Assembly (NCBI RefSeq): GCF_000285835.1
Contig: NZ_HE978602.1
Location: forward strand, 324,399-388,398
Length of the DNA: 64,000 bases
Direction of reading: 5' to 3'
From: Brevibacterium senegalense
Lineage (GTDB): Bacteria > Actinomycetota > Actinomycetes > Actinomycetales > Brevibacteriaceae
Shown here: in pieces, positions 1-64,000 of the stretch
Position numbering within the stretch: the first letter of the stretch is position 1
Layout of the letters: the number at the start of each line of letters is the position of its first letter
Position numbers and translations under genes: made by a program
The notes under the pieces: generated by a model
Told to the model about the DNA's origin: nothing
Seen by the model: only the letters and a program-made list of their open reading frames with translations
Databases searched by the model: none

Positions 1-1662
1 CGGATGCTGGGACGCAACCGGCGCCGAGGCCGTGGCCGGCTGCCGCTCGGAGCCGCCGCCCTGCCGCGGCGGGTGGGCGGGCCGGCCGACGCTGAGGCCG
101 CGGACCCGTTGCGCACTCTGCGCCGGGCCGCTGCGGTCGCGGCCGCCGCGGGGGTCGCGGTGTCGCTGCGGGACTCGGTGCGCTGGCAGGCGGACGTGGC
201 CCGGCGCACCGGTGTGCGCGAGGCCTCGCCCGTCCACCATCTGGCCGGGTATGCGGTGGGGCTGGGCGGCTGGGTCGTGCTGCACGGCGCGGGGCGATTG
301 TCGCGGGGACTGCGGCGCAGGCTCGTCGCCCGTCTGGTGCGTTCACTGCCGATCGTGCCGCCCGCGCTGGTGGCCGGGGCCGCCGCCCTCGTGGTGATCC
401 GGTTCTACGGCTGGATGCTGGCCGGGGTGCTGGCGCAGGCGGACCAGAACGCGGTGATCCAGTCGTTCGCGCAGGTGGGCGTGGGAGCGGGGCCGGCGGA
501 GCGTGTCCGGTCCGGGTCGCGGGAGTCCTTCGAACCGTTCGCAACGATGGGCCTGCACGGACGCGCCTTCGTGACGGGAGGCCCGCGCGGGGCGCGGATC
601 CAGGAGGTGTGGGGCTCGCTGTCGCCGGGCGCGCGGGACACGGCGGCGCGCGGGCGCGGAACGACGGAGCCGATCCGCGTGTTCGCGGGCAGACTGGGCC
701 ACCCGGATCCGCGGGATGCGGCCGCGGCGGTCGTCGCGGAGCTCGAGCGCACCGGTGCGTTCTCCCGCCGCGCGATCCTTGTGGCGATCGGGACCGGGTC
801 CGGCTGGGTGCCGCCCTGGTCGACGAGCGCCTTCGAGTACCTGCACCGCGGCGACTGCGCCGTCGTGTCCGCGCAGTACAGCTTCGCCGGGTCGTGGCTG
901 GCCTTCCTCATCCACCGTCGGGCGGCGCGCGAGGTCGCGCGGGAGGTCATGCGCGCGGTCCGTCGGCGGCTGCGGCGGATCCCGCCGGAGCGTCGTCCGC
1001 GACTGTATGCGGCGGGGGAGTCGCTGGGTGCCTACGGCGGGCTGGGCGCGTTCGTGTCGCCCGGCACGATGCTGCGCGTCGTGGACGGGGCGCTCTGGAC
1101 CGGGGCGCCGCGCGGCGCGCGTGTGTTGAGCCGGATCCTCGAGGATCGGCGGCACGGGAGCAGCGAGGTGCGTCCCGTCTACGGCACCGGTCGGCACGTC
1201 CGGTTCGTGACGCGCCCGGAGGAATTGACCCAGGCCCCACCCGGTTTCACCTACGCGCGCTGGGTGTCGCCGCGGGTGGTCTTCGCGCAGCACGGCTCGG
1301 ATCCGGTGGTCTGGTGGGATCCGTCCGTACTGCTGCGGCGGCCCGATTGGCTGCGCGAGGCCCGTGCCGCCGACGTGTCGCCCGGTGTGCGCTGGCGGCC
1401 GTTCGCGACGTTCTGGCAACTGACGGCGGACATGCCGCGGTCCGTCGAGCTGCCCGGCGGGCGCGGCCACAGCTACCACGGCGAGACCGTCCACTACTGG
1501 AACGCGGTCCTGGATACGGGCCTGAGCGCGGAGGACTGCGACGAGATCGCCCGCGCGATCAGCGTCGACCTGGCACCGTTCACCGGCGCCCTGCCGCTCA
1601 CGGACACGGGTGCGCGCATGCGGGCGGGGACGTCGTCGTTCCCTGCGAAGCCCCTCGGGTGA
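1..1662 (+). CDS. Membrane alpha/beta-hydrolase (Abhydrolase_9 family), 5' end outside window
   Basis: Predicted membrane-anchored serine hydrolase of the Abhydrolase_9 type; substrate unknown. The frame is open to the window edge and the first ATG (position 4) is followed by an Arg-rich stretch, so the usual N-terminal membrane segments are probably cut off. Visible parts are two hydrophobic segments (about residues 75-95 and 118-140 from position 4) and a soluble hydrolase domain from about residue 175. This domain has the nucleophile elbow GESLG and the family's EYLHRGDCAVVS and DGALWTGAP stretches. A strong hairpin follows the stop. Family assignment is from these motifs; the true start is not visible. 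Confidence 0.8.
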   Translation, partial: RMLGRNRRRGRGRLPLGAAALPRRVGGPADAEAADPLRTLRRAAAVAAAAGVAVSLRDSVRWQADVARRTGVREASPVHHLAGYAVGLGGWVVLHGAGRLSRGLRRRLVARLVRSLPIVPPALVAGAAALVVIRFYGWMLAGVLAQADQNAVIQSFAQVGVGAGPAERVRSGSRESFEPFATMGLHGRAFVTGGPRGARIQEVWGSLSPGARDTAARGRGTTEPIRVFAGRLGHPDPRDAAAAVVAELERTGAFSRRAILVAIGTGSGWVPPWSTSAFEYLHRGDCAVVSAQYSFAGSWLAFLIHRRAAREVAREVMRAVRRRLRRIPPERRPRLYAAGESLGAYGGLGAFVSPGTMLRVVDGALWTGAPRGARVLSRILEDRRHGSSEVRPVYGTGRHVRFVTRPEELTQAPPGFTYARWVSPRVVFAQHGSDPVVWWDPSVLLRRPDWLREARAADVSPGVRWRPFATFWQLTADMPRSVELPGGRGHSYHGETVHYWNAVLDTGLSAEDCDEIARAISVDLAPFTGALPLTDTGARMRAGTSSFPAKPLG

Positions 1663-1678
1663 GTGCCCGGGGATGCAG

Positions 1679-1711
1679 AAGGGCCGGTCCGCTGGTTGCG
1701 GACCGGCCCTT
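1679..1711. terminator. Bidirectional intrinsic terminator
   Basis: A perfect 14-bp stem (1679-1692 with 1698-1711) closes a 5-nt loop. Its AA...TT ends give a short A-tract on one side and a T-tract on the other. It lies between two convergent genes and can serve both. Confidence 0.8.
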
Positions 1712-1761
1712 CCTCACGGGGTGCGCCTCCTCAGCGATCGTGCGTCACCCGCGTGTGTCCC

Positions 1762-4596
1762 TCAGAGGGTGCGGCGTCGTGCTGCGAGGAGTGCGATCGC
1801 ACCGACCACCAGGAGTCCGCCACCCACCACCAGTGCGGTGAGGCCGGTACCCGTGCGGGGGAGGTCTCCGTCGCCTCCCTGGTCGTTGCCGCCCTGGTCG
1901 TCGTTGTCTTCGCCCTGATCGTCGTCGCCCTGGTCGTCGTCACGACCGTCGTCCGTCGGATCCGCGGAGGGGTCCTGCGAGGGGTCCGTGGACGGGTCGT
2001 CCGTGGGATCGACGCTCGGATCCTGCGAGGGATCGTCGGTGGGCTCACCCGTGGGGTCCTCCGTCGGCTGATCCGTGGGGTCGCCGGTCGGATCCTCGGT
2101 CGGCTCGTCCGTGGGATCCTCCGTCGGCTCCTGAGTGGGCTCGTCGTCATCCGTGGTCCGGTTCAGTCCCATGACGAGCGGGTCGTGGTCGGACGACCGG
2201 AACGGTCCCTCCGCGTACAGGTTCGTGACGTTGCCGTTGTAGCGGCTGTACTCCAGGCCGATCGACTCGACGGAGTTGATGTTCCAGATGTCCGCGCCCG
2301 CGACGTCCTCGACGAGCGACTCGGAGGTCAGCACGTGGTCGAGGCTGCCCACGCGCGCGCCGAACAGGTAGGTCTGCTCGTCCGTGAACTCCTTGCCGAT
2401 GTTCGTGTACCCCGCCTCGTAGAAGACCTGCATGGGGTCCTCCTCCGTGTACGAGTTGAAATCGCCCAGCAGCACGACGTCCTCCGTGCCCGCGGCCTCC
2501 TTCTGCTCGTCGGCGAAACCGACGAGAGTCTGGGCCTGCGCCACGCGATCCGCGTTCGAGTTGCCCTGGCCGTCGCCGTTGTCCACGTTGCCGTCGCCCG
2601 AGCCGGAGCCCTTCGACTTGAAGTGGTTGACGATCGCGACGAACGGCTCCTCGTCGTCACCGGTGGTGAAGGCCTGGGCCAGCGGCTCGCGCGCGTTCCC
2701 GAACGCGTCGCTGTCCGTCAGGATGGCGGAGTCGCCCACCGGCTGGACCTCGTCCGGCTGGTAGATGAAGGCGGTGCGGATGACGTCCTCGTCCGCGGGC
2801 AGCGACTGGGGCGACTGGGCGAACGCCCAGCGCTCACCGCCGGCCTCCGCGTTGAGGGCATCGACCAGGATCGACAGCGACTCGTCGCGGTCCTTGCCGA
2901 AGGCGTCCGAGTTCTCGATCTCCTCGAGCGACACGACGCTCGCGTCCAGGGTGTTGATCGCGTCGACGATCTTCGCCTGCTGGCGCTCCAGGTTCGCCGC
3001 GTCGTACGCGCCGCGCGCATCGCAGCCGCCGCGCACCGTCGTGGGGTTGCCCTCGCGGTCCTCGTAGTACGTGCACCCGTCCAGCTGCTCGCCGGTGGTC
3101 GTGAAGTAGTTGAGCACGTTGAAGCTGGAGACGGTGATGTCCCCGCCCACCTCCTGCGGGGCGGCCTCGCGCGTGTCCGCGAACTCGACCGGCTGCGCGT
3201 CAGCGGCGTTCTCGCCCGTCAGCCACGTGGTGGGCTGCAGACGCCACTTGTCGAAGCCGTAGCCCACGACGACCGGAGTGGTGAAGGTCGTCGCCGCGCC
3301 CACGCGCACCGGCGCGTCCGTCGACAGGTAGGGGACGGGCACGTCGGAGGCGCTGCCGGTGTAGTCGACGCTGCCGCCGTCGTCCAGGACGACCTCGCGC
3401 TGCAGGTTCTCCGCCTCGTACTCCTGCGCGGGCGCGCCCGGGGCGACGACGTCCGTCGCCTGGAACAGGGGCTCCGTGCCGTTCACCAGGCTGATCTCGC
3501 CGTAGCGGTTCGTGCCGTAGTTGTCCGTCACCGTGATGTCGCCGGTGGGCAGGACGAGCATCGACTCGTGCGCCTCGCGGGCGTCATCGCCCTCCGGGAA
3601 GACGCCCTCGATGGGGGTGGGCGCCTCGAGCGCCTCGTCCAGCTGGACCGGGCCCTGCGAGTCGACGGTGATCTGCGTCTGTCCGTAGTACTCGGAGACC
3701 CGCCCGGACACCCGCACGGAATCCCCGGTCGCCACGGACGACGCGGTGTCGGGGGCGTAGACGAAGAGCCCGTCGGAGGCCTCGACGGCGGCCTTCGCCT
3801 CACCGCCGGAACCCCCGGTCTGGATCGCGAAGCCGTTCAGTCCGCCCTCGGACCAGACTGCGGTGACGACGCCCTGGGTCGTGACGGTCTCGCCCACCAG
3901 CGGCGATTCGGCTCCGGTGCCCTGGATGTCCGCGATCGGGGTGATCTCGCCCGGTTCCGGGGGATCGGTGGGGTCGTCGGTCGGGTCCTCCGTGGGCTCG
4001 CCCGAGCCGCCGGGGCGCTCGCCCGGGGTGGGCTCGCCGGCGACCCACGAGCCGTCGATCAGCTGGATCGACTGGCCCGCGGGTGCGGTCGCGCCGGTGG
4101 GGGTGGCCTCCTGGCCGTGCACGGCCTCGGGCATGAGTGCCGAGGTCGTGGCGGTGACGCCCTGTCCGCCCACCACACCGCCGATCTGGTCGAAGTCGAC
4201 CAGCGCGCCGTCCGCGTCGACGACGAAGGCGGAGGAGCCGTACGATCCGTCCGCCCGGGACCCTGAGTTGACCGAGTTGGTGATGGGGACCTCGACGGCC
4301 AGCGCGCCGGAATCGGGGACCGTCGTGCCGTCGTCCAGGGTCGTCACGTGTCCGGCGGACTGGGGGCTGCCGCCGCGGGTGACGGTGCCCACGGTCCAGC
4401 CGGAGACGTCGGTGCCGGGCTCTGCGACGATCTCGACGAAGTCGGTGTCGTCGCCGCCGGCGTAGGCGATCTCGGAGATCTCCGCCGCATCCGCCGCCTG
4501 GGCGGAGATCGGCAGGAGTGCGGGGGTGACGGCGACGGCGGCGGTGACCGCGGTCGCCAGTGCCGCGCGGACGGGCACGGGTGTCGTGAGACGCAT
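1762..4596 (-). CDS. Wall-anchored ExeM/NucH-type extracellular nuclease
   Basis: Predicted secreted DNase tethered to the cell wall, 944 aa. Order of parts: signal peptide (cut near ISA-QAADA), lamin-tail-like domain (about 35-150), a short DPT-rich linker, an OB-fold-like domain (about 215-310), then an endonuclease/exonuclease/phosphatase domain with SSFNVLNYF, SLEEIENSD, VNHFKSKG, LLGDFNSY, SLDHVL and SSDHDPLV. A long Asp-Pro-Thr/Glu repeat stalk (about 830-905) leads to LPRTG, a hydrophobic helix and a final RRRTL tail. The ATG at 4596 is chosen because GAGGA lies 5 nt upstream; a 14-residue extension lacks that support. The EEP motifs are complete, so it is probably active. No sortase gene is in the window. 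Confidence 0.9.
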   Translation of the reverse strand: MRLTTPVPVRAALATAVTAAVAVTPALLPISAQAADAAEISEIAYAGGDDTDFVEIVAEPGTDVSGWTVGTVTRGGSPQSAGHVTTLDDGTTVPDSGALAVEVPITNSVNSGSRADGSYGSSAFVVDADGALVDFDQIGGVVGGQGVTATTSALMPEAVHGQEATPTGATAPAGQSIQLIDGSWVAGEPTPGERPGGSGEPTEDPTDDPTDPPEPGEITPIADIQGTGAESPLVGETVTTQGVVTAVWSEGGLNGFAIQTGGSGGEAKAAVEASDGLFVYAPDTASSVATGDSVRVSGRVSEYYGQTQITVDSQGPVQLDEALEAPTPIEGVFPEGDDAREAHESMLVLPTGDITVTDNYGTNRYGEISLVNGTEPLFQATDVVAPGAPAQEYEAENLQREVVLDDGGSVDYTGSASDVPVPYLSTDAPVRVGAATTFTTPVVVGYGFDKWRLQPTTWLTGENAADAQPVEFADTREAAPQEVGGDITVSSFNVLNYFTTTGEQLDGCTYYEDREGNPTTVRGGCDARGAYDAANLERQQAKIVDAINTLDASVVSLEEIENSDAFGKDRDESLSILVDALNAEAGGERWAFAQSPQSLPADEDVIRTAFIYQPDEVQPVGDSAILTDSDAFGNAREPLAQAFTTGDDEEPFVAIVNHFKSKGSGSGDGNVDNGDGQGNSNADRVAQAQTLVGFADEQKEAAGTEDVVLLGDFNSYTEEDPMQVFYEAGYTNIGKEFTDEQTYLFGARVGSLDHVLTSESLVEDVAGADIWNINSVESIGLEYSRYNGNVTNLYAEGPFRSSDHDPLVMGLNRTTDDDEPTQEPTEDPTDEPTEDPTGDPTDQPTEDPTGEPTDDPSQDPSVDPTDDPSTDPSQDPSADPTDDGRDDDQGDDDQGEDNDDQGGNDQGGDGDLPRTGTGLTALVVGGGLLVVGAIALLAARRRTL

Positions 4597-4712
4597 GGGG
4601 TCCTCGTTCGGGGGAGGCGGTTCTGTGCAGACGTTCACACGCTACCCAGGGAATCCACAGACGGGGAGAGTCTCAGGCGAACAGGACATGAACGCAGCGA
4701 AGCGCAGAGGTC

Positions 4713-4741
4713 TTGACGGGGCCGGTCCCCTGTCTTACTGT
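4713..4741 (+). promoter_or_regulatory. Promoter of the gntR/ABC operon
   Basis: TTGACG (4713-4718), a 17-nt spacer and TACTGT (4736-4741) form a good sigma-70-type promoter. Transcription would begin about 30 nt before the regulator's ATG. The -10 box is also the left arm of the palindrome at 4736-4761. Confidence 0.7.
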
Positions 4742-4761
4742 ATTAATCACTTAGTACAGTA
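4736..4761. promoter_or_regulatory. Palindromic operator over the -10 box
   Basis: TACTGTA (4736-4742) and TACAGTA (4755-4761) are perfect inverted repeats, with an inner TAA/TTA pair also symmetric. The site covers the -10 box and start of transcription of the operon. The first gene encodes a YtrA-type GntR repressor, so autoregulation is the natural inference. Confidence 0.7.
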
Positions 4762-4778
4762 GGACAAGGGGTGCAGGA

Positions 4779-5189
4779 ATGGAGTTCGACACCTCATCCC
4801 CGATCTGGGTGCAGCTGGTCGGCGACTTCTCCCGTCGCATCGTCACGGGGGAGTGGCCGGCGGGTGGCCGCATCCCCGGGGTGCGGGAGATCGCGGTCGA
4901 GGTGGGAGTCAATCCCAACACCGTGCAGCGAGCACTCGCAGAGATGGAGCGGGAGGGGCTGTGCCGGTCGGAGCGCACGGCCGGGCGCTTCGTCACCGAT
5001 GACATGCAGAGGATCGACCGCGTGCGCGCGGCTCTCGTCCGGGACGCGGCCGATGACTACATCCGGCGGGCCCGCGGCCTGGGGATGGGCCGGTCGCTCG
5101 CGCAGGACCTCCTCGTACAGAGATGGAGTGACCATGACGACAGTGCAGACCGGGACGACGACCAGACCGTCGAGGCGGGAGGGGAGTGA
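4779..5189 (+). CDS. GntR-family regulator, YtrA subfamily
   Basis: Small transcriptional regulator, 136 aa. It has an N-terminal winged helix (about 8-75; SPIWVQL, GRIPGVREIAVEVGVNPNTVQRAL) and only a short helical tail (about 80-120). That size and layout mark the YtrA subfamily, which represses its own operon with an ABC transporter. The ATG at 4779 is preferred; an in-frame GTG is not present, while the GTG at 4771 is in another frame. One nucleotide separates its stop from the ABC ATPase start. Probable ligand-responsive repressor acting at 4736-4761; the signal is unknown. Confidence 0.88.
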   Translation: MEFDTSSPIWVQLVGDFSRRIVTGEWPAGGRIPGVREIAVEVGVNPNTVQRALAEMEREGLCRSERTAGRFVTDDMQRIDRVRAALVRDAADDYIRRARGLGMGRSLAQDLLVQRWSDHDDSADRDDDQTVEAGGE

Positions 5190-5190
5190 C

Positions 5191-5937
5191 ATGAGTGGAG
5201 CACCGACTGGCGGCGCTGAGGCGCCGCAGGACCTCGCAGCACAGGGTGCCGCCTTGGTCAGTGTGCAGGGCGTCGCACTGCACTACGGCGGAGTCCGCGC
5301 CGTGGACGGTGTCGACCTCGAGCTGGCGCCGGGCCGCATCGTCGGCCTCCTGGGCCCCAACGGATGCGGGAAGACGACCCTCATGAAGATCCTGGCCGGC
5401 GTGCTGCAGGGGTATGACGGCCGGGTGCGCATCGCGGGACACGAGCCGGGGCCGGAGTCGAAGGCGCTGGTCTCCTACCTCCCCGACTCCGGTTCCCTGC
5501 CCGGCGGATCCACGGTGGAGGCGTGCCTCGAGCTGTACCGCGACTTCTTCGCGGACTTCGACGACGCGAAGGCCAGGGAGATGCTGGGCTTCTTCAACCT
5601 CGGCACCTCGATGCGCCTGCGGCAGATGTCCAAGGGCATGCGGGAGAAGGTCCACATCGCGCTCGCCCTGTCCCGACGGGCGCGTGTCCACGTCCTCGAC
5701 GAGCCGATCTCCGGAGTCGACCCGGCCGCCCGTCAGGTCATCATGGACGGGATCCTGCGGGGCTTCGACGACGATTCGCTCATGCTCATCGCGACGCACC
5801 TGGTGCACGACCTGGAGCAGATGCTCGACGAGGTGGTCGTCATGGACCGCGGGCGCGTCGTCCTCACCGGCCAGACGGATGCCCTGCGCGAGGAGCACGG
5901 GGCCGGCCTCGACCACATCGTCAGGGGGATGTTCTGA
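5191..5937 (+). CDS. ABC transporter ATP-binding protein (YtrB-like)
   Basis: Cytoplasmic ATPase of an exporter, 248 aa. Walker A is GPNGCGKTT, the signature is the degenerate MSKGMREK typical of this group, and Walker B is VHVLDEPISGVD, followed by the H-loop of ATHLVHD. Start ATG 5191 follows a GGGAGG-type ribosome site that lies inside the end of the regulator gene. Its stop shares one base with the permease start, so regulator, ATPase and permease form one operon. Relatives respond to cell-wall antibiotics; the substrate here cannot be read from the sequence. Confidence 0.9.
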   Translation: MSGAPTGGAEAPQDLAAQGAALVSVQGVALHYGGVRAVDGVDLELAPGRIVGLLGPNGCGKTTLMKILAGVLQGYDGRVRIAGHEPGPESKALVSYLPDSGSLPGGSTVEACLELYRDFFADFDDAKAREMLGFFNLGTSMRLRQMSKGMREKVHIALALSRRARVHVLDEPISGVDPAARQVIMDGILRGFDDDSLMLIATHLVHDLEQMLDEVVVMDRGRVVLTGQTDALREEHGAGLDHIVRGMF

Positions 5938-6764
5938 TGATCACCGCACTCCTCACACACGAATGGAAGCGCACCCGCACGATGCTGGGACTCGCGACGG
6001 GCATCGCGGTCGCCGCGGTCGTCGTGGGGTCTCTGCTCGCGGCGACCGGCTGGGTGGGCGTCTCCCAGACCGGGATCATCCTGGCCGGGCTTGCCACGTT
6101 CGGCCTGGTGCCTGCACTCCAGGTGCTGCTGGCCGTCGACTACTGGCGCTCCAGCCACGGCCGCGGTGGTGCGTTCACCCAGACTCTGCCCATCCGCGGG
6201 CGGCGGATCTTCGGCGCGAAGCTGCTCCACATGTGGCTCGTGACACTGGCTGCCCTCGTCCTCACCGTCGTGGTCCTCGCCCCCCTCCTGTGGTGGGGCA
6301 CGGCGACCGCGAACGGATCGGACACCGGCATCATCCGCGTCGTGCAGGACGCGTGGGCGTCGATCAGCCCGTTCGTCACGCCGCTCATGCTCACCCTCCT
6401 GATCCTCCTGTTCGTGGGCTTCCTGCTCCTCCCGCCGCTCCAGTACGCATTCTCCGCGTCGATCGGCAGCGAGAAGCGGTTGGGCAGGTTGGGAGTGGCG
6501 GGCCCGGTCATCGTCTACATCTGTCTCTATGCCGCGATGCAGGTGCTGAGCTTCGTGGGCCTCGCCGCCGTCCCCCTGGGGATCGGTCTGGTCGATGGGT
6601 CCCTGGGTCTCGTCCCCTGGAACGTGTTTGCAGAGATGGCGGCCGGCGAGAACGCTGCGGACGACATCATGCCCATCGGCTTCCTCCCGGTGTTCCTCGT
6701 GGTGGCCCTGGTGTGCCTCTGGCGCACGGCCCGGTCGTGGGACCGGAAGATCGCGCTGGCCTGA
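5937..6764 (+). CDS. ABC transporter permease of the YtrA-type operon
   Basis: Integral membrane protein, 275 aa, with about six hydrophobic segments and the N-terminal HEWKRTRTMLG patch common in ABC-2-type permeases. The start codon overlaps the ATPase stop (TGATG). It lacks its own ATPase or solute-binding features, so it should pair with the preceding protein as a dimeric exporter. A GC-rich hairpin follows 18 nt after the stop and ends the operon. Confidence 0.85.
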   Translation: MITALLTHEWKRTRTMLGLATGIAVAAVVVGSLLAATGWVGVSQTGIILAGLATFGLVPALQVLLAVDYWRSSHGRGGAFTQTLPIRGRRIFGAKLLHMWLVTLAALVLTVVVLAPLLWWGTATANGSDTGIIRVVQDAWASISPFVTPLMLTLLILLFVGFLLLPPLQYAFSASIGSEKRLGRLGVAGPVIVYICLYAAMQVLSFVGLAAVPLGIGLVDGSLGLVPWNVFAEMAAGENAADDIMPIGFLPVFLVVALVCLWRTARSWDRKIALA

Positions 6765-6782
6765 CGGCCCCAGCGGGGCAGA

Positions 6783-6817
6783 GGATGCCCGGGCGGCCCT
6801 CCCGCGCCCGGGCATCC
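6783..6817 (+). terminator. Operon terminator hairpin
   Basis: A perfect 12-bp stem (6783-6794 with 6806-6817) with an 11-nt loop lies just after the permease stop. There is no clear T-run, as is common in this GC-rich DNA. Confidence 0.65.
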
Positions 6818-6872
6818 GCTGTTCCCTCCGGCCGTGAGCGGGAGCCGGGTCCGGACGGACGGATGCGGGTTC

Positions 6873-6878
6873 TACTGT
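6873..6878 (+). promoter_or_regulatory. -10 box for a leaderless MFS transcript
   Basis: TACTGT lies exactly 6 nt before the ATG at 6885 and there is no ribosome-binding site. This spacing would start the mRNA at or next to the start codon. Confidence 0.6.
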
Positions 6879-6884
6879 GGAGCC

Positions 6885-8066
6885 ATGAGCTCGACGAACG
6901 ACGGCGGCGGCGACGACGTCCGCCCGCCGCTGCCGGTGGCCGCGGCCGCGTTCGTCAGCAGCTTCGACCGCTTCGCCGTGAGCCCGCTGCTCATCCTCGT
7001 CTCGGTGGATCTGGGGGTGTCACTGGCGCAGGCGCTCGCGATCGCCAGCACCTACTACCTCGCCTACGGGGTCAGCCAGCCGCTGTGGGGCATGCTGTCC
7101 GACCGGTTCGGCCGCCTGCGGCTCATGCGCTTCACCCTGCTGGGCGCGGCACTCACGGGGATCGCCTCTGCGGCCGCCCCAGGACTCACGACGCTCATCC
7201 TCGCCCGCGCCCTCACGGGCGCGCTGTACGGTGCGGTCATCCCCGCCTCGCTCACGTACGTGGGCGACACCGTGGTCGAGGAGCGCCGTCAGCCCGCGCT
7301 CGCCGACCTCATGGCCGCCGTCGCCTGCGGCACCGCTCTGGCGACCGCGCTGGCGGGCGTGATCGGCGACAGTGCGGGTTGGCGCGTGGTCTTCGCCGCC
7401 CCCGTCCTCGTGAGCATCGTCTGCGCCGTCGCGCTGGGCCGCCTCACGGAACCGCAGCGCGAGGCCCCGGCGGGCCTGCTGCGCACGGCGGGCCGGGTGC
7501 TGCGGAACCGGTGGGTCCTGGCAGTGCTGTTCCTCGCGTTCGTGGAGGGAGCCGTCGTCCTGGGCGTGCTCACGCTGCTGGCACCCGCACTCCAGTCGCA
7601 GGGCACGGGTGCGGGCGCGGCCGGAGCCGCGACCGCCGCCTACGGCGTGGGCGTCATCCTCACGAGCCGGCTGGTGCGCCCCCTCTCCCGCCACCTGTCG
7701 ATGCCGGGACTCATGGGACTGGGCGGTGCCTCGGCGGTGGTGGGCTACGCGATCGTCGCGGTGCACACCTCCGTCTGGACCGTCGTCGCCGTGGCCCTGC
7801 TGCTGGGTGCGACGTGGTCGTTCCTGCACTCGTCCCTGCAGACCTGGGCCACCAGCGTCGTGCCGGAGGCGCGTGGCACGGTCGTGTCGCTGTTCGCGGG
7901 GTTCCTCTTCGCCGGCAGCGCGGTGGGCGCGGCGGTGGGCGGCCCGCTGGGCGATGCGCAGCAGTGGGCGCTGCTGTTCGGCTCGACCGCGGGAATCGCG
8001 CTCCTCGTCACCAGTGGGGCGGTCGTCTTCCGCCTTCGCTATGAGAACCCCGGCGCGCGCGACTGA
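6885..8066 (+). CDS. MFS transporter, drug-exporter type
   Basis: Twelve-helix major facilitator protein, 393 aa. The loop between helices 2 and 3 carries WGMLSDRFGRLRLMR, the MFS A-motif, and RALTGALYGAVIPA follows in helix 4. Substrate not predictable; general efflux is likely. The ATG at 6885 is favoured over an upstream in-frame start at 6834 because of the -10 box 6 nt before it and because the upstream extension is not membrane-like. It is a single-gene unit between a terminator and a lipoprotein gene. Confidence 0.85.
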   Translation: MSSTNDGGGDDVRPPLPVAAAAFVSSFDRFAVSPLLILVSVDLGVSLAQALAIASTYYLAYGVSQPLWGMLSDRFGRLRLMRFTLLGAALTGIASAAAPGLTTLILARALTGALYGAVIPASLTYVGDTVVEERRQPALADLMAAVACGTALATALAGVIGDSAGWRVVFAAPVLVSIVCAVALGRLTEPQREAPAGLLRTAGRVLRNRWVLAVLFLAFVEGAVVLGVLTLLAPALQSQGTGAGAAGAATAAYGVGVILTSRLVRPLSRHLSMPGLMGLGGASAVVGYAIVAVHTSVWTVVAVALLLGATWSFLHSSLQTWATSVVPEARGTVVSLFAGFLFAGSAVGAAVGGPLGDAQQWALLFGSTAGIALLVTSGAVVFRLRYENPGARD

Positions 8067-8114
8067 GCACAGTGAAACCCTCCTGATGTCCCAGGTCATG
8101 TCCGACCCCGCCCC

Positions 8115-8120
8115 TAGACT
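8115..8120 (+). promoter_or_regulatory. -10 box of the lipoprotein gene
   Basis: TAGACT matches the -10 form seen repeatedly in this window. It would give a 5' leader of about 70 nt ending in AAGGAG before the ATG at 8197. No convincing -35 box is visible. Confidence 0.5.
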
Positions 8121-8196
8121 GGGGGCGCCATCGCGGGCCCGGCCCACGCCGGTCCCGTTCCCCGACCGGCCCAGCCGCGAAGGAGCTCACCCGCCC

Positions 8197-9759
8197 ATGA
8201 CCAGCGATCGCCCCACAGCCCACCCGCAGCCGACCCCCACCCGGACGACTCCCGCCGGCCGATTCGCGATCGGAGCCGCGGCGGCGGTGCTCGTGGCCTC
8301 GGGGCTGGCCGCCTGCGAGTCGGGCGACACCGCGACCGTCGTCACCGCGGACGGCGGCGGCGACACCGCGACCATCGGCACGGACGACGCGGTGCAGGCG
8401 ACGATCCTCGCCTCCCGGGCCGCCTACGAATCCGCGGAGCTCGTGGTCGCGGGGCCGGTGGACGACGCCCAGGCCGTGGCCGGCATGTCCGCGGACCTGG
8501 GCGTCCCCGGTCTGCTGGGGGAACCCGACGAGCTGGGGGACGAGTTGGACCGCCTGGGGGCGGAGACCGTCCTCGTCCCCGCGGGGACGGCCGCAGACGC
8601 GAGGGAGGGCCGCGAGGTCCTCGAGTTCGATCCCGCGGACCTGTCCGTCGACGGCGACGTGCCGGACGTGGAGGGCACGACCGCAGGGGACGAGGACGCC
8701 GGCGAAGAGGACACCGCCGCCGAGGCCGCGGTCACCCTGCTGCTGGACCCCGCGGATGCCGACGGTCCGGCCGTGCAGGTGGCCCGGGCCTCGGTCGAGG
8801 CGGCCGGCGGTCAGGTGGTCGAGGCACCGGGTGCCGACCCCCGGGCCACAGCGGACACGGTCGCCGCGGCTCAGGACGGCGACGGAGACACCGTCGTGGC
8901 GCTGGGCGAGGCCTTCGGCGATGCGGAGGTGCTGGACGCGCGGATGGCGACGGCACGCACGGCGCCGGAGCTGCCCGGCGGCGGCCAGGTCGCCTTCCCC
9001 GGCCGCCGGATGATCGCGGCGTACGGCTCGCCCGGCGTCCCGTCGCTGGGCATCCTGGGCGAGCAGGACCTGGACGGGGCGGTCGACCGGGTCCAGGAGC
9101 TGGCCGCCTCGTATGAAGAGTCCTCGGACGAACCGGTGATCCCCGCGATGGAGATCATCACGACGGTCGCCTCCGGCCAGCCGGGCGCGGACGGGGACTA
9201 CTCCTCGGAGATCGACCCGGAGACGCTGCGCCCCTGGATCGACCGCGCCGCAGAGGAGGGGATCTACGTCGTCCTCGACCTGCAGCCGGGCACCACCCAC
9301 TTCCTGGAGCAGGCGAAGCTCTACGAGGATCTCCTCAAGGAGCCCCACGTGGGACTCGCGCTCGACCCCGAATGGCGGCTGGAGGACGGGCAGCGCCACC
9401 TCGCGCAGATCGGCTCCGTGAGCGCGGAGGAGGTCAACGAGGTCTCCACGTGGCTGGCGGACGTCACCGCGGAGAACGACCTGCCGCAGAAGGTGTTCAT
9501 CCTCCACCAGTTCTCGCACTCGATGATCAGCGACCGGGAGGACATCGACGCCTCCCGTGACGAGCTGGCGGTCCTCTTCCACGCGGACGGCCACGGCACG
9601 CCCGACCTCAAGCTGGGCACGTGGAACAACCTCAAGGAGGACCTGCCGGACGGCGCCCGCATGGCGTGGAAGAACTTCTACGACGAGGACACGCCCACCT
9701 TCACCCCGGAGCAGACCATGGAGGTCGACCCGGCGCCCTGGTTCGTGTCCTACCAGTGA
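8197..9759 (+). CDS. Lipoprotein with CW_binding_2-like and TIM-barrel-like regions
   Basis: Predicted surface lipoprotein, 520 aa. A signal peptide ends in the lipobox SGLAAC. Residues about 50-270 hold repeated segments (LVVAGPVDDAQAVAG, DLGVPGLLG, ELDRLGAETVLVPAG) resembling cell-wall-binding repeat 2 domains. An Asp/Glu-rich insert lies at about 145-180. The C-terminal half (about 290-520) has VPAMEI/VVLDLQPG, GLALDPEW and FILHQF, which read like strands of a TIM barrel with acidic residues, but I do not recognise a named enzyme family. AAGGAG lies 11 nt before ATG 8197. The stop is only 3 nt from the convergent putA stop, leaving no room for a terminator. Confidence 0.75.
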   Translation: MTSDRPTAHPQPTPTRTTPAGRFAIGAAAAVLVASGLAACESGDTATVVTADGGGDTATIGTDDAVQATILASRAAYESAELVVAGPVDDAQAVAGMSADLGVPGLLGEPDELGDELDRLGAETVLVPAGTAADAREGREVLEFDPADLSVDGDVPDVEGTTAGDEDAGEEDTAAEAAVTLLLDPADADGPAVQVARASVEAAGGQVVEAPGADPRATADTVAAAQDGDGDTVVALGEAFGDAEVLDARMATARTAPELPGGGQVAFPGRRMIAAYGSPGVPSLGILGEQDLDGAVDRVQELAASYEESSDEPVIPAMEIITTVASGQPGADGDYSSEIDPETLRPWIDRAAEEGIYVVLDLQPGTTHFLEQAKLYEDLLKEPHVGLALDPEWRLEDGQRHLAQIGSVSAEEVNEVSTWLADVTAENDLPQKVFILHQFSHSMISDREDIDASRDELAVLFHADGHGTPDLKLGTWNNLKEDLPDGARMAWKNFYDEDTPTFTPEQTMEVDPAPWFVSYQ

Positions 9760-9762
9760 GTG

Positions 9763-12700
9763 TCAGTCGCGCAGCCGATCCGCCAGTGCGTGGAAGGAGC
9801 GGTCCGGCGTGCCGAAGCGGTGCAGCGTCATCGACACGGCCTGCTCGTGCACGTAGTGGCGCAGCTCGACCGCGCCGGAGGCGGTGACGGGTCCTTCGAG
9901 GACCGCGACCTCCGGCCGGTCCTGCGTCGTCCGCCGCAGGGCGTCCTCGACCTCGCCCACGACCCGGACCCGGGCACCCACGGTGTCGTCGATCCGACCG
10001 GAGGCCACGCGGGCGGCGAACGCGTCCGCGTCCTCGACCACGACCTCGGCGGCGGTGGGGACCGCCTGCGCAGCCTGGGGCACGACGCTCCAGGACACGG
10101 GTGAGCCGGCCGTCTGCGCGGCGTGCGCCAGGCGGGACAGCACCTGCGGTGCGACGGCCTCCGTCACCCGGATCGTGACCGGGCGGGGGAGGACCCGCAG
10201 GATGTTCGCCTCCGAGGCGAGCCCCGTGGGGTCCTGCGGCCGCATCGCCTCCCAGGCGCGACGGTCCGAGGCCTGCGCGGCATCGAGCCACGCGTCCGGA
10301 TCCGCGGGGCCGGCGTCGTGCCACGTGCCGAACTGCATGAGGTAGCGGGGCCCGCCGGCCTTCGAGCCCAGCCCCACGCTGGACTTCTTCCAGCCGCCGA
10401 ACGGCTGCCGCTGCACGATCGCGCCGGTGATCCCGCGGTTCACGTACGCGTTGCCGGCCTCGACGCGGTCCAGCCAGGTGGCCACCTCGTCCGCGTCGAG
10501 CGAGTGGATGCCGCCGGTGAGACCGAAGTCGACGGCGTTCTGCAGGTCGATCGCCTCCTCGAGCGTGTCCGCCCGCATGAGGCCCAGCACCGGGCCGAAC
10601 ACCTCCGTCAGGTGGAAGTGCGACCCGGGGGCCACGCCCGTCTTGATGCCGGGCGACCACAGGCGGCCGGTGTCGTCGAGGCGGCGCGGCTCCAGCAGCC
10701 ACTCCTCACCGGTCTCCAGGGTCGTGAGTGTGCGCAGCAGCTTGTCCTCCGGGTCGACCGTGAGCGGACCCATCGACGCGGCGTGGCTGTGGGTGTGCGC
10801 GGCGCCCTCGGGGCCGGTCGTGGGCCAGCCGACGATGAGGGAGGCCGCCGCATCGATCAGTTGATCGTGGAATCGCTTCGAGTCCGCCGTCGAGCCCACG
10901 AGGATCGCGAGCGAGGCGGCTGAGCACTTCTGCCCCGCGTGCCCGAATGCAGACTTCACGAGGTCCGCGACCGCCAGGTCCCGGTCCGCGGACGGGGTGA
11001 TGACGAGCGCGTTCTTGCCGGAGGTCTCCGCCGCGATCTGGAGCTCCGCGCGGAAGGACCGGAAGAGCGAGGCGGTCTCCGAGGACCCGGTGAGGATGAC
11101 CCGGTCGACGTGCGGATGGGAGACGAGGGCGCGGCCCACCTCGCGCTCATCCGTCCGCACCAGCTGCACGACGTCCTCCGGCACCCCCGCCTGGTGGAGG
11201 CACTCGATGATGAGGGCGGAGCAGCGCGGCGTGGGGGAGGACGGCTTGTGGATCGCAGACGCACCGACCGCCAGCGCGGCGACCGTCGAACCGGTGGGGA
11301 TCGCGACCGGGAAGTTCCACGGCGGGGTGATGAGCACGACGGAGTCCGGTGCGAACTCCGCACCCTCGACGTGCTCCAGGTCCTGTGCACGCTGCGCGTA
11401 GTAGCGGAGGAAGTCGATGGCCTCCGACACCTCCGGATCGGACTGGTCGGGGGTCTTGCCGACCTCGTCGGCCATGACGGACAGGAACTCGCCGCGTCGT
11501 GCGCCCATGATGTCCGCCGCGCGCAGGAGGACGCGGCCGCGGTGCTGGGCACCTGTGGCCCGCCAGTCGGTGGCCGCATCCCGCGCCCGGGCGACCGCCG
11601 CATCGACCGCGGCGGAGTCTCCGAGGTGCTGGGGCTGGAGAGACGCTCCGGCATCGCCGTCGCGGTGTGCCGCCCACCAGGCGCGGTTCGCAGCGAGTGC
11701 CGGGTCCGTGTCCGGCTCGTTGCGGAACTCCGCCGGCAGCGCGGGCAGGTCCGCGGCCTCGGCGGAGCGGTCCTGCGTGCGGCGCGGTGGCGGCGGCGTG
11801 TCGTCGTGGGTCTCGATCGTGTCGCGGACGATGCCGATGGCCGTGCGGAAGCGGTCCTCCTCCCTGCGGAAGACCGCGTTCCCGTTGCTGAGCTCCGTGA
11901 TGCCGGACATGAAGTTCTCCGGCGACGAGTTCTCGTCCAGTCGGCGCACCAGGTACGACACCGCGGCGTCGAAGTGCGCGGGGTGGACCGCGGGGACGTA
12001 GAGGCGGATGTCGCCCACGTCCCGCCCGATCGCGGCCGCCTGCGCCCGCGCCATCCCCTGGAGCATCTCGAACTCGATCGCGTCGTGGACGCCGCGGGCG
12101 CGGGAGAGCTCGTGGGCGAACGCGATGTCGAAGATGTTGTGGCTGGCCACGCCCATCCGCAGGCCGGTGAGGTGCTCGCTCCGCAGCACCCAGTCGAGCA
12201 CCCGCTTGTAGTTCGCGTCCGTGTCCGCCTTCGAGGGCTCGACCGTGACGGGCCAGCCGGCGAGCTCTGCGTGCACCTGCTCCATGGGGAGGTTCGCGCC
12301 CTTGACGAGGCGGATCTTGATGCCCGCGCCGCCTCGGGCCACCCGGTCCGCGGCGTACGCGGACAGGCGCTGGACGGCGCCCAGCGCGTCCGGCAGGTAG
12401 GCCTGGATGACGATGCCGGCCTCGTAGTCCATGAGCTCCGGCTCGTTCAGCAGCCGGGTGAAGACCTCGATCGTGAGTTCGAGGTCCTGGTACTCCTCCA
12501 TGTCGAGGTTGACGAACGCGGCGTCGGCCGGCTGCGCGGCGGCGGAGAGCAGCAGCGGGCGGAGGCGCTCGCACACCATCTGCGTCGACTCCTCGAAGGC
12601 CCACAGGTCGATCTGCGAGGCGATCGAGGACACCTTGATCGAGACGTAGTCCACGTCCGGACGGGCCAGGAGACGGCGGACCTCCTCCGTGTGGTTCTCC

Positions 12701-13203
12701 GCCTCCGCCTCACCCAGCACTGCCTCGCCCAGCAGGTTCACGTTGAGCTTCGAGCCGTCCGCGCGCAGCGCTGCGACGGCGCGGCCGAACGGGCCGGGGC
12801 GCGCGTCGACGATCATGTGCCCCAGCATCTGGCGCATCCGCGCGCGGGCGGCGGGCACGACGATCTGCGGCGCGATCGGGACCAGGGCGGCGCCGGCGCG
12901 GATCTGGGCCCGGTCCAGCGCGGGCAGCGAGGGCGGGGTGTCCTTCACGAGACTCGCCAGGGCGGCGCCGGCCGCGTGCGTGTCCTCCGTGCGGATGACG
13001 CGGTCGACGAAGCCCACGGTGAAGTCGACGCCGCCCTCGTCGCCCAGCACGGCGGCGAGCCTGTCCGCGGACGGGTCCTTCACGTGGAGTCCCGCCGCGA
13101 CCCGCAGCCAGCGGCGGGCGGTGTCGACGGCGCGGTCGGCGATCTCCTCGAGCTGAGCGGAGCGCTGGTGGGCGGGTGAAGAAGCGGTGTGCGAGATCGT
13201 CAT
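9763..13203 (-). CDS. putA: Bifunctional proline dehydrogenase / L-glutamate gamma-semialdehyde dehydrogenase
   Basis: Oxidises proline to P5C (FAD) and then glutamate semialdehyde to glutamate (NAD), 1146 aa. The proline dehydrogenase barrel (about 130-450) shows YVSIKVSSI, IVIQAYLPDA, IKIRLVKGAN and FEMLQGMA. The ALDH part (about 510-965) shows TPPWNFPVAIPTG, LTGSSETA and FGHAGQKCSAAS with catalytic Cys760. A C-terminal region of about 180 residues follows the ALDH, as in other actinobacterial PutA. ATG 13203 has AAGGAG upstream; the extended frame to 13434 is rejected. There is no N-terminal ribbon-helix-helix DNA-binding domain, so control probably comes from the divergent regulator at 13341. 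Confidence 0.95.
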   Translation of the reverse strand: MTISHTASSPAHQRSAQLEEIADRAVDTARRWLRVAAGLHVKDPSADRLAAVLGDEGGVDFTVGFVDRVIRTEDTHAAGAALASLVKDTPPSLPALDRAQIRAGAALVPIAPQIVVPAARARMRQMLGHMIVDARPGPFGRAVAALRADGSKLNVNLLGEAVLGEAEAENHTEEVRRLLARPDVDYVSIKVSSIASQIDLWAFEESTQMVCERLRPLLLSAAAQPADAAFVNLDMEEYQDLELTIEVFTRLLNEPELMDYEAGIVIQAYLPDALGAVQRLSAYAADRVARGGAGIKIRLVKGANLPMEQVHAELAGWPVTVEPSKADTDANYKRVLDWVLRSEHLTGLRMGVASHNIFDIAFAHELSRARGVHDAIEFEMLQGMARAQAAAIGRDVGDIRLYVPAVHPAHFDAAVSYLVRRLDENSSPENFMSGITELSNGNAVFRREEDRFRTAIGIVRDTIETHDDTPPPPRRTQDRSAEAADLPALPAEFRNEPDTDPALAANRAWWAAHRDGDAGASLQPQHLGDSAAVDAAVARARDAATDWRATGAQHRGRVLLRAADIMGARRGEFLSVMADEVGKTPDQSDPEVSEAIDFLRYYAQRAQDLEHVEGAEFAPDSVVLITPPWNFPVAIPTGSTVAALAVGASAIHKPSSPTPRCSALIIECLHQAGVPEDVVQLVRTDEREVGRALVSHPHVDRVILTGSSETASLFRSFRAELQIAAETSGKNALVITPSADRDLAVADLVKSAFGHAGQKCSAASLAILVGSTADSKRFHDQLIDAAASLIVGWPTTGPEGAAHTHSHAASMGPLTVDPEDKLLRTLTTLETGEEWLLEPRRLDDTGRLWSPGIKTGVAPGSHFHLTEVFGPVLGLMRADTLEEAIDLQNAVDFGLTGGIHSLDADEVATWLDRVEAGNAYVNRGITGAIVQRQPFGGWKKSSVGLGSKAGGPRYLMQFGTWHDAGPADPDAWLDAAQASDRRAWEAMRPQDPTGLASEANILRVLPRPVTIRVTEAVAPQVLSRLAHAAQTAGSPVSWSVVPQAAQAVPTAAEVVVEDADAFAARVASGRIDDTVGARVRVVGEVEDALRRTTQDRPEVAVLEGPVTASGAVELRHYVHEQAVSMTLHRFGTPDRSFHALADRLRD

Positions 13204-13290
13204 GATGCTCTCCTTCGCGTCGTCGTCGACTGCTGCAGGCGGTGTGTGCCTCCAGTGTGGAAGCGGCGGACCTGGTGCGGGAAGGGCGCT

Positions 13291-13318
13291 GTGAGTCAGA
13301 ATTATGTGTGAGTCAGAA
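13291..13318. repeat. Direct repeat in the putA/regulator intergenic region
   Basis: GTGAGTCAGAA occurs at 13291-13301 and 13308-13318, 17 nt apart. The pair sits between putA and its divergent GntR-type regulator and is a candidate binding site. Confidence 0.5.
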
Positions 13319-13340
13319 ATGTGGTGGAGAGGGGTGTGGG

Positions 13341-14831
13341 ATGTCCGTGATGGGCGTGGCGGGCAGCGAGGAAGGCGGCGAGGAAGGCGGCGAGGTGGCC
13401 GGCAGCGGGATCGGAACGGGGGAGCACGACGCACCCGCGTCCGACCGCCCGCGGCCGGGGCGGCCCAGGATCCAGGAGACCGCGGACCGGGCGGTCGCGC
13501 AGCTGCTGGCGGTGGCGGGCGATCGGGTGGACGGTCCGGCGTTCTCGACCCGCGCGCTCGCGGAGCGGACCGGCTTCAGCCAGACCGTCGTGTCCCGCGC
13601 GGTCCGCAGGATCGCCGACGGTGCGGACGGTGCCGCGGTGGCGGCCGTCGGAGCGGTGAGAGGTTCGATCCCAGCGGAGGCGGCGATTCCGGCCGTGCCC
13701 GTGGAGGAGCCGGTTCTGCTGATGGGGCTGGATCTGGACGCAGGCGTCTGCCGCGCGGAGTTCTCACCTGCTCCGCCGCAGGTGCGTGTCCGCTGGACGC
13801 GGAGGCATCTGCGACGCAGGGCGGCGCTGCTGGCGACGCTGCGGGTCCGGGGCGCCGCCCTGCCGCGGGACCTGCCGGAGCGCCTGGCCCGGACCGTCGC
13901 GATCACCGGCGACCTGCTGGAGGTGCTGGCGCGTGCGGATGCGGACGCGCCGGTGTCGTGGCGGGTGGGGCAGGTCGAGGCCGGTGGGGCGCGAGGAGCA
14001 GGGGAGCCGGGTGGGTCGGGGGAGCCGGGCGGATCGGCTGTGTCGACGGGGGCGGCCGGGGCCGCGCAGGCGGGTGCCGTCGCGGGTGCACCGCCGCGGA
14101 CCGCCGCTGCCGATGGCCGCACCGCACAGGCTGATCGGTCCACCGCCTGGTTGCCGCGCGCGGGGGTGTCCGTCACGGAGCAGCTGGCCGTCCGACTGCG
14201 CGACGCGATCATGGTCTCCGACCTGCGGCCCGGGGACCGCCTGAGCGTGGCGCACTGCGCGCGTCTGCTGGGGGTGCCGCGCTCCGTCGCCTCGGACGTG
14301 CTGCGGCGGATGGTCGACGACGAGCTGCTGGACGGCACCGGGGGAGAGGTGCGCATCCCGCAGGCCTCACCGGACGACGTCATCGAGCTCTACGCCGCCC
14401 GCGTGATGCTGGGCGATGTCCTGCTGCGGGCGGCGGCGACCCGCCCCCGTGCCCGGCTGCTGCGCGCCCGGCAGGTGCTGGGCGTCATCGAGGACGCGGT
14501 CGCCGCCGGGACCAATGTGGGGGACGCGGACCTGCGTTTCCAGCAGGAGGTGGCCCGGGCCTCGGGCCTGGAGCAGACCGTCCGCCTCTTCGAATCGTCC
14601 ACGGTGCGCGTGCAGATGCTCATCGCACTGCTGGGGATGGACTACGCGCGCGCCGGCCGCAGCATCCTCGCCGACGACCGGCGGATCCTCGCCGCCCTGG
14701 TCGCCGGCGATGCGGGGCGGGCGGTCGAGGCGTGGCATCGCAAGACGGATGCGGCGGTGCGGCACATGCATGGCCAGGCCCGCCACGCGGCCTTCGACGT
14801 CCAGCTGTGGAAGCGCCTCACCGCCCTGTGA
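13341..14831 (+). CDS. GntR/FCD-type regulator with an extra N-terminal HTH
   Basis: Putative regulator of proline use, 496 aa. Residues about 35-90 (RPGRPRIQETADRAVAQLL, TRALAERTGFSQTVVSRAV) form a first HTH. A Gly/Ala-rich linker (about 210-275) follows. A canonical GntR winged helix (about 280-350; VTEQLAVRLRDAIMVSDLRPGDRLSV) and an FCD-like all-helical ligand domain (about 360-490) complete it. Ordinary FCD regulators are about 230 aa, so length and the second HTH are unusual. Start ATG 13341 is chosen for the purine-rich stretch upstream; GTG/ATG codons from 13242 are possible. Role is inferred from its divergent position to putA. Confidence 0.75.
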   Translation: MSVMGVAGSEEGGEEGGEVAGSGIGTGEHDAPASDRPRPGRPRIQETADRAVAQLLAVAGDRVDGPAFSTRALAERTGFSQTVVSRAVRRIADGADGAAVAAVGAVRGSIPAEAAIPAVPVEEPVLLMGLDLDAGVCRAEFSPAPPQVRVRWTRRHLRRRAALLATLRVRGAALPRDLPERLARTVAITGDLLEVLARADADAPVSWRVGQVEAGGARGAGEPGGSGEPGGSAVSTGAAGAAQAGAVAGAPPRTAAADGRTAQADRSTAWLPRAGVSVTEQLAVRLRDAIMVSDLRPGDRLSVAHCARLLGVPRSVASDVLRRMVDDELLDGTGGEVRIPQASPDDVIELYAARVMLGDVLLRAAATRPRARLLRARQVLGVIEDAVAAGTNVGDADLRFQQEVARASGLEQTVRLFESSTVRVQMLIALLGMDYARAGRSILADDRRILAALVAGDAGRAVEAWHRKTDAAVRHMHGQARHAAFDVQLWKRLTAL

Positions 14832-14855
14832 TCCGGAGATCGCAGGGCGGTGAGG
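14816..14855. terminator. Terminator hairpin overlapping a stop codon
   Basis: A perfect 13-bp stem (14816-14828 with 14843-14855) continues, after one mismatch, into a GATC-CGGA-GATC inner stem. The left arm is the last four codons of the regulator and the loop contains its TGA. It separates convergent genes. Confidence 0.7.
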
Positions 14856-14891
14856 TCCGGGCTGGAGACAGCCGCGGCGCTGGGCGTGTGC

Positions 14892-15440
14892 TCAGCTGAG
14901 GGCCGTTCGGATCGCGGCGTTGAAGGCCTCGAGATCGCCGGGGCTGCGGGACGTGATGAGGTTCCCGTCGACCACGACCTCCTCGTCGACCCACTGAGCA
15001 CCGGCATTCTCGAGGTCGACCCGCGTCGACGCGTACGAGGTGAGGCGGCGGTCTCGGGCGAGTCCGGCCTCGGCGAGGATCCACGGTGCGTGGCAGATCG
15101 CTGCGACCGGCTTGTCCGCGTCGAAGAAGGCCTTCACGAGCGCGACGGCGCGCTCGTCGGTCCGCAGGGCGTCCGAGTTGAGGGTCCCGCCCGGCAGGAC
15201 CAGCGCGTCGTAGTCACCGGCGGTGGCCTGCGCGACCGGCACATCGACGGGGAACGTGTCCGCGTGAGTCCAGTCTCCCTCCATCGCCTGCAGCGTGCCC
15301 TCCGAGGGCGAGACGACCACAGTCTGGGCGCCTGCCTCGTCCAACGCCGCGCGGGGGCTCGTGAGCTCCACCTGCTCGACGCCGCGGGTGAGGAGGAATG
15401 CGACCTTCTTCCCGGTCAGAGGGGTGCGTGCATCAGTCAT
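14892..15440 (-). CDS. PfpI/DJ-1 family protein (type 1 glutamine amidotransferase-like)
   Basis: 182-aa protein of the DJ-1/PfpI superfamily, cytosolic, probably a stress-related deglycase-type or peptidase-like enzyme; activity not settled for the family. Nucleophile-elbow Cys116 lies in AAICHAPW, with the family's DALVLPGG strand-loop near residues 78-85. GGAAGGA lies 8 nt before ATG 15440. A 5'-truncated close copy lies at 48849-49184. It is convergent with the regulator and divergent from acetoacetyl-CoA synthetase. Confidence 0.88.
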   Translation of the reverse strand: MTDARTPLTGKKVAFLLTRGVEQVELTSPRAALDEAGAQTVVVSPSEGTLQAMEGDWTHADTFPVDVPVAQATAGDYDALVLPGGTLNSDALRTDERAVALVKAFFDADKPVAAICHAPWILAEAGLARDRRLTSYASTRVDLENAGAQWVDEEVVVDGNLITSRSPGDLEAFNAAIRTALS

Positions 15441-15665
15441 GGTGCTGTCCTTCCGTAGAGGTGCGTCCTCGAGTTGGAACGCTGAAGGGCCCGGCGCTAT
15501 TCCACAGCCATCCCATGGCGGGCGATGTGGGCACGGGACACGACCCCTCCACCGCGTCCGAGTGTCGATCCCGGCCGGAATAGGATGTGACGCGGACGAC
15601 ACTCGTCGTTCCGCTGCTGCGCAGAGCGCCGCAGTGCCTGGTCCCGAGCAAGGAAGCTGGTCCCG

Positions 15666-17696
15666 ATGCCTGAATCCTCCGCCGTCCTGTGGCGCCCCGA
15701 TCCCGCCGCAGCCGACGCCTCGCAGATGCGCGAGTTCCAACGACTCATGGGCGAGCGCCACGACGCCCCGCAGGGCGACTACCAGGAGTTCTGGCGGTGG
15801 ACGATCGCGAACCTCGACGTCTTCTGGGAGGAGATCATCGCGTTCGCCGGCGTCGTCTGGGAGCGCGGTGACGGGCCGGTCCGCGAGGGCGACACGATGC
15901 CCGACGTCCGCTGGTTCCCCGGTGCGCGGATCAACTACGCGGAGAACATCCTGCGGTGGTCCGCGGAGCGGGGAGACGAGCCTGCGATCATCGGCCGGCA
16001 CGAGGACGACCGCCGCGAGGTCCTCACGTGGAATCAGCTGCGCGGGCAGGTGGGCGCGCTCGCCGCACGGCTGCGCGAGTGGGGAGTGCAGCCGGGAGAC
16101 ACGGTCGCCGCGGTGCTGCCCAACCTGCCGCAGACCGCCGTCGCCCTGCTGGCGGCCGCGTCCGTGGGCGCGGTGTGGTCGGTCGTCAACACGGACTTCG
16201 GTGTGCGCGGGATCGCGGACCGGTTCGCGCAGATCGAGCCGAAGGTGCTCTTCACCGCGGACTCCGTCCTCTTCAACGGGAAGCACGTGCCGCTGACGGA
16301 GGCCGTGCCTGGGATCCTCGAGGTGCTGCCCACGGTGGAGCGGCACGTGCTCATCGAGCAGACCGGCGGCATTGGCGCCGGCGCGGGGACGGGACACTCA
16401 TCTGCGCAGATCGCGGTTCCGGAGGGCAGAGAGATTCCCTCCAAGAGCTTCGACGACCTCGTCGCGAGTCCGGAGGAGCCGATCTTCGAGCGGGTCGAGT
16501 TCTCGCACCCCCTGTGGGTCCTGTACTCCTCCGGCACGACGGGCAAGCCCAAGGGCATCGTCCACGGACACGGGGGTGTCACCGTCGAGATGAACCGGGC
16601 GAACATCCTTCAGTACGACGTGCGGCCCGGCGATATCCAGTACTCCGCGGTCGCGACGACGTGGGTGGTCTGGAACCTCCTCATCGACGCGATGTCGCGC
16701 GGCGTCACGATCGTCACCTACGACGGCGCACCTTTCGCCGGCGGTCCGCACCGGCAGTTCGAGCTCCTGGCATCCGAGCGCGCCACCGCGTTCGGCACCG
16801 GTGCCGCTGTGCTGTCCACGGCGCAGCGGCTGGGCTACTCGCCGCGCGCGGACTACGACTTCTCCGCGCTGCGGTCGATCCTGTCGACCGGGTCCCCGCT
16901 GCCCGATCCCACGTGGGACTGGGTCTACGAGCACATGAGCCCCACGGTCAAGCTGGGCTCCGATTCCGGCGGCACGGACATCGCGAGCGGCTTCATCGGG
17001 TCGAACCCGGTGGATCCCGTGGCGCGCGGCCACCTGCAGTGCGCCTACCTGGGCATCGCCGCAGACTCCTGGGACTCCCGCGGCAACCCGGTCGTCGGGG
17101 AACTGGGCGAGTTCGTCGTCACGGAGCCCATGCCATCGATGCCGGTGTTCTTCTGGAACGACCCGGATGGCTCGCGCTACCGGGACGCCTACTTCGACGC
17201 GTACCCCGGCGTGTGGCGCCACGGGGACTGGGTCACCCGCCACGAGGACGGCAGCTACGTGATCCACGGCCGGTCGGACGCGACGATCAACCGCGGAGGC
17301 ATCCGGATGGGGTCCGCAGACATCACCCAGATCGTCGACCGGGTGGAGGGCGTCGCCGCCTCGATGGTCATCGGCGCGGAGCTGACCGGCGGCGACTACT
17401 ACATGCCGCTCTTCGTCGTCCCCGCACCGGGGACGCAGGTCGATGACGCGCTCCGCGAGCGGATCGTCGCGGCGATCCGGTCCGAGCTGTCGCCGCGATA
17501 CGTGCCGGACGAGATCATCGAAGCGCCGGGCGTCCCGCTCACCCGCACGGGGAAGCTGCTGGAACTGCCGATCAAGCGGGTCCTGCAAGGGGCGCAGCCC
17601 ACGACGGTCAACCGCGACGCGGCCGCAGACGAGGCGATCCTCGAGTGGTACGTCGACTTCGCGCAGACGCGCCGGGCGGACAGCCCCGCCGACTGA
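15666..17696 (+). CDS. aacS: Acetoacetate--CoA ligase
   Basis: ANL-family ligase activating acetoacetate to acetoacetyl-CoA with ATP, 676 aa, normal length for this family. The N-terminus has the AacS-type FQRLMGERHDAP and ARINYAENIL stretches. The AMP-binding P-loop is YSSGTTGKPKGIVHGHGG, and the C-terminal domain shows RSDATINRGGIRMG and the catalytic Lys in PLTRTGKLLELPIKR. AGGAAG lies about 10 nt before the ATG. Acetoacetate could come from leucine or ketone catabolism. No partner gene lies beside it. Confidence 0.92.
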   Translation: MPESSAVLWRPDPAAADASQMREFQRLMGERHDAPQGDYQEFWRWTIANLDVFWEEIIAFAGVVWERGDGPVREGDTMPDVRWFPGARINYAENILRWSAERGDEPAIIGRHEDDRREVLTWNQLRGQVGALAARLREWGVQPGDTVAAVLPNLPQTAVALLAAASVGAVWSVVNTDFGVRGIADRFAQIEPKVLFTADSVLFNGKHVPLTEAVPGILEVLPTVERHVLIEQTGGIGAGAGTGHSSAQIAVPEGREIPSKSFDDLVASPEEPIFERVEFSHPLWVLYSSGTTGKPKGIVHGHGGVTVEMNRANILQYDVRPGDIQYSAVATTWVVWNLLIDAMSRGVTIVTYDGAPFAGGPHRQFELLASERATAFGTGAAVLSTAQRLGYSPRADYDFSALRSILSTGSPLPDPTWDWVYEHMSPTVKLGSDSGGTDIASGFIGSNPVDPVARGHLQCAYLGIAADSWDSRGNPVVGELGEFVVTEPMPSMPVFFWNDPDGSRYRDAYFDAYPGVWRHGDWVTRHEDGSYVIHGRSDATINRGGIRMGSADITQIVDRVEGVAASMVIGAELTGGDYYMPLFVVPAPGTQVDDALRERIVAAIRSELSPRYVPDEIIEAPGVPLTRTGKLLELPIKRVLQGAQPTTVNRDAAADEAILEWYVDFAQTRRADSPAD

Positions 17697-17703
17697 CACG
17701 TGG

Positions 17704-17751
17704 GACGGCGACGGGTCGGATGGGGCTGGATCGCCCCGTCCGACTGCCGTC
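17704..17751. terminator. Terminator between convergent aacS and surface-protein genes
   Basis: A 12-bp stem with one T-G pair (17715-17726 with 17733-17744) is extended by an outer GACGGC/GCCGTC pair. It occupies most of the 79-nt gap. Confidence 0.65.
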
Positions 17752-17775
17752 ACCAGCTGTGCCCACCGAACGCAC

Positions 17776-19584
17776 TCACCTCCTGCGGGCCAGTGTCAGC
17801 GCTCCGGTGCCGACCGCGACGAGGATGAGGGCCAGACCCGCGGCCGCCGTGGCATCGACTCCCGTCCGCGGCAGGGTGTCAGGCTCTGGACCGTCCGGCG
17901 CCGGCATCGGGCTGTCCGGGGGAGAGGGCTCCTGCGGTGCGGGCGGCTCCCCGCCTCCCTGGGGAGGCGGTCCGGGCTGCTCGTCCTCCTGGGGCGGACC
18001 GGTCTCCTCCGGCGGAGCCGAGTCCTCGGGCGGTGCCGTCTCCTCCGGAGGCGAGGTCTCCTCGGGCGGTGCCGTCTCGGGTGCCTCGGTCTCGGGACCT
18101 TCCGTCTCCGGGGCCTCGGTCTCCGGACGTTCAGTCTCCGGGGCCTCCGGCGGCTTGGAGGCTTCGGGCGTGCGCGGCGTCTCCGGTGTCCGTGTGGGAG
18201 CGGGCGGAGGCGTGGTCGCGGGCGGAGGGGTGACCTCGGGCGTTGTCGACGGCTCGGGTGAACGCGTGGGCGGAGCCGTGGTGGGTGGCGGCGAGTACGT
18301 CGCCGTGGCCGTGGGCACCGGTACCGGGCTCGGAGGCGGCGAGGGCGGCAGCGTGGGACGCGGCGGCCGCTCCTTCTGCTTCCATGTGTCCTCCGCCGTG
18401 AGAGTCACCGGCTCACCGGGGGTGACGACCGCCTGCACGCGATCGGATCCCAGGCCGGAGGGCCGGTGGTAGGTGACCTCGGTGGAGGGCAGCCCGTCGA
18501 CCTCCACCTCGACCGTGATCGGTGCGTCACCCCGCGCGAGCAGGGCCACGGACGTGGGGTCGTCACCGGTCGTGACGCGGTCCTGGGCGGGCTCCGCACC
18601 CGTGACGGTGACGTCGACATCGTGCCCGGGCACCTCGTGGCCGGACGCGCTCGTGAGGGACACGAGCGCGTCCATGACGAGGCCGGTGCTCGCGGCCGGG
18701 TCCTCCCCGGCCGGTGCGTCGAGCGCATGGATCGTCCGATCCCGCAGCGTGACGTCCAGGGTGTAGGGGCCCGCGTAGCGCTTCGCGTCACGATTGATGG
18801 TGGTGTACGTCTGCGCGGCCTCCGCGAAGTCGGAGCCCAGGTCCTTCGGGTGCCCCGGCGGGATCGCGTGGCGGTGGGGGATCGCCTCGTCCAGCCGGAC
18901 CAGCGCGGACAGCGCGGCATGCGTGGCCGCCGACGACGACTCGCGGTGGGTGCCGAGTGCCCAGGCCGTCCGCGCGGCGGTGATGCTCTTCCCCGCCCCG
19001 GCGTTCCGGAAGAAGCGCGGGTGCGGTGTCTTGAGACCGGCATCGGTGCAGTAGGAGTACCGGTCGGAGAACGTGCGGTACGCGCCGTACCAGGTGCGGC
19101 CCTCCTTCGCCGTGTACCACTGGCCCGGGCCCAGGACGCTGTCGACCGACTGCCCCAGGAACCACGCCCCCTCCTGCGAGGCCCCCAGCTCCGCCGCCGA
19201 GGCCGTGGAGCCTCCCAGCTGTGCGTCGCCGTCGCCCGGGGGAGGGTCGGAGGAGCCGCTGTCGGAACCCGGTGCCTCGATGCTCACGGTGTCGGACTGC
19301 GCGGCTCCGAAGAAAGTGTCAGGTGCGCTGGCCGCGGACGCGGCTGACAGGACCGGTGAACAGATCAGGGCGGCGGTGAGGAGCATGGCGCCGGTGGTCC
19401 GGACGGCGGTTCGCCCGGCCGCACGTCGTGCCGGGGGAGTGCGAGTGGGTGGAGTGCGCGACGGGACAGGGTGGTACGAACCACGGCGGGACGGGCCGGC
19501 GTGGGATGAGCCGGTGTGGGACAGGCTGGTGCGGGACGGGCCCGTGGGGGATGGAGTGGTGCGGGCATCAGTGGGTGGTGTCAT
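17776..19584 (-). CDS. LPXTG wall-anchored surface protein, proline-rich
   Basis: Predicted sortase-anchored protein of unknown function, 602 aa from ATG 19584. A long charged N-region precedes a hydrophobic signal segment (MLLTAALICSPVLSAASA). The globular part (about 130-400) begins with QWYTAKEGRTWYGAY and a lone Cys in YSYCTDAGL, followed by an Ig-like or beta-rich region. A Pro/Glu/Thr stalk (about 410-570, many PPEET and PETE units) leads to LPRTG, a hydrophobic helix and a final RRR. The start is uncertain: no ribosome site is visible and the n-region is long. It shares the LPRTG signal with the nuclease at 1762. Confidence 0.75.
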   Translation of the reverse strand: MTPPTDARTTPSPTGPSRTSLSHTGSSHAGPSRRGSYHPVPSRTPPTRTPPARRAAGRTAVRTTGAMLLTAALICSPVLSAASAASAPDTFFGAAQSDTVSIEAPGSDSGSSDPPPGDGDAQLGGSTASAAELGASQEGAWFLGQSVDSVLGPGQWYTAKEGRTWYGAYRTFSDRYSYCTDAGLKTPHPRFFRNAGAGKSITAARTAWALGTHRESSSAATHAALSALVRLDEAIPHRHAIPPGHPKDLGSDFAEAAQTYTTINRDAKRYAGPYTLDVTLRDRTIHALDAPAGEDPAASTGLVMDALVSLTSASGHEVPGHDVDVTVTGAEPAQDRVTTGDDPTSVALLARGDAPITVEVEVDGLPSTEVTYHRPSGLGSDRVQAVVTPGEPVTLTAEDTWKQKERPPRPTLPPSPPPSPVPVPTATATYSPPPTTAPPTRSPEPSTTPEVTPPPATTPPPAPTRTPETPRTPEASKPPEAPETERPETEAPETEGPETEAPETAPPEETSPPEETAPPEDSAPPEETGPPQEDEQPGPPPQGGGEPPAPQEPSPPDSPMPAPDGPEPDTLPRTGVDATAAAGLALILVAVGTGALTLARRR

Positions 19585-19754
19585 GCCGTCATCTGAGTCG
19601 TCCGCGACACCGGGCGCACGGGCATCGGCGCAGCTGTGGATGAGCGGCGTCGGATCCACAGCCCGCGGTGCGCAGGACGACACCGCCTGTGCCCAGGCGG
19701 GTGTGCGCAGTGCTGAACGGCACTCCCGATTCCCGGGCGGCGCCCGGCCCGGAG

Positions 19755-19760
19755 TAGAGT
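19755..19760 (+). promoter_or_regulatory. -10 box of mqo
   Basis: TAGAGT lies about 84 nt before the mqo start. It is identical to the -10 box before tRNA-Ser(GGA). No good -35 is present. Confidence 0.4.
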
Positions 19761-19843
19761 CGGGGTGTTGCGACACGAGCGGATGCGGGATGTCCGCGAC
19801 CTGTTCACAGACCTGATCTGCACGGGAAGAGGCGAGGCTTCAT

Positions 19844-21319
19844 ATGACCACACCCACGGAGAACGCGGACGTCGTCCTGATCGGCGGCGGCATCATGAGT
19901 GCGACTCTGGGCGCGCTGCTGAACGATCTGCAGCCCGACTGGGACGTGCGCGTGTACGAGAAGCTCGACTACGTCGCCCGTGAGAGCTCGCACCCCTGGA
20001 ACAACGCGGGCACCGGCCACGCGGCGCTGTGCGAGCTCAACTACTCGCCCCAGGACGCGAACGGCGACATCGACATCACGAAGGCCGTCACGATCAACGA
20101 GCAGTTCCACCAGTCCCGCCAGTTCTGGTCGTTCCTCGTGAAGGAGGGGATCATCGCCGATCCCACGACCTTCATCAACCCGGTGCCGCACATGTCGTAC
20201 GCGCGAGGCGACCAGGGCCGCGACTACATCCGCAAGCGCTACGAGACGATGGTGCAGAACCCGCTGTTCGCGGACATGGAGTACTCGGACTCCCAGGCGC
20301 AGCACGCGGAATGGCTGCCTCTCATGTTCGAGAACCGCGGTCCCGGGCAGGTCAACGGCGTCTCGCGCGTGGAGCGCGGCACGGACGTGGACTTCGGCTC
20401 GCTCACGCGTCAGCTGCTGAGCCACGTGGAGGACCGCGGCGTCCAGATCCGCACCGCCCACACCGTGACGGACCTGGAGCGGTCCGCCGACGGCTGGAAG
20501 GTCAAGGTCCACGACGACCGTGCGGGTCAGTCGTTCGAGGTGAACGCGAAGTTCGTCTTCATCGGCGCCGGCGGCGGTGCGCTGCACCTCCTGCAGAAGT
20601 CCGGCATCGCCGAGGGTCGCGGCTACGGCGGCTTCCCCGTCTCCGGCCTGTTCCTGCGCACCTCCGACCCGGAGCTGGTCGACCGCCACTACGCGAAGGT
20701 CTACGGCCAGGCCGCGACGGGCGCCCCGCCCATGTCCGTCCCCCACCTGGACACGCGCGTCATCGACGGCAAGCGCTACCTGCTGTTCGGCCCGTACGCG
20801 GGCTTCTCGCCCAAGTTCCTCAAGAAGGGCAGCTTCACGGACCTGCCGTTCTCCGTGCGCGGGAACAACCTCCCGGTCATGCTGAACGTGGCGAAGGACA
20901 ACATCGACCTCGTCACGTACCTCATGAGCCAGCTGGCGGAGACGAAGAAGGGCCGCTTCAAGTCGCTCGAGGAGTTCACCCCCGAGGTGGACCCGGAGAA
21001 GTGGGACCTCATCACCGCCGGCCAGCGTGTGCAGATCATGAAGCGCGACCCGCAGAAGGGCGGCATCCTGGGCTTCGGCACCGAGGTCGTGTCCGCCGCG
21101 GACGGATCGATCGCCGCACTGCTGGGGGCCAGCCCCGGCGCGTCGACGGTCACCTCGATCATGCTGGGCCTGCTGGAGCGCTGCTTCCCGCAGCAGTACG
21201 CCGGCTGGGAGCCGCGCCTCAAGGACATGGTCCCCTCGCTGGGCCGCAAGCTCCACGAGGACCCGGCACTCCTGTCGGAGCTGTCCGACTACACGTCCGG
21301 CACGCTCCAGATCGGCTGA
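19844..21319 (+). CDS. mqo: Malate:quinone oxidoreductase
   Basis: Membrane-associated FAD enzyme oxidising malate to oxaloacetate and reducing the quinone pool, 491 aa, normal length. The N-terminal FAD-binding motif is VVLIGGGIMSATLGALL, and family blocks include SSHPWNNAGTGHAALCELNYSP, FGPYAGFSPKFLKKGS and GTEVVSAADGSIAALLGASPGAS. AGAGGCGAGG precedes the ATG. A very strong hairpin follows, so it is transcribed alone. No malate dehydrogenase gene is visible nearby. Confidence 0.96.
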   Translation: MTTPTENADVVLIGGGIMSATLGALLNDLQPDWDVRVYEKLDYVARESSHPWNNAGTGHAALCELNYSPQDANGDIDITKAVTINEQFHQSRQFWSFLVKEGIIADPTTFINPVPHMSYARGDQGRDYIRKRYETMVQNPLFADMEYSDSQAQHAEWLPLMFENRGPGQVNGVSRVERGTDVDFGSLTRQLLSHVEDRGVQIRTAHTVTDLERSADGWKVKVHDDRAGQSFEVNAKFVFIGAGGGALHLLQKSGIAEGRGYGGFPVSGLFLRTSDPELVDRHYAKVYGQAATGAPPMSVPHLDTRVIDGKRYLLFGPYAGFSPKFLKKGSFTDLPFSVRGNNLPVMLNVAKDNIDLVTYLMSQLAETKKGRFKSLEEFTPEVDPEKWDLITAGQRVQIMKRDPQKGGILGFGTEVVSAADGSIAALLGASPGASTVTSIMLGLLERCFPQQYAGWEPRLKDMVPSLGRKLHEDPALLSELSDYTSGTLQIG

Positions 21320-21357
21320 TCCCGCCACCCGCGCAGGTCGCGGACCGGGCCGACTGC

Positions 21358-21393
21358 GCGCCGGGGACGCTCGCACACGAGCGTCCCCGGCGC
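21358..21393 (+). terminator. mqo terminator
   Basis: A perfect 16-bp stem (21358-21373 with 21378-21393) with a 4-nt loop lies 38 nt after the mqo stop. It is GC-rich without a T-run. Confidence 0.75.
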
Positions 21394-21460
21394 ATGTGCG
21401 TTCGGGGATCCGTTGCGAAACTGCCACCGGCCGCGCAGGGCATCGGGATGCGCGCGACCG

Positions 21461-21466
21461 TAGACT
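21461..21466 (+). promoter_or_regulatory. -10 box of the PrsW-type/MarP-type operon
   Basis: TAGACT, 60 nt before the ATG at 21527. It is the same hexamer seen before the lipoprotein and AhpD-like genes. Confidence 0.45.
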
Positions 21467-21526
21467 CGGGGACGACCAGAGTCCGGCCCGCGGGCCGTTC
21501 AGCGCTACTTCCCGAAGGACCACACC

Positions 21527-23140
21527 ATGACGTACGGGTGGAGTGACCCGCGCAGGGGCCAGGACCCCCACCAGTCCCAGCAGCCTCCGCAGGGTCGGCC
21601 GGGACCGGACCAGCCTCAGCAGGTCCAGCCCGGACCGGGTCTGTACGGTTCGCAGGGTCATCCGGGACAGCCACCGCACGGCCGGCCTCCCCAGGTCCAG
21701 CCGGGGCGACCGGGCCAGCCCGGACCCGGCCCGTATCGCCAGCCCGGTCAGCAGCCCGCGCAGCCCCAGCCGCAGCCGGGCCAGCAGCCCCACCCGGGCC
21801 AGCACCAGCCGCACCCCGGGCAGTTCCAGAACCCGGGCCAGGTACGACCGCGCCCCGGCCAGCCACACCCCGGCCAGCCCCAGCCGCACCCCCACCAGCC
21901 CCAGTGGCAGGGTCAGCCGGGAGCACCCGGCATGGGGGCCTCGGCGGTGGCGATCCAGCAGAGTCCGGCCGGTGCGGTCGACGGCTCGTGGACGACGCAG
22001 TTCTCGCTGGGGGCGAACCAGGTCGACCCGCTGCGCACGCGCAACATCATCCTCCTGGTCGTGGGCATCCTGCTGACGGTGGGGCTGGGCGGCCTGTTCC
22101 TCCTCATCATCCTGTTCCAGTCGATCGCCTTCTCCGGGGTGGGGTTCATCATCCTGCTGATGTCGAGCGTCCCGCTGCTGGCGATCTTCGGCACGATCCT
22201 CCTGCTGGACCGGTGGAAGCCGCAGCCCATCGTCCTCCTGCTGTCGTGCGTGCTGTGGGGCGCGGTCGCCTCCGTCATCCTCACGCTCGTGGGGCAGCTC
22301 ATCTTCGGAGCCGCCACCTACGCGCTCACGGGCATCGACACGTCGACACCGTTCATCAGCGCGGTCATCCTGGCGCCCCTGTTCGAGGAGACGACCAAGA
22401 CCGTCTTCCTCGTCGCGATCGTGCTGGCGGCCCGCCGCTTCTTCGAGGGCCCGCTGGACGGTTTCATGTACGGCTCGCTCATCGGCGCCGGATTCGCGTT
22501 CACGGAGAACCTCCTCTACCTCAACGGCGCGTACGGCGAGGCGCAGGCGCAGGGCCTCATCACGCTCTTCTTCATGCGCTGCGTCATGAGCCCGCTGCTG
22601 CACTCGAGCTTCAGCGCGCTGGCCGGTCTGAGCATCGGCTTCGCCGCCCGCCGCGGCCAGTGGTGGATGGTCGCCCTCATGTGGATCCCCGGCCTCATCG
22701 CGGGCATGATCCTGCACGGCGTGTGGAACGCGGCGGCCAGCCTGCCGCTGTCGGCGATGGGCAGTCTGCTGCTCATGCTGGGCCTGTCGATCGCGGTCGC
22801 GCTCTGCTGGTGGGGCACCGGCTTCTTCCTCTGGTACCGCGAGACCAGGACGGCGCGCGACGCGCTCCTGCGTTACGCGAGCGCCGGCTGGCTCTCCGAG
22901 GCCGAGGCCCAGATGCTGGGCACCTGGAAGGGCCGCCGCGCGGGTCGCCGCTGGGCCACCGGACCCGCCCGCCGGCACATGAAGGCGATGATCCGCGTCG
23001 CCGCCAGCCTGCCGACCACCCGCGACCGCGTCGAGGCCGGGGTGGGCGGGCAGACGGAGAAGGACTACGAGGTCTTCCTCCTCAACCGCCTCTCCGCCGA
23101 GCGCAAGATGATGATGAGAGCGATGGGTCTGGCCGCGTAG
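21527..23140 (+). CDS. PrsW-family intramembrane metalloprotease with Pro/Gln-rich N-terminus
   Basis: Polytopic membrane protease, 537 aa. Residues 1-140 are a low-complexity Pro/Gln/Gly/His tail, likely cytosolic. About eight hydrophobic segments follow. The three PrsW motifs are present: EE at 287-288 in FEETTKT, His359 in LHSSFSALAG, and His397 in LHGVWNAA, with FTENLLYL between. GAAGGA precedes the ATG. Its stop codon overlaps the GTG of the MarP-like protease by one base, so the two are translationally coupled. Relatives cleave anti-sigma factors; the target here is unknown. Confidence 0.88.
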   Translation: MTYGWSDPRRGQDPHQSQQPPQGRPGPDQPQQVQPGPGLYGSQGHPGQPPHGRPPQVQPGRPGQPGPGPYRQPGQQPAQPQPQPGQQPHPGQHQPHPGQFQNPGQVRPRPGQPHPGQPQPHPHQPQWQGQPGAPGMGASAVAIQQSPAGAVDGSWTTQFSLGANQVDPLRTRNIILLVVGILLTVGLGGLFLLIILFQSIAFSGVGFIILLMSSVPLLAIFGTILLLDRWKPQPIVLLLSCVLWGAVASVILTLVGQLIFGAATYALTGIDTSTPFISAVILAPLFEETTKTVFLVAIVLAARRFFEGPLDGFMYGSLIGAGFAFTENLLYLNGAYGEAQAQGLITLFFMRCVMSPLLHSSFSALAGLSIGFAARRGQWWMVALMWIPGLIAGMILHGVWNAAASLPLSAMGSLLLMLGLSIAVALCWWGTGFFLWYRETRTARDALLRYASAGWLSEAEAQMLGTWKGRRAGRRWATGPARRHMKAMIRVAASLPTTRDRVEAGVGGQTEKDYEVFLLNRLSAERKMMMRAMGLAA

Positions 23141-24330
23141 TGACCGCCCTGGACATCGCCCTCACCGTCTTCCTGGTCCTGGCCGCCGCAGCCGGCTGGT
23201 CGCAGGGCCTGGTCGCCGGCGTGAGCACGGTCATCGGGTTCGTGGCGGGTGCGGTCGCCGGCCGGCTGCTGGGGCCCGTGCTGGCCGGGTTCCTGCTGGA
23301 GCGCGACATCGTCGCCGAGGCCGGAGCCGCCAACGCCGCCAGCCTCCTCCCGCTGGTGCTGGGGGTGGGTCTGGCCGTGGGCGGCGGCTGGGTGGGCACG
23401 ACCCTGCGGTCCGGCCTGGGGGAGGGGTTGGGCCGCCGGGCGGACGCCCTGGGCGGCGCCCTCACCGGTGCGCTCGCTTTCGTCCTCGTCGTGTGGCTGG
23501 TGGCCGGCTGGGTGCGGACCACGCCGCTCGTGGGTCCCAACGCCGCGGTCGCGGAGTCCCGCATCGTTGCGGCCCTGGACCGGGTCGCCCCCGTCTCGTC
23601 CGCCGAGGCCGTGGGCGCCATCGCGCAGGCGCTGGCCGCCAGCGGATTCCCGCAGGTGTTCAGCGGTGAGGAGCACATCCGGTCCGTGGGCGAACCGGAC
23701 CCCGCGATGGTCGAGGTGGGTCGCGAGGTCGAGGACAGCACGGTGAAGGTGACGACGACCGCGACCCGCTGCTCCGCGCTGCAGTCCGGGTCCGGCTGGG
23801 TCTTCGAGGACGACCTCGTCATGACGAACGCGCACGTGGTGGCGGGATCGACGAACCGGATCGTCCAGGTGGGCGGTGCGGGGCGGCCGTACTCCGCGGA
23901 GTTGGTGCTGCTGGACCCCGCTCGGGACATCGCCGTGCTGCGCGTGCACGACCTGGACGCGGAGCCCCTGGACCTGGGCGAGCGACTGGGCACGGACGAC
24001 GACGCCGTGGTCGTGGGCTACCCGGAGAACGGGCCCTACACGATCTCTCCGGCCCGCGTGCGCGAGGCCGTGACCGCGCGGGGACTGGACATCTACGACG
24101 AGTCCGAGGTGGTCCGCGAGGTCTACGCACTCCGCGCAGTCGTGCGCTCCGGCAACTCCGGCGGACCGGTCCTCGACGCGCAGGGCCGCGCCGTGGGACT
24201 CGTCTTCGCCCGGTCCGGGGAGGACGACGAGACCGGCTACGCGCTCACGCTCGCGGAGCTGGACGAGGCGCTGCAGGTGGGTGTCTCTGCGGCGCCGGTG
24301 GCCTCGGGAGGCTGCTCGACGACGGGGTGA
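23140..24330 (+). CDS. MarP-like membrane serine protease (CvpA + trypsin)
   Basis: Four hydrophobic segments (about 1-130, CvpA-like) anchor an extracytoplasmic trypsin-like protease domain (about 195-385), 396 aa. The catalytic triad is readable: His232 in TNAHVV, Asp263 in RDIAVL, Ser340 in SGNSGGPV. Mycobacterial MarP, of the same build, protects against acid and oxidative stress by cutting a peptidoglycan hydrolase; the same role is only inferred here. GTG 23140 is the start, overlapping the upstream stop (GTAGTG). It converges with the EEP-fold gene. Confidence 0.9.
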   Translation: MTALDIALTVFLVLAAAAGWSQGLVAGVSTVIGFVAGAVAGRLLGPVLAGFLLERDIVAEAGAANAASLLPLVLGVGLAVGGGWVGTTLRSGLGEGLGRRADALGGALTGALAFVLVVWLVAGWVRTTPLVGPNAAVAESRIVAALDRVAPVSSAEAVGAIAQALAASGFPQVFSGEEHIRSVGEPDPAMVEVGREVEDSTVKVTTTATRCSALQSGSGWVFEDDLVMTNAHVVAGSTNRIVQVGGAGRPYSAELVLLDPARDIAVLRVHDLDAEPLDLGERLGTDDDAVVVGYPENGPYTISPARVREAVTARGLDIYDESEVVREVYALRAVVRSGNSGGPVLDAQGRAVGLVFARSGEDDETGYALTLAELDEALQVGVSAAPVASGGCSTTG

Positions 24331-24364
24331 CGGGCGCACTCGGGCGGGTGCGGCCTCGGCGGGG

Positions 24365-25285
24365 TCAGAAGTCGTAGGAGACGAGGACCGCGCGGTGGTC
24401 GCTGGTGCCGCGGTCCATGACCTCGTCCGCGACGGGTTCCAGTCCCCGGCTGAGGGAGTGGTCGAGGCGGGTGACCGGCAGGCGGGAGGGCCACGTGAAG
24501 CCGAATCCGCCGCCCACGGCCTCGCGGGAATCGGTGAGCTCGTCCGTCATCTGCTCAAAGTAGCGGTCCGAGGAGGCGGAGTTGAAGTCGCCGGCGACGA
24601 TGACGCGTTCCGCGGGATCGTCCGCGACCCGCTCGGAGAGGGTCCGCAGGGCGGCGTTGCGCATCGACTCCTGGCCGGGACGCACGGACGGGACGTGGAC
24701 CGCGTAGAAGCGGACGTCGCCGTGATCGGTGCTGATGGTCGTCGCGAAGGCGCGGACCCACTGGAGGCCCAGATCGACCTCCTCGGGAGCGCTCATGGGC
24801 CACTTGGACCACAGGCCCACGGAACCCTGGACCTCCGCGTACTCGTAGTGCGAGTCCATCTGGTCCTGGATGATCTGACCCGACAGCGACTCGACCTCCT
24901 GGAACGTCGCGATGTCCGGGTCCTGCTCGATGACGTTGAGCGCGGTCGCGGACGGCTGGGGGAGCTTCGCGCCCACGTTCTGGGTGGCGACCGTCAGGTC
25001 GGTCTCGCCGGAGTCGCCCGCGGGGCGTAGGTACGGCCAGAACATCGAGGCCCAGACGACGGCCGGCACCAGGACGCCTGCGATCGACAGCAGCGACAGG
25101 CGGAACAGCGCGATGAGCAGGACGAACGCGATGAGCACCCAGCTCCAGGGGAGCAGGGTGTCGACGATGAGAGCGAGGCCCCGTGTGGTCGGCACGAGGT
25201 CGTGCATGGCGATGAGTGCAGCCAGTACGATCCCGCACGCCAGGACGAGGACCCCCTTGGTCGAGGAGCGTCGCGGCGAAGTCAC
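24365..25285 (-). CDS. Membrane-anchored endonuclease/exonuclease/phosphatase-family protein
   Basis: 306 aa. Three hydrophobic segments fill residues 10-90, followed by an EEP catalytic domain facing outside. Motifs are TQNVGAK, ATFQEVES, IVAGDFNSASS, TRLDHSL and SDHRAVLV. Substrate could be nucleic acid, a phospholipid or another phosphodiester; the sequence does not decide. The GTG at 25285 lies exactly 6 nt after TAGAAT and has no ribosome site, so the transcript is probably leaderless. Confidence 0.85.
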   Translation of the reverse strand: MTSPRRSSTKGVLVLACGIVLAALIAMHDLVPTTRGLALIVDTLLPWSWVLIAFVLLIALFRLSLLSIAGVLVPAVVWASMFWPYLRPAGDSGETDLTVATQNVGAKLPQPSATALNVIEQDPDIATFQEVESLSGQIIQDQMDSHYEYAEVQGSVGLWSKWPMSAPEEVDLGLQWVRAFATTISTDHGDVRFYAVHVPSVRPGQESMRNAALRTLSERVADDPAERVIVAGDFNSASSDRYFEQMTDELTDSREAVGGGFGFTWPSRLPVTRLDHSLSRGLEPVADEVMDRGTSDHRAVLVSYDF

Positions 25286-25291
25286 CCGAGG

Positions 25292-25297
25292 ATTCTA
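25292..25297 (-). promoter_or_regulatory. -10 box for a leaderless EEP-protein transcript
   Basis: TAGAAT on the minus strand, 6 nt before GTG 25285. Confidence 0.65.
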
Positions 25298-25363
25298 GGC
25301 CCCGTTCCTGGTGCGATCCTGCATGAACGGTGCCTGCATGCGCAGAGCGGGCGGCGGGGGTGC

Positions 25364-26230
25364 TCAGCGGCTGGCGCGAGCCTGCCAGATAGCCACGTCC
25401 GGGTGCTCGTCGAAGCGGTAGCCGGCGCCGCGGATCGTGCGGACGATCGAGGCGTACGAGCCCAGGCGGCGGCGCAGGCGGCGGACGTGGACGTCGACGG
25501 TGCGCGCATCGGGGCGCTCGCCGGACTCCGTCCACAGTGCGTCGATGAGGTCCTCCCGGGACAGGGTGCGTCCGGTGTTGCCCACGAGGGTGGCGAGCAG
25601 GTCGAACTCCTTGTTCGTCACGTTGACGGGCTCGCCGTCCGCGTGGATCTCGCGGCGGGGCAGGTCGATGCGCACGGGTGCGTGCTCGTTGACGTGGGCC
25701 TGGGAGCGCGCCGGTGCGGCGGCGGGCGGGGTGATGCCCGCGAAGCCGCGGCGGGCGACGGGGCCGGGGGTCTGGACCTGGTCCGAGGCGAGGTCCTCGC
25801 GGCGGGCCGGGGGCGAGAGGCGGGAGGGGATGCGCTGACGGACCGGGCCGTGCATGCCGGCGGGGCGGCCGGTGGCGGCCTGCGACCCGTTGGCCACGGC
25901 GCGCACGGCGTCGATGTCGCTGCCGATGCCGTCCGGTGCCAGCGCGATGATCGCCTGGGTCTCCGCCGAGGTGGCGAGGTGATTCACCTGATGCTGCAGC
26001 GCCTGCGCGATCTCCGTGAGGTTGGTGCCCTCGGCCGCGGCCTTCGCCTCGTCCAGCCCGATGTAGAGGATGATGCCGCGCGCGGCGCGGGGGCCGGCGG
26101 AGACTCCGGAGGGGCCGTAGGTCCGGGGGGCCGTCTGCGGGTCGATGGGTGTCAAGCGGGCTCCGGTTCGGCGCGCTGCGCGGGCGCTGCGGGGGTGGAC
26201 GTCAGCGGGCTGGGGTGCTGCGGCTGCCAT
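25364..26230 (-). CDS. Winged-helix (OmpR/PhoB-type) regulator without a receiver domain
   Basis: 288 aa. The C-terminal 100 residues are a typical Trans_reg_C domain (VRIDLPRREI, VTNKEFDLLATLVGNTG, LSREDLIDALW, DARTVDVHVRRLRRRLG, IRTIRGAGYRF). The N-terminal region (about 48-115; ARGIILYIGLDEAKAAAEG) is not a receiver and lacks phosphorylation residues; I do not recognise it beyond an actinobacterial conserved look. A Pro/Ala-rich linker joins them. AGGAGA lies before ATG 26230. The upstream 400 nt carry three phased direct repeats, a promoter and a small ORF, suggesting autoregulation. Confidence 0.85.
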   Translation of the reverse strand: MAAAAPQPADVHPRSARAARRTGARLTPIDPQTAPRTYGPSGVSAGPRAARGIILYIGLDEAKAAAEGTNLTEIAQALQHQVNHLATSAETQAIIALAPDGIGSDIDAVRAVANGSQAATGRPAGMHGPVRQRIPSRLSPPARREDLASDQVQTPGPVARRGFAGITPPAAAPARSQAHVNEHAPVRIDLPRREIHADGEPVNVTNKEFDLLATLVGNTGRTLSREDLIDALWTESGERPDARTVDVHVRRLRRRLGSYASIVRTIRGAGYRFDEHPDVAIWQARASR

Positions 26231-26296
26231 GGTTCTCCTGGGGGTGTCCGGCGGGTGCTGCGGTGCGAGGCTCGTTCGCGACCCGGGCAGCGGTGC

Positions 26297-26374
26297 TCAG
26301 CGGCGGTCGCGAACGCAGGGCATGCCGGGACAGCGTGCCCGCGCGGCGGCGGTGAGCGAGGAGGAGGACTGCAT
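26297..26374 (-). CDS. Possible leaderless 25-codon small ORF upstream of the winged-helix regulator
   Basis: The ATG at 26374 lies 7 nt after the -10 box AACAAT, so a leaderless transcript would translate it first. The peptide is 25 residues with two Cys near its C-terminus (CPGMPC) and ends 66 nt before the regulator's start. Coding potential is unproven; it may be a leader peptide or chance. Confidence 0.35.
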   Translation of the reverse strand: MQSSSSLTAAARARCPGMPCVRDRR

Positions 26375-26381
26375 AGATGTC

Positions 26382-26410
26382 ATTGTTCGCGACGGCGCGG
26401 GGGACGGCAA
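26382..26410 (-). promoter_or_regulatory. Promoter of the winged-helix regulator
   Basis: On the minus strand, TTGCCG (26410-26405), a 17-nt spacer and AACAAT (26387-26382). The three GTGACGA-type repeats lie directly upstream of the -35 box. Confidence 0.6.
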
Positions 26411-26414
26411 GTGG

Positions 26415-26446
26415 TTTGTGACGAAGTGTGACGAACTGTGACGTTT
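26415..26446. repeat. Three 10-bp-phased direct repeats, candidate activator sites
   Basis: GTGACGA at 26418, GTGACGA at 26428 and GTGACGT at 26438 are spaced exactly 10 bp apart, on one helix face. They start 8 bp upstream of the -35 box of the adjacent winged-helix gene. Tandem direct repeats with about one helical turn spacing are how OmpR/PhoB-type domains bind. Confidence 0.6.
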
Positions 26447-26518
26447 CGTGCGGGCGCGGATCCGTCGGGGTTGTGGTCCGGGCAGCCTCGGATCCCTGAG
26501 CTGACGGGCATCGCGGCG

Positions 26519-26545
26519 GTGTGCGATGCGGGCGCGATCGCACAC
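26519..26545. repeat. Perfect inverted repeat in the upp/regulator gap
   Basis: GTGTGCGAT (26519-26527) and ATCGCACAC (26537-26545) are separated by 9 nt. It sits just beyond the upp terminator. It could be a second hairpin or an operator. With the neighbouring repeats, promoter and small ORF, it accounts for most of the 403-nt gap without a main gene. Confidence 0.45.
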
Positions 26546-26551
26546 GGAAGA

Positions 26552-26582
26552 GCCCCGCACGGACGTCATGAACGTGCGGGGC
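26552..26582 (-). terminator. upp terminator
   Basis: A perfect 10-bp stem (26552-26561 with 26573-26582) with an 11-nt loop lies 52 nt after the upp stop. It is GC-rich. Confidence 0.65.
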
Positions 26583-26633
26583 GAGGGCCGTTGTGACCCG
26601 GGGGCGGCTGGCGGGTGACGTCGCTGGGGGTGG

Positions 26634-27269
26634 TCAGACGACGCCGTAGAGGCGGTCGCCGGCATCGCCCAGGCCGGGGACGATGTAGCCGCGCTCGTTG
26701 AGCTTCTCATCCAGGGCCGCGGTGTGAACGGTCACCTCGGTGACACCCTCGTACTTCTCGGAGATCGCGCGCACGCCCTCCGGCGCGCTCACGAGGCAGA
26801 CCGCGGTGACGCTCGAGACGCCGCGCTCCAGCAGGAAGTCGATCGCCATCGCCAGTGTGCCGCCGGTCGCGAGCATCGGGTCGAGGACGTAGACCTGTCG
26901 CCCGGCCAGGTCCACGGGGAGGCGCTCTGCATACGCGTGGACGGCGAAGGTCTCGTCGTCGCGGACCATGCCCAGGAACCCGACCTCCGCCGTGGGCAGC
27001 ATCTTGAGCATGCCCTCGAGCATGCCCAGGCCCGCCCGCAGGATCGGGACGACGACGGGACGCGGCGCGGACAGCGCGGTGCCGGTGGTCGTGGCGACCG
27101 GCGTCGTCACCTCGCGCGGCTCCGTGCGGATGTCGCGGGTGGCCTCATAGGATAGGAGCATGACCAGCTCGTCCGTGAGGGTGCGGAACCGAGCGGAATC
27201 GGTGGCCTGATCCCGCAGGACGGTGAGCTTGTGGGCGATGAGCGGGTGGTCTGCGACGTGGAGGTCCAT
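26634..27269 (-). CDS. upp: Uracil phosphoribosyltransferase
   Basis: Pyrimidine salvage enzyme making UMP from uracil and PRPP, 211 aa, normal length. Motifs are [15 protein letters not shown], the PRPP loop [20 protein letters not shown], and the uracil-binding C-terminal [18 protein letters not shown] 27269 lies 6 nt after TAGATT with no ribosome site: a leaderless transcript is likely. It is divergent from the tadA-partner gene, whose start is also leaderless. Confidence 0.96.
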
Positions 27270-27275
27270 ACGGGA

Positions 27276-27281
27276 AATCTA
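27276..27281 (-). promoter_or_regulatory. -10 box for leaderless upp
   Basis: TAGATT on the minus strand, exactly 6 nt before ATG 27269. Confidence 0.65.
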
Positions 27282-27304
27282 CCGGAGAAGACGCGGCCCA
27301 AGCG

Positions 27305-27332
27305 GTGACATCCGGTCGGGATCGGCGACAAT
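27305..27332 (+). promoter_or_regulatory. Promoter of the tadA operon (leaderless)
   Basis: GTGACA (27305-27310), a 16-nt spacer and GACAAT (27327-27332), which ends 6 nt before ATG 27339. The mRNA should begin at the start codon. Confidence 0.65.
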
Positions 27333-27338
27333 GGGGGT

Positions 27339-27887
27339 ATGGCCTACTTCACCGCAGTGCTCTCCCGCGCAGATGACCGATTCCGGCTCGTCGACCTCGT
27401 CCTGGAGGACGTCGAGGATCTGGCCGACCTCGCCGACCTGGTGGACGGCGTGGGCGACGGTCAGGCCGACGGCGAGGCGATCGCCGTCATCGAGCACGAG
27501 GACGAGTGGTTCGGACTCATCCGCATCGTCGACGGCGACGCGACCGTGTTCCTGTCCGATGCGGACGCGGCCGCCTCCAGCCCGTACGCGGATCTGCTGG
27601 CCGACTACCTCGACGCGCGGCCGGGCGCGTACGAAGCGGACGAGGAGCCCGCGGCGGACGAGGACGAGGCGGACGACGATGAGGAAGGGGACGACGAGGA
27701 CGCGCAGATGCTCGACCTCGACCAGTCCTCCGACTGGAGCGGCGACCCGGGCCTGTTCGCGGACGCCGGAGTGGCGGCGGAGGACCTGCTCGCGCAGTTG
27801 GAGCGCCACGGCGCAGACCCCGCTCGCGTCGTCGCGCACGTGGGGGAGGCCGTCGGATTCGCGGATGCACTGGAAGCGGCCCGCTGA
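27339..27887 (+). CDS. tRNA adenosine deaminase-associated protein
   Basis: 182-aa acidic protein found in Actinobacteria next to tadA; molecular role unknown. The N-terminal half (about 1-90) is folded and conserved in type (LADLVDGVGDGQADGEAIAVIE, DEWFGLIRIV). An Asp/Glu-rich stretch (about 108-128) leads to a helical C-terminus. tadA starts 5 nt after its stop, so they share one transcript. The assignment rests on sequence style plus neighbour. Confidence 0.82.
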   Translation: MAYFTAVLSRADDRFRLVDLVLEDVEDLADLADLVDGVGDGQADGEAIAVIEHEDEWFGLIRIVDGDATVFLSDADAAASSPYADLLADYLDARPGAYEADEEPAADEDEADDDEEGDDEDAQMLDLDQSSDWSGDPGLFADAGVAAEDLLAQLERHGADPARVVAHVGEAVGFADALEAAR

Positions 27888-27891
27888 CCCC

Positions 27892-28419
27892 ATGACCACA
27901 CCCGACGGCCGGCGGGAGCCGAGGCTCCGGCCGACTCCCCGGTCCGGTCTGGCCGCGCGGCCGGAGCACGAGGCCTGGATGCGGATGGCGCTCGCCGTCG
28001 CCGCGGAGGCCGCCGCGTCCTCCGATGTGCCGGTGGGCGCCCTCGTCGTCGATGCGGAGGGGGCGGTCCGCGGGATCGGCCACAACGTCCGCGAAGCCGT
28101 CCACGACCCCACCGGGCACGCCGAGGTCGTGGCTCTGCGGGCGGCGGCCGCGGACCTGGGACGCTGGCGGCTGGACGGTACGGTGCTGGTCGTGACGCTC
28201 GAGCCGTGCGTCATGTGCACGGGCGCTGCCGTCGCGGCACGCGTGGACGGCATCGTGTTCGGGGCGTGGGATGACAAAACGGGCGCCTGCGGATCCGTGT
28301 GGGATCTGGCGCGCGACCGGGCTTCGTTGCACCGACCGGAGGTCACGGCGGGTGTGCTGGCGGACGAATGCGCGCAGGTGCTGGCGGACTTCTTCGCCCA
28401 GCATCGCGGTGAGGGCTGA
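27892..28419 (+). CDS. tadA: tRNA-specific adenosine deaminase
   Basis: Zinc deaminase converting A34 to inosine in tRNA-Arg(ACG), 175 aa. Catalytic HAE motif is His76-Glu78 in TGHAEVVALR; zinc Cys106 and Cys109 are in EPCVMCTGA. ATG 27892 is adjacent to the preceding stop; an Arg/Pro-rich N-terminal extension of about 25 residues precedes the deaminase fold and is longer than in many TadA. A tRNA-Ser gene follows 160 nt downstream with its own promoter. Confidence 0.93.
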   Translation: MTTPDGRREPRLRPTPRSGLAARPEHEAWMRMALAVAAEAAASSDVPVGALVVDAEGAVRGIGHNVREAVHDPTGHAEVVALRAAAADLGRWRLDGTVLVVTLEPCVMCTGAAVAARVDGIVFGAWDDKTGACGSVWDLARDRASLHRPEVTAGVLADECAQVLADFFAQHRGEG

Positions 28420-28541
28420 GGTGCTGGGCGGATGCGGATCCGGCGCGGAGGCTGAGCTGACTCGACGGGCAGGCCGACACGGGTGCGGTCCCAGTCATCC
28501 GCTCCAAACTGGGCACTGTTGCGCGGCTCACGTCCGCTGAA

Positions 28542-28571
28542 TTGGGTGCTGAGGCTCCGCGTGTGTAAAGT
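28542..28571 (+). promoter_or_regulatory. Promoter of tRNA-Ser(CGA)
   Basis: TTGGGT (28542-28547), an 18-nt spacer and TAAAGT (28566-28571). The -10 box ends 7 nt before the first tRNA base. Confidence 0.65.
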
Positions 28572-28578
28572 ATTCCGC

Positions 28579-28669
28579 GGTAGCGTGTCCGAGCGGCCGA
28601 AGGTGCGACACTCGAAATGTCGTGTACGGCAACCCCGTACCGTGGGTTCAAATCCCACCGCTACCGCCA
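28579..28669 (+). tRNA. tRNA-Ser (anticodon CGA)
   Basis: A 91-nt class II tRNA with encoded CCA. Acceptor GGTAGCG pairs with CGCTACC, the discriminator is G, and the T arm carries GGTTCAAATCC. Anticodon CGA is at 28613-28615 in the loop CTCGAAA, and the long variable arm is typical of serine tRNAs. It reads UCG codons. Confidence 0.97.
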
Positions 28670-28674
28670 GGTGA

Positions 28675-28707
28675 AACGCCGGGTCTCAGGTTCTGAGACC
28701 CGGCGTT
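28675..28707 (+). terminator. tRNA-Ser terminator
   Basis: A perfect 15-bp stem (28675-28689 with 28693-28707) with a 3-nt loop, 6 nt after the tRNA CCA. Confidence 0.85.
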
Positions 28708-28734
28708 CGTCATTCTCAACTCGAACGCTGCTCC

Positions 28735-28929
28735 GACTGGCCGTCGCCCTGACTGGCCGTCGCCCTGACTGGCCGTCGCCCTGACTGGCCGTCGCCCTGA
28801 CTGGCCGTCGCCCTGACTGGCCGTCGCCCTGACTGGCCGTCGCCCTGACTGGCCGTCGCCCTGACTGGCCGTCGCCCTGACTAGCCCTGCGCTCTGACTG
28901 GCCCTGCGCTCTGACTGGCCCTGCGCGGT
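28735..28929. repeat. Tandem array: nine identical 16-bp units plus three 17-bp variants
   Basis: GACTGGCCGTCGCCCT is repeated nine times without change from 28735 to 28878. Three related 17-bp units (GACTAGCCCTGCGCTCT, GACTGGCCCTGCGCTCT and a diverged end) continue to about 28929. There are no spacers, and a 16-bp period breaks any reading frame, so it is not a CRISPR and probably not coding. It lies between the tRNA-Ser terminator and the 36-nt repeats. It is likely unstable in copy number. Confidence 0.9.
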
Positions 28930-28943
28930 CTCCGAAACGGTTC

Positions 28944-28979
28944 TCGCGAATTGCGGGAATGCTCGCACGCACATCGCGA
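28944..28979. repeat. 36-nt dispersed repeat, copy A
   Basis: Architecture TCGCGAA, 3 nt, CGGGAATGCT, 9 nt, ATCGCGA. Outside the core it shares AACGGTTC on the left and GAGAA on the right with copy C at 57415. The ends form an 8-bp inverted repeat (TCTCGCGA/TCGCGAGA). Confidence 0.7.
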
Positions 28980-29019
28980 GAGAACTGTGATGAAGGGGAG
29001 GGAGCGAGCACCCTCAGAA

Positions 29020-29069
29020 ACGAGTATCGCGAAGTACGGGAATGCTTTGTCGTACTTCGCGATATTCGT
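29020..29069. repeat. 36-nt dispersed repeat, copy B, inside a 19-bp hairpin
   Basis: The core at 29027-29062 has the same spacing as copies A and C: TCGCGAA, 3 nt, CGGGAATGCT, 9 nt, TTCGCGA. Here the flanks extend pairing to 19 bp with one G-T (29020-29038 with 29051-29069) around a 12-nt loop. It could fold as RNA or act as a protein site. Confidence 0.7.
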
Positions 29070-29104
29070 GGGGCTTGGGCTAGTAGCGGCTTGAGGTTGA
29101 GATA

Positions 29105-29122
29105 GCGTCCCCGCGGGGACGC
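29105..29122 (-). terminator. Possible terminator after the aminotransferase gene
   Basis: GCGTCCCCGCGGGGACGC is an 18-nt perfect palindrome about 30 nt past the stop of the minus-strand aminotransferase. The loop would be very small and there is no T-run, so this is weak. Confidence 0.35.
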
Positions 29123-29149
29123 CCCGCCTCGATCCGCACCCGGCCCGGC

Positions 29150-30367
29150 TCACCCCTCCACGCGCTCGATCGCGCGGGCCAGGCGGGCGATTCCCTCGGC
29201 CATCCGGTCGACCGAGGTCCGTGAGAAGCTCAGGCGGATGTTCGACGTGGCGCGACCGTCCGCGTAGAACGGCCCGCCCGGCACGAACGCGGTGCCCTCC
29301 TCGACCGCCGCGGCCGCCAGCGCCTTCGCGTCGACCCCCGGGATGTCCAGCCACGTGAAGAACCCGCCGTCCGGGTGCGTCCAGGACGCGCGGTCGCCCA
29401 ACCCCTGGGCCAGCGCGTCCATCAGCCCATCGCGGCGCACGGAGTACGCACCCCGCAGCACCGGCAGTGACGCCGCGTAGTGGCCCTCCGTGATGTAGGA
29501 CTCGAGGATCGTCTGTCCCAGCGCGCCGGCGCACTGGTCCGTGTTCGTCTTCGCCTGCGCCATCGCGTCGATGACCGTCGCGGGTCCGGAGGCCCAGCCC
29601 ATGCGCGTGCCAGGGGTGAACGTCTTGGAGAACGTGCCGATCTGCACCGTCACGTCCGGCCCCAGGGCGTAGATCGAGTCGATGTACGAGCCCTCGAACG
29701 CCAGGTCCCGGTACGCGACGTCCTCGATGACGAGCAGCCCCAGGCGCCGGGCGATCTCCACGATCTCCCGCCGGCGCTCCAGCGGCAGCCACAGGCCGGA
29801 CGGGTTCTGGAAGTCCGGGATCACGTAGACGACCTTGGGGGTGTGGCCCGCCTCGACGGCCGCTGCCTGCGCCTCCTCGATCGAGGCGGGGACCAGCCCC
29901 TCCTCGTCGTTGCGCATGGAGAAGCACACGCCGTCGTGCGACCGGAAGACGCTGAAGGCGCCCAGGTACGACGGCGCCTCGACCAGCACCGCGTCCCGGT
30001 GGTCCAGCATCGCCTTCGACACGAGGGTGAGCGCATCCACGCCGCCGGAGGTCACGATGAGCTCGTCCTGCTCCGGGCGGACTCCCTGCGTGCGATGCAC
30101 CTCCTCCCGCAGCACCTCGCGCAGCGACGCGAGCCCGTAGTTGGGCGCGTACTGCAGCGCCACCTGCGGCTGCGAGGCGATCGCCTTCGCTGCGGTCTCG
30201 CCCAGCAGTTGCGTGTCATAGAGGGTGGGGTCGGGGAACCCGCCGGAGAAGTCGACCAGGTCGCCTCCTGCGGATGCGAGGGCGAGGACGGCGGACAGTT
30301 CGCTGGGACCCGCCTGCGCGCGTGCGGCGAGCCGTGCGAACCACTCATCATGTGTGGTCTCAGTCAT
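29150..30367 (-). CDS. PLP-dependent aminotransferase, class I/II (LysN/2-aminoadipate type)
   Basis: 405-aa fold-type I transaminase. The PLP lysine is in GTFSKTFTPGTRMGW; other blocks are VTSGGVDALTLVSKAML, DFQNPSGLWLPLERR and IEDVAYRDLAFEG. It resembles the stand-alone aminotransferases related to MocR C-domains, which act on 2-aminoadipate, aromatic or branched substrates; the exact one is unknown. AAGGA lies 7 nt before ATG 30367; a 16-codon extension is rejected. It lies downstream of the hydrolase at 30498 in the same direction, with a 130-nt gap. Confidence 0.88.
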   Translation of the reverse strand: MTETTHDEWFARLAARAQAGPSELSAVLALASAGGDLVDFSGGFPDPTLYDTQLLGETAAKAIASQPQVALQYAPNYGLASLREVLREEVHRTQGVRPEQDELIVTSGGVDALTLVSKAMLDHRDAVLVEAPSYLGAFSVFRSHDGVCFSMRNDEEGLVPASIEEAQAAAVEAGHTPKVVYVIPDFQNPSGLWLPLERRREIVEIARRLGLLVIEDVAYRDLAFEGSYIDSIYALGPDVTVQIGTFSKTFTPGTRMGWASGPATVIDAMAQAKTNTDQCAGALGQTILESYITEGHYAASLPVLRGAYSVRRDGLMDALAQGLGDRASWTHPDGGFFTWLDIPGVDAKALAAAAVEEGTAFVPGGPFYADGRATSNIRLSFSRTSVDRMAEGIARLARAIERVEG

Positions 30368-30497
30368 AGCCGCATCCTTGGTGCGCACGCGGCCCGCCGC
30401 CGAGGCCGTCCGCACCTCGACATGCCGGTCCCCCTCGGTCGGCCGAACCCGTTGATCCGCCCCACCTCGGCAGGCCGGTTCCGCTCTGCGGCCCGCC

Positions 30498-31583
30498 TCA
30501 GGCGGCCGGCTGCGGTGAGAGGTACCCGCGGGCGAACCTCAGCAGTCCCGTGAACGCCTGGGTCTGGGCCGAGGAGTGGGACAGGAAGAGGTCGTGCATG
30601 GCGCCGGGCACCCGGTTGAGCACGACCGTGCGGCCCAACTGGATCGAGCGGCGCGCGATCGCGTCGACGTCCAGGACGATGTCGGTCGCCTCCATCTCCG
30701 GGTCGTAGCCGATCTTCCGCAGGCTGCGGGTGGAGGTCTGGACGAGGACGGGCACATCGATGTCGAGACCGTCCTCCACCTCCTCGTGACCGGCGAAGAC
30801 CGCCCGCATCCAGCCGGCGTAGACGGGGAAGGAGTCCGGCGGCTTGAGCCGCGCGTCGTAGGGCAGGCGGCCGTGCGCGGCGGAGGTCGCGACGACGGTG
30901 TGGTTGGGCAGGTGCAGTCGCAGTGCGGTCGTCGCGGTCCGGCCCAGCCCCATGATGGGCTGGAGGATCTTGCGGATCGCGGTCGAGTACTGGAACTCCA
31001 GCCACGGCGAGTTGAGCGTGATGCCCGCGAGCCGCCCCGGGTTGCGGTGCGCCCACAGCACGGAGATGAGGCCGCCGGTCGAGTGCGCGGACAGGACGAT
31101 GCGTCGATCCGGGTGCGCCTCCTCGATGACCTCCAGCGCGGCCTCCAGGTCCGCGTCGTACTCGGACAGGTCCGTGATGTAGCCCGGCCGCTGCAGACCC
31201 TCGTCCTCGGCGGTGCGGGAGTGGCCCACGCGGTGGACCCGGTCCGGATCCAGGTTGCGGCCGTAGCCCTGCAGGTCGAGCGCGTAGAAGCGGGCGCCCA
31301 GGCTGGCCCAGAAGCGGGCCAGGTGCGCGTGGAAGAAGTAGTCGGACCAGCCGTGGAGGAAGAGGACGACGACGTCGTCCAACAGGTCCGATGGCAGCGC
31401 CGAGGTGAGGGGGACCCACGTCTCCCGGTCGATGAGGGGAGCCGGAGGGCGTCCGGCGGCGGCCTCGGGCGTGTGCTCCACCAGCGTGGCCTGTGCGCCG
31501 TCGGACAGCGGGAGGGTGAGGCTGCGGAACTCCGGGCCCAGCACATCGGGGGCCCACGCGCGGGCGGAGCGGGTGGTGTCCAT
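30498..31583 (-). CDS. Alpha/beta hydrolase (serine aminopeptidase S33/lysophospholipase-like)
   Basis: 361-aa soluble hydrolase. The oxyanion-hole region is LFLHGWSDYFF, the nucleophile elbow SAHSTGG, and the late His lies in VPGAMHDLFLS, giving a complete-looking triad. A lid-like insert carries LNSPWLEFQYS. Substrate unknown; a lipid or small ester is plausible. ATG 31583 follows CAGACT by 6 nt without a ribosome site, so it is probably leaderless. It is divergent from the aminotransferase/tgt operon. Confidence 0.82.
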   Translation of the reverse strand: MDTTRSARAWAPDVLGPEFRSLTLPLSDGAQATLVEHTPEAAAGRPPAPLIDRETWVPLTSALPSDLLDDVVVLFLHGWSDYFFHAHLARFWASLGARFYALDLQGYGRNLDPDRVHRVGHSRTAEDEGLQRPGYITDLSEYDADLEAALEVIEEAHPDRRIVLSAHSTGGLISVLWAHRNPGRLAGITLNSPWLEFQYSTAIRKILQPIMGLGRTATTALRLHLPNHTVVATSAAHGRLPYDARLKPPDSFPVYAGWMRAVFAGHEEVEDGLDIDVPVLVQTSTRSLRKIGYDPEMEATDIVLDVDAIARRSIQLGRTVVLNRVPGAMHDLFLSHSSAQTQAFTGLLRFARGYLSPQPAA

Positions 31584-31589
31584 CGCCCC

Positions 31590-31595
31590 AGTCTG
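31590..31595 (-). promoter_or_regulatory. -10 box for leaderless hydrolase transcript
   Basis: CAGACT on the minus strand, exactly 6 nt before ATG 31583. Confidence 0.5.
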
Positions 31596-31657
31596 GTGCA
31601 CGTCCCTGTGCCGCACCTGGTCGCCGTCGACAGGGGCGGAAGTGGCATCATCTATGT

Positions 31658-32782
31658 ATGACGAACTTCCGCGTGCGCCGTGCCCTGGCCGACACACCCG
31701 CCTATCGCCCGGGTCGACCTCCCGCCGCCGTGGAGGGGGTCACCAGCTACAAGCTCTCCTCGAACGAGAACCACCTGGAGCCGCTGGCGGCCGTCGTCGA
31801 GGCGGTGGAGGGTGCCTCGGGCGCGCCCGCCCTGTACCCGGATCCGGCGGCGACGGAACTGACCGCCGCGCTCGCGGACTTCCACGGGGTGCCGGTCGAC
31901 CATGTCGTGACGTCCGCCGGGTCCTCGGAGTCGCTGGCCGCGCTCGTGGGGATCACGCTCGACGCGGAGAAGCAGGTCGTCTACCCGTGGCCGTCCTTCG
32001 AGATGTATCCGCAGCTGTCCAGCTTCAGCGGCGCGCGCCAGGTCGCGGTGCCGCTGACCGCGGACGGCCGCCACGACCTCCCGGCGATGGCGCAGGCGAT
32101 CACGGGCGACACCGGGCTCGTGCTGCTGTGCTCGCCCAACAATCCCACCGGCGCGGTCCTGGGGCAGGCCGAGTTCGACTCGTTCATGTCGCAGGTGCCG
32201 GAGGACCTCATCGTCGTCCTCGACGAGGCCTACATCGAGTTCGCGGACGGCAGTGAGGCCGTGAGCGCCCTGCGCACCGCCGACGGCCACCCGGACGCCC
32301 CGGTCGACATGGCCCAGGCGCTCGACACGTACTCGAACCTGGCCGTCCTGCGGACCTTCTCGAAGGCGCACGGGCTGGCGGGCCTGCGCGTGGGCTACAC
32401 GATCGCCCACCCCGCGATCATCCACGAGATGCGGAAGTCCATCGCCCCCTTCAGCGTGGGCGCCGCCGGTCAGGCCGCGGGTCTCGTGTCGCTGGCTCTG
32501 CGCGACGAGGTTGCGGTGCGTGCGAAGTCCGTGGGCGCCACCCGCGACGACCTGGCCGCCCGCCTGCGCGGCCTGGGCTTCGACGTCCCGCCCAGCGGCG
32601 GCAATTTCGTCTGGCTGTCGCTGGGAGAGCACGAGGCGCACGCCTTCGCGGAGGCGTGCCTGGCCCGCGGGCTGGCTGTCCGCGACCTGGGCCGCGGCAT
32701 CCGCGTGACCGTGGGGCCCCAGGAGGCGATGGACCGCCTGGTCGAGGTCGCCTCCGCCTTCGCGCAGGAACGCAGCGCATGA
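31658..32782 (+). CDS. HisC/Pat-type aminotransferase (histidinol-phosphate or aromatic)
   Basis: 374-aa PLP enzyme. It has LSSNENHLEPL near the N-terminus, SPNNPTGAVL, DEAYIEFA and the PLP-lysine motif RTFSKAHGLAGLRVGY. Position beside a D-lactate-dehydrogenase-like oxidase rather than his genes favours the aromatic (Pat) role, but HisC cannot be excluded. Start ATG 31658 lies 6 nt after CATCAT and may be leaderless. Its last codons overlap the next gene by 4 nt (ATGA). Confidence 0.85.
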   Translation: MTNFRVRRALADTPAYRPGRPPAAVEGVTSYKLSSNENHLEPLAAVVEAVEGASGAPALYPDPAATELTAALADFHGVPVDHVVTSAGSSESLAALVGITLDAEKQVVYPWPSFEMYPQLSSFSGARQVAVPLTADGRHDLPAMAQAITGDTGLVLLCSPNNPTGAVLGQAEFDSFMSQVPEDLIVVLDEAYIEFADGSEAVSALRTADGHPDAPVDMAQALDTYSNLAVLRTFSKAHGLAGLRVGYTIAHPAIIHEMRKSIAPFSVGAAGQAAGLVSLALRDEVAVRAKSVGATRDDLAARLRGLGFDVPPSGGNFVWLSLGEHEAHAFAEACLARGLAVRDLGRGIRVTVGPQEAMDRLVEVASAFAQERSA

Positions 32783-34299
32783 GCCCCACCCACACCCGGA
32801 CGACGGAACAGGACGCCACAGTGCAGGACGCGACAGTGCAGACGACGCAGCCGGCCGGTACCGGCCCGGACCAGCCCCTCACGGCGCCCGAGGTCCCGGT
32901 CGACCTGGCGCCGCTCGCTGCGGTCCTGAGCCCCGGGGCCCTCGTCGAGGACGCGGACATCATCGCCGCGCACACGCAGGACCGCGCGGTCTTCGCCCCG
33001 TCCGGGCGGGCGCGCGCCCTCATCCGGGCCCGCAGCACGGAGGATGTGCAGGAGGCCCTGCGCTTCGCGCACGAGCACCGCCTGCCGGTCATCCCGCAGG
33101 GTGCGCTCACCGGTCTGTCCGGCGGCGCGAACGGCATCGACGGCGCACTGCTGCTCAACGTCGCGCAGCTGGACGACATCCTCGACATCGACACCGTCGA
33201 GCAGACCGCGACCGTGCAGCCGGGCGTCATCAACCGGGCGCTCAAGGACGCGCTCGCCCCGCACGGCCTCGCGTACCCGCCGGATCCCGGTTCCGTCGAC
33301 ATCTCGACGATCGGCGGCAACGTCGCGACGAATGCGGGCGGCCTGTGCTGCGTCAAGTACGGCGTCACGAAGGACTACGTCCGCAGGCTCACGGTCGTCC
33401 TGGCCGACGGGTCGATCACAACGGTGGGACGCCCCACCGCGAAGGGCGTGGCGGGACTGGACCTGGCCGGCCTGTTCGTGGGCTCGGAGGGGACACTGGG
33501 CGTCGTCGTGGAGATCGTCGTCGACCTCATCCCCGCGATCCCGGACCCCATCACCGGAGTGGCGCTGTTCGATGACATCCGGGCCGCGGCGCGGACGATC
33601 ACGGAGTTCATGTCCTCCGGCGTGAGGCCGTCCCTGCTGGAGATCCTGGACGGCACGTCGATCGAGTGCATCAACGACTACGGCGACTTCGGCCTGCCGG
33701 AGGGCGCGGCGGCGATGCTGCTGGTCCAGTCCAACGGCGATGGCGTGCTGGAGAAGGCGACGAAGGACCTCGCGGAGTTCGAGCGGATCGCGCACGCGCA
33801 GGGCGCGACGGAGGTGACGATCTCCGACGATCCCGAGGATTCGGAGATGTTCATCGCCGCGCGCCGGTCTGTGGGGCACGCGCTGGAGAAGTACGCGATG
33901 AACCACGGCGGCGGCGAGCTGGTGGACGACGTCTGCCTGCCGCGGAAGGCGCTCGACGAGTTCTTCGCGCGAATGCGTGAGATCGCCCGTGAGTTCGACG
34001 TCCTCGTCGCCGTCGCGGGGCATGCGGGCGACGGGAACATGCACCCCAACGTCCTCTTCGACGCGGGCGACCCGGATTCCGTGGCGCGCGCCCAGTCCGC
34101 CTTCGACGCGATCATGGCGACGGGTCTGGAGCTGGGCGGCACGATCACCGGCGAGCACGGCGTGGGGGTGCTCAAGAAGCGGTGGCTGGCCCGGGAGCTG
34201 GACCCGGTCGCGCAGCGCCTGCACCTGGCGATCAAGCGGGAGTTCGACCCGCGGGGCGTCCTCAGCCCCGGCAAGATGCTGGGCGAGCTGAGCGCATGA
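32779..34299 (+). CDS. FAD-linked oxidase (GlcD/D-2-hydroxyacid dehydrogenase type)
   Basis: 506 aa. The PCMH FAD-binding domain (about 70-250) has VIPQGALTGLSGGAN, PPDPGSVDISTIGGNVATNAGG and GSEGTLGVV. The C-terminal FAD-oxidase domain ends with AGHAGDGNMHPNV and GEHGVGVLKKRWL, which carries the catalytic and metal-binding residues of the D-lactate/glycolate dehydrogenase group. It oxidises a D-2-hydroxyacid to a 2-oxoacid. ATGA overlaps on both sides link it to the aminotransferase and to tgt, an unusual combination. Confidence 0.9.
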   Translation: MSPTHTRTTEQDATVQDATVQTTQPAGTGPDQPLTAPEVPVDLAPLAAVLSPGALVEDADIIAAHTQDRAVFAPSGRARALIRARSTEDVQEALRFAHEHRLPVIPQGALTGLSGGANGIDGALLLNVAQLDDILDIDTVEQTATVQPGVINRALKDALAPHGLAYPPDPGSVDISTIGGNVATNAGGLCCVKYGVTKDYVRRLTVVLADGSITTVGRPTAKGVAGLDLAGLFVGSEGTLGVVVEIVVDLIPAIPDPITGVALFDDIRAAARTITEFMSSGVRPSLLEILDGTSIECINDYGDFGLPEGAAAMLLVQSNGDGVLEKATKDLAEFERIAHAQGATEVTISDDPEDSEMFIAARRSVGHALEKYAMNHGGGELVDDVCLPRKALDEFFARMREIAREFDVLVAVAGHAGDGNMHPNVLFDAGDPDSVARAQSAFDAIMATGLELGGTITGEHGVGVLKKRWLARELDPVAQRLHLAIKREFDPRGVLSPGKMLGELSA

Positions 34300-35612
34300 G
34301 CGGGGAGGCGACGGCCGCCCGGGATGGGGCGGCGGAGGCGAGCACGGCCTCGGGCGGGGTGCCGACGGCCGGGGCCACGGCCTCGGGAGGAACCGTCGCG
34401 GACCGGTCGCGGTTCGGGTTCACCGTGGGCACGCAGATGCCGGAGGGCGGGCGGACGGGCACAATCCGCACGCCGCACGGCGACATCGCGACCCCGGCCT
34501 TCATCCCCGTGGGGACGAAGGCGACGGTCAAGGCGGTCAAGCCGGAGGACGTGGACGCGCTGGGTGCTGACGCGGTCCTGGCGAACGCCTACCACCTGTT
34601 CCTGCAGCCGGGGGCGGACATCGTCGACGAGGCCGGCGGGCTGGGCGCGTTCATGAACTGGCCCGGCCCCACCTTCACGGACTCCGGCGGTTTCCAGGTC
34701 ATGAGCCTGGGTGTGGGGTCGAAGAAGGTGCTCTCGAACGAGTTCGCGGGGAAGGACCGCGCGGACCTGCAGACGGTCGCCCGCGAGGACCGGATGGCGA
34801 ACGTCGACGAGGACGGGGTCACCTTCCGCTCCCACCTCAACGGCGACATCCACCGGTTCACCCCGGAGGTGTCGATGCAGGTCCAGCACCAGCTGGGTGC
34901 GGACATCATCTTCGCGTTCGACGAGCTCACGATGCTCACGAACACGCGCCTCTACCAGGAGGAGTCCCTGGAGCGCACCCGGCGCTGGGCGGAGCGCTGT
35001 GTCGCAGAGCACGAGCGGCTGACGGTCGAGCGGTCGCACCGTCCCTATCAGGCGCTCTTCGGGGTGCTGCAGGGCGCGCAGTACGAGGATCTGCGCCGGA
35101 AGGCGGCCCGGGACCTGGGGGCGATGGACTTCGACGGGTTCGGGATCGGCGGTGCGCTGGAGAAGGAGAACCTGGGCACGATCGTGGGCTGGGTGTGCGA
35201 GGAGCTGCCGGTCGACAAGCCGCGCCACCTGCTGGGCATCAGCGAGCCGGATGATCTGTTCGCAGCGATCAAGAGGGGTGCGGACACGTTCGACTGCGTG
35301 TCGCCGTCGCGGGTGGCGCGCAACGCGGCCGTGTATTCGCGCGATGGTCGGTACAACATCTCCGGCGCCCGCTACAAGCGGGACTGGCAGCCCATCGATC
35401 CCGAATGCGGCTGCTACACGTGCGCCCACTACTCGCGCGCATATCTGCACCACCTGTGGAAGGCGAAGGAGATGCTGTTCTCCACGCTCGCGACGATCCA
35501 CAACGAGCACTTCATCGTGCAGCTCGTCGCGGACATCCGGCGCGCGATCGACGAGGGCCGGTACGAGGAGCTCGAGGCCGAGGTCATGGGCCGGTACTAC
35601 GCGAAGAGGTGA
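34296..35612 (+). CDS. tgt: tRNA-guanine transglycosylase
   Basis: Exchanges G34 for a queuine precursor in GUN-decoding tRNAs, 438 aa. Nucleophilic and base-recognition motifs are TFTDSGGFQVMSLG, FAFDEL and DCVSPSRVARN. The zinc site is Cys371, Cys373, Cys376 and His402. The start overlaps the oxidase stop (ATGA) and adds a 40-residue Ala/Gly-rich tail not seen in typical Tgt, so a later start is possible. No queuosine synthesis gene is nearby, but a YhhQ-type precursor transporter lies at 37891. Confidence 0.95.
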   Translation: MSGEATAARDGAAEASTASGGVPTAGATASGGTVADRSRFGFTVGTQMPEGGRTGTIRTPHGDIATPAFIPVGTKATVKAVKPEDVDALGADAVLANAYHLFLQPGADIVDEAGGLGAFMNWPGPTFTDSGGFQVMSLGVGSKKVLSNEFAGKDRADLQTVAREDRMANVDEDGVTFRSHLNGDIHRFTPEVSMQVQHQLGADIIFAFDELTMLTNTRLYQEESLERTRRWAERCVAEHERLTVERSHRPYQALFGVLQGAQYEDLRRKAARDLGAMDFDGFGIGGALEKENLGTIVGWVCEELPVDKPRHLLGISEPDDLFAAIKRGADTFDCVSPSRVARNAAVYSRDGRYNISGARYKRDWQPIDPECGCYTCAHYSRAYLHHLWKAKEMLFSTLATIHNEHFIVQLVADIRRAIDEGRYEELEAEVMGRYYAKR

Positions 35613-35712
35613 GGGCGAGTCGATTCGTGACATCGCACGGGTGAACCTGCGGGGATCCCACTAGCGTCGGTCCTGACAGACATCAGAGTCGATCACCTCG
35701 AGGACGTGCACC

Positions 35713-36528
35713 ATGTCGATCTCCCCGCAGAGCTCCACCACCTCCGCCACAGCCGGGGCCTCCAGCAGTTCCGCTGTCACCACCGAGACCATCATCGAGG
35801 CACGCGATGCGGCGTTCGCTGCACTTGCCGGCGGTTTCGACCTGGTCGACCTGTCCGAGACCCTGGGCCCGGACTCCGTCATCTGGCCCGGCGCCCCGGC
35901 GCTGCAGGTGACAGAGGCCGTGCAGCACGACACGGACGGATACCACGCCCGCATCGTGTCGACGTTCGAGCACGCGGGGACCCACTTCGACGCGCCGGAG
36001 CACTTCGTGCCCGGCGGCGAGTCCGCGGCGGACATCAGCATCGACCGGCTGGTGCTGCCCGTCTCCGTCCTCGATATCCGTGAGAAGGCTGCGGCCGATG
36101 CCAACGCCGTCGTCGAGCCTGCGGACATCGAGGCGTTCGAGACCGCACACGGTCCGATCCGGCGGGGCACCGCGGTCCTCATCGATTCGGGCTGGGCCGC
36201 TCGCAATGCGGACGTCCTCGCCTACACCGGGTCGGAGACGACGGACAACCTCAAGTTCCCCGGCTTCGGCGTGCCCGCGGCGCAGCTCCTCGTGGAGCGC
36301 GGCGTGGTGGGCCTGGGCGTCGACACGCTGGGGATCGACCCGGGCTCCGAGCCGCTCTTCCCCGTCCACCGCGAGGTCACGCACCCGGCCGGGCTGTGGC
36401 ACCTGGAGAACCTGGTGAACGTCGACCAGCTCCCGGCTCAGGGTGCCGTCCTCGCGGTGGGTGTGCCCCGGATCGCCGGTGGCACAGGTTTCCCCACGCG
36501 CGTGTTCGCATTCATCCCGCGGACGTGA
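35713..36528 (+). CDS. Cyclase-family protein (kynurenine formamidase-like)
   Basis: 271-aa metal-dependent hydrolase of the cyclase/formamidase family. The metal motif is EHAGTHFDAPEHF, followed by DSGWA and PGFGVPAAQLLVERGVVGLGVDT. The first 40 residues are a Ser/Thr-rich tail before the fold starts at DLVDLSETL. Natural substrates of relatives include N-formylkynurenine; none of the other tryptophan genes is here. GAGGA lies before the ATG. It precedes the AhpD-like gene but a separate -10 box lies between them. Confidence 0.85.
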   Translation: MSISPQSSTTSATAGASSSSAVTTETIIEARDAAFAALAGGFDLVDLSETLGPDSVIWPGAPALQVTEAVQHDTDGYHARIVSTFEHAGTHFDAPEHFVPGGESAADISIDRLVLPVSVLDIREKAAADANAVVEPADIEAFETAHGPIRRGTAVLIDSGWAARNADVLAYTGSETTDNLKFPGFGVPAAQLLVERGVVGLGVDTLGIDPGSEPLFPVHREVTHPAGLWHLENLVNVDQLPAQGAVLAVGVPRIAGGTGFPTRVFAFIPRT

Positions 36529-36579
36529 CCCGGCCCGCGGACCACGATTCGACTGGCGAACGTCACGGGAACGTGAGCC

Positions 36580-36585
36580 TAGACT
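36580..36585 (+). promoter_or_regulatory. -10 box of the AhpD-like gene
   Basis: TAGACT, about 38 nt before ATG 36624, with GAAGGAG near the start codon. Confidence 0.5.
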
Positions 36586-36623
36586 CGGCGCTGACACGAC
36601 GTCACAGCCCGAAGGAGCGCACC

Positions 36624-37031
36624 ATGGAGCAGTTCAGCCCGATCCTCCCCGTCCTCGCGGATGAGGACCTCGACCCACGCGCAGCAGCCGTGTTCGAGGA
36701 CATCCGCGCCACGCGGCAGACAGACTTCATCAACAACTTCTGGCGGGTGCTCGCCCATGACCCGGCGAACCTCGAGAGGACCTGGGGCGAGCTGAAGGAC
36801 CTCATGGGGGAGGGGACCTCGCTGGACCCCTTGGTGAAGGAACTCATCTACGTCGCGGTCTCCACCGTCAACAACTGCACCTACTGCGTCCGGTCGCACA
36901 CCGCAGCCGCACGCTCGAAGGGCGCCAGCGATGCGCAGCTGGCGGAGATGCAGGCGATCGTCGCCGCCGCGAACAAGACCAACCGTCTGGCGATCGGCCT
37001 GCAGGTCCCGGTCGACGACGCATTCAGCTGA
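36624..37031 (+). CDS. Carboxymuconolactone decarboxylase/AhpD-like protein
   Basis: 135-aa helical protein with the AhpD-type redox motif in NCTYCVRSHTA (CxxC with nearby His) and the family's LVKELIYVAVS helix. Such proteins are peroxidase partners or decarboxylases; the CxxC favours a thiol-redox role. GAAGGAG lies 8 nt before ATG 36624. It may follow the cyclase functionally but has its own promoter. Confidence 0.87.
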   Translation: MEQFSPILPVLADEDLDPRAAAVFEDIRATRQTDFINNFWRVLAHDPANLERTWGELKDLMGEGTSLDPLVKELIYVAVSTVNNCTYCVRSHTAAARSKGASDAQLAEMQAIVAAANKTNRLAIGLQVPVDDAFS

Positions 37032-37046
37032 CAGCCGACGTTCGTT

Positions 37047-37083
37047 CACGGGGGAGACTCCACGGCGCACGGGGGAGACTCCA
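37047..37083. repeat. Duplicated 16-mer upstream of the amphi-Trp gene
   Basis: CACGGGGGAGACTCCA occurs at 37047-37062 and again, identical, at 37068-37083, 21 nt apart (two helical turns). It lies between the AhpD-like stop and the next promoter. Confidence 0.6.
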
Positions 37084-37129
37084 TGTTCCGGGGATGCGCC
37101 GAACCCTGCGCGCAGCGGTCTTGTTTTGG

Positions 37130-37135
37130 TAGAAA
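37130..37135 (+). promoter_or_regulatory. -10 box for leaderless amphi-Trp transcript
   Basis: TAGAAA ends 6 nt before ATG 37142; no ribosome site is present. Confidence 0.5.
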
Positions 37136-37141
37136 TGGACC

Positions 37142-37369
37142 ATGAGCGACGAACTCTTCGAGCACGAGACGGAAACGACGATCACCCGTGAGCAGGCGGC
37201 GGCGAAGCTGCGCGCACTGGCGGACGCGCTGGAGAAGCAGAACAGCATCCGCGTCGTCCAGAGCGGCCACGACGTGACGGTCCGCGTGGGCGACACGGTC
37301 GACTACGAGCTGGAGGTCGAGGTCGAGCCGGGCGGGAAGTCCGAGATCGAGGTGACCCTGTCATGGTGA
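37142..37369 (+). CDS. Amphi-Trp domain protein
   Basis: 75-aa single-domain protein of the amphi-Trp type: an N-terminal helix (REQAAAKLRALADALEKQ), alternating strands (IRVVQSGHDVTVRVGDTV, YELEVEVEP) and a terminal Trp in EVTLSW. Function of the family is unknown. The start is probably leaderless. A cupin gene follows 31 nt later. Confidence 0.8.
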   Translation: MSDELFEHETETTITREQAAAKLRALADALEKQNSIRVVQSGHDVTVRVGDTVDYELEVEVEPGGKSEIEVTLSW

Positions 37370-37400
37370 CGCGTGACGACCACCGGGGCGGTGCGCTGCG

Positions 37401-37787
37401 GTGAACGACGGGGAGCGTCGGGAGGGCGTGGGCGTCGCCGGCGTCCTGCGGCCGGTCGACGTGCTGGCACTCGCGGCCGCCCCGCAGCCGGACCACCCGC
37501 GCGGTCGGCCGTCCGTCACGCGCCTCCTCCAGGAGGACGGTGCGAACCTCGTGACCTTCACGTTCGCCCCCGGTCAGTCGTTCCCGGATCATTCGGTGGC
37601 ACATCCCATCACGGTCCAGTGCCTGTCCGGCGACCTCACCTTCGGCATCGGCGAGGAGACCGTCCGCCTGACCCCCGGCGTCGTCGTCCACTGCAAGGAG
37701 CGCGTCCTCCACTGGGTCGAGTGCCCCGACACCGCACCCGGGTCGAACGTCCTCCTCGTCACGATGCTCACCGGCGAACGCGTGTGA
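37401..37787 (+). CDS. Cupin-domain protein
   Basis: 128-aa single-domain cupin. The cupin 1 motif is degenerate (PGQSFPDHSVAHPITVQCLSG) with two His, and cupin 2 is TPGVVVHCKERVLHWVEC. It could bind a metal; substrate unknown. The GTG at 37401 is the best start but no ribosome site is clear, and later GTGs are possible. It probably forms a transcript with the amphi-Trp gene. Confidence 0.75.
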   Translation: MNDGERREGVGVAGVLRPVDVLALAAAPQPDHPRGRPSVTRLLQEDGANLVTFTFAPGQSFPDHSVAHPITVQCLSGDLTFGIGEETVRLTPGVVVHCKERVLHWVECPDTAPGSNVLLVTMLTGERV

Positions 37788-37890
37788 GCCGACGATGCAC
37801 TATGTCCTGAGACAGCACACAGGGCTATAACACTGCAGTTTGCGATTCCTGTTGCTGGTGGAGGGGTGGGGCGGAGAGGCGCCCCGTCTC

Positions 37891-38604
37891 TCAGACCTTT
37901 GCGTCCGTCTCAGCGCCTCCCGGGGCGTAGGTCGTCTCGCGCGCCTTGATCCAGCCGATGACCCGGTAGGTGATCGGCATGAGCACGATCTCGACCGCGA
38001 CCTTGTAGACGAAGCCCACGATGATGTAGTTGACGAAGTCCCAGCCGGGAATGACGCCGGCGAAGGCGACGATGCAGAAGATGAGGGTGTCCGCGAACTC
38101 GCCCACGCCCGTCGAGGTGAGCAACCGCACCCACAGGTGCTTCTCGCCCATCTTCTCCTTGACCTTCACGAGCACGTACGCGTTGAGCAGCTGCCCCACG
38201 AGGTACCCGGCCAGCGAGGCCGCGACGATGCGCGGGTAGAAGCCCAGGACCGCCTCGAACGCGGACTGGTTCTCGTACCCCGGACCCGCGGGTGCCACCT
38301 GGACGAGGAAGAACACGAGCACCGCCAGCGCCTGCATCGCGAAGCCCATGAGGACCGCGCGGCGGGCGGCGCGGAAGCCGTACACCTCGCTGATGACGTC
38401 GCCCAGGATGTAGGCCAGCGGGAACAGGAACGCGCCGCCGTCGGCCACGAACGGACCGATCTCGATGACCTTCGTGGCAGAGATGTTCGAGATGAGGAAG
38501 ACGCAGCACAGCAGCGCCAGGACGTATGCGTAGAAGCGACCCCGCGTACTCGCGAAAGCAGCGGGGCCCCCAGACCGGGCTCCGGGGTCAGTGGGGTTCG
38601 ACAT
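37891..38604 (-). CDS. yhhQ: Queuosine precursor transporter (YhhQ family)
   Basis: Six-helix membrane protein, 237 aa, importing queuosine precursors (preQ0/preQ1 in E. coli). Family signature stretches are ISNISATKVIEIGPF, ADGGAFLFPLAYILGDVISEVYGF and the GEFADTLIFCIVAF helix. It starts 17 nt inside the upstream peptidase gene (stop 38588), so the two are coupled. With tgt at 34296 it supports precursor salvage rather than synthesis. Confidence 0.92.
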   Translation of the reverse strand: MSNPTDPGARSGGPAAFASTRGRFYAYVLALLCCVFLISNISATKVIEIGPFVADGGAFLFPLAYILGDVISEVYGFRAARRAVLMGFAMQALAVLVFFLVQVAPAGPGYENQSAFEAVLGFYPRIVAASLAGYLVGQLLNAYVLVKVKEKMGEKHLWVRLLTSTGVGEFADTLIFCIVAFAGVIPGWDFVNYIIVGFVYKVAVEIVLMPITYRVIGWIKARETTYAPGGAETDAKV

Positions 38605-41281
38605 CGATCTCCTGTCCGCCCGTCAGATCGACGAGCTGTGTGTATGTGAGCGGCACCATCGCCTCGACGGTGCCGCCGCCGGCCCACAGCTGCGTGTGCA
38701 GCCGCAGGTCCCGGTCGATGAAGGTGCGCAGCGGTGCCGGATGACCGGCGGGTGCGACCCCGCCCACGGGCTGACCGGTCGCGGCCAGCACCTCTTCCGG
38801 CGTCGCCCGCTTGAGCCGCCGCGCCCCGATCACGGCCGCCGTGTGCTCCGTGTCCACCCGGTGCGCGCCGGACGTCATGATAAGGACCGGCTCCTGCCGC
38901 ACCTGCGGTGCGTCTGCGGATTCGGACCCCTCCGCCGAGGCCTCGGTCGCCTCGCCGTGGCCGCCGGCCTGACCGATGCCGTGGCTGTGTCCGGGACCGT
39001 CCGCGGTGCGCGGGGCAGCGGGGGTCTCCCCGGCCTCGGCGGCGGGCTCTTCGAACTCCGCCGTGAAGACGAGCGAGTTCGCGATGGCCCCCACCTCGAC
39101 GCCGTGGTGCGCGGCGGCGGCCGCGGCCGTGGGCAGCGGCTCCGGGTGGACGATCACCCGGGAGTCGATGCCCGCGGCCCGCAGCGCGCGCTCCAGCCGG
39201 GCGTGGGCGGGATGCGCGGGTCCGGCGGGACGCGTGGGGGCCAGGCCGCGGCGGCGCAGCAGCGGCTCGACCTCGACGTCCGCGCCCAGGAACTCGCGCA
39301 GAGCGGTGAGCGGGTCGACGGAGTATCCCGGCGCCAGCACCTGCTTGCGGTAGCGGGCGCCCAGCTCCGGATCCAGCCCGCCGTGGTCCTCGAACAGCTC
39401 CGTCACCGCGGCCGCGTACTGCTCCGACCACAGGTACGAGTAGTAGCCGGAGGCGTACCCGCCCGAGAACGTGTGCGCGAAGTAGGTGGACCGGTAGCGG
39501 GGCGGGACGACCAGGTCGAAGCCGGCGGCAGACAGCACCTCGGCCTCGAAGAGGAGGACGTCCTCGATCTCCTCGCCGTCCTCCAGCGCGTGCCAGCCCA
39601 GGTCCAGCATCGCCGCGGCCAGGTACTCGAGCGTCTCGAAGCCCTGACCGAAGCCCTGGGCGTCCCGCAGCGTCTCGATGACCTCCGGGTCCAGGGCCTC
39701 GTCCGTCTCCCAGTGGCGCGCGTAGCCGGGCACCACCTGCGGGTGCAGCGCCCACATCTCGAACTGCTGCGAGGGGAACTCGACGTAGTCGCGGGGGACG
39801 GACGTGCCCGCGTGCGAGGGGTGCACGGAGTCCGCGAAGAGGCCGTGGAGGACATGGCCGAACTCGTGGAACAGCGTGATCGTCTCGTCGACGCTCAGCA
39901 GCGCGGGGCGGCCTGCGGCGGGCTTGGGCACGTTGAGCGTGAGCGTCGTGATGGGATGCAGTCCGGTCAGGCGCGAGCCGGTCACCAGCTCGTCCATCCA
40001 CGCGCCGCCGGACTTGCCGGTGCGGGCGTACGGGTCGATGAGGACCAGGCCCAGGGGGCGGCCGCGGTCCTGCACCTCGTACACGCGCACGTCTTCGTGC
40101 CAGCCGGACAGGTCGTCGCGGACGGCGAAGGCGAGTCCGTAGAGGGCCGAGGTCGTTGCGAAGACGCCGTCGGTCAGCACCTGCTCGAACTCGAAGTGGG
40201 CGGCGACGTGCGCGCTGTCCAGCTCGAACGCCTCCGTGCGGTAGCGCTCCCACAGGTGCAGGACGTCCGCGCGCTCCAGCGGCTGCTCCTCATCGAGGTC
40301 GAAGTAGGCGCGGACCCTGCGGGCCTCGCGCGCAAACTGCGTGAGCGCCGGGTCGATGAGCGAGCGCAGGAGGCCGCCGGCGGACTCGACGTCCGGGGCG
40401 ACCTGATCGTCGATCGAGTACTGCGCGAACGTCTGGAAGCCCAGCACCGCCGCGAGAGCGGCGCGCAGGGCCGTGAGGTCCGTGATGAGCTCGCGGGTGT
40501 CGCCGGGACCGCCGGAGCTGCCGCGGCCCATCGACAGGGCGAGCAGCTGTCTGCGTGTCTGCGGATCGGTCAGGCGGGTGAGTGCGTCCTGCTGCGTCGT
40601 GTTGGTGAGCGGCAGGCGCAGACCCTCGACGCCGTGCTCCTGCGCATCCGCGCGGGCTGCCGCGAGCGCGTCCTCGTCCAGACCGGCCAGCGCGTCTTCG
40701 TCCGGGACGACCAGGGCGCGGGCGGAGGCCTCCCGCAGGAGCAGCTGTCCGAACTCCGTCTCGATCCGATCGATCTCCGTCGCGATCGCGGACACGCGCC
40801 GGCGGTCCTCGTCCTGCAAGCGCACGCCCGCGCGGACGAAGTCCTGCAGCAGGAGGTCGTGCAGCCGGCGGTCCTCGGGGATCAGGTCGTTCGTGGGCAC
40901 GGACTGGAGGAGCTCGTAGAGGTCCTGGTCCAGCTCGATGCCCAGGCGCAGGGAGGTGAGCTGGGCCCACACACTCGCGGCGGCCTCGGCGACGGCGTCC
41001 GTCTGCACGTTCGACTCGAGGACGCGCACCAGCGCGGACAGGGAGTCCGCTGGCTGGAGAGCGCGCTCCAGCGCGAGCGTGACGGTGTGGAACGCAGGGT
41101 CCTCCGCGGACGACAGGATGTCCGCGACCCCGTCCTGCGCGCGGCGGACCGCCAGGCCGGCGGCCTCGATGAGGTGGTCGGGGGTGATCGCCTGGAAATC
41201 CGGCAGGGTGAGGTCCGGTGGGCCTTCCACGAACTCCCACGCCGGGTTCGGCGCGGACGGGACGTGCGGGGGCTGGATCAC
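38588..41281 (-). CDS. Fusion: M3 family oligopeptidase plus YbaK/ProX-type aminoacyl-tRNA deacylase domain
   Basis: One 897-aa reading frame. Residues 1-680 are a complete M3 peptidase; the zinc motif HEFGH is at 472-476 in TLFHEFGHVLHGLFADS, with FPSQQFEMW and FAHTFSGGYASGYYSYLWSEQ downstream. Residues about 690-897 match YbaK-type editing domains (RVIVHPEPLPT, GAIANSLVF, RRLKRATPEEV, TGQPVGGVAPAGH, FIDRDL, LWAGGG). A His/Gly- and Ala/Glu-rich insert lies inside the second domain at about 740-800. A cytosolic peptide-degrading enzyme with tRNA-editing capacity is implied but unproven. The upstream boundary is divergent from an MFS gene. Confidence 0.88.
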   Translation of the reverse strand: MIQPPHVPSAPNPAWEFVEGPPDLTLPDFQAITPDHLIEAAGLAVRRAQDGVADILSSAEDPAFHTVTLALERALQPADSLSALVRVLESNVQTDAVAEAAASVWAQLTSLRLGIELDQDLYELLQSVPTNDLIPEDRRLHDLLLQDFVRAGVRLQDEDRRRVSAIATEIDRIETEFGQLLLREASARALVVPDEDALAGLDEDALAAARADAQEHGVEGLRLPLTNTTQQDALTRLTDPQTRRQLLALSMGRGSSGGPGDTRELITDLTALRAALAAVLGFQTFAQYSIDDQVAPDVESAGGLLRSLIDPALTQFAREARRVRAYFDLDEEQPLERADVLHLWERYRTEAFELDSAHVAAHFEFEQVLTDGVFATTSALYGLAFAVRDDLSGWHEDVRVYEVQDRGRPLGLVLIDPYARTGKSGGAWMDELVTGSRLTGLHPITTLTLNVPKPAAGRPALLSVDETITLFHEFGHVLHGLFADSVHPSHAGTSVPRDYVEFPSQQFEMWALHPQVVPGYARHWETDEALDPEVIETLRDAQGFGQGFETLEYLAAAMLDLGWHALEDGEEIEDVLLFEAEVLSAAGFDLVVPPRYRSTYFAHTFSGGYASGYYSYLWSEQYAAAVTELFEDHGGLDPELGARYRKQVLAPGYSVDPLTALREFLGADVEVEPLLRRRGLAPTRPAGPAHPAHARLERALRAAGIDSRVIVHPEPLPTAAAAAAHHGVEVGAIANSLVFTAEFEEPAAEAGETPAAPRTADGPGHSHGIGQAGGHGEATEASAEGSESADAPQVRQEPVLIMTSGAHRVDTEHTAAVIGARRLKRATPEEVLAATGQPVGGVAPAGHPAPLRTFIDRDLRLHTQLWAGGGTVEAMVPLTYTQLVDLTGGQEIDVEPH

Positions 41282-41345
41282 GGGATCTCCTGTGCTGGGG
41301 GACGCGGAGCCCAGGGGCCGCCGTCCGGGGTGGGGACGGGCGGTC

Positions 41346-41351
41346 TAGGCT
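41346..41351 (+). promoter_or_regulatory. -10 box for leaderless MFS transcript
   Basis: TAGGCT ends exactly 6 nt before GTG 41358. Confidence 0.6.
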
Positions 41352-41357
41352 TGGCGC

Positions 41358-42602
41358 GTGAGTGAGTTCGAAGGCTACCTGCGCGGTGATCCGCGTGCCA
41401 GACGCATCGAGGTCGGTCTTCTCATGGCAGGCCTGGCGACCTTCACTCTCCTCTACGCCACACAGGCGATTCTGCCGTACTTCACACGCGACTACGGAAT
41501 CTCCCCCTCCGAGGCCGCCCTGTCCGTGTCCGCGGCCACAGCCGGACTGGGCGTGGGCCTGGTCGTCGCGGTGCCCGTGTCGGAGCGGATCGGCCGGGTC
41601 CGGCTCATCCGGTGGTCGCTGCTCATCGCGTCCGTGCTGGCGCTCGTCGTCGCGCTCCTGCCGTCGTGGCCGCTGTTCCTGGCGGCGCGCTTCATCATGG
41701 GCTTCGTGCTGGCGGGGTTGCCCGCGACGGCCGCGGTCTACCTCAAGGAGGAGATCCACCGCAGCTACGTGACGGCGGCGACGGGCATCTACATCTTCGG
41801 CACGACCCTGGGCGGTCTGGCCGGTCGCGTGGTCTCCGCCCTCACGATCGAGGTGGCGCACCGGTGGGGGTACAGCGGCACCGGGGTGCTGAGCGTGTCC
41901 CACCTGGCGCTGCTGGTCACGGCGGTGCTGGCGGTGGGCTGCGCGATCGGGTGCTGGCTGCTGCTCCCGGAGTCGCGCGGCTTCGTCCCGCACTTCGACA
42001 CCCCCGTCGAGCTGCTGCGGAAGTTCGGCCGTGCCTTCACCGACCCGGTCCTCGTGGGTCTCTACGTGATCGGCGGGCTGGGGATGGGCACGTTCGTGGG
42101 CGCCTTCAACTCGCTGGCCTTCAGGCTGGAGCAGGCGCCCTACCTGCTGTCCGTGGGCGCGATGGGCCTCATCTACTTCGTCTACCCGGTCGCCGGAGTG
42201 GGATCGGTCGTCGCGGGCCGGCTGGGGAGCCGGTACAGTCTGCGCGCCGTCATGCCGTACGGTCCGCTCGTCGCGATCGTGGGGATCCTCCTCATGTCGC
42301 TCACCCACCTCGCCTGGGTGGTGCTGGGGATCGCGATCCTGTCCGTGGGCTTCTTCATCGCGCACTCGCTGGCGTCCGCGTGGGTGGCGCAGCGGGCCAG
42401 CGCGTCCGTGGGGGTGCCCGCGCAGGCGATGTCGATGTACATGCTCGTCTACTACGCGGGCTCGTCGATCAACGGCAATCTGGCGCCGCTGGCCTGGGAG
42501 CTGCGCGGCTGGGGCGGCGTCACGCTGCTGAGCCTCGTCTTCATGGCGATCGCGTTCGTCATCGCCGTCGCGCTCGCCCGCACCCGTCCCGTCGTGACGT
42601 GA
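41358..42602 (+). CDS. MFS transporter (YnfM-like)
   Basis: 414-aa twelve-helix transporter, with ATQAILPYFTRDYGISPSEA at helix 1 and VPVSERIGRVRLIR as the loop 2-3 motif. It resembles inner-membrane exporters of the YnfM group; substrate unknown. GTG 41358 lies 6 nt after TAGGCT and lacks a ribosome site. It is divergent from the M3-YbaK fusion with a 76-nt gap. Confidence 0.85.
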   Translation: MSEFEGYLRGDPRARRIEVGLLMAGLATFTLLYATQAILPYFTRDYGISPSEAALSVSAATAGLGVGLVVAVPVSERIGRVRLIRWSLLIASVLALVVALLPSWPLFLAARFIMGFVLAGLPATAAVYLKEEIHRSYVTAATGIYIFGTTLGGLAGRVVSALTIEVAHRWGYSGTGVLSVSHLALLVTAVLAVGCAIGCWLLLPESRGFVPHFDTPVELLRKFGRAFTDPVLVGLYVIGGLGMGTFVGAFNSLAFRLEQAPYLLSVGAMGLIYFVYPVAGVGSVVAGRLGSRYSLRAVMPYGPLVAIVGILLMSLTHLAWVVLGIAILSVGFFIAHSLASAWVAQRASASVGVPAQAMSMYMLVYYAGSSINGNLAPLAWELRGWGGVTLLSLVFMAIAFVIAVALARTRPVVT

Positions 42603-42739
42603 GGAGCGTGCGCTGAGCCGCGGCGTCGTGCGTGGTGCGCTGACGTGAGCGTCGTGCGCCGTGCGCCGAGCGTCCGGCCGTGCGACGATTCCAGTGGCAC
42701 GCGCACACCGCACGACCACGACGCACCGGAGGCAGGGCC

Positions 42740-43147
42740 ATGAGGATCGAGATCACGAGCATCTTCGTCGACGACCAGGACAGGGCACGCAAGTTCTACA
42801 CCGATGTCCTGGGCTTCCAGGTGCGACACGATGTGCCGTTCGGGAATGGGGCGTCCTGGCTCACGGTCGTCTCACCGGAGTGGCCGGACGGCCCGGAACT
42901 GCTGCTGGAGCCCAGCGACCACCCCGCCGTGGGTCCCTACCGCCGGGCGCTCGTGGCGGACGGGATCCCGCTGGCGCAGCTGGCCGTCGACGACGTCCAT
43001 GCGGAGATCGAGCGCCTGCGCGACCGCGGGGTCACGATCGTGCAGGAGCCCATGGACATCGGCATGGCGATCGTCGCGGTGTTCGACGACACGTGCGGCA
43101 ATATCATCCAGCTGCTGGAGGCGAAGACGGATCAGGGCGAGGCCTGA
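42740..43147 (+). CDS. VOC-family (glyoxalase/bleomycin-resistance fold) protein
   Basis: 135 aa with paired beta-alpha-beta-beta-beta modules: EITSIFVDDQDRARKFYTDVLGF, WLTVVSPEW, PELLLEPSDHPAVGPY and DTCGNIIQLLE. Metal-ligand positions are only partly conserved, so a binding protein or dioxygenase-like enzyme are both possible. GGAGG lies before ATG 42740; the 20-codon extension from 42680 is rejected. A DUF3592 gene follows 5 nt later. Confidence 0.85.
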   Translation: MRIEITSIFVDDQDRARKFYTDVLGFQVRHDVPFGNGASWLTVVSPEWPDGPELLLEPSDHPAVGPYRRALVADGIPLAQLAVDDVHAEIERLRDRGVTIVQEPMDIGMAIVAVFDDTCGNIIQLLEAKTDQGEA

Positions 43148-43152
43148 CCGGA

Positions 43153-43614
43153 GTGGTCCAGCTCGTCCTCAACCTGGTGGGGCTGCTCGCAGTGGTCGGG
43201 CTCTGCGCCGTCGTCGCCGTCGTGGGCTTCACGATGGTCCGTCGCAACCGGAACCTCATCGACAACGGCCTCCGCGTGCTCTCGACGGTCGTGGCCGTGC
43301 GGCCCATCTCCGTCGACAGCTCGTTCGCGTACGAGCCGACCGTCCGTTACGAGCTGCACGGTCGCCTGTGGGAGTCCGTGCCGTACGAGGGCCGGCACGC
43401 CCTCAAGACCGGGAAGGTCTTCAACTCGCACCGGTCCGGTGAGCAGTTCGTCGGCATGCAGCTGCCGGTCGTCGTCGACCCCCGCGACCCTCGCGTCTCT
43501 GCGGTGCCCAAGGACTCCCGACTGGGGATCCTCCTGGTCGTCGTGGGGCTGGTGATGGGCGGACTCGTCCTGCTGTTCGGCCTGCTGGGCCTCGTCGTCT
43601 CCGCATTCATGTGA
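43153..43614 (+). CDS. DUF3592 domain membrane protein
   Basis: 153 aa with an N-terminal helix (about 5-28), an extracytoplasmic beta domain (VRYELHGRLWESVPYEG, QLPVVVDPRDPRVSAV) and a C-terminal helix (about 126-150). This is the layout of DUF3592 proteins; function unknown. GTG 43153 follows a GGGCGAGG stretch and begins 5 nt after the VOC stop, so the two share a transcript. Confidence 0.75.
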   Translation: MVQLVLNLVGLLAVVGLCAVVAVVGFTMVRRNRNLIDNGLRVLSTVVAVRPISVDSSFAYEPTVRYELHGRLWESVPYEGRHALKTGKVFNSHRSGEQFVGMQLPVVVDPRDPRVSAVPKDSRLGILLVVVGLVMGGLVLLFGLLGLVVSAFM

Positions 43615-43642
43615 GTGCGGCTCGCCGACCGCGTCCGCTCAC

Positions 43643-45238
43643 TCAGTGCTGGTGACCGGTGCCCTCCAGCGCTGCCAGTGCGTCCTGCGCGCTCACGTCG
43701 ACGGTGAAATGGCCCATCATGCCGTCGTCCTCGTGGAGCATGAGGTGGCAGTGGAACATGTACGGCAGGTTCGAATGGTCGTCCGGGTGCGCGGGGAAGA
43801 TGACCGCCAGCCGCATGTCCCGCTGCGGCGGCGTGTAGACGGTGTCCTTCCAGCCCGCCATCTCCGGTGGCGGCGCCTGCCCGCCGATGTCGAGGATCCG
43901 GAACTGCGCGTTGTGGATGTGGAAGTTGTGCGGTGAGGAGTCCAGGTTGCTCACCTGCCAGATCTCCGGCTGGTGGGAGGCGGCCTCCAGGTCGATCCGC
44001 CCCATGTCCATCGACTTCCCGTTGATCTGCCGCCCGCGCAGGTTCATCTGCCGCTGCTGACCGCGGTCGGCGACCTCCGGGAACGTGGCCAGCACCGCCG
44101 GCAGGCCCAGGTCCGCGATCGAGGCCGGGGTCGGCTCCGACACCTCCGCACCCGCCCGCTCCAGCCGGAGGATCGTGAACTCGTCCTCCCCGCCCGCGGC
44201 CTGGGAGTCCGCGACGTTGCCCAGGTCCGGCTGCGAGGAGATGAGGGTGACGCCCTCGTCGGGCACCTCGAGGAGAACCTCTGCGCGCTCGGCGGGGGAG
44301 AGGCTGAGCGCCTCGACCTCCACAGGCGCCTCGAGCAGCCCGCCGTCGGAGCCGATGACCGTGAGCGGTGCGCCGGACTCCAGGCGCAGTCCGTACGAGC
44401 GGGCCTGGGAGCCGTTGAGCAGTCGCAGTCGCAGCACGCGTCGATCGGTCGTGTGCACGGCACCCACGACGCCGTTCGTCACGACGGTCTGCCCCAGCAG
44501 CCCCACCTCGGAGTTGAAGTTGTGGCCCAGCATCTCGCCGTCCTCCGTCAGGCGCATGTCCTGGATGATGACCGGGATGTCGTCCACGCCGTACTCGTGG
44601 GGCAGGGCGGCGAGGACTCCAGCGGCGGGGGAGGGGGCCTCGGCGGCGGAGGCCATCCCGTCCGCGGGGGCGGAGCCGGGAGCGTGCCCGTCCGCGTCGT
44701 CCAGGATCAGCATGCCGGCCAGGCCGCGGCGCACCTGCTGGGCGGTGATCTCGTGCGGATGCGGATGGTACCAGAGGGTCGTGGCGGGCTGGTCCGGGGT
44801 GAACGCGACGCTGCGGGTCTCGCCGGGCAGGATCGGGTCGTGGGGGCCGCCGTCCGCGTGGGCGGGGACCAGGAGGCCGTGCCAGTGGACGGTCGTCTCC
44901 TCGTCCGTGTCGTTCGTGACGACGGCCTCGACGGGACGTCCGCGCTGCAGGCGGATCGTGGGCCCCAGGTAGTCGCCGTTGTAGCCCCACGTGTCCGTCA
45001 TGACGTCCGGGATGAACTCGCGGGTGCCGCGGGCGGCGGTGAGGGCGAAGCGGCCGTCCGCGTCCGGCTCCAGGAGCGGCGGGATGGGCAGCGGGGTGCC
45101 GTGGGCAGTGACGGGGACCTCGGTCTCCGAGGAGCACGAGGCGAGCACGGGCGCCAGGGCGGCGACGCTCAGGAGGGCGCCGCCGGCGCGCAGGAGGCCC
45201 CGGCGGTCGAGCGTAGGAGCGGGGAGACGGGGCGACAT
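43643..45238 (-). CDS. Multicopper oxidase, Tat-type lipoprotein (CueO/CotA group)
   Basis: 531-aa copper oxidase exported folded: twin-arginine motif DRRGLLRAGG with lipobox VLASC. Copper ligands are readable: TVHWHGL, LWYHPHPHE, HNFHIHNAQF and MFHCHLMLHEDDGMM (type 1 Cys-His-Met region). It probably oxidises Cu(I) or phenolic/metal substrates outside the membrane. ATG 45238 has no ribosome site but GATAAT lies 7 nt upstream, so it is likely leaderless; the 64-codon extension is rejected. It is divergent from a DUF779 gene. Confidence 0.92.
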   Translation of the reverse strand: MSPRLPAPTLDRRGLLRAGGALLSVAALAPVLASCSSETEVPVTAHGTPLPIPPLLEPDADGRFALTAARGTREFIPDVMTDTWGYNGDYLGPTIRLQRGRPVEAVVTNDTDEETTVHWHGLLVPAHADGGPHDPILPGETRSVAFTPDQPATTLWYHPHPHEITAQQVRRGLAGMLILDDADGHAPGSAPADGMASAAEAPSPAAGVLAALPHEYGVDDIPVIIQDMRLTEDGEMLGHNFNSEVGLLGQTVVTNGVVGAVHTTDRRVLRLRLLNGSQARSYGLRLESGAPLTVIGSDGGLLEAPVEVEALSLSPAERAEVLLEVPDEGVTLISSQPDLGNVADSQAAGGEDEFTILRLERAGAEVSEPTPASIADLGLPAVLATFPEVADRGQQRQMNLRGRQINGKSMDMGRIDLEAASHQPEIWQVSNLDSSPHNFHIHNAQFRILDIGGQAPPPEMAGWKDTVYTPPQRDMRLAVIFPAHPDDHSNLPYMFHCHLMLHEDDGMMGHFTVDVSAQDALAALEGTGHQH

Positions 45239-45245
45239 GCGATCG

Positions 45246-45251
45246 ATTATC
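45246..45251 (-). promoter_or_regulatory. -10 box for leaderless multicopper oxidase
   Basis: GATAAT on the minus strand, one base from the TATAAT consensus, 7 nt before ATG 45238. Confidence 0.6.
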
Positions 45252-45324
45252 GCGGTCGACGCCGGTGCGGGCACGCGGGCGGGGCGCGGTGAGACGCACG
45301 GGACCGGTGGGCAGACGGTTCCCA

Positions 45325-45353
45325 TTGTGACGCCGCGCACCCGCGCGTACGCT
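45325..45353 (+). promoter_or_regulatory. Promoter of the DUF779 gene
   Basis: TTGTGA (45325-45330), 17-nt spacer, TACGCT (45348-45353). The leader carries AGGAGG before ATG 45409. Confidence 0.6.
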
Positions 45354-45408
45354 GGAGGGAGACGTCGACGGAGACGGAGCGCTCCGCCGCCCGCGCACAG
45401 GAGGAGCC

Positions 45409-45816
45409 ATGACCGTTCACACCGCCGCACTCGAGGCCGCCCCGACGATCGACGGGGAGGACTTCTCCCGCGTCGCGTTCACACAGGAGGCCATCGACCT
45501 GCTGGTGCGGCTCATCGACCGCAACGGCCCCGTCATGTTCCACCAGTCCGGCGGATGCTGCGACGGCTCCTCGCCCATGTGCTATCCGGAGGGCGACTTC
45601 CTCACCGGTGACGCGGACGTGAAGATGGGGACCTTCGAGGTGCCCCTGCCGGACGGGTCGACCAGCAGCGTCGACTTCTGGATGTCCGTCGAGCAGTTCG
45701 AGTACTGGAAGCACACGCATCTGACGATCGACGCGGTCGACGGGCGCGGCGCCGGATTCAGCCTCGAGGGGCCGGAGGGCAAGCGGTTCCTCACCCGTTC
45801 GCGGCTGTTCGAGTGA
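45409..45816 (+). CDS. DUF779 protein
   Basis: 135-aa protein of the DUF779 family, usually encoded beside acetaldehyde dehydrogenase genes; function unknown. The signature HQSGGCCDGSSPMCYPEGDF with three Cys suggests metal binding. No aldehyde dehydrogenase is adjacent here; instead it is divergent from a multicopper oxidase. AGGAGG lies directly before the ATG. Confidence 0.88.
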   Translation: MTVHTAALEAAPTIDGEDFSRVAFTQEAIDLLVRLIDRNGPVMFHQSGGCCDGSSPMCYPEGDFLTGDADVKMGTFEVPLPDGSTSSVDFWMSVEQFEYWKHTHLTIDAVDGRGAGFSLEGPEGKRFLTRSRLFE

Positions 45817-45839
45817 GCGTGCGGCTGGTCTGCTGAGCG

Positions 45840-45856
45840 GCGGGCAACCTGCCCGC
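45840..45856. terminator. Short hairpin between convergent genes
   Basis: A 6-bp GCGGGC/GCCCGC stem (45840-45845 with 45851-45856) with a 5-nt loop. It is weak, with no T-run. Confidence 0.35.
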
Positions 45857-45892
45857 ACATTCCTACCGGCGCACCGTGCCCTGGCTGGAACG

Positions 45893-47497
45893 TCAGTCCA
45901 GCGCAGACAGCTCCTGCCAGTCCTCCCAGGAGTACACCCAGTCGGAGATGTCGCTGTGCTCCGTCGTGAGGTCGACCGAGGAGCCGGTGATCTCCACCGG
46001 ATCCCCGTAGAGCGCCATGTCGAAGTACTCCTTCGCCCGCTCCGTCGACAGGTTGATGCAGCCGTGCGACACGTTGGCCTGTCCCTGCGAGCCGACGGAC
46101 CAGGGCGCGGCGTGGACGAACTCGCCGTTGTTGTGGATGCGGACGGCCCAGTTGACGTCCGTCTCGTAGTTCCACTGCTCGGATGTCATCGTGTAGAACT
46201 CGTGCTTGGCCATGACGACGTGCGTGCCGTTGTAGGACGGCGCCTGGGCCGAACCCAGCGAGGTGGGCCAGTCCGCGATCTCCTCGCCGTCGCGCTCGAT
46301 CGTCATCCGGTGCGTCTGCGCATCCGCGACCACCCGCTGGTCGCGGCCCACCTCGAACGCGAGGTCCACGTCCTCCTTGCCGTACCAGCGCGGCGAGTAC
46401 TCGACGCCTTCCAGCGGCAGGCTCACCTGCACGTCCACGTCCGAGGGCCAGAACTCCTTCGGCCGGTAGTGGACGCGGCTGATGCCGTCCGTATCGTACA
46501 GCCAGCCCCACGAGCCCTCGACGTCGACGGGCTCGCCATCCTCGTCCGTCACCTCGACGCTCAGGCGGGCCTCGATCGCCGCGCGCGCATCCTCCGGGAT
46601 CGTCGAGTTGAACATGACGATGATCGGGGCGCCCACACCCACGGTCTGGTCGTCCGCGATGACGGTCTTGGCCGTCAGCTCCTCCTGGGCAGTGGTCTCC
46701 GGGGTCGTGACCGTGCCGGTCACGGTGTGCTCCGCACCGTCGGGCGACTCCGTGGTCGCCTCCCACGTGTAGGTCGCACCGGTGACCAGATCGACGCTCG
46801 ACTCCCAGCGGGTGCCGGTCTCGTCCGCTCCCGAGGTCGCAGTCGCCTCACCGTCGTCGCTCGCCTCGCCGTCGGCGGACCCGGTGGCGTCGTCGGACTC
46901 CGTCGATTCCGCGGGCTCCGTCGCCTCGCCGTCGGATTCGGCATCGACCAGTCCGGGTGCCGTCTCGACGGAACCACCGGCGGCGGCTTCGGAATCGTCC
47001 GCGGCCTGGGCGTCATCGCCGGGTTCAGCCGCATCACCGGACTCCGCGTCCTCGTCCGCACCGGGGTCCAGGTCGCCGGTGTCGACGGGGACGGTGTCGT
47101 GGTCGGCGTCCATGAGTCGGACCTCGGTGAAGACTCCGCCGTCGACGGCCAGCTCGAGTTCCTCACCCGCGTGGATGTGGACGGAGCCGGTGTCGGTCGC
47201 GTCGTCGGTCGCATCGGTGTCAGCGGAGTCGCCGTCTACGGCGTCCGACGCGGTGCCGGACGCGGACGGTGCGTCGGTCGGGTCCTGGGCGTCGGCGTCG
47301 ACCTCGCCGCCGGCGGTGGCGGTGTCATCTTCGACCGGGTCATTCACGACGGACACGACGGGCGCGGGGTCCGACTGCGCGCCGGTGGGATCGTCGCCGG
47401 GACCACTGGGAGTCCCCGGCTCGCCGGGCGTGCAGCCGGACAGGACGAGAGCGACGATGCCCGCGGTGGCGAGAAGTGTGTGGGCGCGACGACGCAC
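45893..47497 (-). CDS. L,D-transpeptidase lipoprotein with long acidic linker
   Basis: 534-aa cell-wall enzyme forming 3-3 cross-links or anchoring proteins. Lipobox is VLSGC. Residues about 25-240 are mostly Asp/Glu/Ala/Thr and probably disordered. A bacterial Ig-like domain (about 255-370) precedes the YkuD catalytic domain (about 380-505), with Cys480 in VSHGCINLS and His in the upstream VRIHNN block. GTG 47497 is chosen because GGAGG lies 5 nt upstream; the longer frame lacks this. The acidic linker is much longer than in mycobacterial homologues. Confidence 0.9.
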   Translation of the reverse strand: MRRRAHTLLATAGIVALVLSGCTPGEPGTPSGPGDDPTGAQSDPAPVVSVVNDPVEDDTATAGGEVDADAQDPTDAPSASGTASDAVDGDSADTDATDDATDTGSVHIHAGEELELAVDGGVFTEVRLMDADHDTVPVDTGDLDPGADEDAESGDAAEPGDDAQAADDSEAAAGGSVETAPGLVDAESDGEATEPAESTESDDATGSADGEASDDGEATATSGADETGTRWESSVDLVTGATYTWEATTESPDGAEHTVTGTVTTPETTAQEELTAKTVIADDQTVGVGAPIIVMFNSTIPEDARAAIEARLSVEVTDEDGEPVDVEGSWGWLYDTDGISRVHYRPKEFWPSDVDVQVSLPLEGVEYSPRWYGKEDVDLAFEVGRDQRVVADAQTHRMTIERDGEEIADWPTSLGSAQAPSYNGTHVVMAKHEFYTMTSEQWNYETDVNWAVRIHNNGEFVHAAPWSVGSQGQANVSHGCINLSTERAKEYFDMALYGDPVEITGSSVDLTTEHSDISDWVYSWEDWQELSALD

Positions 47498-47803
47498 GGA
47501 AACCTCCGGAAAGTAAAGCGACTCCACGGATCGTACGTCGCCCTGATCAGGTGCGGATCCACGCATGAGCGCACTTCGGTCGCGATCGTGTCTCGACAGG
47601 TTCCCGATCGGTGACACGAGCCACGATCAGGGGCCGCCACCTGCGCTGATGCCGTGATCGCCGCTCGTGTCGTGTTGCGGAATCGTGACAGTGGTCGGGT
47701 GACCACAACGAACGTAATTCCGGAGCGGGTGAGCACGACGTGTGCTTGAACACAGTATGGCCTGCGGGTGGACGGCGATTTCGCCTGCGCGGTGGGGTTC
47801 GGG
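47498..47803. other. Non-coding gap with an imperfect inverted repeat
   Basis: About 300 nt between the L,D-transpeptidase start and the tRNA promoter. It is locally less GC-rich than the genes. Two 16-nt arms (47614-47629 and 47655-47670, 14 of 16 paired) could form a hairpin with a 25-nt loop, and a GTGGTC/GACCAC stem lies at 47691-47706. No protein gene is seen. It may hold transpeptidase control sites. Confidence 0.4.
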
Positions 47804-47809
47804 TAGAGT
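47804..47809 (+). promoter_or_regulatory. -10 box of tRNA-Ser(GGA)
   Basis: TAGAGT ends 7 nt before the first tRNA base, the same distance as at tRNA-Ser(CGA). The -35 region is poor. Confidence 0.55.
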
Positions 47810-47816
47810 CATCGGC

Positions 47817-47904
47817 GGAGGATTCGCCTAGCGGCCTATGGCGCACGCCTGGAACGCGTGTTGGGTTAACGCCCTCAGGGGTTCAAATCCCCTATCCTCC
47901 GCCA
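47817..47904 (+). tRNA. tRNA-Ser (anticodon GGA)
   Basis: An 88-nt class II tRNA with encoded CCA. Acceptor GGAGGAT pairs with ATCCTCC, the discriminator is G and the T arm is GGTTCAAATCC. Anticodon GGA is at 47851-47853 in loop CTGGAAC, with a long variable arm. It reads UCC and UCU. Confidence 0.97.
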
Positions 47905-47909
47905 ACGGG

Positions 47910-47945
47910 AAGGCCCCTGACCTGGTTCAACAGGTCAGGGGCCTT
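47910..47945 (+). terminator. tRNA-Ser(GGA) terminator
   Basis: A perfect 15-bp stem (47910-47924 with 47931-47945), 6-nt loop, ending in TT, 5 nt after the tRNA. Confidence 0.85.
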
Positions 47946-48037
47946 CGTCGTGCGACCCTGGATCGCGTTCGGTGTGACCGTGAGGCGCGCCGGTGCCGCA
48001 GTCGACGCCGTCCTTCCGCTTCCTGCGCCACCAGGCG

Positions 48038-48043
48038 GACAAT
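48038..48043 (+). promoter_or_regulatory. -10 box for leaderless mgtC-like transcript
   Basis: GACAAT ends 6 nt before GTG 48050; the same hexamer and spacing occur before the tadA-partner gene. Confidence 0.5.
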
Positions 48044-48049
48044 GGGTCC

Positions 48050-48757
48050 GTGGACTGGTGGACCGATACGTCGCTGCTGGAGCTGGAGCTACTGGCTCTC
48101 GCCTTCGTCCTGTGCGCCCTCATCGGCATCGAGCGGCAGGTGCGGCAGAAGGCGGCAGGCTTCAGGACGCACGTCCTGGTGGGGACCGGCTCTGCGGCGT
48201 TCACGCTCGTCTCCAGCTTCGGGTTCGCGCACATCCTGGGCGACGGGGTGACGCTGGACCCCTCGCGCATCGCCGCCCAGATCGTGACGGGTATCGGATT
48301 CCTGGGTGCGGGTGTCATCTTCACCCGCCGGGACGTGGTGCGCGGTCTGACGACGGCTGCGACCGTCTGGGTCTCGGCCGCGGTGGGGATGGCGGCGGGC
48401 GCGGGCATGGCGTCCCTCGCCATCGGGCTGACCGCGTTCCACCTCATCGCCCTCGTCGTCGTGGGGCCGCTGGTGGCGCGGATCCCCACGCAGGACACGA
48501 ACCGGGTGGTCCGCATCGTCTACGTCGACGGTGAGGGCGTCCTGCGACGCCTCCTCGAGATCGCCTCCAAGTCGGGGCTCTCCGCCTTCATCCTGTCGAC
48601 GCGCCGGACGGACGACGGACTCGTCCACCTGGACGTGCGCTTCAAGGGGCGCACGCCGCTGCACGTCCTCGTCCCGCATCTGCACGAGGTGGACGGTGTC
48701 CGCGCCGTGCACGTCCAGCGCGACGCCGACGACGATGAGGAGGAGTCGCGGGCGTAG
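48050..48757 (+). CDS. MgtC/SapB-family membrane protein
   Basis: 235 aa. Four to five N-terminal helices carry the MgtC core (LCALIGIERQVRQKAAGFRTHVLVGTGSA, GIGFLGAGVIF, GLTTAATVWVSAAVGMAAG). A soluble ACT-like C-domain follows (about 150-228). Relatives affect Mg2+ homeostasis and ATP synthase; the mechanism is family knowledge, not visible here. GTG 48050 is preferred for the -10 box 6 nt upstream; GTG 47993 in frame is an alternative. Confidence 0.87.
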   Translation: MDWWTDTSLLELELLALAFVLCALIGIERQVRQKAAGFRTHVLVGTGSAAFTLVSSFGFAHILGDGVTLDPSRIAAQIVTGIGFLGAGVIFTRRDVVRGLTTAATVWVSAAVGMAAGAGMASLAIGLTAFHLIALVVVGPLVARIPTQDTNRVVRIVYVDGEGVLRRLLEIASKSGLSAFILSTRRTDDGLVHLDVRFKGRTPLHVLVPHLHEVDGVRAVHVQRDADDDEEESRA

Positions 48758-48848
48758 CGCTGGACGTGCACCGGGCTCCCGGGCGCGATCGAGTCGTCAG
48801 TCGGCCCGGCACTGCCCGCTCGGCCGACCGTGCACGAGGGTCGCAGTG

Positions 48849-49184
48849 TCAGCTCAGGGCGCTGCGGATCGCCGCGTTGAACGCGTCGAGGTCGCCGGGG
48901 TTGCGCGAGGTGATGAGGTTCCCGTCGATGACGACCTCCTCGTCGACCCACCGGGCGCCGGCGTTCTCGAGGTCGACCCGCGTCGACGTGTACGAGGTGA
49001 GGCGGCGGTCCCTCGCGACCCCGGCCTCGGCGAGGATCCAGGGTGCGTGGCAGATCGCTGCGACGGGCTTGTCCGCGTCGAAGAAGGCCTGCACCAGCGC
49101 GACGGCGTGCTCGTCGGTCCGCAGTGCATCCGCATTGAGGGTCCCGCCCGGCAGGACCAGGGCGTCGTAGTCTCCGGCGGAGGC
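48849..49184 (-). pseudogene. 5'-truncated copy of the PfpI/DJ-1 gene at 14892
   Basis: The translated stretch matches residues 74-182 of the PfpI protein encoded at 14892-15440 with 10 differences in 109 positions, including the Cys elbow AAICHAPW. Homology stops abruptly near 49184; upstream sequence is unrelated and the first 73 residues (first beta-alpha units of the fold) are missing. The frame remains open to a start at 49250, so a short product is possible, but it would lack half the core. Most likely a decayed duplication. Confidence 0.75.
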
Positions 49185-49271
49185 ACGTTCTGACGCGTGG
49201 GCGATGGGGTGCCCCGTGGGTGCTCGCCTGCAGTGAGGGCGGATTCGCACTGCGCCGTGGAGGTCGCCGGG

Positions 49272-50186
49272 TCACGCGTGGGGGAGTGGTTGCTCCCGGC
49301 TGCAGTCGCTGGTCTCCAGCTGGAACGTCGTGTGCTCGATGCGCTCCTCGAAGTGATCGCGCACGCAGGCGCGCAGATCCGCCAGGACCTCGTCCGCGTG
49401 GCTGTCGGTGAAGCATTCCGGCTCCACCTCCACGTGGGCGGTGAGGACCGGCAGGCCCGTCCCGATCTTCGTCACGTGCAGATCGTGGATCCCCCGCACG
49501 TGCGGATTCTCCAGCAGGTGGCTCTCCAGGTCGCCCAGGTCCAGCCACGCGGGCACCGCCTCCATGAGGATCCGGACCGCGCCGCGCAGGATGAGGAACG
49601 CGCGCGGCACGATGAGGGCCGCGATGACGAGTGCCGCGATGGTGTCGATCTGCCGCCAGCCCGTCGTGGACAGGACGATCGCGCTCACGATGACCGCGAC
49701 GGAACCCAGTGCGTCGTTGAGGACCTCGAGGAACGCCGCCCGCAGATTCAGGTTCGTGTTCCGGTCGCCGATGAGCACCGACAGCGACAGGACGTTGCCC
49801 ACCAGGCCCACGATGCCGAACACCAGCAGGCTGCCGGCGGGGATCTCCGGCGGATCCAGCAGTCGCTGCCAGCTGACGGCCAGCGCGTACAGGCCGACCG
49901 CCAGGAGGACGAGAGCCTGCAGGGCGGCCGCCAGGACCTCCGCCCGGCGCATGCCCCACGTGTGCTTCGCGGTCGTGGGGCGGAGCATGAGGGAGGCGGC
50001 GATGAGCGCCATGAGGAGGCCGCCGGCGTCCGTGAGCATGTGCGCGGTGTCGACGAGGAGGGCCAGCGAGCCCGTGAGGATGGCTCCGACCGCCTGTGCG
50101 ACGAGGATCGACGCGGTGATGCCGAAGGCGATCGCCAGTCGAGTCCGGCTGCTGGTCGCCGCTCCGTGGTCATGATCGTGTGCCAC
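49272..50186 (-). CDS. Cation diffusion facilitator (CzcD/ZitB-like metal exporter)
   Basis: 304-aa six-helix Zn/Cd/Co antiporter. A short N-terminal HDHDHG metal patch is followed by LLVDTAHMLTDAGG (helix 2) and AFLEVLNDALGSVAVI (helix 5), each with the paired His/Asp or Asp/Asp site. A C-terminal metal-sensing domain (about 210-290) follows. GTG 50186 is chosen because GGGAGG lies 5 nt upstream; the GTG at 50192 overlaps that site. An 8-bp palindrome lies 19 nt upstream of the start. Confidence 0.9.
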   Translation of the reverse strand: MAHDHDHGAATSSRTRLAIAFGITASILVAQAVGAILTGSLALLVDTAHMLTDAGGLLMALIAASLMLRPTTAKHTWGMRRAEVLAAALQALVLLAVGLYALAVSWQRLLDPPEIPAGSLLVFGIVGLVGNVLSLSVLIGDRNTNLNLRAAFLEVLNDALGSVAVIVSAIVLSTTGWRQIDTIAALVIAALIVPRAFLILRGAVRILMEAVPAWLDLGDLESHLLENPHVRGIHDLHVTKIGTGLPVLTAHVEVEPECFTDSHADEVLADLRACVRDHFEERIEHTTFQLETSDCSREQPLPHA

Positions 50187-50204
50187 CGGCACCTCCCTTC
50201 ATAT

Positions 50205-50232
50205 CTACATATTAACATGTATGCATATGTAG
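50205..50232. promoter_or_regulatory. Candidate metal-responsive operator of the CDF exporter
   Basis: CTACATAT (50205-50212) and ATATGTAG (50225-50232) are perfect inverted repeats 12 nt apart in an AT-rich island within GC-rich DNA. Position and sequence style fit ArsR/SmtB-type sites over the promoter of a metal exporter. No regulator gene is adjacent. Confidence 0.55.
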
Positions 50233-50340
50233 GGGAGGGGTGGCTGCCACCGACGCAGAGGCGTCGACGGTCGGCTGTGCGGGACTCGACGGCGGGCGCC
50301 GCGGCAGGGGGCGCTGCCCAGCGCTGCACCTGTCCGCGCG

Positions 50341-51279
50341 TCAGTGGCCCTTCGACCCCAGCGGGGTGAGGCTGATGATGCCCAGGACCAGCGACCCCAC
50401 GAGGAAGCCCAGCACCATCGAGCAGAGGGTGTTGACCAGCCAGGCCAGCAGCCCGCCCACGGCAGCGATGCCGGACAGGGGCACTTCGAGGGTGTGGACC
50501 AGGTCGTACGGCAGGGTGACGCCCAGGTCCGCGAGCCCCACCAGCAGGATGTGGCCGCCCACCCACAGCATCGCGAAGGTGCCGATGAAGGCGAGGCCGT
50601 CCAGCACGCGCGGCATCGCCGCGACGAGGCCGCGCCCCACCTTCTGCGCGCCGGCGCTGTCCCTCTTCGTCATCGCCAGGCCCACGTCGTCCATCTTCAC
50701 GATGAGGGCGACCGCGCCGTAGACCAGCACCGTGATGCCGATCGCCACGACGACGAGGATGATCGCCCGTGCGATGAGCGACTCCGCGGCGACCTCGTTG
50801 AGCGAGATGACCATGATCTCGCAGCTGAGGATGAAGTCCGTCGTGATCGCCCCGCGGACCACCGTGTCCTCGGCCTCCTTGCCCTTGAGCTGGGTGGGCT
50901 CGTCCGTGCGCTCGGCGTGCTTCCCGCGCAGCTTCTCCCACACCTTGTGCGCACCCTCGTACGAGAGGTAGGCGCCGCCCAGCATGAGGAGCGGGGTCAG
51001 GATCCACGGCACGAACGTGCTGAGGAGCAGCAGCACGGGCAGGATGATGAGGAGCTTGTTGATGAGCGAGCCGCGGGCGATCCGCCAGATCATGGGCAGT
51101 TCGCGCGCGGGCTTCACCCCGGTCACGTACTGCGGGGTCACCGCCGCGTCGTCGATGATGACGCCCGCGGCCTTGGCGCCTGCCCTCGCGGATCCGGCCG
51201 CGATGTCGTCGACGCTGGCGGCGGCGATGCGGGCCATCGCCGCGACATCGTCCAGAAGGGCGACCAGGCCGCCGCTCAT
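50341..51279 (-). CDS. DUF808 (YedI-like) membrane protein
   Basis: 312 aa. The conserved N-terminus GGLVALLDDVAAMARIAAASVDDIA identifies DUF808, followed by about eight hydrophobic segments and TPLLMLGGAYLSYEGAHKVWEKL. Function unknown. ATG 51279 overlaps the stop of a 13-codon leader ORF (ATGA), and the local ribosome site is weak. This suggests coupling of its translation to the leader. Confidence 0.88.
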   Translation of the reverse strand: MSGGLVALLDDVAAMARIAAASVDDIAAGSARAGAKAAGVIIDDAAVTPQYVTGVKPARELPMIWRIARGSLINKLLIILPVLLLLSTFVPWILTPLLMLGGAYLSYEGAHKVWEKLRGKHAERTDEPTQLKGKEAEDTVVRGAITTDFILSCEIMVISLNEVAAESLIARAIILVVVAIGITVLVYGAVALIVKMDDVGLAMTKRDSAGAQKVGRGLVAAMPRVLDGLAFIGTFAMLWVGGHILLVGLADLGVTLPYDLVHTLEVPLSGIAAVGGLLAWLVNTLCSMVLGFLVGSLVLGIISLTPLGSKGH

Positions 51280-51317
51280 GCGCGTGCCTGCTGTCCGGTG
51301 ATGATCATGATCCGCAT
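51276..51317 (-). CDS. Possible leaderless 13-codon leader ORF coupled to DUF808
   Basis: ATG 51317 lies 7 nt after TATTCT. It encodes MRIMIITGQQARA and its TGA overlaps the DUF808 start codon as ATGA, in a different frame. Ribosomes entering the leaderless 5' end would terminate exactly at the main start. Direct proof of translation is lacking. Confidence 0.5.
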   Translation of the reverse strand: MRIMIITGQQARA

Positions 51318-51324
51318 GCACACA

Positions 51325-51330
51325 AGAATA
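51325..51330 (-). promoter_or_regulatory. -10 box of the DUF808 transcript
   Basis: TATTCT on the minus strand, 7 nt before the leader ORF ATG and 46 nt before DUF808. No clear -35 box. Confidence 0.5.
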
Positions 51331-51418
51331 GAGGCGCCTGCGTCCCGGAGTCGGCACTCGACACTGGGAAACCGGCGAGAGCGCGACCCGCAGGCACGGT
51401 GGCCCGCCGAGCCTCCTC

Positions 51419-51910
51419 TCAGCGACGCTGCCGCGCCGGCGACGTCTCCGATCGGATCACGAAGTCCACGTCGAGGGTGAGCACCTGCTTGCCGTGCTGG
51501 TTCACCAGCTGCCCGGAGGACACTCCCATCGCCCGCCCGTTCACCGCCGGGTCGATCCGCTCGACCCGCATGGAACCGGTGAGCGTGTCGCCGGGCCGCA
51601 CCGGTCGCAGGAAGCGGACCTCGCGCAGCTGCCGGCCGGCGACGATGTCGTATCCGGTCAGCACCTGTGTGACGCTCAGGCGCTGGTAGACCGCCAAGGT
51701 ATGGATGCCGCTGGCGATGAGACCACCGAAGTCGGATTCCCGCGCCGCGTCCTCATCGACGTGGAAGTACTGCGGGTCCCAGTCGCGGCCGAAGGCCAGG
51801 ACCTCCTCCTCCGTCACGGTGTGCGAGCCCAGCTCCACCTCGACGCCCACGGGGATCTGCTCTGCCGGCAGGCGATCCGCGGGTGCGTGCGGCTGATCGG
51901 GTGCTGTCAT
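51419..51910 (-). CDS. MaoC-family dehydratase (hot-dog fold)
   Basis: 163-aa (R)-hydratase-like protein. The active-site region FGRDWDPQYFHVDEDAARESDFGGLIASG carries the Asp and His pair, although the spacing differs slightly from classical D-x4-H hydratases. RFLRPVRPGDTLTGSMRVE is the typical second hot-dog strand. Likely substrate is an enoyl thioester. GGAGGA lies before ATG 51910. SRP RNA ends 29 nt upstream on the same strand. Confidence 0.88.
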   Translation of the reverse strand: MTAPDQPHAPADRLPAEQIPVGVEVELGSHTVTEEEVLAFGRDWDPQYFHVDEDAARESDFGGLIASGIHTLAVYQRLSVTQVLTGYDIVAGRQLREVRFLRPVRPGDTLTGSMRVERIDPAVNGRAMGVSSGQLVNQHGKQVLTLDVDFVIRSETSPARQRR

Positions 51911-51943
51911 CGTCGACTCCTCCGAGGTGATCGGCACGAAAAA

Positions 51944-52032
51944 GGACTTCCCACGCACCCGCCAGAGCTCACTTACCCTTGCTGCCTTTCGGCCCTGGGG
52001 GAGTTCGCAAGATGACGCCGCGTGGGAAGCCG
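51944..52032 (-). ncRNA. ffs: Signal recognition particle RNA (bacterial small type)
   Basis: On the minus strand the 5' CTTCCCACGC pairs with GCGTGGGAAG near the 3' end. The apical Ffh-binding part reads CCAGGGCCGAAAGGCAGCAA, followed by GGTAAGTGAGCTCTGG, as in actinobacterial SRP RNA. A TTTTT tract directly follows the 3' end (51943-51939) as terminator. The ends are estimated from pairing. dnaX, often downstream of this RNA in Actinobacteria, is absent here. Confidence 0.88.
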
Positions 52033-52038
52033 GGATCC

Positions 52039-52044
52039 AGTCTA
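52039..52044 (-). promoter_or_regulatory. -10 box of SRP RNA
   Basis: TAGACT on the minus strand, 6 nt upstream of the estimated SRP RNA 5' end. The -35 region is weak. Confidence 0.6.
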
Positions 52045-52093
52045 GTCCAGCCCCCTGCGGATCGGCCAACCGGGGCAGTGCTTGAATGTGCCC

Positions 52094-53098
52094 ATGACCT
52101 CGTCGTCCGCATCCGCCGCCGTGCCCGCCTCCTTCGTCGTGACCCTCCACTGCACAGACCAGCCGGGCATCGTGGCCGGGATCAGCCGCGTGCTGGCCCG
52201 GCACGGCGGCAATGTCACGGAGTCGAAGACCTTCGAAGATGCGGTCCACGGCACGTTCTTCGCCCGGTTCGCCTTCACCCTGCCGTCCGTGGACGGAACC
52301 GGGGACACAGCGCCCGGGGCTGGGGCCGGGGACACCGCCGCCGAGGCCGGTGCCGGCACAGCGTTGTCGGTCGCCCCCGTCGCCCAGGCGGCAGACAGTG
52401 CCGCTGACCCGGCCGCTTCCGCTGTCGCCGGACTGCGGGAGGATCTGGACGCGGTGGCCCTCGAGTTCGACATGACCCTGGACCTGCGCCCACTGGGACG
52501 GCACATGCCCGTCGTCCTCATGGTCTCGAAGTGGGAGCACTGCCTGCGCGACCTGCTCTACCGCGCACAGGCCGGCCACCTGCCGATCGACATCGTCGCG
52601 GTCGTGTCCAACCACCCGGACCACCGGTCGCTCGTCGAGTGGCACGGGGTGCCGTTCCACCACGTCCCCGTCACGAAGGACACGAAGCCGCAGGCCGAGG
52701 CGCGTCTGCTGGAGATCGTCCGCGAGACGGGTGCCGAGCTGGTCGTGCTGGCCCGCTACATGCAGGTGCTGTCGGAGGAGCTCAGCCAGGAGCTGAGTGG
52801 CCGCTGCATCAACATCCACCACTCGTTCCTGCCCAGCTTCAAGGGGGCGAAGCCCTACCACCAGGCGTTCGAGCGCGGCGTCAAGATGGTGGGCGCCACC
52901 GCCCACTACGTCAACAGCGACCTGGACGAGGGCCCGATCATCTCCCAGCGCATCGCCCCGGTCGACCACTCGTTCAGCCCCGCGGACCTCCAGCGTCACG
53001 GGCAGGACGCGGAGGTCGCGGCCCTCACGGACGCCGTCCGCATGCACGCGGAGCACCGGATCATCCTCCAGAGCGGCCGCACCGTCGTCCTGCGCTGA
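52094..53098 (+). CDS. purU: Formyltetrahydrofolate deformylase
   Basis: Hydrolyses 10-formyl-THF to THF and formate, 334 aa. The N-terminal ACT domain (about 12-110; TLHCTDQPGIVAGISRVLARHGGNVTES) is interrupted by an Ala/Gly-rich insert at about 67-115. The formyltransferase fold follows with VVSNHPDH, NIHHSFLPSFKGAKPYHQAF and ATAHYVNSDLDEGPII, which hold the catalytic Asn, His and Asp. The start may be leaderless (TTGAAT 6 nt before ATG 52094). It is divergent from SRP RNA. Confidence 0.93.
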   Translation: MTSSSASAAVPASFVVTLHCTDQPGIVAGISRVLARHGGNVTESKTFEDAVHGTFFARFAFTLPSVDGTGDTAPGAGAGDTAAEAGAGTALSVAPVAQAADSAADPAASAVAGLREDLDAVALEFDMTLDLRPLGRHMPVVLMVSKWEHCLRDLLYRAQAGHLPIDIVAVVSNHPDHRSLVEWHGVPFHHVPVTKDTKPQAEARLLEIVRETGAELVVLARYMQVLSEELSQELSGRCINIHHSFLPSFKGAKPYHQAFERGVKMVGATAHYVNSDLDEGPIISQRIAPVDHSFSPADLQRHGQDAEVAALTDAVRMHAEHRIILQSGRTVVLR

Positions 53099-53149
53099 GG
53101 GTGATCCTGCGCTGACGGGCCTCAGGGCGGAGCTCTCGGTCGAGGGTGA

Positions 53150-53611
53150 TCAGTCCGCAGCCGCGGCCATGACGGTCGCGGTCATCTCCTGGACCTGCTC
53201 CAGGTGCTCCTCCTCGACGGCGCCGGTCCAGACGACGGGCTGCTGGGCGAGCGACCAGCCCAGGCCGGTCGTGATTGCTTCCATCGCCTTCTCCGCGCCC
53301 GTCGTGTCGTAGCCGCCGTGGATCCAGTAGGAGAACGGGCGACCGGCCGTGGGTTCGCGGACGTGGTCGTAGACGGTGTCGAAGAAGTGCTTGAGTGCGC
53401 CAGAGATGTAGCCGAAGTTCGCTGTCGTGCCCAGCACGTAGGCGTCCGCTGACAGCACCTGGTCGATGTCCGGCTCCAGGGCGGCGACCTCGACGAGCTC
53501 CAGATCCCCCAGCTCGGCGAGCTCCGGAATCTGTGCGGCACTGAGCGCTGCGTCCGCGATCCGCCGCGTCGACTCCGTGGGCGAGTGGTGGATGAGCAGG
53601 ATCCGTGTCAT
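53150..53611 (-). CDS. Flavodoxin-family / NAD(P)H:quinone-reductase-like protein
   Basis: 153-aa FMN-binding fold: ILLIHHSPTESTRRIA as phosphate loop, AYVLGTTANFGYISGALKHFFDTVYD around the flavin, and the WIHGGYDTTGAEKAME block. Electron carrier or small oxidoreductase. The -10-like TAGCGT lies 4 nt before ATG 53611 with no ribosome site. It is convergent with purU and divergent from a hydrolase. Confidence 0.85.
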   Translation of the reverse strand: MTRILLIHHSPTESTRRIADAALSAAQIPELAELGDLELVEVAALEPDIDQVLSADAYVLGTTANFGYISGALKHFFDTVYDHVREPTAGRPFSYWIHGGYDTTGAEKAMEAITTGLGWSLAQQPVVWTGAVEEEHLEQVQEMTATVMAAAAD

Positions 53612-53615
53612 GTGT

Positions 53616-53632
53616 CCACGCTACCCCGTAGG
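53616..53632. promoter_or_regulatory. Back-to-back -10 boxes of divergent genes
   Basis: TAGCGT (minus, 53621-53616) and TAGGGT (plus, 53627-53632) serve the flavodoxin and hydrolase genes, whose starts are only 30 nt apart. The two transcripts would begin nearly head-to-head. Confidence 0.5.
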
Positions 53633-53641
53633 GTGAGCAGC

Positions 53642-54592
53642 ATGGGAGACGTGGATCACAGGAACGAAGTGGGCGGCGGGGCAGCGAGCGACACGGTGGG
53701 CAGCCCCTTCGACAATGCCTCCGTCGCGGCACGGCTGGGCGGGGAGACCTTCACTACGCAGGTGGGTGACCTCGTCTTCGACGGCTTCCGGGTCGCGGGC
53801 GCGGAGGCGACCGGGGCCTCGGGCACGGCGGTCCTGGTGCACGGCTGGCCGCAGTTCGCCGCGTGCTGGGAGGACACGGCGCGGGCACTGGTGGACGCGG
53901 GCATCGACGTCATCGCGTACGACCAGCGGGGCTACTCGCCGGGCGCCAGGCCGGACGAGGTCGAGGACTACACGGTCGAACAGCTGGTCGCGGACCTGCA
54001 CGCGCTGGTGCGCGCGTGGGGACTGACGCGGTTCCACCTCGTGGGGCACGACTGGGGCGGTGTCCTGGGCTGGCAGTACGCGGCGCAGCACCCGGGGGGC
54101 CTCGTGACGTTCACGTCCGTGTCCTCGGCGCACACCCTGGCGCACGGCAGGCGCATGAAGGAGGACCCGGACCAGTACGAGCGCATGCACTACATGCGGC
54201 AGATCCGGAAGGACCCGGCCGGCGTCGAGGCGCGGATGCTGGCCGACGGCGGCCGGCGGCTGGCCGCGATCTACGGCGACGCGGTGTCGCCGGAACGGGT
54301 GCAGTCGTACGTCGACCGGTTCTCGGAGCCCGGCGTGCTCGCGGCGGCTCTCGCCTACTACCGGGCGCTGGGGCTGGGACATACGCCGCAGCTGGACCCG
54401 ATCACGGTGCCCACGCTCTATGTGTGGGGCAGCGAGGACCTGGCCTTCTCGCGGGGTGCGGCGGAGCTGACGGGCGGCTACGTCGAAGCCGACTACCGGT
54501 TCGTCGAGATCCCCGGCGCTTCCCACTGGCTGCCGGAGCAGGAGCCGGGCGTGGTGTCCGGCGCGGTCATCGACTGGGTCCGGGAGCACTGA
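53642..54592 (+). CDS. Alpha/beta hydrolase, epoxide-hydrolase-like
   Basis: 316 aa. VLVHGWPQFAACW provides the oxyanion hole, and the elbow VGHDWGGVLG has Asp as nucleophile, as in epoxide hydrolases and haloalkane dehalogenases. YDQRGYSPG and the C-terminal GASHWLPEQEP His are present. The HGWP form favours an epoxide-hydrolase-like enzyme; the substrate is unknown. Probably leaderless or near-leaderless from TAGGGT. Its stop is 3 nt from the convergent small gene. Confidence 0.85.
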   Translation: MGDVDHRNEVGGGAASDTVGSPFDNASVAARLGGETFTTQVGDLVFDGFRVAGAEATGASGTAVLVHGWPQFAACWEDTARALVDAGIDVIAYDQRGYSPGARPDEVEDYTVEQLVADLHALVRAWGLTRFHLVGHDWGGVLGWQYAAQHPGGLVTFTSVSSAHTLAHGRRMKEDPDQYERMHYMRQIRKDPAGVEARMLADGGRRLAAIYGDAVSPERVQSYVDRFSEPGVLAAALAYYRALGLGHTPQLDPITVPTLYVWGSEDLAFSRGAAELTGGYVEADYRFVEIPGASHWLPEQEPGVVSGAVIDWVREH

Positions 54593-54595
54593 GGG

Positions 54596-54784
54596 TCAGT
54601 CTGCGTCGTCGGTGCGCGGGGGATCGTCCGTGGATCCGTCGTGCGTGGTCCGGCGGGTGCGGGGACGGTGCTTCTCCTCCGCGCTCCGCTGCAGCGTTCG
54701 CGCCAGCACGATGAGGATCCCCGCGGATGCGAGCACGAGAACGACCGTGACGATGATCGTGAGGGTCAGGGCGAGCGGGGACAT
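54596..54784 (-). CDS. Small membrane protein
   Basis: 62-aa protein: one N-terminal transmembrane helix (LTLTIIVTVVLVLASAGILIVLA) and a charged, Arg/Asp-rich cytosolic tail. No family recognised. AGGAG lies 4 nt before ATG 54784, supporting a real gene. It converges on the hydrolase with a 3-nt gap and is divergent from the sirtuin. Confidence 0.6.
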   Translation of the reverse strand: MSPLALTLTIIVTVVLVLASAGILIVLARTLQRSAEEKHRPRTRRTTHDGSTDDPPRTDDAD

Positions 54785-54835
54785 GGTGCTCCTGGCGGGC
54801 GATCGGGCGGGGGCGGACGGCTGCACTGAGGCGGA

Positions 54836-54879
54836 CGGACACGGAGCCCCGACCGGGCGGTCGGATACGGAACCCCGAC
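54836..54879. repeat. Imperfect 18-bp direct repeat upstream of the sirtuin gene
   Basis: Copies at 54836-54853 and 54862-54879 match at 16 of 18 positions (CGGACACGGAGCCCCGAC and CGGATACGGAACCCCGAC) and are 26 nt apart in the divergent intergenic region. Confidence 0.5.
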
Positions 54880-54959
54880 TCAGCAGGCGGGTCCGTCTGA
54901 GTGACACAGTAGTGGCGGCGGGACGGCCCCGCAGTGATCGAGCGGCGAGGAGTGCCTGC

Positions 54960-55841
54960 ATGGCGGTGATCCGCGATCCGTTGCGCGGCCGGGAACGACC
55001 GGCGGCACCGTCCCACACGGACGACCAGATCATCGAGCGGCTCCTGGAGGTGGGGGCGGAGTCCACGGTCGCGCTCACGGGGGCGGGGATGAGCACGGCC
55101 TCCGGCATCCCGGACTACCGCGGACCGGACGCGTCGCCGCGCTCGCCCATGACCTACCAGGCGTTCCTGGCCGGACCCCTGCAGCGGTCCCGGTACTGGG
55201 CGCGCAGCTGGGTGGGCTGGGACAGGATCGAGTGGGCGGAGCCCAACGACGGGCACCGGGCTCTGGCCGCGCTGCGCTTGGCGGGGACGATCACGCAGAA
55301 CGTCGATGGGCTCGACCGGTTGGCGGGGGTGCGCGACATCGTCGAGCTGCACGGGCGGTTGGACCGCGTCCTCTGCCTCACGTGCCGTCGGACGTACTCG
55401 CGGCAGTGGCTGCAGGAGGAGCTGACGGCGCTCAACCCCGACTTCCTCGACCGGATCGACGTCGATCCGCGTGAGATCGAGGTCGCCCCCGACGGCGACG
55501 CGGAGCTGGAGCAGACGCGCGACTTCCGGGTGCGCGACTGTCCGCAGTGCGACGGTCTGCTCAAACCGGATGTCGTCTTCTTCGGTGAGACCGTCGACAC
55601 GCGCGTCGTCGAGCGGGCCCGCGACCTCGTCGAGGCCGCGGATGCGCTGGTGGTGCTGGGGTCCTCGCTGGCCGTCATGAGCGGACTCCGGTTCGTCCGG
55701 GCGGCGGCGAAGCTCGGTGCGCTCGTCGTCATCGACACGGACGGTCCCACCCGCGGCGATGACCTGGCGGACATGCGGTCGCTGTCCCGGACAGCGGATT
55801 TCCTCACCGCGTGGGAGCGAGCGGTGCGGGATTCCGAGTGA
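54960..55841 (+). CDS. Sirtuin (NAD-dependent protein deacetylase)
   Basis: 293-aa SIR2-family enzyme removing acyl groups from lysines using NAD. The NAD motif is ALTGAGMSTASGIPDYRG, then TQNVDGLDRLAG and catalytic His131 in VELHGRL. Zinc cysteines are in CLTCRR and CPQCDG, with a longer-than-usual insert between the pairs. LKPDVVFFGE and VLGSSLAVMSG complete the fold. GAGGAG lies 7 nt before ATG 54960. No acetyltransferase or acs gene is adjacent. Confidence 0.92.
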   Translation: MAVIRDPLRGRERPAAPSHTDDQIIERLLEVGAESTVALTGAGMSTASGIPDYRGPDASPRSPMTYQAFLAGPLQRSRYWARSWVGWDRIEWAEPNDGHRALAALRLAGTITQNVDGLDRLAGVRDIVELHGRLDRVLCLTCRRTYSRQWLQEELTALNPDFLDRIDVDPREIEVAPDGDAELEQTRDFRVRDCPQCDGLLKPDVVFFGETVDTRVVERARDLVEAADALVVLGSSLAVMSGLRFVRAAAKLGALVVIDTDGPTRGDDLADMRSLSRTADFLTAWERAVRDSE

Positions 55842-55999
55842 GGAGCGGTGCGAGACCCGGGGTGAGGTGCTGTGGGCGCCGCTGGATGATCCGCTGCGAA
55901 TCGTTCGCACCTGATCATCCGGTGACGTCTTGCTGTCCATCGGGCGACATGGCCCCGGCAGTCCTCGACACGCGGTGAGGACTGGGGCACGCTTGGGAT

Positions 56000-56764
56000 A
56001 TGACTTCGCTCGCACGTGAAGAACGATTGAGACTGGCCTCCCTCCTCCGGAAGGTGGGACCGGACGCTCCCACACTGTGCGAGGGGTGGAAGACACGTGA
56101 TCTGACCGTCCACCTGGTCATGCGCGACCGCGATCTGCCGGCGATCATGGGCGAGCACCTCAAGCTGTTCGCCAAGCGCCACGAGCGCGTCGACGAGCTC
56201 CTGCGGAACACTCCCTGGATCGAGCTGGTGGGCAAACTGGCGCAGGGCCCCACCGCCTGGAACCCCAGCTCGTGGGGCGTGGGCGTGGATTCGATCATGA
56301 ACACCGCGGAGTTCCTCATCCACCACGAGGACGTGCGCCGTGCACAGCCCGGCTGGCACGTCCGGGAGCTGGGCACCGACGTCCAGAAGGACATGCTGGG
56401 CCTGGTGCGCGCGCTCGCCCTCCCGTATGCGCTGCGCCGTGGTCTCCACCTGGTGCTCAAGCCGCGCGGCTTCGACGAACTGCGCGCCGGCCGCACGAAC
56501 AACTCGACTGTGACGGTGAGCGGCCTGCCCGTCGAGCTGCTGCTCTACCTGTTCGGTCGTGAGACGCACGCGCAGGTCGACGTCCGCGAGTCCGCACCTC
56601 TCAGCGGTGACGACGACGCCGAGGTCGTGGGCGGCACCCCGGACGAGATCGCCGCCGCCGAGCAGGACACGAGCACGAACACCGGCGAGTGGCCCATGGT
56701 CGTCCAGCAGGAGAAGCGCAAGCGCGGCCCGATCGTCGAGCGCCCGGAGGGTGCCGAGATTTGA
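56000..56764 (+). CDS. TIGR03085-type metal-binding (DinB/maleylpyruvate-isomerase-like) protein
   Basis: 254 aa. The four-helix metal-binding domain (about 1-125) has LCEGWKTRDLTVHLVMRDRD with a conserved His and AEFLIHHEDVRRA with the His-His-Glu cluster. A small C-terminal domain and a charged tail follow. Function is unproven; mycothiol-related chemistry is inferred for the superfamily. The start may be leaderless (CACGCT 6 nt before ATG 56000). Its stop overlaps the TTG start of the M23 gene. Confidence 0.85.
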   Translation: MTSLAREERLRLASLLRKVGPDAPTLCEGWKTRDLTVHLVMRDRDLPAIMGEHLKLFAKRHERVDELLRNTPWIELVGKLAQGPTAWNPSSWGVGVDSIMNTAEFLIHHEDVRRAQPGWHVRELGTDVQKDMLGLVRALALPYALRRGLHLVLKPRGFDELRAGRTNNSTVTVSGLPVELLLYLFGRETHAQVDVRESAPLSGDDDAEVVGGTPDEIAAAEQDTSTNTGEWPMVVQQEKRKRGPIVERPEGAEI

Positions 56765-57375
56765 CCGTCCCGCTCGACCTGGCGTACCCGTTCACGGGGA
56801 GCTGGGAGGTCCGCAACAGTCCGGCGAACCGGGTGCCCAGCCACGGCAGCCGTCTGTTCGCCACGGAATACGCGATCGACTTCGTCCCCGTCGACGACTC
56901 CGGGCGTACGGCACCGTTCACACTCCGATCGCTCGTCCGTACTGAGGCCCCGGAAGAATTCCCCGGATTCGGGCGACACGTTCTGGCGCCGGTGGACGGA
57001 GTCGTGGTGGGGACACTCGCGACGCTGCCCGACCACTCCGCGCATCGCGGGTTCCGGTCGATCGGATACGCATTGACACAGCGTCGGCGAGCCGCTGCGG
57101 GGTGGACGGCGCTCGCCGGGAACCACGTCCTCCTGGAGTGCCGCGGTGGGATCGTCGCGCTGTGCCATCTCCAGGAGGGGAGCGTCCGCGTCCGCTCCGG
57201 TCAGCGAGTGGCGGTGGGCCAGGTGCTGGGAGGGTGCGGCAATTCGGGCAACAGCGTCGAGCCGCATCTTCACGTGCAGGTGATCGACCGCCGCGACATC
57301 GAGCGGGCCCGCCCCGTTCCCGTCACGTTCGACGGTCGGTTGCCGGCCAACGGAGACATCATTCGTCCTCAGTAG
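56761..57375 (+). CDS. M23-family peptidase-like protein
   Basis: 204 aa, no signal peptide. The metal motif HGSRLFATEYAIDF (HxxxxxxxxxD) and EPHLHVQV (HxH) match M23/LytM-like folds, and VDGVVVGT and GNHVLLECRGGIVALCHL are the central strands. Lack of a signal peptide and coupling to a cytosolic gene suggest an intracellular or non-classical role. TTG 56761 overlaps the preceding TGA (TTGA) and is the only plausible start near the fold's beginning. Confidence 0.82.
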   Translation: MTVPLDLAYPFTGSWEVRNSPANRVPSHGSRLFATEYAIDFVPVDDSGRTAPFTLRSLVRTEAPEEFPGFGRHVLAPVDGVVVGTLATLPDHSAHRGFRSIGYALTQRRRAAAGWTALAGNHVLLECRGGIVALCHLQEGSVRVRSGQRVAVGQVLGGCGNSGNSVEPHLHVQVIDRRDIERARPVPVTFDGRLPANGDIIRPQ

Positions 57376-57414
57376 CAGTGCGGCCACGGGGCCCGGCCCC
57401 CGCATGAACGGTTC

Positions 57415-57450
57415 TCGCGAAGGACGGGAATGCTCGTATGCAGTTCGCGA
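57415..57450. repeat. 36-nt dispersed repeat, copy C
   Basis: TCGCGAA, 3 nt, CGGGAATGCT, 9 nt, TTCGCGA: the same architecture and length as copies at 28944 and 29027. Extended ends TCTCGCGAA and TTCGCGAGA form a perfect 9-bp inverted repeat. It lies between convergent genes. Confidence 0.7.
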
Positions 57451-57497
57451 GAGAAGCGCGAGGTGGACGGGGGCGTTGCGCGGAGGCGGCGACCCGG

Positions 57498-58196
57498 TCA
57501 GGCGCTCGCACCCACCGGAGCGGGCAGGAGGGAGAGCTGCCCGTCGACCATCCGATGGGTCGTGTCGAAGCGCGGCATGAGTTCCAGGTCGTGGGTCACG
57601 AGCAGGGTCGCCGTTCCCAGTTCGCGCGTGAGGTCGACGATGAGCCCGATGATCTCCTCGCTGCGCGCCCGGTCCAGTGCGGACGTGGGCTCGTCGACGA
57701 TGAGGACGGACGGCGAACCCATGAGGGCCCGCGCGATGTTGACGCGCTGACGCTGACCGCCGGACAGGGCCGCGGGGCGGGCGTCGCGGTGGGCGCTCAG
57801 CCCCACGACGTCCAGCAGGTCGTCCGCCTCGCGCTGACGCGCGGCACGGTTCGCGCGCTTCCCGTCCATCTCGCCCATGACCAGCAGCTGCTCACGGGCT
57901 GTGAGGGACGGCAGCAGATTCGACTGCTGGAAGATGATGCCGATCTGCTCCCGCCGCAGACGCGCGGACTTCTTCTGGTTCATCCGCGTCGCATCGACAC
58001 CGGCGATCGACACGGTGCCGGAATCCGGCTTCACGAGGGTCGACGCGACCGCCAGCAGGCTCGACTTGCCGGAGCCGGACGGTCCGGTGAGGCCGGCGAC
58101 GGAGCCGGCTGCGACCTCGAGCGTGGCGTCATCGACGGCGGTGATGCGGCCGTCGCCGTCGGGGAACGTGAGGGTGATGTCCGTGAGGGAGAGCAT
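57498..58196 (-). CDS. ABC exporter ATP-binding protein (LolD/MacB type)
   Basis: 232-aa ATPase. Walker A GPSGSGKSSL, Q-loop IFQQSNLLPSLTA, signature LSGGQRQRVNIARAL, Walker B VLIVDEPTSALD and H-loop VTHDLEL are all intact. GAAAGGA lies 5 nt before ATG 58196. It follows its permease by 106 nt on the same strand and is divergent from a two-component system, a layout common for envelope-stress or antimicrobial-peptide detoxification modules. Confidence 0.92.
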   Translation of the reverse strand: MLSLTDITLTFPDGDGRITAVDDATLEVAAGSVAGLTGPSGSGKSSLLAVASTLVKPDSGTVSIAGVDATRMNQKKSARLRREQIGIIFQQSNLLPSLTAREQLLVMGEMDGKRANRAARQREADDLLDVVGLSAHRDARPAALSGGQRQRVNIARALMGSPSVLIVDEPTSALDRARSEEIIGLIVDLTRELGTATLLVTHDLELMPRFDTTHRMVDGQLSLLPAPVGASA

Positions 58197-58302
58197 GAGG
58201 GTCCTTTCGGGATGAGCGGTGAGAGGGAACGGAGAACGCGGGTGCGTCTCGCGGGGCACTGGAACTGGGGCCCGTGGGTGGAGCCGGCGGCCGGCCGTAC
58301 GG

Positions 58303-59364
58303 TCAGCGCGCGGAGCCCAGGGCGGTGAGCGCATCCGCCTTCGTCACGGTGCGCAGTGCGAACGCGGCGCCGGCCAGGCCCAGGAGGATGAGCAGCGCCG
58401 CGGGCAGTGCCGTCGTGTACCAGCTGACGACGAACGGCAGCACACCGGCGATGGCCAGCCCCAGTCCGGTCGTGAGGAGGATGCCGCCGCCCACACCGGC
58501 GATGAGGACCGCCAGCGACTGGCCCAGCGCGTCCTTCAGCAGGGACGGAGTCGAGGCGCCCAGCGCCTTGAGGACCGCCACGTCACCGGTGCGCTGCATC
58601 GTCCAGACCGTGAAGAACGCGCCCACGACCAGGGCGGAGATGCCGAACAGCATGCCCACCATCAGCAGCAGCGAGCCGATCTCGGACCGGAACGAGCTGA
58701 TCGCCAGGAGCGAGTCGACGGTGCCGTTCGCCGTCGTCGAGGTCTGGGTCGCCAGCTGCTCCAGCTCCTCGGCGTCCGCGTTGTCCGTCAGGTCGACGGC
58801 CAGCGCGGTCGCGACGGAGTTGTCACGTCCCAGCCGCGTCTCCATCTCCTGCCAGTCGTCACCGGTCACATAGGCGACGGGGGTGTGGGCGTACCAGCGG
58901 TCCTCGTCCAGCAGGTCGGCCGTCAGGTCCATGCCCAGCACGGTGACGCTGTCGCCGTCGGCCACATCGAGATCCTCCGCGGCACCAGCGCTCAGCCGCA
59001 CGTGGCCGTCCCGCGGCGGGGAGTCCTCCGTGCCGCCCAGGATCGCGGCGGACACACCCGCCGCATCTCCGTCTGTCGGGTCGATCTGGAAGCGGAGGAT
59101 GCCCACCTCACGCGCCCCGGCCACGGACGGGGCGTCGCGCCATGCGTCCAACTGTTCCTGGGTCAGCTGGGACTCGTCGTACGTCTCCGCGGCCAGGACG
59201 ATCCGGTCGCGCTCCAGTGACTGGATCGCAGAGATGTTCTGCTGGGCCAGACCGCCGGTCAGGCCGGACAGCAGTCCGATGAGCAAGGTGATGAGCAGGA
59301 CGACCGCAGTGATGAGGGTGAAGCGTCCGCGGGCGAAGACCATGTCGCGGCGAGCGAGGAACAT
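58303..59364 (-). CDS. ABC transporter permease, FtsX/MacB-type
   Basis: 353 aa. An N-terminal helix (about 14-36), a long extracytoplasmic domain (about 37-225) and three C-terminal helices form the type VII permease layout. The FtsX block includes FFTVWTMQRTGDVAVLKALGAST. GGAGG lies 5 nt before ATG 59364; the longer frame to 59643 is rejected. It pairs with the ATPase at 57498. Probably controlled by the divergent NarL-type system. Confidence 0.88.
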   Translation of the reverse strand: MFLARRDMVFARGRFTLITAVVLLITLLIGLLSGLTGGLAQQNISAIQSLERDRIVLAAETYDESQLTQEQLDAWRDAPSVAGAREVGILRFQIDPTDGDAAGVSAAILGGTEDSPPRDGHVRLSAGAAEDLDVADGDSVTVLGMDLTADLLDEDRWYAHTPVAYVTGDDWQEMETRLGRDNSVATALAVDLTDNADAEELEQLATQTSTTANGTVDSLLAISSFRSEIGSLLLMVGMLFGISALVVGAFFTVWTMQRTGDVAVLKALGASTPSLLKDALGQSLAVLIAGVGGGILLTTGLGLAIAGVLPFVVSWYTTALPAALLILLGLAGAAFALRTVTKADALTALGSAR

Positions 59365-59419
59365 GGGGGCCTCCAGAGGGTCGAGGGGGAGTGGTCCGGT
59401 GGGCGGTGTCCGCCCGACT

Positions 59420-59492
59420 CCTCCATCGTGGTCCGCGGAAGGCCTCCCCACATCGGACGGGCGATCGGTCCCCGGGATGCGGACGATGGAGG
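59420..59492. repeat. 10-bp inverted repeat in the exporter/two-component intergenic region
   Basis: CCTCCATCGT (59420-59429) and ACGATGGAGG (59483-59492) are perfect inverted copies 53 nt apart. They lie between the divergent ABC operon and kinase gene and may be paired sites for the response regulator. Confidence 0.4.
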
Positions 59493-59563
59493 TCGCACTC
59501 GTCCTTTCGATGGATCCGCCACCGCACGCCCCTGGATCCGGTACGAGGCGGCCCCGCACGCAG

Positions 59564-59569
59564 TAGCGT
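59564..59569 (+). promoter_or_regulatory. -10 box for leaderless kinase transcript
   Basis: TAGCGT ends exactly 6 nt before ATG 59576; no ribosome site is present. Confidence 0.65.
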
Positions 59570-59575
59570 GGAGTC

Positions 59576-61045
59576 ATGAGTGACTCGTCCCTGTCCGCCT
59601 CGACCGTGGCCCGAGCGCTCCAGTGGTGCCTGCACGGCCTCATCGTGGGCCTGGGCGTGCTGGTGGTCGTGCGTGCCCTGGAGGGCGATGCCCTGGACCC
59701 CGCGCTGGCGATCGGGCTGGTCCTCGCCTTCGAGGTCGTCTACGCGCTGGGCGCCGTGCAGCTGGGTCGCCGTGCCCGGCCGGAGCGATCAGCCACCCCG
59801 CCGGAGCGATCAGGCACCCGGCCGGAACGGTCCGGCACGCGCACTCAGCGGTCCGGCGACCGCGCCGCCCTCATCTGGCTCGCACTGCTGACACTCCTGT
59901 GGATCGGCACGACCGTACTGGCCCCGGACGCGGCGTTCCTCGTCTTCCCGCTCTTCTTCCTCGTCCTCCACCTGTTGCCCGACTGGTGGGGCCCGGTGGG
60001 GGTGTTCGCGCTCGCCCTCATCGCCATCGCTGCGCTGGCCGCCCACCGCGGCCTGTCCGTGGGCGGCGTGACGGGACCGCTCGTGGGCGCGGGAGTCGCG
60101 GTCGCGATCGGCGTGGGCGTGCGCACCCTGGTCCGCGAGGTCCACGCCCGCGAGCAGCTGGTCGACCGTCTCCTGGCCGCGCAGGCGCAGCTGGCGGAGA
60201 CGGAGCGTGCCGCCGGTGTGGAGACCGAACGCACCCGCATGGCCGCCGAGCTCCACGACACCGTCGCCCAGAGCCTCTCCAGCATCCAGCTGCTGCTGAG
60301 CGCCGCGGAACGCCGCCTGGACGATGACTCCCGCACGGAGGACTCCGCCCGCCCGGACGCTGCCCACCCAGAAGCGGCCCGCACCGTCGACGACGGCTCC
60401 CACCCGGACTCCGCCCGCCCGGCCGACGCGCCCGGCCGCCGTGAGATCGCGCTCGCCAAGGAGTCCGCCGGTGCCGCGCTGGCGGAGACCCGCGCCTTCA
60501 TCCGCGCGCTCTCCTCGCCCGCACTGGCTGCCGCGACCCTGCCGGACGCACTCGCCCGGATCGTGGCGGAGGCGGACACCGCCGCCGAGGCCGCCGTCGC
60601 CTTCCGCTCCCAGGGCACCGCCCGCTCGCTGCCGCGGTCCGTCGACACGACGATCCTGCGCGTCGTCCAGGGCGCCCTGGGCAACGCCGTCGCCCACGCG
60701 CATGGGCAGACGGTGACCGTCACCCTCACGTACGAGACGGGACGGGCGATGGTGGAGATCGCGGACGACGGGCGCGGGTTCGATCCGGGCGCTGTGCGGC
60801 CGTCCGCGGAGTCGGACTCGTTCGGCCTCGACGTCATGCGTGGGCGGGTCGCCGCGGTGGGCGGGACGCTGCGCGTCGACTCCCGACCGGGGGAGGGCAC
60901 GCGGGTGAGCGCGGTCTTCCGGGACGTGGATACGACTGACAGCGCGACCGCAGACGGTGGGGGTGGTGCGACGGCGATCGACGACGCGACGACAGACGAC
61001 GTGACGGCAGACGACGAGACGGCGAAGGGGAGCGCGGAACGATGA
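59576..61045 (+). CDS. Sensor histidine kinase, NarL/HisKA_3 type
   Basis: 489 aa. About five to six helices fill residues 12-190 with a charged loop of repeated PERSGTR-like units at 68-92. A HisKA_3 domain carries the phospho-accepting His227 in MAAELHDTVAQSLSSIQ, and HATPase_c follows with DDGRGFDPG. An Ala/Asp-rich insert separates the two domains (about 250-285), and a Thr/Asp-rich tail ends the protein. Probably senses the membrane state. Its stop overlaps the response regulator start (ATGA). Confidence 0.9.
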   Translation: MSDSSLSASTVARALQWCLHGLIVGLGVLVVVRALEGDALDPALAIGLVLAFEVVYALGAVQLGRRARPERSATPPERSGTRPERSGTRTQRSGDRAALIWLALLTLLWIGTTVLAPDAAFLVFPLFFLVLHLLPDWWGPVGVFALALIAIAALAAHRGLSVGGVTGPLVGAGVAVAIGVGVRTLVREVHAREQLVDRLLAAQAQLAETERAAGVETERTRMAAELHDTVAQSLSSIQLLLSAAERRLDDDSRTEDSARPDAAHPEAARTVDDGSHPDSARPADAPGRREIALAKESAGAALAETRAFIRALSSPALAAATLPDALARIVAEADTAAEAAVAFRSQGTARSLPRSVDTTILRVVQGALGNAVAHAHGQTVTVTLTYETGRAMVEIADDGRGFDPGAVRPSAESDSFGLDVMRGRVAAVGGTLRVDSRPGEGTRVSAVFRDVDTTDSATADGGGGATAIDDATTDDVTADDETAKGSAER

Positions 61046-61680
61046 CGGTGCGGGTGCTGGTGTGCGATGACCATCCGGTGGTGCGGGCCGGGATCACGGC
61101 CCTGCTGGCCACGGACCAGGGGATCGACGTCGTGGGCGAGGCCGCGACGGGCGAGGAGGTCGTCCGGCTGGCCGCGCAGGTGCCCGCCCACCTCGTCCTC
61201 ATGGACCTGCAGCTGGGCAGCGGCGACGGCGTGGTCCACGGGGCGGAGGCGACCCGGCGGATCCGCTCCGCCGGTCCGGACGCCCCGCACGTCCTCGTCC
61301 TCACGAACTACGACAGCGACGCGGACGTCGTGACCGCGATCGAGGCCGGGGCCTCGGGCTATCTGCTCAAGGACACGCCGCCGGACCAGCTGCTGGACGG
61401 CATCCGCCGCGCCGCGGCGGGCGAGACAGCGCTGTCTCCGGATGTGACCGCGATGCTCATGCAACGGATGCGCGCGCCCGGCGTGAGCCTGAGCGCGCGT
61501 GAGCTGGAGGTGGTGGAGGCCGTGGCGGACGGCCTGTCGAACGCGCAGATCGCCGCGCGCCTGTTCGTGTCGGAGTCGACGGTGAAGACGCACCTCGTGC
61601 ACGTCTTCGAGAAGCTGGGAGCCCGCTCCCGCACCGACGCCGTGGCGAAGGCGCGGGAGGCGGGACTCATCCGCGGCTGA
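61042..61680 (+). CDS. Response regulator, NarL/LuxR type
   Basis: 212 aa. The receiver domain has DDHPVVRAG, phosphorylated Asp55 in LVLMDLQL and the Lys in GYLLKDTPP. The LuxR-type HTH (about 148-205) reads LSARELEVVEAVADGLSNAQIAARLFVSESTVKTHL. It starts inside the kinase stop, so both proteins are made together. Likely target is the divergent ABC exporter promoter. It converges with a CsbD-like gene 3 nt after its stop. Confidence 0.93.
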   Translation: MTVRVLVCDDHPVVRAGITALLATDQGIDVVGEAATGEEVVRLAAQVPAHLVLMDLQLGSGDGVVHGAEATRRIRSAGPDAPHVLVLTNYDSDADVVTAIEAGASGYLLKDTPPDQLLDGIRRAAAGETALSPDVTAMLMQRMRAPGVSLSARELEVVEAVADGLSNAQIAARLFVSESTVKTHLVHVFEKLGARSRTDAVAKAREAGLIRG

Positions 61681-61683
61681 TGG

Positions 61684-61950
61684 TCAGCGGTCGGCGTCGC
61701 CGCTGTCGTCCTTGTCCTTCGACAGGCCGTCCTTGATGCCGTCGAACGCGCCGGCGATCTTCTGACCCAGCCCGCCGGCACCCTCCTTCACGTCGTCGAC
61801 GCGGTCGCGGATCGCGTCGGCGGCCTTGCCCACGGCGGCCTCGGCGCGGTCCTTCGCGCCGCTGCGCTGCAGGTCCTCGTTGCCCGTCGCGTCGCCCAGG
61901 CCCTCCTTGGCCTTGCCGCTCAGGTCCTTCGCCTCGTCACCGATTCCCAT
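61684..61950 (-). CDS. CsbD-like stress protein
   Basis: 88-aa hydrophilic, helical protein with the CsbD-type pattern GIGDEAKDLSGKAKEGLGDATGNEDLQ, rich in Lys, Asp and Gly. Such proteins accumulate under general stress; function unknown. AAGGAG lies 7 nt before the ATG. The C-terminal part (GGLGQKIAGAFDGIKDGL) is an added amphipathic stretch. Confidence 0.8.
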   Translation of the reverse strand: MGIGDEAKDLSGKAKEGLGDATGNEDLQRSGAKDRAEAAVGKAADAIRDRVDDVKEGAGGLGQKIAGAFDGIKDGLSKDKDDSGDADR

Positions 61951-62145
61951 GATGCACTCCTTCCGTCGCGCTCTGCCGGGGCCGGAGGGCCCCGCTTGCC
62001 CTCGACGCTACCGCGAGACCGCGGCGGCGGTCATGGTCGCGGGCATGTGAGTTCCCCGCAGATCCGTGCGCATGACCCGCGCTCGCAGGGCCCGCGCAGG
62101 CACTGGTCGTGCGGGTGCAGGCCGTGCGGGACCGCACCCGCGGAC

Positions 62146-63240
62146 TCAGCCGGCGCTGCCCGGGGTGATCGCGTCCGCGATCGCCTGACCCAGCCCGGCC
62201 GTGGTGCCGGACCCGCCCAGATCAGGCGTGACGACCTGGGGGTCCCCGGTCTCCACGACCTGGGCGAAGGCGGTCTCGATGGCGGCGGCGGCCTCGGCCT
62301 CGCCCAGGTGCTCCAGCATGAGGGCGGCGGACCAGATCTGTCCGATCGGGTTCGCGATGCCCTTGCCGGCGATGTCCGGGGCGGACCCGTGGACCGGCTC
62401 GAAGAGGGACGGGTGGGTGCCCTCCGGGTTGATATTGGCGCTGGGGGCGATGCCGATCGTGCCGGCGCAGGCGGGTCCCAGGTCGGAGAGGATGTCGCCG
62501 AACAGGTTCGAGGCGACGACCACGTCGAACCAGTCCGGGTGCAGGACGAAGTTCGCGGCGAGGATGTCGATGTGGAACTGGTCGACGTCGACCGACGGGT
62601 AGGACTTCGACATCTCCGCCACCCGCTCGTCCCAGTACGGCATCGTGATCGCGATGCCGTTCGACTTCGTCGCGGACGTGAGCTTCTTCGCCGGGCGCTT
62701 CTCCGCCAGGTCGAACGCGTAGGCCAGCACCCGGTCGACGCCCGTGCGGGTCATGACGGTCTCCTGGATGACCGTCTCGCGGTCCGTGCCCTCGAACATG
62801 CGCCCGCCCACGGACGAGTACTCGCCCTCCGTGTTCTCGCGGACCACGTAGAAGTCGACCTCGCCGGGCTGCCGGTCCGCCAGCGGGCTGCGGACACCGG
62901 GCAGCAGCTTGACCGGGCGCAGATTCACGTACTGGTCGAAGACGCGGCGGAACTGGAGGATCGACCCCCACAGGCTCACGTGGTCCGGGACGACCTCCGG
63001 CCAGCCCACCGCACCGAAGAAGATCGCGTCGATCCCCTCCAGCCGCTGCGCCCAGTCGTCCGGCATCATCGTGCCGTGCTCCTGCCAGTGGGCTGCGCTC
63101 GCCCAGTCCAGCTCCAGGAGGTCCAGGTCGAAGTCGAAGGCGTCCGCCGCGGCGCGCAGTGACCTGATCCCCTCCGGCATCACCTCCGTGCCGATCCCGT
63201 CGCCGGGGATGACCGCGATCCTGTAGGTCCTGTCACTCAT
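62146..63240 (-). CDS. Tartrate/D-malate dehydrogenase-type decarboxylating dehydrogenase
   Basis: 364-aa NAD-dependent enzyme of the isocitrate/isopropylmalate family. VIPGDGIGTEVMPEG opens the fold, and GAVGWPEVVPDHVSLWGSIL with LRPVKLLPGV, VRENTEGEYSSVGG, NLFGDILSDLG and EPVHGSAPDIAGK fit the tartrate/D-malate group rather than LeuB. It oxidatively decarboxylates D-malate or tartrate. AGGAGG precedes ATG 63240, and the start lies 8 nt inside the upstream small gene. Confidence 0.9.
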   Translation of the reverse strand: MSDRTYRIAVIPGDGIGTEVMPEGIRSLRAAADAFDFDLDLLELDWASAAHWQEHGTMMPDDWAQRLEGIDAIFFGAVGWPEVVPDHVSLWGSILQFRRVFDQYVNLRPVKLLPGVRSPLADRQPGEVDFYVVRENTEGEYSSVGGRMFEGTDRETVIQETVMTRTGVDRVLAYAFDLAEKRPAKKLTSATKSNGIAITMPYWDERVAEMSKSYPSVDVDQFHIDILAANFVLHPDWFDVVVASNLFGDILSDLGPACAGTIGIAPSANINPEGTHPSLFEPVHGSAPDIAGKGIANPIGQIWSAALMLEHLGEAEAAAAIETAFAQVVETGDPQVVTPDLGGSGTTAGLGQAIADAITPGSAG

Positions 63241-63538
63241 GGGTCCCGTCCTCCTGGTCGTGGCGATCCGGGCCGTCCGTGCTGTCCAGCCCGTCGTCGT
63301 GGGGCTCTCTGCGCTGATCCGGCTCCTCGCTGAGCCTCCGCTCCTCCTCCAGCCTACGCCGCTCCTGCTCCAGGCGGTGGGCGTCCTCGTGCTCCTCCCA
63401 CCGCTGCCGGGTGCGGGCGCCGATCGCCTTGTCCGGGTTGCGCACGACACGGGCGACCAGGATCCCCGCGAGCAGGAGGATCGCGAAGAACGAGACCGTG
63501 ATGATCGTGATGGCCAGTGTGGACGCTTCGCCCAGCAT
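63233..63538 (-). CDS. Small membrane protein with charged coiled tail
   Basis: 101 aa: one N-terminal helix (about 7-31), then a Glu/Arg-rich probable coiled coil (about 43-72) and an Asp-rich end. No family recognised. It overlaps the dehydrogenase start by 8 nt and begins 3 nt after the LiaF-like gene, so the three are one transcript. Confidence 0.65.
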   Translation of the reverse strand: MLGEASTLAITIITVSFFAILLLAGILVARVVRNPDKAIGARTRQRWEEHEDAHRLEQERRRLEEERRLSEEPDQRREPHDDGLDSTDGPDRHDQEDGTHE

Positions 63539-63541
63539 GGG

Positions 63542-63976
63542 TCAGTCCCTCTTCTCTGTCCGTCGGCGGTCGAACCAGTTGGCGTAGCGGACCGTGAGAC
63601 TGCTCATCCCCAGGGTGCCGTGGACCGCGATCGTGGGCATCCCGTCGCGCGGCACCTCGTCGACCAGCGATTTCCTGCTGCCCCACGATCCCCCGACGCG
63701 GGACACGTCCGCGCCCCAGCCGTCGGGGACGACGAGGACGCACGCCCCCATCGCGCCGCGCAGCTCTACCTGGATGCGCTGCGGGTACGAGTCGACCTCG
63801 AGGAAGTTGAGTTCCGCGGTGGCGCCCGGCGTCTCGACGCGGATGAACGGCGGGACGATCCAGCGGCCGCGCCGGCGCTCGTCCTCCCAGCTCGCGCGGA
63901 CGACCAGGGGGTCGGCCGGGTCCCAGCCCGGTCCGTCGCCCGTGGGAACCACAGCGCCCGAGGCCGTCCGCGCCAC
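63542..63976 (-). CDS. LiaF/DUF1707-associated C-terminal-domain protein, start uncertain
   Basis: 144 aa from GTG 63976, but the frame stays open to the window edge, so a longer N-terminus is possible. Residues 25-140 resemble the beta-solenoid domain of LiaF-like cell-wall stress proteins (RRGRWIVPPFIRVETPG, NFLEVDS, LVVPDGWGADVSRVG, IAVHGTLGMSSLTVRY). The DUF1707 part often found in front is not seen. It heads the small-protein/dehydrogenase transcript. Confidence 0.7.
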   Translation of the reverse strand: MARTASGAVVPTGDGPGWDPADPLVVRASWEDERRRGRWIVPPFIRVETPGATAELNFLEVDSYPQRIQVELRGAMGACVLVVPDGWGADVSRVGGSWGSRKSLVDEVPRDGMPTIAVHGTLGMSSLTVRYANWFDRRRTEKRD

Positions 63977-64000
63977 CGTGCCCGGGGCCCCTCCCAGCCC

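Follow-up and report, generated by a model that had tools for sequence, protein, structure and literature searches.

A Dcp-type peptidase fused to a tRNA-editing-fold domain with asparagine at the conserved lysine site in Brevibacterium

Introduction

Within a stretch of 64,000 nucleotides of Brevibacterium senegalense (contig NZ_HE978602.1; the whole stretch is hereafter called the window), one gene encodes both a zinc peptidase of family M3 and a domain of the kind that clears mischarged amino acids from tRNA. Why do two such modules share a chain, and does the second still perform the task that its annotation implies? A reading of the DNA made from the letters alone, hereafter the sequence-only reading, had taken the combination as a sign that amino-acid recycling and translation quality are linked. 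I examine here the reality of the fusion, the identity of each half, the origin of the join and the neighbourhood in which it lies. The features of the locus are collected in Table 1.

Table 1. Coordinates within the window of the fusion gene, its parts and its neighbours
Feature	Position	Strand	Basis or remark
Fusion gene, Dcp-type M3 peptidase plus Asn-type INS-superfamily domain	38588..41281	(-)	897 aa, GTG start
M3 peptidyl-dipeptidase module, residues 24-680	39242..41212	(-)	phmmer to 5L43 and 1Y79; Pfam core 234-679; fold match
HEFGH zinc motif, residues 472-476	39854..39868	(-)	invariant in 26 homologues
Third zinc ligand, E501	39779-39781	(-)	numbering by alignment with K-26-DCP
INS-fold domain part 1, residues 691-743	39053..39211	(-)	AF2 model; alignment; omega 0.04-0.33
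Asn735 (AAC), site of the superfamily's strictly conserved Lys	39077..39079	(-)	alignment to 2CX5; Asn/Ser conserved in clade
His/Ala/Glu-rich disordered insert, residues 744-795	38897..39052	(-)	only in the window clade of fusions
INS-fold domain part 2, residues 796-897, with SGAHRVD (His807) and GGVAP (840-844)	38591..38896	(-)	PF04073 at residues 796-886
YhhQ-type queuosine-precursor transporter	37891..38604	(-)	PF02592; TIGR00697; overlaps the fusion by 17 nt
tRNA-guanine transglycosylase Tgt, convergent	34296..35612	(+)	TIGR00430, 435 bits; in conserved Brevibacteriaceae cluster
Divergent MFS transporter	41358..42602	(+)	syntenic in many Brevibacteriaceae

Results and Discussion

A single reading frame

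In a Pfam search, the 897-residue chain yielded two domains and no third. Peptidase_M3 was matched with E 4e-93 and tRNA_edit with E 1e-17, each well clear of its gathering score. The GTG start is preceded by AGGAG. The fusion reads as one coding frame, since third-codon-position GC remains at 90-98% over the entire chain, the insert included, and the peptidase and INS-fold cores both evolve under purifying selection, as judged from omega. Among the 57 Brevibacterium genomes surveyed, 46 carry one frame, 8 carry two genes, 2 are without the domain and 1 has the gene cut by a contig end; the fusion is therefore widely kept in the genus. The HMM search and the retention survey that the sequence-only reading had proposed as checks thus agree with its claim of a single chain joining an M3 peptidase to a tRNA-editing domain, and the frameshift or assembly error that it had named as grounds for refutation is excluded, since the identical single frame recurs in 46 of the 57 genomes. 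Long shadow frames do exist in genomes this rich in GC, as at locus L099 and others, which lends some footing to the idea that the fusion is itself an assembly error or a shadow frame. The frame shared by 46 genomes, the constancy of third-position GC and the purifying selection on both cores refute that idea, and its probability is negligible.

Long frames at six other loci (L099, L100, L102, L103, L108 and L111) were considered as further fusions and rejected, their upstream part being a shadow frame according to codon-position GC; Pfam returned no match on these upstream parts. An Rfam search of the window gave zero matches, and a search for a promoter-like site likewise found none.

The peptidase half

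Among solved structures, the peptidase half is matched best by K-26-DCP (5L43, E 4e-141) and E. coli Dcp (1Y79, E 5e-129) in phmmer searches, with oligopeptidase A and thimet oligopeptidase scoring well behind. Its predicted fold gives TM-scores, normalised on the target, of 0.93 to K-26-DCP and 0.92 to E. coli Dcp, and among the NCBIfam models Dcp scores 497 bits, short of the 944 that the narrow PRK10280 equivalog requires, versus 270 for OpdA. OpdA, thimet and neurolysin are all more distant from the half than Dcp is, which makes it a peptidase of the Dcp type. The sequence-only reading had described a complete zinc peptidase from the HEFGH motif at residues 472-476, and the description was accurate: across 26 homologues, the zinc and catalytic residues H472, E473, H476 and E501 and the ligand-contacting residues R497, Y609 and Y616 are invariant, their roles being transferred from PMC5157764 through the K-26-DCP alignment. 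Because these catalytic and ligand residues are conserved, the M3 half should be an active peptidyl-dipeptidase. K-26-DCP and E. coli Dcp, both of family M3, match the whole of the peptidase half including every one of these residues, but they stop after the peptidase, whereas the Brevibacterium chain adds a second folded domain.

The second domain is an INS homologue nearest to ProX

The second domain has the INS/YbaK fold, with a match to PF04073 and a Z-score of 23.9 to 2Z0K, and it retains a GXXXP loop in the form GGVAP. Thermus thermophilus ProX is its nearest relative by sequence (2CX5, E 2e-19) and by structure (2Z0K, rmsd 1.5 over 143 residues). A review shows this protein (TTHA1699, 2CX5/2Z0K) as ProXp-x (PMC11295145), which makes ProXp-x the closest characterised relative. 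The sequence-only reading had called the domain YbaK-type. As regards the tRNA-editing fold this was right; as regards the family it needs correction, the relation to YbaK being a distant one, since the fusion scores only 33.9 bits against TIGR00011, the YbaK equivalog, where the cut-off is 153. The stand-alone relatives, at 46-57 bits, are also far under that cut-off.

Comparison with individual relatives defines the domain further. ProX of T. thermophilus shares with it the fold, the GXXXP loop and the overall order of motifs, but its key site is occupied by Lys where the Brevibacterium domain has Asn, its SGKNRLD stands in place of SGAHRVD, and it has neither the long insert nor the fused peptidase. 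The Cys-tRNA(Pro) deacylase YbaK (1DBX, 2DXA) belongs to the same superfamily and has the same fold (Z about 20), but identity is 18% and the Lys is absent from the Brevibacterium domain. MSMEG_5671 of Mycobacterium smegmatis is a stand-alone editing-fold protein of 159 residues from an actinomycete, unfused, unlike the Brevibacterium domain; a Cys-tRNA(Pro) deacylase role has been proposed for it from a 2CX5-based model only (PMC4721953).

Loss of the superfamily lysine

In the alignment, the key motif reads GQIVKSLVF in 2CX5 and GAIANSLVF in the Brevibacterium domain. The Lys that positions A76 in the INS superfamily has thus given way to Asn735, and Asn or Ser stands at this site throughout the clade. 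One paper describes this Lys as 'strictly conserved' and, at another point, as 'nearly universally conserved'; its mutation impairs every member tested (PMC10164551). On the evidence of its residues, the Brevibacterium domain is an INS homologue by descent and fold and not a canonical editing enzyme. As the Lys regarded in the literature as indispensable is absent both from the domain and from its actinomycete relatives, the annotated job is not to be assumed.

Asn occupies the Lys site in all Brevibacteriaceae copies examined, and Asn or Ser does so in most copies across the order; among close relatives from other parts of the phylum sample, the residue is Lys. Confinement of the Asn form to the order was ruled out by a contig search, which found the motif in Mycobacterium, Streptomyces, Nocardiopsis, Kribbella, Micromonospora and others; since the search patterns contained Asn and were therefore biased to it, these matches give a range and not a proportion. 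In the tree, the Asn/Ser sequences form one actinomycete-wide clade with 100/99 support, in which MSMEG_5671 presumably has its place. Other conserved motifs of the clade have changed along with the Lys site, SGxNRVD to SGxHRVD, GGTPP to GGVAP, and V to A directly ahead of the site itself, and the Lys site, the His and GGVAP would face each other in the pocket. A literature search, in which few subscription journals were covered, found no paper on an M3-YbaK fusion or on the Asn clade.

Some genomes of family f14 (L137, L139, L140, L141, L142) contain second paralogues in which the Lys site is Thr, Ala or Arg and the GXXXP loop is altered to GSASP; these further-derived copies nest inside the Asn clade.

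The genome that encodes the fusion keeps a Lys-bearing YbaK (L001) and a ProRS (L003) whose INS domain reads DTLKNVV, with the Lys retained, so that the two known errors on tRNA(Pro), Ala and Cys, are already dealt with. This bears on the possibility that the fusion is a canonical bifunctional enzyme, whose INS half would deacylate Ala/Abu-tRNA or Cys-tRNA(Pro), peptide turnover being coupled to translation quality control by the fusion. Such an enzyme would account for the preserved fold and GXXXP loop, for the strong purifying selection and for the retention of the fusion in most of the genus. It is nonetheless unlikely, given Asn in place of the Lys reported to be essential in all tested members (PMC10164551), the presence of ProRS-INS and YbaK for the same two errors, and stand-alone relatives devoid of any peptidase link.

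A second possibility, drawn by analogy, is that the Asn-type domain has ceased to be a deacylase and is a ligand-binding module that would recognise an aminoacyl group, a nucleotide or a tRNA 3' end and thereby regulate or position the peptidase. SadB of Pseudomonas (9QZK), which with 3MEM is among the fold matches of the INS half, provides a precedent for a YbaK-like domain within a multidomain protein: that domain is needed for function, and SadB binds c-di-GMP (PMC6543031). SadB differs in its HDOD partner, its role in motility signalling and its arrangement. The loss of Lys over a whole actinomycete-wide clade, and the onward drift of paralogues to T, A or R, are what a converted binding module might be expected to display, but the active-site loop is invariant, the coordinated K to N and N to H changes suit an altered chemistry equally, and the stand-alone proteins carry no second domain on which to act. 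I therefore give this proposal little weight.

Origin of the fusion

The unfused species differ in the spacing of the two genes. The peptidase and editing-domain genes are 2.6-4.2 kb apart in G057 and G059 and form adjacent or overlapping frames in G058 and G010, while in G008, G023, G030 and G011 the stop of one and the start of the other overlap or nearly touch. In genomes G020, G031 and G039, as at loci L016, L128 and L132, the M3 and editing genes share one reading frame, interrupted by a single TGA between them. The Brevibacterium series, from separate through overlapping and single-stop to fused, preserves gene fusion in its stages, as a compact record left by nature. Among the loci sampled outside Brevibacteriaceae, there was neither a fusion nor a peptidase neighbour. 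On the M3 tree, the fused state requires two changes, and one change is possible in just 4% of bootstrap trees, which suggests that two independent fusions probably occurred within Brevibacterium; a single origin followed by re-splitting may be compatible with the well-supported branches of the M3 tree alone.

The explanation that I favour, with a probability of roughly 0.6, is that stop-loss fusion of two co-transcribed housekeeping genes tethered a working peptidyl-dipeptidase to a Lys-less domain with an aminoacyl-tRNA pocket. The ancestor would have had two neighbouring genes with overlapping or nearly touching stop and start, as relatives still do, and loss of the stop, or a small change of frame, would have joined them. 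The M3 half would trim C-terminal dipeptides off small intracellular peptides in the manner of Dcp. The INS-fold half, its GXXXP loop kept, would still offer a pocket for the aminoacyl-tRNA 3' end, one whose chemistry has presumably been remodelled by the replacement of Lys and Asn with Asn and His; on account of this remodelling, the half may be a binder, or an aminoacyl-tRNA deacylase of low activity or altered specificity. Fusion would fix 1:1 expression of two independent modules, and exchange of substrate between the peptidase and INS sites is neither needed for the explanation nor supported. The gradient of gene states, the stop-start junctions and the stand-alone relatives without M3 neighbours argue for the favoured explanation, as do the domain matches, the nearest structures, the invariant M3 catalytic residues, the contrast between constrained cores and a drifting, disordered insert, the Asn clade with its co-varying motif residues, and the Lys-bearing YbaK and ProRS-INS encoded elsewhere in the genome. 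Against simple tethering, a join that arose twice and persists in most of the genus may itself be useful.

A bolder proposal is that the Asn/His actinomycete clade constitutes a distinct INS functional class, either an aminoacyl-ester hydrolase that does without Lys and acts on another substrate or a sensor derived from an editing domain, and that its repeated fusion to Dcp in Brevibacterium reflects a real link to dipeptide or amino-acid recycling; I hold this to be possible but doubtful. What is at stake extends beyond Brevibacterium, as the Lys has been lost clade-wide among tRNA-editing-fold proteins of many actinomycetes, including mycobacteria and some streptomycetes: either a tRNA-editing role can be assumed for these proteins or the family has a second catalytic solution. 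Taken alone, the fusion is a lineage-specific curiosity; for the study of tRNA editing, the surprise that can be put to the test is the Lys-less clade from which its second half comes.

A drifting insert

A His/Ala/Glu-rich insert had been noticed inside the editing domain, and it is indeed there, at residues 744-795, between two strands of the INS fold in the AF2 model. It is predicted to be disordered (pLDDT <50 at residues 748-789) and is absent from the other group of fusions. Its omega of 0.26-1.09, together with many indels, compares with 0.04-0.33 for the INS cores and 0.13-0.40 for the peptidase: the insert is drifting while both cores stay under purifying selection. In two genomes (G034, locus L011, and G054, locus L009), the low-complexity insert has grown to well over 100 residues with the frame still open.

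The queuosine neighbourhood

The downstream gene encodes a transporter that matches TIGR00697 with 119 bits (cut-off 51). Its ATG at 38604 falls within the final codons of the fusion gene, with AGGAG ahead of it at 38609-38613, so that the 17-nt overlap with a queuosine-precursor transporter asserted by the sequence-only reading is real. Synteny defines a Brevibacteriaceae cluster composed of M3, the editing domain, YhhQ, a convergent Tgt and often a divergent MFS transporter. Such conservation could be taken to mean that the fusion and its neighbours form a queuosine-linked translation module of YhhQ, Tgt and the editing domain, the more so as in two genomes (G022 and G025; loci L126 and L127) neither the editing domain nor YhhQ is present at the locus and Tgt is absent genome-wide. 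In the rest of the order, however, Tgt is present in 7 of 63 Asn-type genomes versus 55 of 120 others (raw counts that ignore phylogeny), and stand-alone copies of the domain are not near YhhQ or Tgt. Because Tgt is in this sense anti-associated with the domain across the order, a shared queuosine function was rejected, a queuosine-linked module is most improbable, and the queuosine link is one of local synteny only. The postulated functional link between amino-acid recycling and translation quality is likewise doubtful: the Lys is lost, relatives in other actinomycetes occur alone and away from peptidase genes, and the queuosine genes do not co-occur with the domain across the order.

G022 and G025 belong to small-genome Brevibacterium species, in which the M3 gene stays in spite of the joint loss. 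A three-domain multicopper oxidase, identified by Pfam match at 43643-45430 (-), has remained close to the fusion in the window clade, as judged from synteny.
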